Positions 1 through 37,771 are shown, numbered from the stretch's first letter. The stretch is 37,771 bases of DNA from a bacterium (GCA_021788195.1 JAJYKY010000003.1:1-37771), one strand, 5' to 3'. Made by a program: numbers and translations. Notes: a model not told the origin generated them from the letters alone.

Positions 1-1
1 G

Positions 2-271
2 TTTTCCTGCACGGCCGTGGCTTTGCTGCTGACGGCGCATTTTTATAACCAAAACCCGGTCCTGTTTCGTTTTTTCGGTTCCTGGGCCCTTCATGTTTTG
101 ATTGATTACCTGACGCACAAAGATCAGTTTTTTCCCTTCTTTCCGTTTTTTGAGGGCTTTGGTTTTAGGTTGGGGTTAATAAACTACAACCCGCGAAACG
201 CGGTGGCTCTTGTGACTGACCTGGCTCTTTTTGCTTTGACACTGGTTCGTCTGGGCCACCTTCCTTTGTAA
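2..271 (+). CDS. C-terminal part of a membrane protein, YdjM/DUF457-like metal-dependent hydrolase type (5' truncated by window edge)
   Basis: Frame stays open to the window start; motif SWALHVLIDYLTHKDQFFPFFP with hydrophobic segments resembles the C-terminal part of the LexA-binding/YdjM-type inner membrane hydrolase family. Confidence 0.5.
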   Translation, partial: FSCTAVALLLTAHFYNQNPVLFRFFGSWALHVLIDYLTHKDQFFPFFPFFEGFGFRLGLINYNPRNAVALVTDLALFALTLVRLGHLPL

Positions 272-288
272 AGGTGTAAAATACCGCC

Positions 289-747
289 ATGGGAAAAGAC
301 TGTATTTTTTGCCAAATTGCGGCCGGAAAATTGCCGGCCCACAAAATCTGGGATGACGAAAATTATTTGGCTTTTTTATCCATCTTTCCCAACACCGAGG
401 GGTTTTCCGTGGTTATCCCGAAGAAACATTACCCCAGTTATGCTTTTGACCTGCCTGATGAGGTTATATCCGGCCTGATCGTGGCCGCCAAAAAAGTGGC
501 CAAACTTTTAGATGCGAAACTTCCCGATGTCGGCCGGACGGGCCTGATTTTCGAAGGCTTCGGCGTGGATCATGTTCACGCCAAGCTTTTTCCCATGCAC
601 GGCACCAGAGATCTGACGAAATGGAAGCCGATCGAATCAAAGGTGAGTAAATATTTTGAAAAGTATGAAGGGTACATTTCTTCCCATGACTTTAAACGGG
701 CTGACGATAAAAAACTATCCGAATTAGCTAAAAAGATCAGGGAGTAG
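289..747 (+). CDS. HIT family (histidine triad) protein
   Basis: N-terminal CIFCQIAAGKLPAHKIWDDENYLAF and C-terminal HVHAKLFPMHG triad region. Confidence 0.9.
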   Translation: MGKDCIFCQIAAGKLPAHKIWDDENYLAFLSIFPNTEGFSVVIPKKHYPSYAFDLPDEVISGLIVAAKKVAKLLDAKLPDVGRTGLIFEGFGVDHVHAKLFPMHGTRDLTKWKPIESKVSKYFEKYEGYISSHDFKRADDKKLSELAKKIRE

Positions 748-1714
748 CGTTCTGGCCGGAAAAATACTGGTAGACGGCCTGGGAAACCAGGGCAATTCTT
801 TCTTCGGCGGCCGGGCGAGAATCGGTTTCACTAAAAACGACGATCAGGTAGTCGCCAAAATCGGTGTAGACAATCCCCGCGTCGTGAACAAACGGCTCCA
901 TGGCCCCGGTTTTATGCGCAACCGCCACTTTGTCAGGTAAGTATTTAGGCAGGTCGTCATTTAACCGCTGCTGCTTAAGAAGGGTGAGCATTTTTTCTGT
1001 GAACTCGGGGTTAGCCAACTGGCCGCGGTAAAGTTTTTCCAAAAACAAGGCGATGTCGGCCGGAGTGGTGGTCGGGGCCTGGCCGTTAACCCCTATCTTG
1101 GATTGAACAAAACCGTTGTCTTTTAAAAAGGCGTCCACGGCCGGAAGGCCGACCCGGTGGGTCAAAAGCAGGGCGGAATAATTGTCGGAGACGGTAATCA
1201 TTTGGGTCAGGGCGTCGTTGACGGAATGGGAAACAGTTCCCGAAGTTTGTTCGGCATCCGTATCCGAGATGAAAAACTCCCGGTTCAGGTCGGCAACTTC
1301 TGCCGAAAGCTGATCATCTTCGTGAAGTTTACCGGCCTGAATCTGGTTTACGACGACAGCCATAATCCAGAGTTTGTAAACGCTGGCCGGCTCGAAAACC
1401 TGGTGGTCGTTTTGAAAAAAGGCTTCGCCGGTTTTAAAGTTTTTAACGACAAGGCCGTAAGTTCCGCGAGTGCCGGTCAGAGTTTGGCTGACCGCTGTGA
1501 CCAAACCAGGTGAGGAGGGGATTTCCGGGACAAAAGACAACTTAGCGGACCGGGTCGCCAGAGAAATCACTGCCCCGGTGTTTTGAGGGACCGGACCGGG
1601 AAGTGTTTGCGGCTGGCGGCGGAAAATTAAAACCAAAGCCACCATCACTCCGAAGAGTAAAAAGAAAAGATAGTTTTTTCGCCTGTTTCTTTGCCGCCGC
1701 TGTTCGATTATCAT
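737..1714 (-). CDS. Membrane-anchored serine hydrolase of class A beta-lactamase fold
   Basis: N-terminal TM after RRQRNRRKN; SxxK (SVYK), SDN (SDNYSALLL), KTG (HKTGAME) motifs in order. Start taken at MIIEQRRQ rather than the longest ORF. Confidence 0.85.
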   Translation of the reverse strand: MIIEQRRQRNRRKNYLFFLLFGVMVALVLIFRRQPQTLPGPVPQNTGAVISLATRSAKLSFVPEIPSSPGLVTAVSQTLTGTRGTYGLVVKNFKTGEAFFQNDHQVFEPASVYKLWIMAVVVNQIQAGKLHEDDQLSAEVADLNREFFISDTDAEQTSGTVSHSVNDALTQMITVSDNYSALLLTHRVGLPAVDAFLKDNGFVQSKIGVNGQAPTTTPADIALFLEKLYRGQLANPEFTEKMLTLLKQQRLNDDLPKYLPDKVAVAHKTGAMEPFVHDAGIVYTDFGDYLIVVFSETDSRPAAEERIALVSQAVYQYFSGQNATP

Positions 1715-1800
1715 CAAGGAATAATTTAGGACAATATATCTTATGAATGGCTGACTGAAAAGGCGCAACCGTTCTCAGGCGATTTTCAGAAAGAAATTTT

Positions 1801-2922
1801 ATGTTCTCAACCATGCCCAAAGGCCGGATTTTCACTTTGGATATTTTGCGGGGTTATTTCCTTTTAGTGATTCTGACCGACCACCTGTACCGTTTTCCGA
1901 ATCTACTTCAGTTTTTTACCGGCCGGGGCCAGCTCTGGGTTTCGGCGGCCGAAGGCTTTTTTATGATTTCCGGACTCCTGGTAGGTTTCATTTACCGGCC
2001 AAAAATTTCCCGGGGGTTTAAAAAAATTTTCCGTAAATTGTGGCGCCGGGCGGCCAAGCTGTATGTGATTTCCGTTTCCCTGACACTTTTGTTTACTCTC
2101 TGGGGACAATTTTTGCCGGCAGACAAGATTAAGAGTGGAATCTGGCCGGGCGGTAATCTTGTCCAACTGCTTTATAAAACGGCGACTTTTCAGTACGTCT
2201 ACGGCTGGGCGGATTTCTTAGTGTTTTACGCCGTGTTTATGTTTTTTGCGCCCATAGCTCTCTGGCTGATTGCTAAATTTAACGGCTGGGTGGTTATGGT
2301 TCTTAGCGTTTTGGTCTGGTATTTTTTCCGGCTGCAAAGCGAACATGCCGCCTGGCAGCTATTGTTTATGTCCGGACTTCTGGTCGGCGGCAATCTTTTG
2401 GCCATCGAGGAAAAGTTTTCCGCTCTGGCGTCCCGGCACAAAAAACTGGCCGGTGCTATCCTATCAGGCGTGACTCTGCTGACCATAATTCTAAGCATTT
2501 ATTTCGTTTTTGGTTTCGGAAGAATTCTCCCGCCGGAGAATGTTTTTAATTTTCTGGCGCCTCTGGTGGATAAAAATACCGTCGGGCCGCTCCGGTTTAT
2601 TTTAGCCTGGATTTGGTTTGCGGCTCTTTATCTTTTAGTCCGGTTTCGGGAAAATCAAATTGACCGGGTGACCGGCGGGATTATCCGGACTTTGGGTCAG
2701 GATTCGCTTCTGGTTTATTCTCTGGAAGCCATTCTGTTATATCCTGTGAATTTTCTGCCCTCGACCGGTTTTGCGGGCAGTTCTGTTGTCACTCTGGCAG
2801 CTTTTGCCGTAGTTTATCTGTCGGTCCTGGGAAAAAAGGCTTTTCTTCCCAAAAAACTTCCCGTTAAAAACTGCCTGTCCGGAGCCGAAGCAAAAATGGA
2901 GGGATTGTTTCCCGAGAGCTGA
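1801..2922 (+). CDS. OpgC-like / acyltransferase-type multi-pass membrane protein
   Basis: FTLDILRGYFLLVILTDHLYRFP...AAEGFFMISGLLVG resembles the OpgC N-terminal signature; about 10 hydrophobic segments. Confidence 0.7.
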   Translation: MFSTMPKGRIFTLDILRGYFLLVILTDHLYRFPNLLQFFTGRGQLWVSAAEGFFMISGLLVGFIYRPKISRGFKKIFRKLWRRAAKLYVISVSLTLLFTLWGQFLPADKIKSGIWPGGNLVQLLYKTATFQYVYGWADFLVFYAVFMFFAPIALWLIAKFNGWVVMVLSVLVWYFFRLQSEHAAWQLLFMSGLLVGGNLLAIEEKFSALASRHKKLAGAILSGVTLLTIILSIYFVFGFGRILPPENVFNFLAPLVDKNTVGPLRFILAWIWFAALYLLVRFRENQIDRVTGGIIRTLGQDSLLVYSLEAILLYPVNFLPSTGFAGSSVVTLAAFAVVYLSVLGKKAFLPKKLPVKNCLSGAEAKMEGLFPES

Positions 2923-2944
2923 CCCGCTTTCCGTAACCCATAGT

Positions 2945-2973
2945 TTGATTTATGAGGTTTATCGTGGTACAAT
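2945..2973 (+). promoter_or_regulatory. Sigma70-type promoter for the 100-aa ORF
   Basis: TTGATT (2945-2950), 17-nt spacer, TACAAT (2968-2973) with extended TGG immediately upstream. Confidence 0.7.
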
Positions 2974-3011
2974 CGCTTTAGACATTCCCATCTTTTCCCA
3001 AGGAGGACACA

Positions 3012-3314
3012 ATGTGCGATTGCGGCGGAATGGGGTACTTTGATTTGCCCAGGGGGATCCCGATTACGCAAGAGACCCACAACGGGTACTCGCCGGAACT
3101 GCAGGCGGCCTGGACGCGCTTTAACGACTGGTGGCACAAAGTGGCCGACGACCAGGATGGTCCGATCAGTCAGTCTTCTATGCCGCCCGAAGTCAAAGCA
3201 GATATGGACACCATCCTGGCCGCTCCGATCCCCGGTTTTGAAGGTGTTACCGGCGCCGATTCCTGCTACATGATCAATGTCCAAGAGCGCCTCGTGCCCA
3301 ACAATCTTAACTAA
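3012..3314 (+). CDS. Hypothetical 100-aa Cys/Trp-containing protein (MCDCGGMGYFDLPRG...)
   Basis: Complete ORF with a strong Shine-Dalgarno (AAGGAGGACACAATG), its own promoter and a downstream terminator. Confidence 0.75.
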   Translation: MCDCGGMGYFDLPRGIPITQETHNGYSPELQAAWTRFNDWWHKVADDQDGPISQSSMPPEVKADMDTILAAPIPGFEGVTGADSCYMINVQERLVPNNLN

Positions 3315-3387
3315 GAGAAATTTTCTCTTCTTCGCGAAGCCCAGATCCGTCAGGATGCGAAGTAAAATAACTAACTGGGCTTTTTTT
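3313..3387 (+). terminator. Structured 3' element ending in an intrinsic terminator
   Basis: gcccag (3339-3344)/ctgggc (3375-3380) followed by T7; interleaved stem cttcgc (3330-3335)/gcgaag (3357-3362); AT-rich hairpin 3313-3329. Confidence 0.65.
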
Positions 3388-3442
3388 ATGCTTCTTGCCT
3401 GATCTTAAGGTCATTTTAAGGAAAGCCGGCTAATATCGGCAG

Positions 3443-3877
3443 ATGAAGAAGTATTTGCTCTCCGGATTGGTTATCTTCTCCTTTTTAATTTACTCGGCCC
3501 ACCGGCAACTGGAAGGAAACGCCGCTGTCGGGAATATTTCGGTTCCGTCAGCCCCGGCCCCTTTGTCGGACCCCGGAACTTTGCCGGCCGGAACAAGTTA
3601 TAAAGACGGCCAATACCTCGGCAGTGTGGCCGATGCCTTTTACGGCCACGTCCAGGTTCGGGTGACCGTTTCCGGCGGAAAGATTACCAACATCAAATTT
3701 CTGGATTACCCCCGCGACCGGCGGACCTCGGTGGAAATTAATTCCCAGGCCATGCCGATTTTAACCTCCGAAGCCATTTCGGCCCAAAGCTCAAAGGTGG
3801 ATACGGTAACCGGAGCAACAGCCACCAGCCAGGCCTTTGTCCAGTCTTTGTCTTCGGCCTTAACTCAAGCTTTATGA
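3443..3877 (+). CDS. Secreted/membrane-anchored FMN-binding domain protein
   Basis: N-terminal signal/TM; YKDGQYLGS...GGKITNIKFLDYP...DTVTGATATSQAF: the TGAT motif is the flavinylation site of FMN-binding domain proteins. Confidence 0.9.
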   Translation: MKKYLLSGLVIFSFLIYSAHRQLEGNAAVGNISVPSAPAPLSDPGTLPAGTSYKDGQYLGSVADAFYGHVQVRVTVSGGKITNIKFLDYPRDRRTSVEINSQAMPILTSEAISAQSSKVDTVTGATATSQAFVQSLSSALTQAL

Positions 3878-4611
3878 AACAGACGCAGCTGATTATGGGA
3901 ATGCCGGTAACGATAGACCTGCCAGATCGGCCGACAGGTATGTCTGGCGTCAGAGAAATAATGGGCAGGGTTTTCGATTTTTTCCGGTCTGTTGACGAAA
4001 AATTCAGCCCGTTTAAGGAAAAATCGGAAGTAACCCGAATAAACACCGGAGAAATTACCCGGAAAAATTACAGCCCGGAGATGCAAGCTATCCTTTCTCT
4101 GGCGGAAAAAACCAAAGAACAAACCGGGGGATTCTTTAATGTCTTTTTCCGGGGAAAATTTGACCCGTCGGGGATTGTTAAAGGCTGGGCTATCAGTCAG
4201 GCGGCCGAAATTATTACAGAAGCCGGTTACAAAAGTTTCGTAGTCGAAGCCGGCGGCGATTTGCAGGCGACCGGGAAAAACTGGCGGGTCGGCATCCGTA
4301 ATCCCTTTAATAAAGCCCAAATTGTCAAAGTTTTGAAAATTAACGGCCAGGGGGTAGCCACTTCCGGAAACTACGAGCGGGGAAAACACATTTATATTCC
4401 CCAGACCGGACGGATGGCTGACGAGATTGCCAGCCTGACGGTGATTGCTGACGATGTCTGTGAAGCGGATCGGTTTGCCACCGCCGCGTTTGCCATGGGC
4501 CAAAAAGGAATTGCCTTTATTGAAAATTCTTCGGAACTGGAAGGCTACATGATTGACCGCGACGGCCGGGCCACTTTTACTTCCGGCTTTAACCATTATG
4601 TCGCGTCTTGA
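3874..4611 (+). CDS. apbE: FAD:protein FMN transferase (ApbE family)
   Basis: MGMPVTIDL...VDEKFSPFKEKSEVTRIN...DPSGIVKGWAISQAAEII...SFVVEAGGDLQATG; overlaps the FMN-binding protein gene by 4 nt. Confidence 0.92.
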   Translation: MKQTQLIMGMPVTIDLPDRPTGMSGVREIMGRVFDFFRSVDEKFSPFKEKSEVTRINTGEITRKNYSPEMQAILSLAEKTKEQTGGFFNVFFRGKFDPSGIVKGWAISQAAEIITEAGYKSFVVEAGGDLQATGKNWRVGIRNPFNKAQIVKVLKINGQGVATSGNYERGKHIYIPQTGRMADEIASLTVIADDVCEADRFATAAFAMGQKGIAFIENSSELEGYMIDRDGRATFTSGFNHYVAS

Positions 4612-6070
4612 TGACTTTTTAAACCGCATTACCATGTACCGGCTGGTATTAGACTACCTGCTTTTGCTGGTGGGCGTGGCGGTGGCCTTTAGTGCTTTGG
4701 GAAGCCTGTCTTTTAACCCGTTGGGTCTCCTTTTTTCGGCGTTGTTTTTAGTAGCCGTCAGCTGGGCGGCGAACGAAGTCTTTGCCCGGGTTTACCACGT
4801 CGCGGTCAATAATGAATCCGTTATCATCTCCGCTCTGGTTCTTTCTTTGATTATCACTCCGGCCAGAAATCTTTATGATCTACCCTTTTTCTTTTGGGCG
4901 GCAGTTTGGGCGGCGGCCGGGAAATTTATTCTGGCTTTTCATAAAAAACATTTGTTTAATCCGGCGGCTCTGGCTGTTTTCCTGACGGCGGTTTTTTTGG
5001 GCAGGTCGGCTTCCTGGTGGGTGGGTTCTGCCTTCATGTTTTTCCCGGTCCTTTTGGGTGGGTGGCTAATTGTCCGGAAAACTCAGCGGGAAGAAATGGT
5101 CGGAGCTTTTTTTCTGGCGGCGGTTTTGACTATTCTCGCGCTTAATTTTGTCAACGGGCCGGATTTGGTCACTTTATTGTCTAAAACTTTTCTGGAAACG
5201 CCGCTCCTGTTTTTTGGTTTTGTGATGCTAACCGAACCTTTGACTACCCCGCTAACCAAAAATTTGCGCCTGATTTACGGCGCGTTAACCGGATTCCTCT
5301 TTGCCCCCCAGCTGCATTTCGGAGCGGTATATTTTCTTCCGGAACAGGCATTACTCTTGGGTAATATTTTTTCCTTTCTGGTCAGTTCGAAAGACCGGCT
5401 GGTGCTAACCCTGAAAGAAAGAATTCCTCTGGGCACCGACGTTTACGATTTTGTTTTTACCGGTCGGGGAAAATTTAACTATACTGCCGGCCAGTACCTT
5501 GAATGGACTTTGGGCCACGGTAGTCCGGACAGCCGGGGCGTCCGGCGCTACTTCACTCTGGCTTCCTCGCCGACGGAAAACGACTTGCGTCTGGGGGTAA
5601 AGTTTGCCGAAAACGGCAGTTCGTTTAAGAAAGCCCTGCTAAATCTCTCCTCCGGCGGGGAAATCTCGGCCAGTTCCCTGGCCGGAGATTTTACTTTACC
5701 CAGAGATCCAAACACCAAACTGGCTTTTCTGGCCGGCGGCATCGGGATCACCCCGTTTCGGAGCATGATCAAATCTCTTTTGGACATGGCTGACCGGCGG
5801 AATGTAGTCATGGTATATGCTGAAAAAGAGGGCCGCGATTTTTTGTACCGGGATATCTTTTCAGCGGCGCAAAATCTGCTGGGATTGAAAACGGTTTATT
5901 CTTCCGGCCGGTTTGGCCAAGATTTGATCCGCCGGGAAATTCCGGACTATAAAGAACGGCTGTTTTACCTTTCCGGCCCCCGGGCCATGGTGGACTCCTT
6001 TCAAAAAATACTGCTTGATCTAAGGGTGGCCAAAGACCGGATCAAAACCGATTTCTTCCCCGGCTTTTAA
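4598..6070 (+). CDS. NqrB/RnfD-like membrane domain fused to a ferredoxin-NADP reductase-type FAD/NAD(P) domain
   Basis: About 8-9 TM helices, then LKERIPLGTDVYDFVFTG...RRYFTLASSP (FAD), AFLAGGIGITPFRSM (NAD(P)), C-terminal TDFFPGF. Start at MSRLDD. Confidence 0.85.
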   Translation: MSRLDDFLNRITMYRLVLDYLLLLVGVAVAFSALGSLSFNPLGLLFSALFLVAVSWAANEVFARVYHVAVNNESVIISALVLSLIITPARNLYDLPFFFWAAVWAAAGKFILAFHKKHLFNPAALAVFLTAVFLGRSASWWVGSAFMFFPVLLGGWLIVRKTQREEMVGAFFLAAVLTILALNFVNGPDLVTLLSKTFLETPLLFFGFVMLTEPLTTPLTKNLRLIYGALTGFLFAPQLHFGAVYFLPEQALLLGNIFSFLVSSKDRLVLTLKERIPLGTDVYDFVFTGRGKFNYTAGQYLEWTLGHGSPDSRGVRRYFTLASSPTENDLRLGVKFAENGSSFKKALLNLSSGGEISASSLAGDFTLPRDPNTKLAFLAGGIGITPFRSMIKSLLDMADRRNVVMVYAEKEGRDFLYRDIFSAAQNLLGLKTVYSSGRFGQDLIRREIPDYKERLFYLSGPRAMVDSFQKILLDLRVAKDRIKTDFFPGF

Positions 6071-6498
6071 GGGTTAGCCGGATTGGTTTGGCCAAATCTT
6101 CCCTGAGGGTTAAGCTGGATATCCCGGGCAGTGACTGAGCCGTCGCTGTTGACGGTTCCCAAAACCAAAACCGGTTTGCCGACCTGCAAGTCCTGAGCGC
6201 TGGCGCTGGCCGATTGGGTGATAACGGTGCTTCCGGATAAAATGACGATCCGGCTGCTGCCATTCGGAAGTCCTACCGTTAAACTGCCGTTATTATTGCT
6301 TAAAATATTTCCCCGAATGCCCTGGAGTTGGTTGGGGGTCCCGTTCTGGTTTTGGCCAAAACGGCGCCTAGTTCCTCCCTGGCCGTTAAAGGTAAACTGG
6401 CCGGAGCGCTGGGATTTTTGGTACTGCATTCCGCCAAAGAAGGCGGCGCCGCCGACGATAACGGCTGCGACGATGGGGATAATTAAATTTTTACCCAT
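6067..6498 (-). CDS. Membrane-anchored DUF5666-like protein
   Basis: N-terminal TM; IRGNILSNNNGSLTVGLPNGSSRIVILSGSTVITQ...VGKPVLVLGTVNSDGSVTARDIQL. Confidence 0.65.
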   Translation of the reverse strand: MGKNLIIPIVAAVIVGGAAFFGGMQYQKSQRSGQFTFNGQGGTRRRFGQNQNGTPNQLQGIRGNILSNNNGSLTVGLPNGSSRIVILSGSTVITQSASASAQDLQVGKPVLVLGTVNSDGSVTARDIQLNPQGRFGQTNPANP

Positions 6499-7375
6499 TC
6501 TCTTTCACCCCCTTTCGGAGAAATTGCCAGAGGATTTGGTAATGGGTCGTCAAAAGGTAGGCGGCGGTAGCGTAGAGCCAGCCGACGACAATATCAAAAA
6601 CATAGTGCTGGCCTAAATAGATGACGGAAAACCAGACGCCGAAAACGTAGGGCAGTAAGGCTAGCCCCCAGAATCTGACTTTGCGAAAGACAAACAAAAA
6701 AGTCAGCCAGGGATAAGCGGCATGAAGCGAAGGGACGGCGGCAACCAGATTGGCACCGAAAAAGCGGTAAACCGTCGGAAGTTGGATTGATTGGGGGAAA
6801 GGGCTAAAGACCCGGCCCATAATATCGGCTATCGGCGGCAGAATTCCTTTCTGAGCGGCCATCCAGGGCGGAGCGGCCGGAAAAAGAGCGTAGGTGATAA
6901 AGGCCATGTAAGAAAGGATTAAAAGCCCGAGGAAGTAAAGTTTGAAAGAGTCTTTTGCAAAAAGCCAGAAAATAAAACCGAGAACCATGGGAATAATAAA
7001 GTGGGAGACATAAAGAAAAGTGGTTAGATAGTCGTACCAGCGGACTGTGCCGGTAAAAAGCCAGTGCTGCAGGGTGACGGTCGGGACGGAACCGAAAAGA
7101 AATTTGTCAAATTTGATCATGGAAAAAAAGTGAGCCGAGCCGGTCAGTTTCGGGGCGAGATCGTGGAGGTACTCGTAGCCTAAAAGAACAACAATGGGGG
7201 AAATCCAGTCGCGGATAAATTCCCGAAACCGGCCTAAAAAGAGGGCTCCGACCATGGCGGCGGCAAAGAACTGATCCGGGGAAAACCACATCCGGTGCCA
7301 AAGCATAAAAAGGCTGACTAAAAGTAAGTAGGCTACTGAAACAATACAGATAATTTTGTAAGACGCGTTACTCAT
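6491..7375 (-). CDS. PAP2 superfamily membrane phosphatase/phosphotransferase
   Basis: VPSLHAAYPW and YLGQHYVFDIVVGWLYA motifs; multi-TM; overlaps the permease gene. Confidence 0.85.
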   Translation of the reverse strand: MSNASYKIICIVSVAYLLLVSLFMLWHRMWFSPDQFFAAAMVGALFLGRFREFIRDWISPIVVLLGYEYLHDLAPKLTGSAHFFSMIKFDKFLFGSVPTVTLQHWLFTGTVRWYDYLTTFLYVSHFIIPMVLGFIFWLFAKDSFKLYFLGLLILSYMAFITYALFPAAPPWMAAQKGILPPIADIMGRVFSPFPQSIQLPTVYRFFGANLVAAVPSLHAAYPWLTFLFVFRKVRFWGLALLPYVFGVWFSVIYLGQHYVFDIVVGWLYATAAYLLTTHYQILWQFLRKGVKENG

Positions 7376-8591
7376 ACCTTAAGGCTTCAATAGGACTAAG
7401 TTGAGCGGCTTTGCGGGCAGGATACCAGCCGAAGACAATTCCGATGGCGGCCGAAACTCCGAAAGCAATGAGGATTGACGAGAGTGAGACCGTGAAAGGC
7501 AGGTTGATAATCCTGGTGACGGCAAACGACAGACTGGTACCCAAAATCATCCCCAAAGCGCCGCCGCCGAAGGTCAAAATAATCGCTTCAATTAAAAACT
7601 GGGTGATAATAAGAGAGTTGGTGGCCCCCAGGGCTTTGCGCAGGCCGATCTCCCGAGTCCGTTCAATAACCGTTACCAGCATGATGTTCATTATCCCAAT
7701 TCCGCCGACTAAAAGAGAGATGGCGGCGATGCCGGAAAGAAGGGCGGTAAAAGTTCCGGTTACCGAGGACACGGCGCCTAAAATGTCGGCCTGGGAGATG
7801 ATGGTAAAGTCAGCCTGCGACGGATCGGTCAGGTGGTGCCGGGAAAGTAAAAAGTAGCCCACTTCATTTTCGGCGGCCGTCATGTCGTTCTGGTTTTTGG
7901 CCTGAAGGGCGATGGAGGAAAGATAGTCGACGCCGAACAGTAATTTCTGAGCGGAGGTCAGGGGAACCATAACGACGTCGTCCTGATTGTTAAATCCGGA
8001 TCCGCCTTTGGAAACGGTAACGCCGATAATTCTAAAGGCAATTTTGTTGATCCGGACGTTCTGGCCGATTGGATCATTCCCGTCGCCGAATAAATTGGCG
8101 GCCGCGGTCGGGCCGATAACCGCGACCTTGTTTATGGAGTTTACGTCATCAGCAGAAATAAAGCGGCCGGAAGAAAGGGTGACGTTATGGACGTCCTGGT
8201 AGGCCGGGGTGACGCCGATAATCTGGGTGTTAGTATTAGTGCCGGCGGTCGAAACCTGGGCCCGGCGGGAAAATTCCGGCGAAACGTAGGCGACGGTCGT
8301 AATTTGCGGTGAGGCCTGGATAGCTTTGGCGTCCTCATAAGTTAAACTGGTGGAGCTTCCCAACCCGCCCCGGACTCCGTTTTGGCTTTGCGACCCCGGG
8401 ACAATGGTTAAAAGATTGGATCCTAAAGCCTGGATGGAAGACTGGACGGATAATTGGGAAGCTTCGCCCAGGGAAATAAGGGCGATCACGGCGCCGATCC
8501 CAATCACAATTCCCAAAGCGGCCAAAAATGTCCGCATTTTGTTTAAAGATAAGGCTTCAACGGCTGACGATAAAAGTTCGGTTATTTCCAT
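7368..8591 (-). CDS. MacB-like ABC transporter permease
   Basis: NKMRTFLAALGIVIGIGAVIALISLGEA; periplasmic MacB-type domain; GGIGIMNIMLVTVIERTREIGLRKALGAT; PARKAAQLSPIEALRYE. Confidence 0.93.
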   Translation of the reverse strand: MEITELLSSAVEALSLNKMRTFLAALGIVIGIGAVIALISLGEASQLSVQSSIQALGSNLLTIVPGSQSQNGVRGGLGSSTSLTYEDAKAIQASPQITTVAYVSPEFSRRAQVSTAGTNTNTQIIGVTPAYQDVHNVTLSSGRFISADDVNSINKVAVIGPTAAANLFGDGNDPIGQNVRINKIAFRIIGVTVSKGGSGFNNQDDVVMVPLTSAQKLLFGVDYLSSIALQAKNQNDMTAAENEVGYFLLSRHHLTDPSQADFTIISQADILGAVSSVTGTFTALLSGIAAISLLVGGIGIMNIMLVTVIERTREIGLRKALGATNSLIITQFLIEAIILTFGGGALGMILGTSLSFAVTRIINLPFTVSLSSILIAFGVSAAIGIVFGWYPARKAAQLSPIEALRYE

Positions 8592-9283
8592 AATTTGTGT
8601 CCGTCCGGTTTATCGCTTATTATCCGGCCGTCTTTTAGGGTAATAATTCGCTCGGCATAAGCGGCAATGTCCGGTTCATGAGTAATCATGATAATAGTGT
8701 GGCCTTTTTTATGTAACTCTTCGAAAATCTTCATAATTTCTTCGGCCTGGACGGTCGAAATATTTCCCGTCGGTTCATCGGCTAAAATAATGGCCGGGTC
8801 CATAACCAAAGCCCGGGCGATTGCTACCCGCTGCATCTGGCCGCCGGAGAGCTGACTGGCGGTGTGGTCCAGCCGGTCGCCTAAACCTACCATTTGCAGA
8901 AATTTTGTGGCCCGGGCCACCCGCTCTTCTTTGGGAATCCCGGCATAGGTCATCGGCAGCATGACGTTTTTTAACGCGGACGTTCGGGGCAGAAGGTTAA
9001 AAGCCTGAAAGACAAAGCCGATTTTTTTGTTGCGGAGCTGCGCTAAATTGTCTTCCGACAGGTGACCGACAGTCACGCCGTCAACGCTGTAACTACCGGA
9101 TGTTGGTTTGTCCAGAGCGCCGATAATATGCATTAAGGTGGATTTACCGGAGCCGGATGGTCCCATAATGGCGACAAATTCTCCTTTTTTAATGGAGAAG
9201 GAAACGTCGGCTAAAGCCTGGGTCTTAACGGCCCCGCTTTCGTAGATTTTGGAAAGATGGGAGGCTTCAATAATTGCTGTCAT
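8582..9283 (-). CDS. ABC transporter ATP-binding protein (MacB/LolD type)
   Basis: Walker [10 protein letters not shown], signature [15 protein letters not shown], Walker [10 protein letters not shown]. Start at [12 protein letters not shown]. Confidence 0.95.
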
Positions 9284-9296
9284 GGGAAAAGATGAA

Positions 9297-10553
9297 CTAT
9301 CCCCCTCGACCCCCGCGGAAAACCGCTCCGCCGCCCCCGCCACCGAACCTAAAGCCGCCGCCGAAGGGAGAGGTGCCCGTTGTTCCGGAGGCCGGGGTGG
9401 TTGCACCGATAACGACGGTTTGTCCTTCCGTCAGCCCGGAGATAATTTCCGTCTGAGTGTCGGAAGTCAGGCCGGTTTGGACAGGAACAGAAGTAATCGT
9501 GTTGCCGCTTTTTACCTGGACGGTTGTCTGCCCGCCCCGGGTCAAAACCGCAGCTGATGGGACCGAAAGAACGTTGTCTTTTGTCTGGGTAATAATTTCG
9601 GCGTTAACCGACATATTGGGCAGAACGCCCTCCGGCGAGGTGTCAAACTGAATTGTCACCGGGTAATTAGTCACCCCGGAGGTAACCACGCCGCTGCGGT
9701 TAATCCCGACGACGGTACCGGTAAAAGTCTTACCAGGCTGGGCATCCAAAGTCAGAGTAGCCTTCTGGCCTTCTTTGACTTTAGTGACATCCATTTCCGA
9801 AAGACTGAAAGTGGCTGTAGGTAAATTGTTAGTCACAATATTGCCGAGAGTTTGTGCCTGGGGAACATTGCTGCTGGAGACGGCGCTGGAAATAGCCATA
9901 CCCGGAGTTAAAACCAGATCCGAGACGGTTCCGGAAATCGGGGCGGTAATAATCGGCGAATCGGCCTGGTAGGAAAGCCAGGTAGAATTGACGGCGGCCT
10001 GGGCTTGGGCAATAACGTTGCTCTGGTCTTTGTAGTCAGCTTCGGCGGCCAACCAGGAATCGTTTTCTTCGATGTAAACCGGGTCGGAAGCGGGGAGATT
10101 GTGCAGGACCGCATCGTTCATGAATTTCTGATTGGTGGTAAAGAGAGTGTTTTGCAAAGTCCAAAGCTGGGTGTTGGCGTTAGTTAAGGAATTTTGGGCG
10201 GACAAATAGGAAGACCAGGCCGCGGCGGCCCGCTGAGCGCCGGTTTGGTCCAGGTTAATTTCCAAAATATTCTGTCCGGCGGAAACAGGATCGCCATTTT
10301 TGACAAAAACATTTTTAATCTGGCCGGAGGCCTGAGTGGTAATCGGCAGGCGGTTTGCAGAAGCCACCTGACCGGATTCGGAAACAGAAGAAACAATCGT
10401 GCCGCGTGTTACCGTGGCCGTCTGGTATTGGGTGGGGGATCCCTTAGGGCCGAAAAACCGGGCATAGGATAGATAACCGACGGCAAGAATCACGGCAATT
10501 AGGGCCAATTTGGCCCGGCGGGATCGTCTTTTAAACCAGGTGACAAAACTCAT
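9297..10553 (-). CDS. MacA/HlyD-like efflux adaptor with Gly/Arg-rich C-terminus
   Basis: N-terminal TM, GTIVSSVSESGQV...QASGQIKNVFVKNGDPVSAGQNILEI, coiled-coil hairpin, ITAPISGTVSDLVLTPGM; ends GGGFRFGGGGGGAVFRGGRGG. Confidence 0.9.
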   Translation of the reverse strand: MSFVTWFKRRSRRAKLALIAVILAVGYLSYARFFGPKGSPTQYQTATVTRGTIVSSVSESGQVASANRLPITTQASGQIKNVFVKNGDPVSAGQNILEINLDQTGAQRAAAAWSSYLSAQNSLTNANTQLWTLQNTLFTTNQKFMNDAVLHNLPASDPVYIEENDSWLAAEADYKDQSNVIAQAQAAVNSTWLSYQADSPIITAPISGTVSDLVLTPGMAISSAVSSSNVPQAQTLGNIVTNNLPTATFSLSEMDVTKVKEGQKATLTLDAQPGKTFTGTVVGINRSGVVTSGVTNYPVTIQFDTSPEGVLPNMSVNAEIITQTKDNVLSVPSAAVLTRGGQTTVQVKSGNTITSVPVQTGLTSDTQTEIISGLTEGQTVVIGATTPASGTTGTSPFGGGFRFGGGGGGAVFRGGRGG

Positions 10554-10579
10554 ATATTTATATATACCAGGCGAGTGTA

Positions 10580-10606
10580 ATTATATAGGCTGAAATTCTG
10601 CTGAAA
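10580..10606 (-). promoter_or_regulatory. MacA-gene promoter with TTTCAG-N5-TTTCAG direct-repeat box
   Basis: Minus strand: TTTCAG (10606-10601) CAGAA TTTCAG (10595-10590) CCTA TATAAT (10585-10580). Confidence 0.6.
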
Positions 10607-10619
10607 AGAGGCAGAATTT
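10593..10619 (-). other. 9-bp intercistronic hairpin between HK and MacA-like genes
   Basis: AAATTCTGC (10593-10601)/GCAGAATTT (10611-10619), 9-nt loop, overlapping the HK stop codon and the regulatory box. Confidence 0.6.
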
Positions 10620-11631
10620 ACTCCGGTTGGCTTTGCGGAAGCTCAACGGTAAAGATCGTACCGGCGCCCGGTCGGCTGTTGACGCCGATTGTCCCGTGAT
10701 GTAAATCGACGATTTTTTTGGCAATGGACAGCCCCAGCCCGAAACCCCCGGTCCCCGATTTAGCCCGGGCAGTGTCGGAACGGTAAAACCGGTCAAAAAT
10801 ATGGGGGAGGTCTTTGGGATCAATCCCCGGTCCCTGGTCGGCAATCTTCAAAATTATCCGGCCGTCGGTTTTTTGACAGTCGAGAGTGATTTGGCTTTTA
10901 GCCGGGCTGTACTTGACAGCGTTATCCAGAAGTGTCGTTGTCAGGTTAATCAGGGCGTACCGGTCGCCGGCCAGTTTAAAGTTTTCCGCGTTGTTTTCAA
11001 TCCGGATTTGTTTTTGCCGGGCCAGGGGTTCGATTTGCCGGACGGCTTCGTCGGCAATTTCGAGCAAAGTCAAGGAGGTGAATTTTATCGGCTGGGGTTT
11101 CTGGTACTGCGTCAACTTGAGAAGACCTTCGGAGAGCAGCTGTAATTTATTGACCTCTCCGAGACTGTCATTAATCAGTTTCCGGCTGTCACTAAGAGTC
11201 GGATGTTTATCCCGCAGATGAACTTCCAGGGCGCTTTTAAGGGAGGTTAAGGGGGTGCGCAGTTCGTGGGAAGCGTCGCTGATAAACCGGTTTTGCTCTT
11301 CCATCATTTCGGCAATCGGCTGCAAAGTCCGGCCGGCCAGAAAAAAACCGACGCCGCCGGAAAGGACCAGAATTCCACCGTTAATGACGATTAAAAATAA
11401 AGCCAGCCGGTATTCGGTTTCGGCCACCAGTTCCGGGTCAATGATGGTCGGCGGAGGAAGAGTGGGGTCGGCGTCGCGCAGACGTCTTTCAATGCGAAAC
11501 CTTTGGGAGAGGACAAATCTTTCCAGTTCCGATGTCTGAACTTCATAAATAACCACGCTGAAGGCGGCGCTTATCAGCATAATAAGTAATAAGTACCAGG
11601 CAGTCAGCTTCAGCCGGGCGGAGTTAAACAT
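10618..11631 (-). CDS. Sensor histidine kinase (two TM segments, HisKA/HATPase)
   Basis: FISDASHELRTPLTSLKSALE; IADQGPGIDPKDLPHIFDRFYRSD; GTGGFGLGLSIAKKIV. Start at MFNSARLKLT. Confidence 0.93.
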   Translation of the reverse strand: MFNSARLKLTAWYLLLIMLISAAFSVVIYEVQTSELERFVLSQRFRIERRLRDADPTLPPPTIIDPELVAETEYRLALFLIVINGGILVLSGGVGFFLAGRTLQPIAEMMEEQNRFISDASHELRTPLTSLKSALEVHLRDKHPTLSDSRKLINDSLGEVNKLQLLSEGLLKLTQYQKPQPIKFTSLTLLEIADEAVRQIEPLARQKQIRIENNAENFKLAGDRYALINLTTTLLDNAVKYSPAKSQITLDCQKTDGRIILKIADQGPGIDPKDLPHIFDRFYRSDTARAKSGTGGFGLGLSIAKKIVDLHHGTIGVNSRPGAGTIFTVELPQSQPE

Positions 11632-12310
11632 GAGTGTTTTCGCCGATTTTATAGCCGAAACCCCGGACGGTGGCAATCAGCGATTTCTGGTTCGGGAAAG
11701 GCAGGTCAATTTTTTGGCGGAGATTGCGGATATAAACCTCAACAGTATTCGGAAGGATGTCGGCATCATAGTTCCAGACGTGGCCAATAATCTGCTCTTT
11801 AGTGAGAATCTTCCCGGCGTGGCGCATCAGGTATTCAAGAAGGGAAAATTCTTTGCTGGACAGATTAATGTTTTGCCGGGCGCGTTCGACCTGGTAAGTT
11901 TTGGTGTCTAAAGTCAGATCGTTAACTGTCAGGACAGAATCAATCGCGGTTTTCGGCCGGCGGGAAAGGGCCCGGATCCGGGCCAGAAATTCTTCAAAAG
12001 AGAACGGTTTGGTCAGGTAATCGTCGGCTCCCGAATCCAGTCCTTGGACTTTGTCCGACGTTTGTCCCCGGGCAGTCAGAATTAGAATCGGCGTGTGGAT
12101 ACCTTTTTTCCGCAGTTCCCGGCAGATCGACAGCCCGTCCATTCCCGGCAGCATCAGGTCTAAAATTAAAAGGTCGTAATCTTCGGTGGAAGCTAAGTCA
12201 AAGCCGGCATCACCGGAATAAGCCACATCGACGGCGTAACGCTCCTGTTCCAGGCCTTTTTTGATGGAGTTGGCGATTAGGTGCTCATCTTCGACGACCA
12301 GAATTCTCAT
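11624..12310 (-). CDS. OmpR/PhoB-family response regulator
   Basis: MRILVVEDEHLIA...LLILDLMLPGMDG...DYLTKPFSFEEFLARIRAL plus C-terminal wHTH (KEFSLLEYLMRHAGKILTKEQI...VRGFGYKIGE). Confidence 0.95.
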   Translation of the reverse strand: MRILVVEDEHLIANSIKKGLEQERYAVDVAYSGDAGFDLASTEDYDLLILDLMLPGMDGLSICRELRKKGIHTPILILTARGQTSDKVQGLDSGADDYLTKPFSFEEFLARIRALSRRPKTAIDSVLTVNDLTLDTKTYQVERARQNINLSSKEFSLLEYLMRHAGKILTKEQIIGHVWNYDADILPNTVEVYIRNLRQKIDLPFPNQKSLIATVRGFGYKIGENTHV

Positions 12311-12322
12311 ATCTTGTTGCCA

Positions 12323-12365
12323 ATTATACCCCAATATAGGGAAGTTCCCTGAAAGTAAGCTGAAA
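12323..12365 (-). promoter_or_regulatory. Response-regulator promoter with TTTCAG-N5-TTTCAG box
   Basis: Minus strand: TTTCAG (12365-12360) CTTAC TTTCAG (12354-12349), 20 nt, TATAAT (12328-12323), 12 nt to ATG. Confidence 0.6.
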
Positions 12366-12432
12366 AAGCGGCTGGCCGATTTGATACCGGTCTCACAAGA
12401 TTTTTCCGCATTCTTCCCCATAGAATAGGAAA

Positions 12433-12750
12433 ATGGCCGGCATAATTTTACTGTTGTTGATAATTCTCTGGATCTTAGGCTATCTTTCCGTTCCCGGCTT
12501 AACCGTGCCCCGGTTTCCTCTGTTTTATCTTGGCGTTCATCCGGTGACTTTGTGGGATATTCTGGTCTTTATTTTAATTCTCTGGATTGCCGGTATTGCT
12601 CCCAGCCCGTTTCGGGAAATTTTTTGGGCGGCGGTCGTCTTGTGGCTTCTGACTGTTGTGGGGATTTTGGTGATCACCGGGTTCCAGACACTTTTGGTAT
12701 TGGCAGTAATCATCGGGGTGGCAATGTCGCTTCTTCACGGCAGTTTGTGA
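12433..12750 (+). CDS. Small hydrophobic membrane protein, unknown function
   Basis: 105 aa, about 4 hydrophobic segments; TAGAAT exactly 6 nt before ATG. Confidence 0.65.
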   Translation: MAGIILLLLIILWILGYLSVPGLTVPRFPLFYLGVHPVTLWDILVFILILWIAGIAPSPFREIFWAAVVLWLLTVVGILVITGFQTLLVLAVIIGVAMSLLHGSL

Positions 12751-12762
12751 TATACTCCGCCC

Positions 12763-12969
12763 ATGGCAAAAAACGAAAGAGAAATATTTATAGCGCCTTG
12801 TCCGGACAAAGACGGGCGGGTGTTTACTCTCGACCTTGATACCAAGGAAGGCATTTGTCTTTGCCCGGCCAATCCGGCCGGCTGTCTAGTTGACGGCCGA
12901 AACCACCTGTTAGAACCCCAAACTCTCTTGGGCCCGGTGGCTACCTCTGCAGACGGCGCAACCGCCTAA
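12763..12969 (+). CDS. Small Cys-rich protein, unknown (APCPDKDGRVFTLDLDTKEGICLCPANPAGC)
   Basis: 68 aa with four clustered Cys; extended -10 TGATATACT exactly 6 nt before ATG. Confidence 0.6.
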   Translation: MAKNEREIFIAPCPDKDGRVFTLDLDTKEGICLCPANPAGCLVDGRNHLLEPQTLLGPVATSADGATA

Positions 12970-12985
12970 TCACTTTAACCATATT

Positions 12986-13057
12986 GATCTCTTTTGTCCG
13001 ACCCGGAGAAACCCGGGACGGTTCTAACCCAATCGGGGTGCGTTAAGAGATCTTTTT
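12986..13057 (+). ncRNA. Candidate multibranched structured RNA / complex terminator
   Basis: Closing stem GATCTCTT (12986-12993)/AAGAGATC (13045-13052) followed by T5, enclosing a CCG-a-CCCGG/CCGGG-a-CGG hairpin and a CCC-AATC-GGG hairpin. Confidence 0.45.
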
Positions 13058-13216
13058 GCCAAAAGCCTTCGTCCGTAATTCCGTCCGGCCCGGATAAATC
13101 CCCAGAGAGTAGCCCAGAAGCCCCAAGCCACTGATTCTTAGGTTTTCTGCCATCATTCGCTTAGAGAAATAATTTTAAAGAGACGGTATGGGATTTGTAA
13201 GGGGAACCTTTTCGGC

Positions 13217-13244
13217 TTGCATGCGGGGAAGGCGGCTTTATAAT
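13217..13244 (+). promoter_or_regulatory. Promoter for the PAS histidine kinase gene
   Basis: TTGCAT (13217-13222), 16 nt, TATAAT (13239-13244). Confidence 0.5.
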
Positions 13245-13272
13245 CGTTAGTATTCGCAACAATAATAAATAT

Positions 13273-14658
13273 ATGCCCACGATGAAATTTCCCTGGCAGC
13301 GGATTTATGGTTACGGTTTTGCAGTTTTAGTCAGCCTGATGGTTTTAGTTGTCAAGTACCTTTTAGGTCTGACCTTTGAAGCTCCCTATTTGCTGCTTTT
13401 TGTGGCCGTCGTTATCAGCGCGCTTTACGGTGGTTTGGGGCCGAGTTTACTGGCTACCTTTTTGACGGCAGCCTTGGTCAACATTTATTTTATTTTCCCT
13501 ACCGGTGAACTGATAGTAGACCGGAAGGTGGACATTCAACTGGTGACCTACATCGCCCAGGGGCTTCTGGTCAGTCTGATTGTGGAGTGGCACAGACGGT
13601 CGGACAGAAAAAACCGGCTGGCGGAAAAACAATTGTCGTATCTCGGAGCCATCGTCGAGTCCGCCGAAGAGGCAATCTTCAGCAAAGACCTTAACGGAAT
13701 CGTCACCAGTTGGAACAAGGGAGCAGAACACCTCTATGGTTTTAAAGCAATGGAAATTGTTGGAAAATGTATTAAGGTAACGGTACCGGAGGAAAAAATT
13801 GCCGAGTGGGAGGCGATGATGGCCTGTCTGCGACGGGGGCAAAGAACGGATACTCTTGAAACCATCCGGCGCAAGAAAAACGGCGATCTTATTAATGTTT
13901 CGCTGACGGTTTCTCTGATCAAAAATTCCCAAGGGAAAACCTTAGGCATATCCAGCATTGCCCGGAACATCACCCGGCGGGTGGAACTGGAAAAAAGGCG
14001 GGACGAGTTTCTCGGTCTGGCCAGCCACGAACTGAAAACTCCGATTACGACGATCAAAGCTTACAACCAGGCTTTGCAGAATTTTCCGGAGGTCAGAAAC
14101 AGCCAGGCGGCCCTGATTTTAAAAAAGGCAGAAGGCCAGATTGACCGGCTGACACGGCTGATTACCGAACTCTTAAATGTCTCCCGGATCGAAGAAGGCA
14201 AGTTGGAACTGGTCCCGTCGAAGTTTGATTTCGACAATCTGGTCCGGACGACAGTGGAGGATATTCAGGTTACTACGGCTCAACATAAGATTGTTCTTAG
14301 CGGTCGGACAGGGGAAACCTTGCTGGCCGACAGGGAAAGAATCCAGGAAGTTCTGGTTAACCTCCTGACTAACGCGATAAAGTATTCGCCTTACGGCAAA
14401 AATGTCCGGGTTAACCTTTCGGCTGCTGACCACCACGTGCAGGTAAATATCCGGGATTACGGGATTGGAATTTCGCAGGGTGACCAGAAAAAAGTTTTTG
14501 AGAAATATTACCGCGCGCAAAGCAACAACAATCCTTATCCCGGGTTGGGAATAGGCCTGTATTTAGCCAGGGATATAATTAACCGACACGGCGGAAAAAT
14601 CGGAGTGAAAAGCCGGAAAGGCCTGGGGTCAAATTTTTATTTTAGTTTGCCGATTTGA
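13273..14658 (+). CDS. DUF4118 (KdpD-like)-PAS-HisKA-HATPase histidine kinase
   Basis: Four TM with ALYGGLGPSLLATFLTA; PAS (AIFSKDLNGIVTSWNKGAEHLYGF); FLGLASHELKTPITTIKAY; GLGIGLYLARDI. Confidence 0.92.
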   Translation: MPTMKFPWQRIYGYGFAVLVSLMVLVVKYLLGLTFEAPYLLLFVAVVISALYGGLGPSLLATFLTAALVNIYFIFPTGELIVDRKVDIQLVTYIAQGLLVSLIVEWHRRSDRKNRLAEKQLSYLGAIVESAEEAIFSKDLNGIVTSWNKGAEHLYGFKAMEIVGKCIKVTVPEEKIAEWEAMMACLRRGQRTDTLETIRRKKNGDLINVSLTVSLIKNSQGKTLGISSIARNITRRVELEKRRDEFLGLASHELKTPITTIKAYNQALQNFPEVRNSQAALILKKAEGQIDRLTRLITELLNVSRIEEGKLELVPSKFDFDNLVRTTVEDIQVTTAQHKIVLSGRTGETLLADRERIQEVLVNLLTNAIKYSPYGKNVRVNLSAADHHVQVNIRDYGIGISQGDQKKVFEKYYRAQSNNNPYPGLGIGLYLARDIINRHGGKIGVKSRKGLGSNFYFSLPI

Positions 14659-15041
14659 TTAAACCAAAGATCCTGATTATTGACGATGATCACAGTATTC
14701 TGGAGGTGCTGCGGTTTATTCTGGAGCCGGAAGGTTACGACGTGGAGACAACCCCTGATGCCAAAAGACTTTTTGCCCGGAAAGACCACTTTCCGAATTT
14801 AATTCTTCTGGACCTGTCACTTTTAGGTGAAAGCGGGGGAAACATTTGCCGGAAATTGAAACAGAATCCGAAGACAAAGAAAATTCCTGTCGTTTTACTC
14901 TCTGCTCACTCACCGGAACATTTAAAAGAAGAGGCTAGATCAGCGAAAGCGGACGCCTTTCTGCCTAAACCATTTGACATTGAAATCTTAAAGGCTGTCG
15001 TTAAAAAATATTACCAGCCTCCGGTGCTGCCCGGTTCTTAA
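14655..15041 (+). CDS. Stand-alone receiver-domain response regulator
   Basis: ILIIDDDHSILEVLRFIL...LILLDLSLLGESG...VVLLSAHS...DAFLPKPFDIE; no output domain; overlaps the HK stop codon (TTG start). Confidence 0.9.
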   Translation: MIKPKILIIDDDHSILEVLRFILEPEGYDVETTPDAKRLFARKDHFPNLILLDLSLLGESGGNICRKLKQNPKTKKIPVVLLSAHSPEHLKEEARSAKADAFLPKPFDIEILKAVVKKYYQPPVLPGS

Positions 15042-15073
15042 ACCGGATTTGCCGTCTTCTTACAATTCATTAA

Positions 15074-15101
15074 TTGATTTCACAAGCCCCCAACTTAGAT
15101 T
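15074..15101 (+). promoter_or_regulatory. Leaderless-type promoter for ORF 15108
   Basis: TTGATT (15074-15079), 16 nt, TAGATT (15096-15101), 6 nt, ATG. Confidence 0.6.
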
Positions 15102-15107
15102 ATCCGT

Positions 15108-15575
15108 ATGACAACATTCGGAACAAACCTCGTTCTTTTAATGCTCGCTCTCACTTTAGCCGCGACCGTAGCTTTGGTAAAAAATTTTCCTGCAGCAAAA
15201 ATTATCCGGCCCCAAATTGTCAGCCCGGTTGAAGTTTACAAGTTTAATCATCAAGATCCCTCGCCGGCACCCTCTAAACCCTCCGGTCCTGCCCCCGATT
15301 CCTCTTCTGATTTCCAGTACCCCGGCAGCCGCGTGGTGGAAAAAAGTGCCGGTTCCACCTCGTACGAAAGCCCGGACGACCCCCAGACAATCACCAACTG
15401 GTACCGCCGCAAAATAGAAAGTTTGGGGATGCCGGCCACCTCGTTTATTCAAACCAACACGAACGGCAATATTCTTAACAAACTAATAGGCGCTAAAGGA
15501 AGCAGTCAGTGGAGTGTGGAAATCACTAAAACCAGCGGGGATCCGGTTGCCAGGATCCGGGTGGTTTCTTCTTAA
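15108..15575 (+). CDS. Secreted/anchored hypothetical protein
   Basis: N-terminal TM, Pro/Ser linker, YPGSRVVEKSAGSTSYESPDDPQTITNWYRRKIESLGM globular domain. Confidence 0.65.
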   Translation: MTTFGTNLVLLMLALTLAATVALVKNFPAAKIIRPQIVSPVEVYKFNHQDPSPAPSKPSGPAPDSSSDFQYPGSRVVEKSAGSTSYESPDDPQTITNWYRRKIESLGMPATSFIQTNTNGNILNKLIGAKGSSQWSVEITKTSGDPVARIRVVSS

Positions 15576-15585
15576 AACTTAAAAT

Positions 15586-16143
15586 ATGAAGCGGAAGCTT
15601 CCGATAGGCTTACTTGTTCTACCCCTTGCGGCGGCGGGCCTGGCGGCCGGATGGTATTTTCGCCCCTTCGGCCGGGTCAATAAAACCGTTGCCTCTCCGG
15701 TCTTAACTTCCGCTCCCGACCCCGGACTTCTTAAAAAAACCCTGATTAACCGCTGGTTTACTTTTCCGATGCGGGACAATAGCGGTTCGGAAGTTACCCA
15801 AATTTCCTACGGGGTGGACTCGGCGGAACTGCGTAACGAAATAATTTTAAACGGCCAGACAGCTACGGCTGCTCCCGGGCGGGTCTTTCTTATTTTTAAT
15901 ATCCGGCTGCGCAACGACTCCAGCCAACCGGTACAGTTGGCTACCGGCGACTACGTTCGGTTAAACACGAATAATGGCCAGGACTGGCTGGCGCCGGAAA
16001 TTAATAACGATCCGGTTATTGTCCAGGCGATTTCGACCAAACTTACCAGGTTAGGTTTTCCGATTAACCAAACCGCGACTGACTTTAAACTGCAGGTCGG
16101 AGAAATCAAGGGCGACAAAACCACTTTTGAGGTAAATTTTTGA
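15586..16143 (+). CDS. DUF4352-like secreted/anchored protein
   Basis: N-terminal TM; FLIFNIRLRNDSSQPVQLATGDYVRLNTNNG...GEIKGDKTTFEVNF. Confidence 0.65.
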   Translation: MKRKLPIGLLVLPLAAAGLAAGWYFRPFGRVNKTVASPVLTSAPDPGLLKKTLINRWFTFPMRDNSGSEVTQISYGVDSAELRNEIILNGQTATAAPGRVFLIFNIRLRNDSSQPVQLATGDYVRLNTNNGQDWLAPEINNDPVIVQAISTKLTRLGFPINQTATDFKLQVGEIKGDKTTFEVNF

Positions 16144-16151
16144 CCGGGGCC

Positions 16152-16202
16152 TTCTTTAAAGAATCCTACAGGCTTATACCTATAATTCTTCGTGTAAGAA
16201 TT
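16152..16202. repeat. Inverted repeats upstream of the repeat-protein gene
   Basis: Perfect 12-bp palindrome TTCTTTAAAGAA (16152-16163); AATTCTT-CGTGT-AAGAATT (16184-16202). Confidence 0.5.
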
Positions 16203-16373
16203 GTCCCTTAAAAAATTACATTAGCCCTTGCTTTCCTTCCGCAGATTGTTTTCCTGTTACTTACCTCTTACATTTCTTTCATCTGCCTCTCACTACCGGT
16301 CTTTAATGTATTTTGTGAAGTGCTCTTCCGATTTTTGGAAGAAGTTTAAAAGGGAGGGGGGTGAAATAAGATA

Positions 16374-17615
16374 ATGATTAATAAGAGAAAAATTGCGGCG
16401 GCCATTTCCACTTTCGCTTTAGCCTTTAATTCCGTCGTTCCCCTTGCCTGGGCCACCACGAACCTGACCGATACCGGTAACGGGGCCGACTCCACAAATA
16501 TTCTTACGCAAAACGTCAACACCACCACCAGTGTGGTGCAAAGCAATACGGCCAACATTACCAATGATATTTCCGTGAATACGGAATCAGGTGATAACAC
16601 GGCCAGTAAGAATACCGGCGGCAACACGACAATTAGCACCGGGGATTCGGTGGCTGTGGTTAACTTATTGACGGCGGCCAATGTCAATAAGGCCTTGGTT
16701 ACCGGTTGTGAAACCTGTAATAGCGGAGACACAAATTTGGCGACCAGCGGAAACGGAGCTGACAGTCAGAACACGACGACCCTGAACTCGGTAAACACGA
16801 ATTCGGTTTTCCAGAATAATGATGCGACGCTGACCAACAACGTCAACGCGCACTTGGAAAGCGGGGATAACACGGCCAGTAAGAATACCGGCGGTACAGC
16901 CGGAGGAAACGTGACTATTATGACTGGCGACTCGCTGGGGCAGGTGAACATTACCAATCGGGCAAACGCGAATTTGGCGCAAATCGGGACAACCGGAGGA
17001 ACTGCCGGCGGGACGATTAATCTGGCAGATACCGGAAACGGAGCTGACAGTAATAATATTGTCACCCTGAACCATAATCTGACCAATATGATCGTTCAAG
17101 GTAATGCGGCCTGGCTTCATAACAACGTGGACATCTATGCCGAGTCGGGAGACAACACGGCCAGTAAGAATACCGGGAATAATACGACGATTGATACCGG
17201 GATGTCGAGCGTCACGACTAACGTCGATAACGCGGTGAACTTTAACAGTGCGGCCGTCGATTGCGGTTGTCTGACGAATCTTAACGCCAAGATAGGCGAA
17301 AACGGTAGCGATAGCCACAGTACCGTTACCTCAAACCTTACGGGCGGATTGGAACTTTTCCAGGGCGGCGGTGAAGAGAGCGGAAACGCACTTCATCTGA
17401 CCAATAACCTCAGTCCATTCGCCCAGTCGGGTTCAAACGGGGCCGGGAAAAATACCGGGCCGGTAGTGGATCCCGTTTATGTCGCGACAGGCAATTCCGG
17501 AAGTTTAACCAACGTCACAAATCGGGCCAACGAGAATCTGTTCGGCACAACCAGTTTGCCGGGTGGGTTTGATTTGGCTTTCAATTTTGATTTTGGAAGC
17601 CTGTTCGGGTTTTAA
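16374..17615 (+). CDS. Secreted repeat protein (four ~80-aa NGADS/ESGDNTASKNTGG/TGDS modules), aromatic C-terminus
   Basis: Signal peptide; repeats TGNGADSxN...ESGDNTASKNTGG...TISTGD; ends FDLAFNFDFGSLFGF; SD-like GGGAGGGGGGTGAAA upstream. Confidence 0.8.
   Translation: MINKRKIAAAISTFALAFNSVVPLAWATTNLTDTGNGADSTNILTQNVNTTTSVVQSNTANITNDISVNTESGDNTASKNTGGNTTISTGDSVAVVNLLTAANVNKALVTGCETCNSGDTNLATSGNGADSQNTTTLNSVNTNSVFQNNDATLTNNVNAHLESGDNTASKNTGGTAGGNVTIMTGDSLGQVNITNRANANLAQIGTTGGTAGGTINLADTGNGADSNNIVTLNHNLTNMIVQGNAAWLHNNVDIYAESGDNTASKNTGNNTTIDTGMSSVTTNVDNAVNFNSAAVDCGCLTNLNAKIGENGSDSHSTVTSNLTGGLELFQGGGEESGNALHLTNNLSPFAQSGSNGAGKNTGPVVDPVYVATGNSGSLTNVTNRANENLFGTTSLPGGFDLAFNFDFGSLFGF
16596..17176 (+). 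repeat. Three identical 23-nt copies of AACACGGCCAGTAAGAATACCGG within coding repeats
   Basis: Copies at 16596-16618, 16869-16891, 17154-17176. Confidence 0.85.
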
Positions 17616-17638
17616 GGACAAGGAGGCTTGTTCTTGGC

Positions 17639-17672
17639 GGGGCGTCTTTCCTGCACTTCGGAAGGGCGCCCC
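17639..17672 (+). other. Strong intercistronic hairpin between the two repeat-protein genes
   Basis: 13-bp stem GGGGCGTCTTTCC / GGAAGGGCGCCCC (two GU pairs), 8-nt loop, no following T-tract. Confidence 0.7.
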
Positions 17673-17721
17673 AAAGGGCCCGGAAACGAAAGGGGAAAAT
17701 AATAAATATTGAACCAGCAAA

Positions 17722-20007
17722 ATGAGAAAAGGTTTAAATAAAATTAAACAAACAGCGGTAATCTTTCTGATTACGGTTATGCTATTCGGTCCGGCCAACT
17801 GGCCCCGATTTAATCGGGACTGGCTGGTTTTAGCGGAGGACGCCTCACCTTCCGCCACCCCGGTGGCCCCGTCTGCCCCGGCGGCCCCGACTGAACCTTC
17901 AACCCCGGCGGCTCCTGCCGCGCCGACAGCTCCGAAAAGCCCGACTTTGTCAGCCCCGCCTCCGGCTACTTTGCCGGCCACCACAACGACGGAAAGTCCG
18001 GCAACCGGGACTGCCAATCCGACCGAAAACAGCGCTACGGCCAAGACTCAAACCGATTCCGGACCAACGACAACCGGAACCTCGGCTCAAACACAAACTA
18101 CAACGGGAACAACCGGATCTTCGGTCCTTTCCCCTGATAGCACGGCTACCGGCGGGGTAATTAACAGCGGCAATGTCGGCAACACCACCGTTAAAACCGG
18201 CTCCGGGCTTTCTTCGGGAACGGTAATCACCACGGCCAACAGCAATATGACAAACGAAGCCAGCGGATCGGGGGCCTTATCTAACGGGGCTAATACCGGC
18301 AACGGTTCGGAGTCAATAAATACGGCTGGGACTACGAGCACCAATCGTGATAATACCGTCCAAACCAATACGGCCAACGTCCAGACAGGATTAAATTTAG
18401 CAACGGTAACGGGAAGCAATATCTCTTCTAAAAATGTCGGCGATACCCAGGTAACTACCGGCGACGCCAACGTTAACGGAACGGTGGTCACGGCGGTGAA
18501 TACTAATGTTGACGAGGCGGTAGTGGCAACCTTTAATGTAGCCGATAACCACACCGGGGACATTATTCTTGCTCCCCAGTCCGCTTCCTCTGTCTGTCCT
18601 TCCGGCTGTGGGGCCGGGTCTGCTGCCGATAGCGGAAACGGGGCGGATTCGACGAATACGGCTTCAGTTTCAGCAATCACTAACCCCAATACCTTTCAGG
18701 CCAACACGGCTGACGTTGGGTCGACGCTGATTTTAACGGCTGATTCCGGAAGCAACCAGACGAATAAAAACACCGGCGGCGACAGCACTATCACTACCGG
18801 TGACGCTAATGTCTCCGGCAGCGCCGTTAACTTTCTCAACAATAATCTTGCCGGCGGGGTGCTGTACAACGTGGTCAATATTTACGGCAACCTGATCGGC
18901 GATATTATCCTGCCTCCTTCGGCGGTGGCGACCGGCTCGGGGCAGACCACCCCGGCCGCGAGCGGGGCAGCCAACATCGGAAACGGAACCGGGAGTCAAA
19001 AGACTGCCGGGGTAACTACGGCGGATAACAGCCGGACTTTTCAAGCTAACGCGGCGGATATCGGCAACAATATGGTTCTTTCGGCTAACACCGGGACCAA
19101 TAATACTTCCGGCAACACGAACGGCGACGCTGCCGTCCAAAGCGGCACCGCCAATGTTCTTGCCAAATCCCTGACGGTAGCTAACACTAATGTGAGCAAC
19201 GGGACTGTCTGGCTGGTTTTGATAAACGAGGCCGGCCATTGGGTAGGGCAAATTTTAGGAGCTCCGGCCGGAGCGACCAGCGCCGGATCGGAAGGGACAA
19301 CTTTATCCGTCGCGCCCAACGGCAATGTTTCGGCAACCAATACCGGAAACGGGGCTGACAGTAATAACCTGGCCCAAAATAACAGTCAGACTAACGCCAC
19401 CGTGTCCCAAAGTAACCTGGCAAAAATTATGAATAAATTGCTTTTGACCGCCAATACGGGCTCTAATATGGCCTCAGATAACACCGGCGGCGATTCGACC
19501 ATTAAAACCGGAGATGCGACGGTTATCGCCAACATCCTTAATTTTGTTAATAACAATATCTCCGCGGACGGCCGGCTGGTGGTAACGGTGATAAACGTCT
19601 TTGGCAGCTGGATCGGGGATTTTGTTCCGCCGGGGCAAACTCCGGACCCAAAACCGGTAGACAACAACCCGGCGGAAAATTCCCAAACGGCAACGACTGA
19701 TTCTTCAACCGGAACTGAGGTGAGCCAGCCGTCGTCAACTAATTCCCAGCAGTCGGAACAAACTTCCGGCGCGCCGGCTGTTTCTGAAAGCAAGAGCCCG
19801 GCTTTCCGGCCGTCTTGGGGAGACGCCCCGATGGTTCCGACTTCAGTTTTGGCTGCGGCTGATTCTGCTGTGGCCCCCGATCTGGGTTTGCTGGTTCCGA
19901 AAAACCCGCGCCTGATAACCGTCAATTTGGCCTGGCTCTTAATTATCCTTCCCGGACTGGTCCTTATAGGAATTACTATTCGGCGCCTTCGAGAATCTCA
20001 TGGCTGA
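17722..20007 (+). CDS. Large surface repeat protein with Pro/Ala/Thr-rich linker and C-terminal TM anchor
   Basis: N-terminal signal; SATPVAPSAPAAPTEPSTPAAP linker; repeats NGADSTN...NTGGDSTITTGDANV; C-terminal AWLLIILPGLVLIGITIRRLRESHG. Confidence 0.8.
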   Translation: MRKGLNKIKQTAVIFLITVMLFGPANWPRFNRDWLVLAEDASPSATPVAPSAPAAPTEPSTPAAPAAPTAPKSPTLSAPPPATLPATTTTESPATGTANPTENSATAKTQTDSGPTTTGTSAQTQTTTGTTGSSVLSPDSTATGGVINSGNVGNTTVKTGSGLSSGTVITTANSNMTNEASGSGALSNGANTGNGSESINTAGTTSTNRDNTVQTNTANVQTGLNLATVTGSNISSKNVGDTQVTTGDANVNGTVVTAVNTNVDEAVVATFNVADNHTGDIILAPQSASSVCPSGCGAGSAADSGNGADSTNTASVSAITNPNTFQANTADVGSTLILTADSGSNQTNKNTGGDSTITTGDANVSGSAVNFLNNNLAGGVLYNVVNIYGNLIGDIILPPSAVATGSGQTTPAASGAANIGNGTGSQKTAGVTTADNSRTFQANAADIGNNMVLSANTGTNNTSGNTNGDAAVQSGTANVLAKSLTVANTNVSNGTVWLVLINEAGHWVGQILGAPAGATSAGSEGTTLSVAPNGNVSATNTGNGADSNNLAQNNSQTNATVSQSNLAKIMNKLLLTANTGSNMASDNTGGDSTIKTGDATVIANILNFVNNNISADGRLVVTVINVFGSWIGDFVPPGQTPDPKPVDNNPAENSQTATTDSSTGTEVSQPSSTNSQQSEQTSGAPAVSESKSPAFRPSWGDAPMVPTSVLAAADSAVAPDLGLLVPKNPRLITVNLAWLLIILPGLVLIGITIRRLRESHG

Positions 20008-20545
20008 AAAAAGTTCCCGCGAAAGCAGCACCTCCAATGTGTTTTATACTCAGTTAATCGGCAACATTGAGGATGACACGATAAAGAAGGTGATTGAAGA
20101 TTTAAATATCGCCAATTCCAAAGAGTATGTTAAAGAAGTCCGGTTGACTCTGGTTACCTACGGCGGCGATCTGCTTTACGCTTTTGCCCTTTATGACCAT
20201 ATCCAGGCTTCGGCCAAGCCGGTGGACATAATTGTCGAAGGCGCCTGTATGTCGGCCGGCGTGATGATTCTGCAGGCGGCCCGGAAAAGGATTTCCCGCC
20301 CTAACACCGTCTTTATGGTTCACCCGAGCATTACTTCTCTTGAGGAAAAAGCCTATCCGGAATTTATTTCCATTGTCGACCAGTATAAGAAAAATCACGA
20401 ACTGTTTATCCGTCTTTCGATTGAAAGATCGGGTATGAGCCGGGAAGAATTTGAAAGAATTTACAACCCCCGCAAGTACCTTACTCCGCAGGAAGCCCTG
20501 TCTTTCGGCAAACACGGCCTGATTGACGAAATTCTGGAAAAATAG
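20000..20545 (+). CDS. ClpP-like serine protease subunit
   Basis: LTLVTYGGDLLYAFALYDHI...VEGACMSAGVMILQAARKRISRPNTVFMVHPSI...RKYLTPQEALSFGKHGLIDEI; Ser and His aligned with ClpP. Confidence 0.85.
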   Translation: MAEKSSRESSTSNVFYTQLIGNIEDDTIKKVIEDLNIANSKEYVKEVRLTLVTYGGDLLYAFALYDHIQASAKPVDIIVEGACMSAGVMILQAARKRISRPNTVFMVHPSITSLEEKAYPEFISIVDQYKKNHELFIRLSIERSGMSREEFERIYNPRKYLTPQEALSFGKHGLIDEILEK

Positions 20546-20634
20546 CTTTTCTTTTTCATACCCAACTGCCAATCTTTCTTGATTTTTGTTTGTTATCCTT
20601 GTCGGCAGTCTATTTAGAGATGAGGTGAAGAAAA

Positions 20635-20808
20635 ATGGCGGATGAAGATAAAACTACGGGACCTGACGATATGAACAGTCCGGTCAATTTTACTCCCGAT
20701 GATGATCTGACAGAGGATGTTGATCGCGGCCAGAGCGGGGAAGGGAAAAAGCGCTCCTACCAGAAAGGGTCCGAAAAAAACCGGAACTCAAAGCGGCACG
20801 GCAGGTAG
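20635..20808 (+). CDS. 57-aa acidic/basic low-complexity small protein (not in supplied ORF track)
   Basis: MADEDKTTGPDDMNSPVNFTPDDDLTEDVDRGQSGEGKKRSYQKGSEKNRNSKRHGR*; SD GAGGTGAAG upstream. Confidence 0.6.
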   Translation: MADEDKTTGPDDMNSPVNFTPDDDLTEDVDRGQSGEGKKRSYQKGSEKNRNSKRHGR

Positions 20809-20820
20809 TAATCAAGGGAT

Positions 20821-21555
20821 CTAAAAAGAGAGGAGATTGAGCAGGCTGTCGAGGGGGGACTGGGTAACGGAAAGAACCGTTCCGTTTTCAGTAGAGACAT
20901 CGGTGGTGACCGGTCGGGATACGTCAAACAAGCCGAGGAATTTATAGTTTTTCCGGCCTTGGATTTCATAAGCCAATTGGCCTTCCACCGTAGCTACCTC
21001 AATCGGCTGGGAGTTATCGATCACGGTTATAAATTTCTTCCGGATCATGTTTTCCACGGCTTTATCCGGAAGGATGGCGACGGTTTTGGTTCCGGCAGGG
21101 GTGGTCACAATCAAGGCGCCGGTGGTAGCATTAATGCTTAAGGGAAAGTGAATATTGGCCCGGATGTTATTCGACTTAATTTCCGTTTCTCCGGAACTGG
21201 TGGAGATTTTCAGATTCTCCGTTTCCTGTTCGTATTTCGTTTCTGTAGTTCGTTCCTGAACGGTTTCTTTGTTTCTTTCCCGGTTTTTCTCCTGCTCGTG
21301 CAGTTCTTTCGGTTCTGGTTTTTCGGCCTCCCCTACCTGGGTTTGTTGAGAAGTTTCGTCACTGTCTTTAATTGATAGCGGTGGTTCGACAACGCTTGGG
21401 GCAACAGTTGTTTTTACCTGGCTTTCGCCCAGGATCTGGTTTTCGGCTGGCGGGAAAATGGTCTTTCTAAGGCTGGTGCCGAGGATAATGGCCGCGGCAG
21501 CCATAAGAACGACAATTACTAAAATATGGACAAAGCCGCGTGGTTTGGAAGTCAT
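20821..21555 (-). CDS. Membrane-anchored hypothetical protein with charged E/K/Q-rich linker
   Basis: N-terminal TM (ILVIVVLMAAAAIIL), EKNRERNKETVQERTTETKYEQETE linker, C-terminal globular part. Start at MTSKPRGF. Confidence 0.65.
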   Translation of the reverse strand: MTSKPRGFVHILVIVVLMAAAAIILGTSLRKTIFPPAENQILGESQVKTTVAPSVVEPPLSIKDSDETSQQTQVGEAEKPEPKELHEQEKNRERNKETVQERTTETKYEQETENLKISTSSGETEIKSNNIRANIHFPLSINATTGALIVTTPAGTKTVAILPDKAVENMIRKKFITVIDNSQPIEVATVEGQLAYEIQGRKNYKFLGLFDVSRPVTTDVSTENGTVLSVTQSPLDSLLNLLSF

Positions 21556-21562
21556 TAAATCT

Positions 21563-21591
21563 ATCTTAGGGACTATTTTGGGGATTGTCAA
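21563..21591 (-). promoter_or_regulatory. Leaderless-type promoter for the 21555(-) gene
   Basis: Minus strand TTGACA (21591-21586), 17 nt, TAAGAT (21568-21563), 7 nt, ATG. Confidence 0.65.
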
Positions 21592-21604
21592 GATTCCTTC
21601 GGGA

Positions 21605-21633
21605 TTGATTTATGAGGAAAAACGATTTAGGAT
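21605..21633 (+). promoter_or_regulatory. Promoter for the VKOR gene
   Basis: TTGATT (21605-21610), 17 nt, TAGGAT (21628-21633), 8 nt, ATG. Confidence 0.55.
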
Positions 21634-21641
21634 GAACTTAG

Positions 21642-22064
21642 ATGGGAAGTTTTAACTGGTACAAAGTAGTGGCCTTGCTGGCTGTTTTCGGAATCGGTCT
21701 GGCCGTCTATCTGTTTTACGAATATCTGACACCGCCGCACCGGTCGCTCTGCTTTGTTAACTCCACCATTAATTGCGAAGCCTCGACCAAAGGTCCTTTG
21801 GCAAACACTTTGGGAATTCCGACCGCTCTGTATGGTCTGGCTGGCTATATTGTCATACTGCTGTCAGCCCTTAAAAAATGGCCGAAGCTGCTTTTGGGAA
21901 CGGTCACTTTCGGCCTGTTTTTCTGTTTAAGGATCACTTATATCGAGGTCTTTACTCTTCACTCCCTCTGTCCGGTTTGTCTGGCCTGCCAACTGGTAAT
22001 GCTTACTCTTTTTGGTCTATCTATAAAAATCCTCTACGATGCCAAAAATCCCGCCGCGGTTTAA
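21642..22064 (+). CDS. Vitamin K epoxide reductase (VKOR) family protein
   Basis: SLCFVNSTINCEASTKGPLANTLGIPTALYGLAGY...LHSLCPVCLACQ; four TM, two Cys pairs. Confidence 0.9.
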   Translation: MGSFNWYKVVALLAVFGIGLAVYLFYEYLTPPHRSLCFVNSTINCEASTKGPLANTLGIPTALYGLAGYIVILLSALKKWPKLLLGTVTFGLFFCLRITYIEVFTLHSLCPVCLACQLVMLTLFGLSIKILYDAKNPAAV

Positions 22065-23292
22065 GCGCTTCCTGAAAATTTTGGGCCCGGGTTTAATTAC
22101 CGGCGCGGCCGACGATGATCCGTCAGGTATCGGGACCTACAGTTTAGCCGGAGCGCAATTTGGTTACGGTCTTTTGTGGACGGCCTGGCTGACTTTACCT
22201 CTAATGGCGGCTGTCCAGGAAATTTGCGGCCGGATCGGTTTGGTAACCGGGGCCGGCCTGGCCCGGGTAATCAAAGACCATTACCCAAGACCGCTTTTGT
22301 GGCTGGTGACCGTCCTTCTTATTGCCGCTAACGTCTTTAATATCGGGGCCGACTTATCCGGGATGGCAGCAGCCTTAAGATTGTTGTTCCCCGTCCACGA
22401 ACTTTTAAGTGCTTTTTTCCTGACGGTGTTTTTAGTGGTTTTGTTAATCCAGCTTCCGTACCGGAAAATTGCCAATGTTTTCAAGTGGCTGACCCTGCCG
22501 CTTTTTGCCTATGTCATAACCTTTTTTATCGTAGAGAAAAATTACCAAGGACTTTTGGCGGGAACTTTTCTTCCGGCCCTGTCGCTTTTTACCCGGCCGG
22601 CCTACCTTTTGATGTTGGTGGGAGTTTTAGGAACGACGATTTCGCCTTATCTCTTTTTCTGGCAGGCCAGTGAGGAAGTGGAGGAAGAAAAAATCAGCCA
22701 TAAAATTGTTACTAAACATGAACTGCGCAACGAAGCCGAAGACACTGTTTCCGGAATGGTCCTTTCCAATATCGTAACCTTTTTCATTATCGCCACCACC
22801 GGGGCAACCCTTTTTACTGCCGGGCTTACTAATATCAATACGGCCGCCGAGGCGGCGTCGGCTCTTCGCCCACTGGCCGGAAATCTGGCTTTTCTCCTTT
22901 TTGCCGTCGGAATTTTCGGGACAGGGGTATTGGCTATCCCGGTTTTAGCCGGTTCGGCCGCTTATGCTGTCGCGGAGACCTTTAGTTTTTCCGAAGGATT
23001 AAATAAGCCGTTTCGTCGGGCAAAAGCTTTCTATCTGGTCATAATTCTCTCAACCGCAGTGGGATTTTTGCTTAATCTGGCGGGCCTGAACCCGATCAAA
23101 TATCTTTTATATTCGGCAGTTCTCAACGGGCTTATCGCCCCGGTTTTGATTGCCGTGATAATCCTTATTGCCAACAACCGAAAAATTATGGGCAGCTATA
23201 GAAATAATTTGCCGTCCAATTTTTTAGCCGGGGTAGCTTTTATTCTCATGTTTCTTTCGGCAGTGGCTCTCCTTTTTTCAATGCGGTCGTAA
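22039..23292 (+). CDS. Nramp-family/Nramp-related divalent metal transporter
   Basis: LGPGLITGAADDDPSGIGTYSLAGAQFGYGLLW; TM6-type GTTISPYLFFWQASEEVEEE; 11-12 TM. Confidence 0.85.
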   Translation: MPKIPPRFKRFLKILGPGLITGAADDDPSGIGTYSLAGAQFGYGLLWTAWLTLPLMAAVQEICGRIGLVTGAGLARVIKDHYPRPLLWLVTVLLIAANVFNIGADLSGMAAALRLLFPVHELLSAFFLTVFLVVLLIQLPYRKIANVFKWLTLPLFAYVITFFIVEKNYQGLLAGTFLPALSLFTRPAYLLMLVGVLGTTISPYLFFWQASEEVEEEKISHKIVTKHELRNEAEDTVSGMVLSNIVTFFIIATTGATLFTAGLTNINTAAEAASALRPLAGNLAFLLFAVGIFGTGVLAIPVLAGSAAYAVAETFSFSEGLNKPFRRAKAFYLVIILSTAVGFLLNLAGLNPIKYLLYSAVLNGLIAPVLIAVIILIANNRKIMGSYRNNLPSNFLAGVAFILMFLSAVALLFSMRS

Positions 23293-23878
23293 CAAAGACC
23301 GTCCGGTGATAGCGGCAAGTCCCGTATTGCCGGATAGCTCCCAGATGTTTTTTTGTACCGTAGCCTTTATTGATTTTCCAGTGGTAGCGGCGGAAATCCT
23401 TGTGAAGATCACTCATGATTTTATCCCGTTCGACCTTGGCAACATTTCCGGCCAGAATCACTTCCGGGATAGTAGCGTCAGCCGCGACTTGGGAGCGGAT
23501 TCTTTCTGATTTTCCCTGAACTTTAATTTTTAAATTGCCGTCAACAATATATTTGTCGGCGGTAACCTTTCGGATCAGTCTTTTAAAAATTTCCCGGTTG
23601 GCCCAGCCGACCCCGCGGTTATTAATCTGCCGGGCAGAAATTACCTCAAGAGAAACTTCGGCCCCGGTTCTTAAAAGGGCCCGGCAAAGCTTTTCTCTCT
23701 GACCGCTTTTTAGAAGTTTACTGTCTTTTAAGGGAGTTTCGCTCAGATGGGCAATCTTGGCCGGAGGAGAAGCGAGGATTACGGCAGCGGCCACTAAGGG
23801 CCCGGCCACAGCGCCCCGCCCGGCCTCGTCCAGACCGCAAATACGCTCGGAATTGGCCTTTTTTTGCTTTTTGGTCAT
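23246..23878 (-). CDS. rnhB: Ribonuclease HII
   Basis: RICGLDEAGRGAVAGPLVAAAVIL; DSKLLKSGQREKL; KGYGTKKHLGAIRQYGTCRYHR. Confidence 0.93.
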   Translation of the reverse strand: MTKKQKKANSERICGLDEAGRGAVAGPLVAAAVILASPPAKIAHLSETPLKDSKLLKSGQREKLCRALLRTGAEVSLEVISARQINNRGVGWANREIFKRLIRKVTADKYIVDGNLKIKVQGKSERIRSQVAADATIPEVILAGNVAKVERDKIMSDLHKDFRRYHWKINKGYGTKKHLGAIRQYGTCRYHRTVFVTTALKKGEPLPKET

Positions 23879-23919
23879 GGCGCTAATTATACCGGTTTGC
23901 TCTCCCCGGGGGCCGAGAT

Positions 23920-23949
23920 TTGACTTTTATAGGTTCTTTATGGTAATAT
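23920..23949 (+). promoter_or_regulatory. Promoter for the M23 peptidase gene
   Basis: TTGACT (23920-23925), 18 nt, TAATAT (23944-23949); predicted TSS ~23956 at the base of the following hairpin. Confidence 0.65.
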
Positions 23950-23955
23950 TAGCGC

Positions 23956-23987
23956 ATTCTCGCGCGAAATCATGCGAGAATTTTTTT
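23956..23987 (+). terminator. Terminator-like hairpin directly abutting the M23 start codon
   Basis: ATTCTCGC/GCGAGAAT 8-bp perfect stem (23956-23963/23974-23981), T run 23981-23987, ATG at 23988. Confidence 0.7.
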
Positions 23988-24689
23988 ATGGCTAAAATTA
24001 AGAAATATTTTCTTAAGCAAATTTCCGGCCATGTTTTTTTTCTTCGCCTAAAACTTTCCGTGGTTTCTTCCTGGCTGAAACTTCTGGCCGGGTTTGAGGG
24101 TCAGCACCGGAGTCTTCTGGGTGCTTATCTGCAGCGCGCGTCCGTCAGTCAGAAGTTGCGCCGGTTGGTCGGTCTCTTCCTTGTAACCGCTTTTGCCGTG
24201 ACCGTAACTTTTCCCCGCTGGTCTCTGGGAGCCAACATGGGTGGCACGCTGGGAATTAATACTGTTCCGGCTGCCCCGAGAGTGGATACCTTGACCCGGG
24301 TTTCCGCCCGGATCCCGGTGGACACAATTTATATTTCCCGGGGTTTCAGCTGGTATCACAGCGGGATGGATTTGGTGGCTCACTACGGAGCGCCGGTTTA
24401 TCCGATTATGGACGGGGTAGTGATTGCTACGCCGACGGACTGGTTTGGCTACGGCAAACACGTCATTGTTGATCACGGCGGCGGCTTTACCTCCCTTTAC
24501 GGCCATTTTTCTAAAATTGATGTTCAGGTCGGTCAACATGTGACCGTCAATACCCAGATCGGGGAAGTGGGAACCACCGGCTTTTCGACCGGTCCGCACG
24601 TTCATTTGGAAGTTCGCATCAACAATCAGCCGACCGATCCGTCAGAATACCTGCCGGATACGGAAACGATTGCGCTAAATCCGAAATAA
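23988..24689 (+). CDS. M23 (LytM-type) metallopeptidase, membrane-anchored
   Basis: HSGMDLVAHYGAPVYPIMDGVVI...YGHFSKIDVQVGQHV...GPHVHLEVRINNQPTDPSEYL. Confidence 0.92.
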   Translation: MAKIKKYFLKQISGHVFFLRLKLSVVSSWLKLLAGFEGQHRSLLGAYLQRASVSQKLRRLVGLFLVTAFAVTVTFPRWSLGANMGGTLGINTVPAAPRVDTLTRVSARIPVDTIYISRGFSWYHSGMDLVAHYGAPVYPIMDGVVIATPTDWFGYGKHVIVDHGGGFTSLYGHFSKIDVQVGQHVTVNTQIGEVGTTGFSTGPHVHLEVRINNQPTDPSEYLPDTETIALNPK

Positions 24690-24694
24690 ATTTC

Positions 24695-26651
<1,957 letters not shown>

Positions 26652-26653
26652 AG

Positions 26654-26680
26654 TTAGCACTCATTAATATCGATTGCGAT
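26654..26680. promoter_or_regulatory. CIRCE-like HrcA operator upstream of groES
   Basis: TTAGCACTC-N9-GATTGCGAT: perfect half-site plus 6/9 half-site versus TTAGCACTC-N9-GAGTGCTAA. Confidence 0.75.
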
Positions 26681-26708
26681 TTTAAAAAAAATTCCTGCTT
26701 CTTGTCAA
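26679..26708 (-). promoter_or_regulatory. groESL promoter
   Basis: Minus strand TTGACA (26708-26703), 18 nt, TAAAAT (26684-26679). Confidence 0.7.
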
Positions 26709-27232
26709 GAGGTAAATTGAGACTGCTTTAAGAAATCGGAAAAGTCGGAAAAATACGGGTACTCGTGATCGCGGCGCGGTTTGGAAATTACTTTTATTTC
26801 CGGATTAATCCCTTCCAAAAGCTGTTTAACGGCCAAAAGATCACCGTGCGGATCGGCTTCGTTTTGAAAAACCAAAAGGTTTTGGGCCGGAAAATAAGAA
26901 AGAGCTTCGTAAAGTTTCTCGTCGCTTTCTTCCAAATCATTTAAAGGTAGGCCGCAGAGGATAAGTTTTTTAACGGGGGCGGGTTTCTGGGCTAAAACCG
27001 TCATCGCTACGGCAGTCCCGATGGACTTGGCGACGATAGATGTTTCCTGGTCAGCCATCAGCGCGATAATCCGGTCGGCTTCCTTCTGAATCCAGTCGTC
27101 TTCTTTTACGCCGGTTTCCCAGCGTTGCCAAAAAATCGGTCGCGGGTGAAGGTCTGGGGAAAGCTTCTTGGCCGAAGCCTCTGCCCACTCCTTGTTATGA
27201 ACTGATCCGCCGGGAAGAATAAAGGTCACCAT
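26705..27232 (-). CDS. Alpha/beta-hydrolase-like protein
   Basis: FILPGGSVHNKEW; nucleophile elbow-like VAKSIGTAVA; LLVFQNEADPHG; RRDHEYPYF. Confidence 0.65.
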   Translation of the reverse strand: MVTFILPGGSVHNKEWAEASAKKLSPDLHPRPIFWQRWETGVKEDDWIQKEADRIIALMADQETSIVAKSIGTAVAMTVLAQKPAPVKKLILCGLPLNDLEESDEKLYEALSYFPAQNLLVFQNEADPHGDLLAVKQLLEGINPEIKVISKPRRDHEYPYFSDFSDFLKQSQFTS

Positions 27233-27274
27233 CGTTCCTATTATATTATATTTATATTAACCCTGATGGGCGAA

Positions 27275-27511
27275 TTAGATCTTGGAGACGACGACAAAGC
27301 CGGTTCCGGTGGCAAAAGCCACGATTAGGCGGAAGAGCTGGAACGGGTTAAAAGTTGCGGCGTACTGGCTAAAAAGCAGACCGGCAAAACCGGTAAAAAT
27401 GAGGAAACAGAAAACGTGGATGGCCGGAATATTGTCGGGCAAGGTGGAGGTATTGTAAAGAAAAGATAAGGGGAATGTCAATGGGGAGAAAGAGAAATGG
27501 TCTCTTGACAA
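27275..27511 (-). CDS. Possible small membrane protein (start uncertain)
   Basis: HVFCFLIFTGFAGLLFSQYAATFNPFQLFRLIVAFATGTGFVVV: two hydrophobic segments; the ORF's ATG overlaps the hrcA promoter, so the true start is probably downstream. Confidence 0.35.
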   Translation of the reverse strand: MSRDHFSFSPLTFPLSFLYNTSTLPDNIPAIHVFCFLIFTGFAGLLFSQYAATFNPFQLFRLIVAFATGTGFVVVSKI

Positions 27512-27541
27512 GGGTTAGCACTCATGGTAGATTAGTGCCAA
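27505..27541 (+). promoter_or_regulatory. hrcA promoter overlapped by CIRCE operator
   Basis: TTGACA (27505-27510), 17 nt, TAGATT (27528-27533); CIRCE TTAGCACTC-N9-TAGTGCCAA (27515-27541). Confidence 0.8.
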
Positions 27542-27543
27542 TT

Positions 27544-28275
27544 ATGGCGGACTTGAGTGACCGGCAAAACAAAATTCTTCAGTCTCTTATTGAGGAGTAT
27601 ATCGAGACTGCGGCGGCTGTCGGTAGCGAAGTTTTGGAGAAAAAATACAATCTTGGTGTTTCTCCGGCTACGATCCGCAACGAGATGGCCGAACTGACCC
27701 GCCTGGGTTATTTCAAACAGCCCCACACTTCCGCCGGCCGGGTCCCGACCCCGATGGCCCTAAAATATTACGTCCGCAACTTGATGAAACCCAAGGATTT
27801 GTCGGTGTCCGAAGAGGTCGCCGTCAAGGAAAAGCTCTGGAACTACCGGACAGAATTTAACAAGACTTTAAGCGAAGCGACCCGGGAGCTGGCCCGGCGG
27901 ACCAAGAGTCTGGCTGTCGCTATGGACAATCAGGACAATGTTTACTACGCGGGGACAGCGAATATTTTAGATATGCCGGAGTTTTACGATATCGACCTGA
28001 CCAAAACCGTTTTGTCCCTTTTGGACCGGATTGATTATATTAACAAGCTTTTTGCCCGGGGAGTCGGCGACGAAGATATTCATATTTTAATGGGCGACGA
28101 GCTGGGGATAGATTATCTGCAGCCCTGTGGTCTGGTTTACGCCCGGTTCGGGGAAGGCAAAAAGTTCAACGGAGCGATCGGAGTGATCGGCCCGTACCGG
28201 TTTAACTACCCGGTTTTGATTCCGACAATTCGGTACTTTGGGGGTTTGATTGATGAGTTAGTAGGTAACTGGTAG
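27544..28275 (+). CDS. hrcA: Heat-inducible transcription repressor HrcA (short form)
   Basis: LSDRQNKILQSLIEEYIETAAAVGSEVLEKKYNLGVSPATIRNEMAELTRLGYFKQPHTSAGRVPT; C-terminal GAIGVIGPYRFNYPVLIPTI. Confidence 0.93.
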   Translation: MADLSDRQNKILQSLIEEYIETAAAVGSEVLEKKYNLGVSPATIRNEMAELTRLGYFKQPHTSAGRVPTPMALKYYVRNLMKPKDLSVSEEVAVKEKLWNYRTEFNKTLSEATRELARRTKSLAVAMDNQDNVYYAGTANILDMPEFYDIDLTKTVLSLLDRIDYINKLFARGVGDEDIHILMGDELGIDYLQPCGLVYARFGEGKKFNGAIGVIGPYRFNYPVLIPTIRYFGGLIDELVGNW

Positions 28276-28279
28276 GAAA

Positions 28280-28741
28280 ATGAAAAAAAGTGACGATAAA
28301 AGAGAAGACAAAATTGAGACTGAGGTTGAGGAGCTGAAAACCGAGGTTGAAGATTTGAAAAATAAATACTTAAGATCGTTGGCCGATTACCAGAATCTGG
28401 AGCGGCAAACGCAAAACTGGCGGGAGGAATTTGTGAAGTACGCCGGTCAGAATCTGATTGTTCAGCTTTTGGATGTCATTGACGATTTGGAGAAAGCCCG
28501 GGACCATTTAAACGATCCGGGGTTAAAAATCATTCTTGACAAATTCTTAAGTGTTTTGAAAAATAGTGGATTGGAGGAGGTTGCGGTTGCCGGCTCGGAG
28601 TTTGACCCGAACCTGGCGGAAGTAATCGAGGTCGTTCCCGGAGAGGAAGACCACAAAGTTGTTGAAGTTTTAAGAAAAGGATATAAATTAAACGGGCGGG
28701 TTATACGACCGGCCAGAGTAAAAGTCAGTAAAAAAAGTTAA
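28280..28741 (+). CDS. grpE: Nucleotide exchange factor GrpE
   Basis: Coiled-coil N-terminus, YLRSLADYQNLERQTQNW, EVIEVVPGEEDHKVVEVLRKGYKLNGRVIRPARVKVS. Confidence 0.95.
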   Translation: MKKSDDKREDKIETEVEELKTEVEDLKNKYLRSLADYQNLERQTQNWREEFVKYAGQNLIVQLLDVIDDLEKARDHLNDPGLKIILDKFLSVLKNSGLEEVAVAGSEFDPNLAEVIEVVPGEEDHKVVEVLRKGYKLNGRVIRPARVKVSKKS

Positions 28742-28752
28742 ACTAAAAACAT

Positions 28753-30675
28753 ATGGCAAAAATTATCGGGATTGATTTAGGAACTACCAACAGCTGCGTG
28801 GCCGTTATGGAAGGCGGTTCACCGAAAGTGATTCACTCCGCCGAAGGCCGGAATGTCATTCCGTCGGTGGTCGATCCGATTACCCACGTGGTCGGCGATG
28901 TGGCTAAAAGGCAGATGGTTCTCAAACCCCAGGAAACAATCTTTTCCATCAAGCGCTTAATGGGCCGTAAGTTTAGCGAACCTTCGGTCCAGTACGACCT
29001 GAAATGGCTGCCCTATACGGTTAAAGCAGGCCGGGACAATATGGCCGTCGTGGAGGTAGCCGGCAAAACTTTTACTCCTCAGGAAATTTCCGCTATGATC
29101 CTGCAAAAGATTAAAGCCGATGCCGAAAGCTATCTGGGCAGCAAAGTCACCCAGGCTGTCATTACCGTCCCGGCGTACTTTGACGATTCCCAAAGGCAAG
29201 CGACTAAACAGGCCGGGGAAATTGCCGGGCTGGAAGTTTTACGGATTATTAACGAACCGACGGCCGCAGCTTTAGCTTACGGTCTGGACAAGAAAAACGC
29301 CCATACTATTGCCGTTTACGATTTAGGCGGCGGGACATTTGATATCTCTATTCTGGAACTGGGCGAAGGCGTTTATCAGGTCAAATCCACTAACGGCGAC
29401 ACCCATTTAGGCGGCGACGATTTTGACAAAAAGATTTTAGATTACCTTGCCGACGAGTTTAAAAAAGAACACGGCGTCGATTTGCGCAAAGACCCGCAGG
29501 CCCTGCAACGGCTTCGTGAGGCGGCGGAAAAAGCCAAGATCGAACTTTCCAGCGCGACCGAAGCGGAGATTAACCAGCCGTTTATTACCCAGGGCAAAGA
29601 AGGGCCTCTTCATTTGACGATGAAGTTGACCCGGGCCAAACTGGAACAGATTGTCGGCGACCTGATCGAGAAAACGATCGACCCGGTTAAAAAAGCTCTC
29701 TCCGATGCGAAACTGACCGTCAAAGACATTGATGAGATTGTGATGGTTGGCGGGATGACCCGGATGCCGAAAGTCGTCGAAACGGTGACCAACTTTTTCG
29801 GCAAGGAACCGAACCGGAGCGTGAACCCGGACGAAGTGGTGGCCGTCGGAGCGGCGGTCCAGGGCGGGGTTTTAGGCGGCGAGGTCCGGGATGTCCTGCT
29901 TTTAGATGTCACTCCTCTGACCTTGGGAATCGAAACTTTGGGCAGCGTTTCTACTCCCCTTATTTCCCGCAACGCGACTATCCCGACAAGTAAGTCACAG
30001 GTTTTTTCAACGGCGGCGGATAACCAGACGCAGGTAGAAATTAACGTTCTGCAGGGTGAACGGCCGATGGCGGCTGACAATAAATCCCTGGGCCGGTTTA
30101 TCCTCGACGGAATTCCCCCGGCGCCGCGCGGCATGCCTCAAGTGGAAGTGACTTTTGATATCGACGCAAACGGGATTTTAAATGTCAAAGCCAAAGACAA
30201 GGCGACCGGCCGGGAACAAAGCATTAAGATTACCGGTTCGACGGGGCTCTCCAAGGACGAAGTAGAGAAGATGACCCGGGAGGCGGAAGCTCATGCTGCC
30301 GAAGATTCGGCTAAAAAAGAACTGGTGGATGCCAAAAACGTCGCGGATTCCCTGATTTTTACGGCGGAAAAATCCTTAAAGGATGCCGGCGACAAGGTAC
30401 CGGCTGACGTCAAAAAGAGCGTGGAAGACAAGATCGCGGCTCTGCGGGAAACGGCTAAAGGGGATGACAAAGCGAATATTGAAGCCAAGACTAAAGAACT
30501 TTCCGACGAACTTTCGAAAATTGGCCAGGCGATGTACGGCGGCAGCCAGGGGCAACCCGGGGGAGCTCCGGGTGGAGCGCCGGGTGGTGAAGGTCAACCG
30601 GGGGGACAGCCGGGCCAGGCTCCCGGCGGCGAGGATCACGGAGAGGAACCGGTGGAAGGCGAAGTGGTGTCGTAA
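28753..30675 (+). CDS. dnaK: Molecular chaperone DnaK
   Basis: [36 protein letters not shown]; Gly-rich C-terminus EGEVVS. Confidence 0.98.
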
Positions 30676-30688
30676 GTTTTTAATTTTA

Positions 30689-30742
30689 ACCCCGATAAAA
30701 CGGGGTCAATTCTCAATTGGCGGAAAGGATTCCGCCATTTTT
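30689..30742 (+). terminator. Tandem hairpins with intrinsic terminator after dnaK
   Basis: ACCCCG-ATAAAA-CGGGGT (30689-30706), then TGGCGGAA-AGGA-TTCCGCCA followed by T5 (30718-30742). Confidence 0.8.
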
Positions 30743-30783
30743 AGTAATTTAAGGGGTACTATATAATATAATAAGAGCTTCAT

Positions 30784-31698
30784 ATGGCGGCAAACAAAGA
30801 TTATTACGAAATTTTGGGGGTCGGGAAAAAAGCGACGGATGCGGAAATTAAGGCGGCGTACCGAAAAAAAGCTTTGGAGTGGCATCCGGACCGGAACAAA
30901 AGCCCCCAGGCGGCGGAAAAATTCAAGGAAGTCAATCAGGCCTACGAGGTTTTGTCCAATGGTGAAAAACGGGCGGCTTACGACCAGTTTGGCAGCGCCG
31001 CTTTTGAGCAGGGCGGTCCGGGCGGTTTCGGCGGCGGGCAGCAGGGACCGTTTGGCGGTGGGAGCTACCAGCAGGGACCGTTTAGCTACACTTACCGGAC
31101 TTATGGTGCCGGCGGGGAAAACCCGTTTGAGGGCTTCGGCGGTTTTTCCGATCCCTTCGAGATATTTGAGCAGTTTTTTGGCGGCGGTTTTACTGGTGGC
31201 CGACAGGGGCGGGCCCGGCGCAAGACTTATGCCATCAGCATAAGTTTTATGGAAGCGGTTCGGGGAATGGAGAAAACGGTTGATGTCGAAGGCAAGCAGA
31301 TGAAAATCAAAATTCCCGCCGGAGTGGACGAAGGGATGCGGGTCCGGTTCGGGGATTTTGACGTGATCGTTTCGGTCACGCCGGATAAAACTTTCCAGCG
31401 CGAGGGGGCCAATCTTATCGTTGACCAGGAAGTGGATTTTGTGACGGCCACTTTAGGTGGGACCATGGAAGTCCCCACCCTGGAAGGAACCGTCCCATTG
31501 AAAGTTCCGGCCGGGACCCAGCCGGGAACGGTCGTTCGCCTTCGCGGCCGGGGAGTAAAAATCCCCCAGTCCAACCAGTCCGGCGACGAATACATCCGGG
31601 TAAAAATTAAAATTCCCAGCCGGCTGACCTCGGAGCAAAAACAACTTCTGGAAGAGTTCCGCCGCTCCCAGACGGGCAAAAAATCCGGCTGGTTTTAA
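30784..31698 (+). CDS. dnaJ: DnaJ/CbpA-type co-chaperone without zinc-finger domain
   Basis: KDYYEILGVGKKATDAEIKAAYRKKALEWHPDRNK; G/F region; C-terminal domain lacking CxxCxGxG repeats. Confidence 0.93.
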   Translation: MAANKDYYEILGVGKKATDAEIKAAYRKKALEWHPDRNKSPQAAEKFKEVNQAYEVLSNGEKRAAYDQFGSAAFEQGGPGGFGGGQQGPFGGGSYQQGPFSYTYRTYGAGGENPFEGFGGFSDPFEIFEQFFGGGFTGGRQGRARRKTYAISISFMEAVRGMEKTVDVEGKQMKIKIPAGVDEGMRVRFGDFDVIVSVTPDKTFQREGANLIVDQEVDFVTATLGGTMEVPTLEGTVPLKVPAGTQPGTVVRLRGRGVKIPQSNQSGDEYIRVKIKIPSRLTSEQKQLLEEFRRSQTGKKSGWF

Positions 31699-31763
31699 GC
31701 TGCTTTTTGCCTTCACGAAAATTTATCCTTTTTGAATTATTACCCGTAAATTCCGGCTCGTCC

Positions 31764-31793
31764 TTGACCCGCCGGAGTTCTTAGTGTTACAAT
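31764..31793 (+). promoter_or_regulatory. nusA promoter (extended -10)
   Basis: TTGACC (31764-31769), 18 nt, TGTTACAAT (-10 31788-31793). Confidence 0.7.
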
Positions 31794-31811
31794 TAATGAG
31801 GATAAAGTTTG

Positions 31812-31835
31812 GGTGGGATAAATCCCGCCTTTTTT
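31812..31835 (+). terminator. Terminator-like hairpin in the nusA leader
   Basis: GGTGGGA-TAAA-TCCCGCC followed by T6, 10 nt before the nusA ATG. Confidence 0.75.
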
Positions 31836-31845
31836 ATTAACGATT

Positions 31846-32949
31846 ATGCCGGCAGTTGTCCGTAGTGAATTTGCTTTAGCTTTAAACCAGGTTTGCTCTG
31901 AACGGGGCCTGGACCCGGAAGTGGTTTTGGAGACCATCCGTCAGGCGATTCTTATGGCTTACCGCAAGGACCGGTTACTCACTATCGGGGAATCGGTCGA
32001 GGTGACTAATTTCCTGGCCGAACTGGACCCGGCGACGGGCGAAGCCCAGATTTTTGAAAGACTTGAAGACGGCAGCAAAGGTAAGGATGTTACTCCTCCG
32101 GGTTTTGGCCGGATTGCTGCCCAGACAGCCAAACAGGTGATTATTCAGCGGATCCGTGAAGCCGAAAAGAAAGCCATTATCTCCGATTTTACGACCCGGG
32201 TCGGGACCATTACCAACGGGATGATTCTCCGGTTTGACGGCCCGAATATTATTGTCGACATTAACAAAGCCGAAGCGGTGATGCCGCCGGCCGAGCAGGT
32301 GGCCAATGAGCGTTATTACGCCAACCAACGGCTGACCTTTTACATTGAAGGTATTCGGGAAAGCGCCAAAGGCAGCGAGGTAGTGGTCTCCCGTTCCAAT
32401 GTCGGGCTGGTTACCGGGCTGTTTAGACGGGAAGTCCCGGAAATTCAAAATAACGCCGTGGAAATTAAGCTGATTGCCCGGGAAGCCGGCGGCCGGACAA
32501 AATTAGCTGTGGCCTCGACCCAATCCGGGGTCGATCCGGTCGGAGCCTGCGTCGGCCAAAAGGGTGTCCGGGTCCAGGCAGTGATTAACGAACTGGGCGG
32601 CTCGGAAAAAGTGGATATTATCCAATACAGCGATGATGCGACCCTTCTTATTTCCCAGGCTTTGGCGCCAGCTAAAGATATTACCGTGACCTTAAACGAA
32701 GAAACCAGGGAAGCGGTGGCGGTTGTTCCTGACGACCAACTAAGCCTGGCAATCGGCCGGGACGGACAAAATGTCCGGTTAGCGGTCAAGTTAACCGGGT
32801 GGAAAATTGATATCCGGGGGAAAACTCAGGCGGTTGAAACTCCGGCCCCGGAAGTTACGCAACCGACTTCGGAAAAAACAGAAGAAACCAAAGAAGAAAA
32901 ACCTAAACGTAAGAGCGCGAAAAAGGCGACGAAAAATGAAACCGAGTAG
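31846..32949 (+). CDS. nusA: Transcription termination/antitermination factor NusA
   Basis: S1 and KH domains: NGMILRFDGPNIIVDINKAEAVMPPAEQV; DPVGACVGQKGVRVQAVINELGGSEKVDIIQY; LAIGRDGQNVRLAVKLTGWKIDI. Confidence 0.97.
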   Translation: MPAVVRSEFALALNQVCSERGLDPEVVLETIRQAILMAYRKDRLLTIGESVEVTNFLAELDPATGEAQIFERLEDGSKGKDVTPPGFGRIAAQTAKQVIIQRIREAEKKAIISDFTTRVGTITNGMILRFDGPNIIVDINKAEAVMPPAEQVANERYYANQRLTFYIEGIRESAKGSEVVVSRSNVGLVTGLFRREVPEIQNNAVEIKLIAREAGGRTKLAVASTQSGVDPVGACVGQKGVRVQAVINELGGSEKVDIIQYSDDATLLISQALAPAKDITVTLNEETREAVAVVPDDQLSLAIGRDGQNVRLAVKLTGWKIDIRGKTQAVETPAPEVTQPTSEKTEETKEEKPKRKSAKKATKNETE

Positions 32950-32964
32950 CGCTTTCCGATCTTT

Positions 32965-34413
32965 ATGGAAATACAAAAAACAGCGATCCAGCCTGAAAGT
33001 AATATCGCGGCCGAAAGGCCGCCGGTCGTTGTAGTTTTAGGCCACGTTGACCACGGAAAAACCACCCTTCTGGATGCGATTCGCCAAACCGATGTAGCTT
33101 CCCGAGAATACGGCGGGATTACCCAAAGTATCGGGGCCTACCAGATTTCTCTTCCGGATAAAAAAAAGATTACGTTTATTGATACTCCCGGCCACGAAGC
33201 TTTCACGAAAATGCGCAGCCGGGGAGCCGGGGTAGCCGATATTGCCGTTCTGGTGGTGGCTGCCAACGATTCGGTCATGCCGCAGACGGCCGAGTCGATA
33301 AAAATTATTCAGGCAGCTAAAATTCCTTATGTTGTCGCCATAAATAAAATTGACCTTCCGGAGGCCAATATCGATAAGGTGATTCAGGATTTGCTGCGGT
33401 ACAACGTGCTTCTCGAAAATTACGGCGGCGATGTTCCTTTCCTGAAAATCTCCGCCAGGAAAAAAGACGGCCTCAAAGAACTTCTGGATTTAATCGAATT
33501 ATTAGCGGAAGTAAGCGGAGTGACGGGAGAAGAAGCAGATCCGTTGGATGCGACGGTTATTGAAGCGAAACTGGACAAAAACCGCGGTCCGGTAGCTACG
33601 GTAGTAGTCCGCAACGGCAGCCTTTCCACCGGTCAGGAAATCTATATTGACGGGACCAAAAGCAAAATCCGGGCCCTTATTGATTTTCAGGGCAAGCCGA
33701 TGGCAAAAGCCGGCCCGGGTACCCCGGCGGAAATTTTAGGTTTGAAGGAAGTCCCGGCGGTCGGATCGACCGTCAGCCGGACCGCTACTCCGGTAAAAAC
33801 TCCTAAGACTGCCAGCCAAACTTTAGCTTCGGGAGGAGAGCTGAAACTGATTCTTAAGGGCGACAACGCCGGTTCTTTGGAAGCCATAACGGCGGTTCTT
33901 CCGGACAATGTCCATCTCATCGATCTCGGATCCGGGGAGATTACCGAAGCCGATATTTTATTGGCGAAATCTACCGGAGCCATAGTTCTGGGTTTTAATA
34001 TTAAGGCCGGTCCCAGCGCCCTGAAGCTGGCGGAGACGGAGAGAGTTTTGGTCCGGACTTACAAAATTATTTATGAGCTTCTGGATGAAGTCCGTGATGC
34101 GGCCAGGGGAGTTTTGGAGCCGGAGCCGGAAGAGATCTTAGGCCGGGCCCAGATTTTAGCCAGTTTTCCGTACGAAAAAATGCTGGTTGCCGGCAGCCGC
34201 ATTTTGGAAGGGCGACTGGCCCGGGGCGACACGGTCAAGATTTTGCGCCACGGAGCCGGAGGTGAAGAAACGGTCGGGCAAAGCCGGATTAAATCCCTGC
34301 GCGTCGGCAAAGATGATATCAATAAAGTGGAGGCCGGAAAGGAATGCGGGGTCCTTTTGGAGCCGCAAATTGACTTCCGGCCGGGTGATGTGATAGCATC
34401 CCATAAAATTTAA
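32965..34413 (+). CDS. infB: Translation initiation factor IF-2 (short, no N-terminal extension)
   Basis: [45 protein letters not shown]-terminal [18 protein letters not shown]. Confidence 0.97.
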
Positions 34414-34416
34414 GCT

Positions 34417-35301
34417 ATGACCGCTCAGGATCTGCAACAAATTCAAAGTATAGTCACCGGGGCTAAAAGGGTTCTGGTGATTACTCACAAAAATCCTTCC
34501 TTTGACACTATGGCTTCGGCCCTTTCTTTATATTTGGCCTCGATTAGATCGGGGAAGGATGCCGTTGTCGCCATGGAATCCGAACCACTGGTCGAAATTG
34601 CTGACCTGGTCGGAATCAATAAAGTCCAGACACAACTGGGCGGCAGTAATATAGTCGTGACCTTAAGTAACTACAATACCGGCGAGGTGGAACGAGTTTC
34701 GGCAACCGAAGATCTGGAAGGCGGAAAATTTAACGTGACGCTGGTCCCGAAAAGCGGGGTAGTTTTGGACGCGAAAAACGTCTCCCTGTCTTCTTCCGGC
34801 GGCAGTTTTGATTTAATTTACACCGTTGAAGTGACGGCGCCGGAGAATTTAGGGAAGCTTTACGACCCGAATCTTTTTAGCGGGACCCAGGTTATTAATA
34901 TTGACAACCACGACGAAAACAAAGATTACGGCCGGTATAATTTAGTTGAGCCGGACGCGGCGTCCGTTTCAGAAATTACCACCTTTTTCCTGCGGGCAAT
35001 CGGGATTCAGATGGACGAAGACATTGCCGGCAATTTGTCCCGGGGTCTGCGGGCGGCCACCAATAATTTTACCTCCGAAAAAATCAATCCGGCGACTTTC
35101 GAAGCGGCCGCTATCTGCCTGCGGGTCAAACAGAAACCACAGCCGCAAGTCCCGAAACCAAAAACCGACCAGCAACCGGAACAGTCAGAACAACCGCAAC
35201 AGAGTATGCCCCAAAACAACCAGACCCAGAGTCCGGTCAAGGATGAGGTCCCGGCCGACTGGATCGGGCCGAAAATCTACCGCGGCGGGGGAAACGTTTA
35301 G
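34417..35301 (+). CDS. DHH/NrnA-like phosphoesterase fold with degenerate catalytic motifs
   Basis: VLVITHKNPSFDTMASALSLY; VINIDNHDENKDYGRYNLVEPDAASVSEI; Pro/Gln-rich C-terminal tail. Confidence 0.75.
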   Translation: MTAQDLQQIQSIVTGAKRVLVITHKNPSFDTMASALSLYLASIRSGKDAVVAMESEPLVEIADLVGINKVQTQLGGSNIVVTLSNYNTGEVERVSATEDLEGGKFNVTLVPKSGVVLDAKNVSLSSSGGSFDLIYTVEVTAPENLGKLYDPNLFSGTQVINIDNHDENKDYGRYNLVEPDAASVSEITTFFLRAIGIQMDEDIAGNLSRGLRAATNNFTSEKINPATFEAAAICLRVKQKPQPQVPKPKTDQQPEQSEQPQQSMPQNNQTQSPVKDEVPADWIGPKIYRGGGNV

Positions 35302-35348
35302 CCTCTTTCAAAAAATAAGGAATCGAAGTATAATAACAACCGTTATTT

Positions 35349-35618
35349 ATGGCATTGCAATCTGACGCAAAGAAAAAGGTCATCGAACAGTTTTCCCAGG
35401 GCAAAGGGGATACCGGCAGCCCTGAGGTTCAGGTAGCCTTACTTTCCGAACGGATCAAGAACCTGACTGACCATTTGAAAAAGCACCCGCACGACGTCCA
35501 TTCCCGCCGGGGACTTTTGACTATTGTGTCCAAGCGTCGAAGACTGTTAAACTACCTGCAGAAAAAAGCCGGAGAGAGATACCAGAAATTAGTGGCCGAT
35601 TTAGGATTGGCCAAATAA
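35349..35618 (+). CDS. rpsO: 30S ribosomal protein S15
   Basis: [66 protein letters not shown]. Confidence 0.97.
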
Positions 35619-35682
35619 ACCTCGAAGGATTGTGGGAGAAAGAAAAATTTTTCCTCGTTGGCGATCCTCGATAGAAATTTAA

Positions 35683-37771
35683 ATGGCAAAGAAAACGATT
35701 AAAAAAGAAATTGAGATTGCCGGGCGAACCCTGACTCTCGAAATCAATAAGATGGCCTTTCAGGCCAATGCTTCCGTTATCGCCCGCTATGGGGATACCG
35801 AAGTTTTAGCTACGGTTGTTTCGGCCGGAGCCAAGCCGGGCCAGGGGTTTTTCCCGTTAACAGTCGATTTTGTTGAACGGCTTTACGCCGGCGGGATTAT
35901 CAAAGGCTCGCGCTGGGTCAAACGGGAAGGCCGGCCGACCGACGAAGCGATCCTGACCGGGCGTTTAATCGACCGCTCCATCCGGCCGCTTTTCCCCAAG
36001 GACTTTATGGATGAAGTCCAGGTAACAGTGACGCTTCTTTCGACTGACGGCCAAAACGACTACGATGTTTTGTCCATTATTGCCGCTTCGGCTGTCTTGC
36101 ATGTTTCCAACATTCCCTGGAAAGGTCCGGTCGGGGCGGTCCGGGTCGGCTACGTTCGTCCGACTACCGGCGAAGAGAGCCTGGTGGCTAATCCTTTGGT
36201 TTCCGAAATGGAATTTTCCGATCTGGATTTAGTGGTTTCCGGAATTACCGATGGCATCATTATGGTCGAAGCCGGAGCCAAGCAGCTGCCGGAAGACAAG
36301 ATGACCCAAGGAGCCGGTTTTGCTTTTGAGGAGATTAAAAAAATTATCAAGGCTTTGGACGAACTGCGTGAAGAGGTCGGCCAGGAAAAGTATCCGTATG
36401 AAGGTAAAGCGATCAACAAGGATCTTTTGGCGCAAATCGAAAAAGACCATTGGAAAGACCTTGAACCCCTGGTTTTTACCGGTGATCCGATGTCCAAACC
36501 CAAGACTCACCTGATTGACGAATCGAAAGCGGCTTTCATGGAAGAATACGCTGACAATAAGGATAAAGGCCAGATTTCGGAACTGGTAGAGCAAATTATC
36601 AAAAAGCATGTCCGGGAAGCGATCTTAAAAAAGAAGGCCCGGACTGACGGCCGCAAACCGACTGAAGTCCGGCCGATTTCGGCTGAGGTAGGGATTTTGC
36701 CGCGGACCCACGGGTCGGCGCTTTTTCAGCGGGGCTTAACCCAGATTCTTTCCGTCGCCACTTTAGCCGGGCCGTCTTTGGAACAATGGATTGAAACAGC
36801 CGAAGGGACGGAAGAAAAACGCTATTTGCACCACTACAGTGATCCGCCGTACGCCGTCGGCGAAACCGGCCGGATCGGGACTCCCGGGCGCCGGGAAATC
36901 GGTCACGGGGCCTTAGCGGAACGGGCGTTGCGGGCAGTTATTCCGTCCCAGGAAACTTTCCCTTACACCATCCGGGTAGTGTCCGAAGTCTTGTCCAGCA
37001 ACGGTTCGACTTCCATGGGTTCAACCTGTGGTTCCACTTTGTCTTTAATGGATGCCGGAGTTCCGATTCTGGCTCCGGTTTCGGGAGTAGCGATGGGGAT
37101 AATTGCCGACAGCGCCAAAGATTACCTTATCTTAACCGACATTGCTGCCTTTGAGGATTTTTACGGCAACATGGATTTCAAAGTGGCCGGAACCGAAAAA
37201 GGAATTACCGCTCTCCAATTGGACGTGAAGTTGAACGAAGATTTTCGGGGGCTGACGGTGGAAATGATCGAAAAGATTTTTACCCAGGCGCGGGATGGCC
37301 GGATGTTTATTCTCGAAAAAATGCTGGCCGTAATTCCGGAAAGCCGGAAGAAAGTCAGCCAGTACGCGCCGAAAGTCGTGACGCTAAAGATCCCGACGGA
37401 AAAGATCGGCGAGGTTATCGGCCCGGGCGGCCGGAATATCAGAAACATTATTGCCATGACGACGGCTTCGGTCGATATTGAAGACGACGGAACGGTAACG
37501 ATTACATCGGTTGATGCTGAAGCCGTCCAGAAAGCCTCGGACTGGATAACCGGGATGACCCGGGAAATTCAGGTCGGAGAGGAATTTGAGGGCGAAGTAA
37601 AAAGGATTTTGCCGTTCGGGGCGTTTGTGGAATTCTTACCGGGTAAGGAAGGCATGGTTCACGTTTCCAAAATGTCGCCGAAGTATATCGCCAATCCGGA
37701 AGAAGTGGTTAAGATCGGCGATAAAGTCAAAGTCAAGGTAACAGAGATTGACGATATGGGCCGGATAAATC
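35683..37771 (+). CDS. pnp: Polyribonucleotide nucleotidyltransferase (3' truncated by window end; not in ORF track)
   Basis: ATG at 35683; ARYGDTEVLATVVSAG...GFFPLTVDFVERLYAGGIIKGSRWVKREGRPTDEAILTGRLIDRSIRPLFP; KH and S1 domains before the edge. Confidence 0.97.
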   Translation, partial: MAKKTIKKEIEIAGRTLTLEINKMAFQANASVIARYGDTEVLATVVSAGAKPGQGFFPLTVDFVERLYAGGIIKGSRWVKREGRPTDEAILTGRLIDRSIRPLFPKDFMDEVQVTVTLLSTDGQNDYDVLSIIAASAVLHVSNIPWKGPVGAVRVGYVRPTTGEESLVANPLVSEMEFSDLDLVVSGITDGIIMVEAGAKQLPEDKMTQGAGFAFEEIKKIIKALDELREEVGQEKYPYEGKAINKDLLAQIEKDHWKDLEPLVFTGDPMSKPKTHLIDESKAAFMEEYADNKDKGQISELVEQIIKKHVREAILKKKARTDGRKPTEVRPISAEVGILPRTHGSALFQRGLTQILSVATLAGPSLEQWIETAEGTEEKRYLHHYSDPPYAVGETGRIGTPGRREIGHGALAERALRAVIPSQETFPYTIRVVSEVLSSNGSTSMGSTCGSTLSLMDAGVPILAPVSGVAMGIIADSAKDYLILTDIAAFEDFYGNMDFKVAGTEKGITALQLDVKLNEDFRGLTVEMIEKIFTQARDGRMFILEKMLAVIPESRKKVSQYAPKVVTLKIPTEKIGEVIGPGGRNIRNIIAMTTASVDIEDDGTVTITSVDAEAVQKASDWITGMTREIQVGEEFEGEVKRILPFGAFVEFLPGKEGMVHVSKMSPKYIANPEEVVKIGDKVKVKVTEIDDMGRIN

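Follow-up and report, generated by a model that had tools for sequence, protein, structure and literature searches.

In Patescibacteria, chiefly in the class Microgenomates, the adjacent genes SHORT and LONG probably form the core of a cassette for the cell surface, whose product would be a coat, a fibre or an adhesin. Both genes lie in a 37,771-nt stretch of bacterial DNA, referred to here as the window. The observations on the cassette concern sequence, gene order, conservation and the covariation of sorting motif with sortase, and its function was deduced from protein anatomy and gene neighbourhood. Most surface proteins of Patescibacteria have no annotation, and both the construction of the cell surface and host attachment are poorly understood in these bacteria. 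The cassette provides a delimited group of genes with wide conservation. It yields a structural prediction and a prediction on enzyme and substrate, in which motif class is matched to sortase subtype, and its analysis removes a misleading link between a protease and the repeat proteins. A near-ubiquitous Microgenomates sortase family has been reported (PMC6744442). The module proteins and the cassette appear to be new: no description of either was found in the open-access literature on CPR sortase substrates, Patescibacteria LPXTG and CPR amyloid.

SHORT (P0001; 16374..17615, + strand) encodes a 413-aa secreted module protein without an anchor, which has a Sec-type N-terminus and no second hydrophobic segment. 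Module alignment and shuffles delimited four modules of about 90 aa (residues 30-120, 121-213, 214-303 and 304-397; 16461..17564, +), which are followed by a 16-aa aromatic-rich C-terminal tail, GFDLAFNFDFGSLFGF (17565..17612, +). The aromatic tail recurs in homologues: the mean aromatic fraction in 50 of them was 0.17 in the last 25 aa versus 0.045 overall. LONG (P0002; 17722..20007, +), an ORF with homologues in relatives, encodes a 761-aa module protein with a C-terminal transmembrane (TM) anchor. Behind its signal-like N-terminus lies a Pro/Ala/Thr-rich spacer (about residues 39-140; 17836..18141, +), which was disordered in the AF2 model and whose Pro-rich stretch was kept in the A1 and A4 alignments. 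The spacer is followed by a half-module and four modules of about 115 aa (18151..19668, +), a second low-complexity spacer rich in Ser/Thr/Gln (residues 650-731) just before the TM segment, and finally an NLAW motif, a TM helix (residues 735-760) and a basic tail (19924..20001, +). The motif NL[AS][WYFL] was found at the TM boundary in 49 of 53 LONG homologues. In the window (motif at 19924-19935) and in homologues it stands at the start of the TM segment, which contains a Pro and is followed by the basic tail, so that this C-terminus looks like a specific signal rather than a generic anchor.

The modules of the two proteins are related. Modules 1-3 of SHORT shared 56-58% identity, with alignment scores of 194-230 versus a shuffle maximum of 80, and the LONG modules shared 38-48% identity among themselves. 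Identity between SHORT and LONG modules was mostly 30-47%, and most of these comparisons scored well over shuffles; the last SHORT module is divergent and showed only marginal similarity, to two LONG modules. The LONG modules are longer owing to an additional conserved NxxGxWxGxIxxP-type segment in each, which SHORT does not have. The QxNxA...NTGG columns were invariant or nearly so over the modules and 50 homologues, as in imperfect repeats with conserved Asn/Gln. These data bore out two claims of the earlier note, made from the sequence of the window: that the neighbouring ORFs encode a pair sharing Asn/Thr/Gly/Asp-rich modules, and that the first protein is unanchored and carries an aromatic tail. 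The note had also given the second protein a Pro/Ala/Thr spacer and a C-terminal TM segment with a basic tail; both are present (AF2 helix 736-760), but the spacer is N-terminal. Its module size of 80-100 aa holds for SHORT but not for LONG.

Neither SHORT nor LONG matched a family in Pfam, NCBIfam, PHROGs or PDB profile searches, and the modules matched no characterised family with another role; the earlier note had said that a match of that kind would overturn its view. A PDB profile match of the repeat proteins to 8zvk was rejected as a Pro/Thr low-complexity match, and a weak LONG-profile match at 20821-21555 (15 bits) was judged to be compositional. Cys residues are conserved at 94-98% at C112, C297 and C299 of SHORT and at C292 and C296 of LONG. 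A VKOR-family gene (PF07884, E=2.4e-21) is located at 21642-22064 of the window, near these Cys-containing surface proteins. The conserved Cys residues suggest oxidative folding, for which the nearby VKOR may be a disulfide-forming link. MdbA/VKOR linkage is known in CPR (PMC6744442).

Gene order was then counted in 62 Microgenomates-type loci, with the testable loci for each feature as denominators. SHORT lay immediately 5' of LONG in 55 of 56 loci. Two conserved genes precede the pair: up1 (15108..15575, +), which encodes a small protein with an N-terminal membrane anchor, was found in 40/48 loci, and up2 (15586..16143, +), which encodes a membrane-anchored extracytoplasmic protein, in 48/48; neither had a Pfam match. 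Downstream, a third module protein was present in 35 of 50 loci, a sortase in 34 of 50 and both in 30 of 50. The typical order was thus up1, up2, SHORT, LONG, the third module protein with its sorting signal, and the sortase. The third protein and the sortase are not obligatory, because about 40% of the testable loci lacked the two together. Many loci, including L060 (5678-6262), L107, L108, L112 and L114, also contain a fourth module protein of about 200 aa, which is encoded on the opposite strand 3' of the sortase and ends in TVTGxxNxLNP. A CAP-domain membrane protein was seen near the cassette in the downstream regions of L084, L087, L089 and L058 (PF00188 in L087 and L058). Among the same four loci, RmlA-like and RmlB-like sugar-nucleotide genes, judged by eye, lie near the cassette and possibly serve surface glycosylation.

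The downstream sortases belonged to PF04203 (E 1e-17 to 1e-23) and were nearest to class C/D/E sortases, but remained under the subclass cut-offs. The C-terminus of the third protein is a sorting signal, and its motif tracked the sortase subtype. LPx[TS]G proteins were paired with PPGT-type sortases (active site TCxPxG) in 21 cases and GL[SA]x[TA] proteins with SGF-type sortases (active site TC[STA]G[FYP]) in 14, with no crossed case (21/0/0/14). When these labels were placed on the LONG tree, 7-8 changes were counted on the best tree and one independent switch on well-supported branches; the pairing may reflect co-inheritance and common descent. The class C-like sortase and the LPxTG-type module protein in most relatives' cassettes would fit covalent pili in the Gram-positive sense, assembled by sortase with SHORT as the shaft. 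However, SHORT has neither a TM segment nor a sorting signal, LONG ends in NLAW-TM instead of LPxTG, and the window's cassette is without a sortase, so we consider such pili very unlikely. No substrate combining an LPxTG-like motif, a TM segment and a basic tail was detected in the window cluster, and no third module protein in the window's own genome, which is 665 kb in size and 91% complete. The window contained no sortase; two are encoded elsewhere in the same genome, of which the one on contig C15 was nearest to the cassette sortases, with up to 51% identity.

From kinship, we infer that the host of the window is a Microgenomates-type Patescibacterium. Relatives of LONG were found in 64 of 187 sampled relatives (E<=1e-3) and in 31 of 380 genomes of the phylum (E<=1e-15). 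When 84,980 species genomes were scanned, 79 loci were obtained, which came from Patescibacteria (Microgenomates, Parcubacteria, Saccharibacteria and others) or from unnamed MAGs; none of the 79 came from any other named phylum. SHORT-LONG type pairs also occur in Parcubacteria, Andersenbacteria and Saccharibacteria (L156-L172), and the SHORT partner in loci of the Saccharibacteria type has a length of only about 195 aa.

The gene downstream of LONG, P0003 (20000..20545, +), encodes a 181-aa protein of the ClpP-like serine-protease fold, and we judged it to be outside the cassette. The earlier note had suggested that it was translationally coupled to LONG and possibly linked to its quality control. 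The overlap on which this view was founded is real in the sequence (...TCTCATGGCTGA), with P0003 starting 8 nt inside LONG on the same strand. The protein matched PF00574 (CLP_protease; E=8.5e-20, 71.8 bits, cut-off 20.2) and kept Ser85 and His108. However, it remained under the curated ClpP subfamily models (best NCBIfam score 56 bits versus a cut-off of 228), and all four family members had Arg (PRKY) at the position of the catalytic Asp of ClpP, taken here as Asp172 in the S. aureus protein. A Clp/Hsp100 unfoldase (PF10431) was not matched in the 91% complete genome. P0003 is without a signal peptide, in contrast to the repeat proteins with their Sec-type or signal-like N-termini. The conservation data also argued against coupling. 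A search for the ordered trio in related loci recovered the SHORT-LONG order, but a ClpP-like gene adjoined the repeats in none of the 62 loci, which is the outcome that the earlier note had said would refute its reading. The close ClpP-like family was present in 4 of 374 genomes of the class, and beside repeats only in this window. In G002, with a complete neighbourhood, the ClpP-like gene and the repeats are on different contigs. In G028 they are also on different contigs, with the ClpP-like gene on a 3.1-kb contig end beside a Wzy_C protein. In G120, which has no match to LONG, the ClpP-like gene is beside a SpoU methylase gene. The 8-nt overlap carries no specific meaning, because three other pairs in the window share it (4/27 same-strand neighbour pairs in all) and LONG overlaps or abuts the next gene in 12 of 47 relatives. 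Coupling of P0003 to LONG, with a role in its quality control or processing, is therefore extremely improbable. The window gene at 20821-21591 (- strand) encodes a membrane-anchored protein with a GFVHIL N-terminus, and its only G002 homologue (G002:C1:454926-455432, 45%) is encoded about 2.3 kb away from the ClpP-like gene of that genome. On this evidence the ClpP-like gene seems to stem from another ancestral block, one without relation to the repeats, and to have come to stand beside LONG through rearrangement.

Structures were predicted by AF2 from alignments of 50 SHORT and 53 LONG proteins. The SHORT model was all-beta (mean pLDDT 78, pTM 0.65), with low confidence in the aromatic tail, and the LONG model was beta-rich (mean pLDDT 62, module cores 80-95). 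In both models the strand pattern recurred once per module, and the modules may form an elongated, solenoid-like beta-repeat. Together with the pairing of the genes and the conserved tail and TM architecture, the models favoured the earlier proposal of a secreted, beta-solenoid-like subunit with an anchored partner. When the models were compared with 350,542 PDB chains by Foldseek, FapC and CsgA were the first two matches for both SHORT and LONG, although the matches were weak and not significant (SHORT, E 5.5e-3, probability 0.38, TM up to 0.24; LONG, E 2.2). FapC fibrils depend on conserved Asn/Gln within imperfect repeats (PMC12392863), a logic that appears similar to that of the modules. 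These matches, the imperfect Asn/Gln-rich repeats with QxNxA motifs and the one strand set per module would agree with a functional amyloid that arose by convergence, with SHORT as the fibre subunit (like CsgA/FapC) and LONG as the anchored nucleator (like CsgB/FapB). However, low-complexity Asn-rich beta repeats can draw such fold matches, none of the 50 SHORT and 53 LONG members matched Curlin (PF07012) at E<=0.1, and the modules are far longer than curli repeats. We regard a functional amyloid as possible, if rather unlikely.

Instead of fibres, the cassette could build a paracrystalline layer at the surface or a coat of protein. This would also suit a conserved secreted/anchored pair with a long stalk, and periodic envelope layers occur in ultra-small cells (PMC7906910). 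RsaA, an S-layer protein, was among the very weak fold matches, but matches of this strength are uninformative and S-layer homology was absent; a layer of this kind seems unlikely.

For the surface cassette that we favour, the proteins would be exported through Sec, and the modules of SHORT and LONG would fold into an elongated, solenoid-like beta-repeat structure. SHORT would be the soluble subunit, assembling by module stacking, with the aromatic tail as a possible contact. LONG would present the same modules at the membrane surface, carried by a flexible stalk, as a membrane-held partner or nucleator, and in most relatives the cassette's sortase would attach the third protein to the wall. 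In the window genome the sortase unit is absent from the locus, with a cassette-type sortase surviving on another contig, and the unrelated ClpP-like gene presumably took the downstream position after a rearrangement. A more detailed picture, which we consider doubtful as a whole, is a Patescibacteria-specific extracellular fibre of amyloid-like beta-solenoid SHORT subunits. Membrane-held LONG would serve as their template, and the third paralogue, once processed by sortase, would link the fibre to the wall, with two pairs of signal and sortase that vary together; the fibre would possibly serve host attachment or coat building.

Compared with known systems, P0003 has the fold family, the Ser and the His of ClpP in common, but differs in its short N-terminus, the Arg at the Asp position, the lack of a detected unfoldase in its genome and its rare, patchy occurrence. 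The sortase family fam000526 occurs in nearly all Microgenomates and is enriched in CPR (PMC6744442); it comes from the same bacterial group, and a sortase is likewise the cassette's enzyme. The available part of that paper gives no substrates for fam000526. As in Gram-positive sortase-anchored proteins and pilus clusters, a dedicated sortase adjoins an LPxTG-like module protein in most relatives. Unlike in those clusters, SHORT and LONG carry no LPxTG, the sortase is absent at the window locus, and a second motif class, GL[SA]x[TA], goes with a second sortase subtype. The cassette differs from curli (CsgA/CsgB) and Fap (FapC/FapB) in sequence family, in fold matches below significance, in modules of about 90-115 aa and in the TM anchor of the partner LONG. 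It resembles them in secreted imperfect Asn/Gln-rich beta repeats, in the place of FapC and CsgA at the head of the fold search for both models, and in having a subunit whose paralogue is the putative nucleator.
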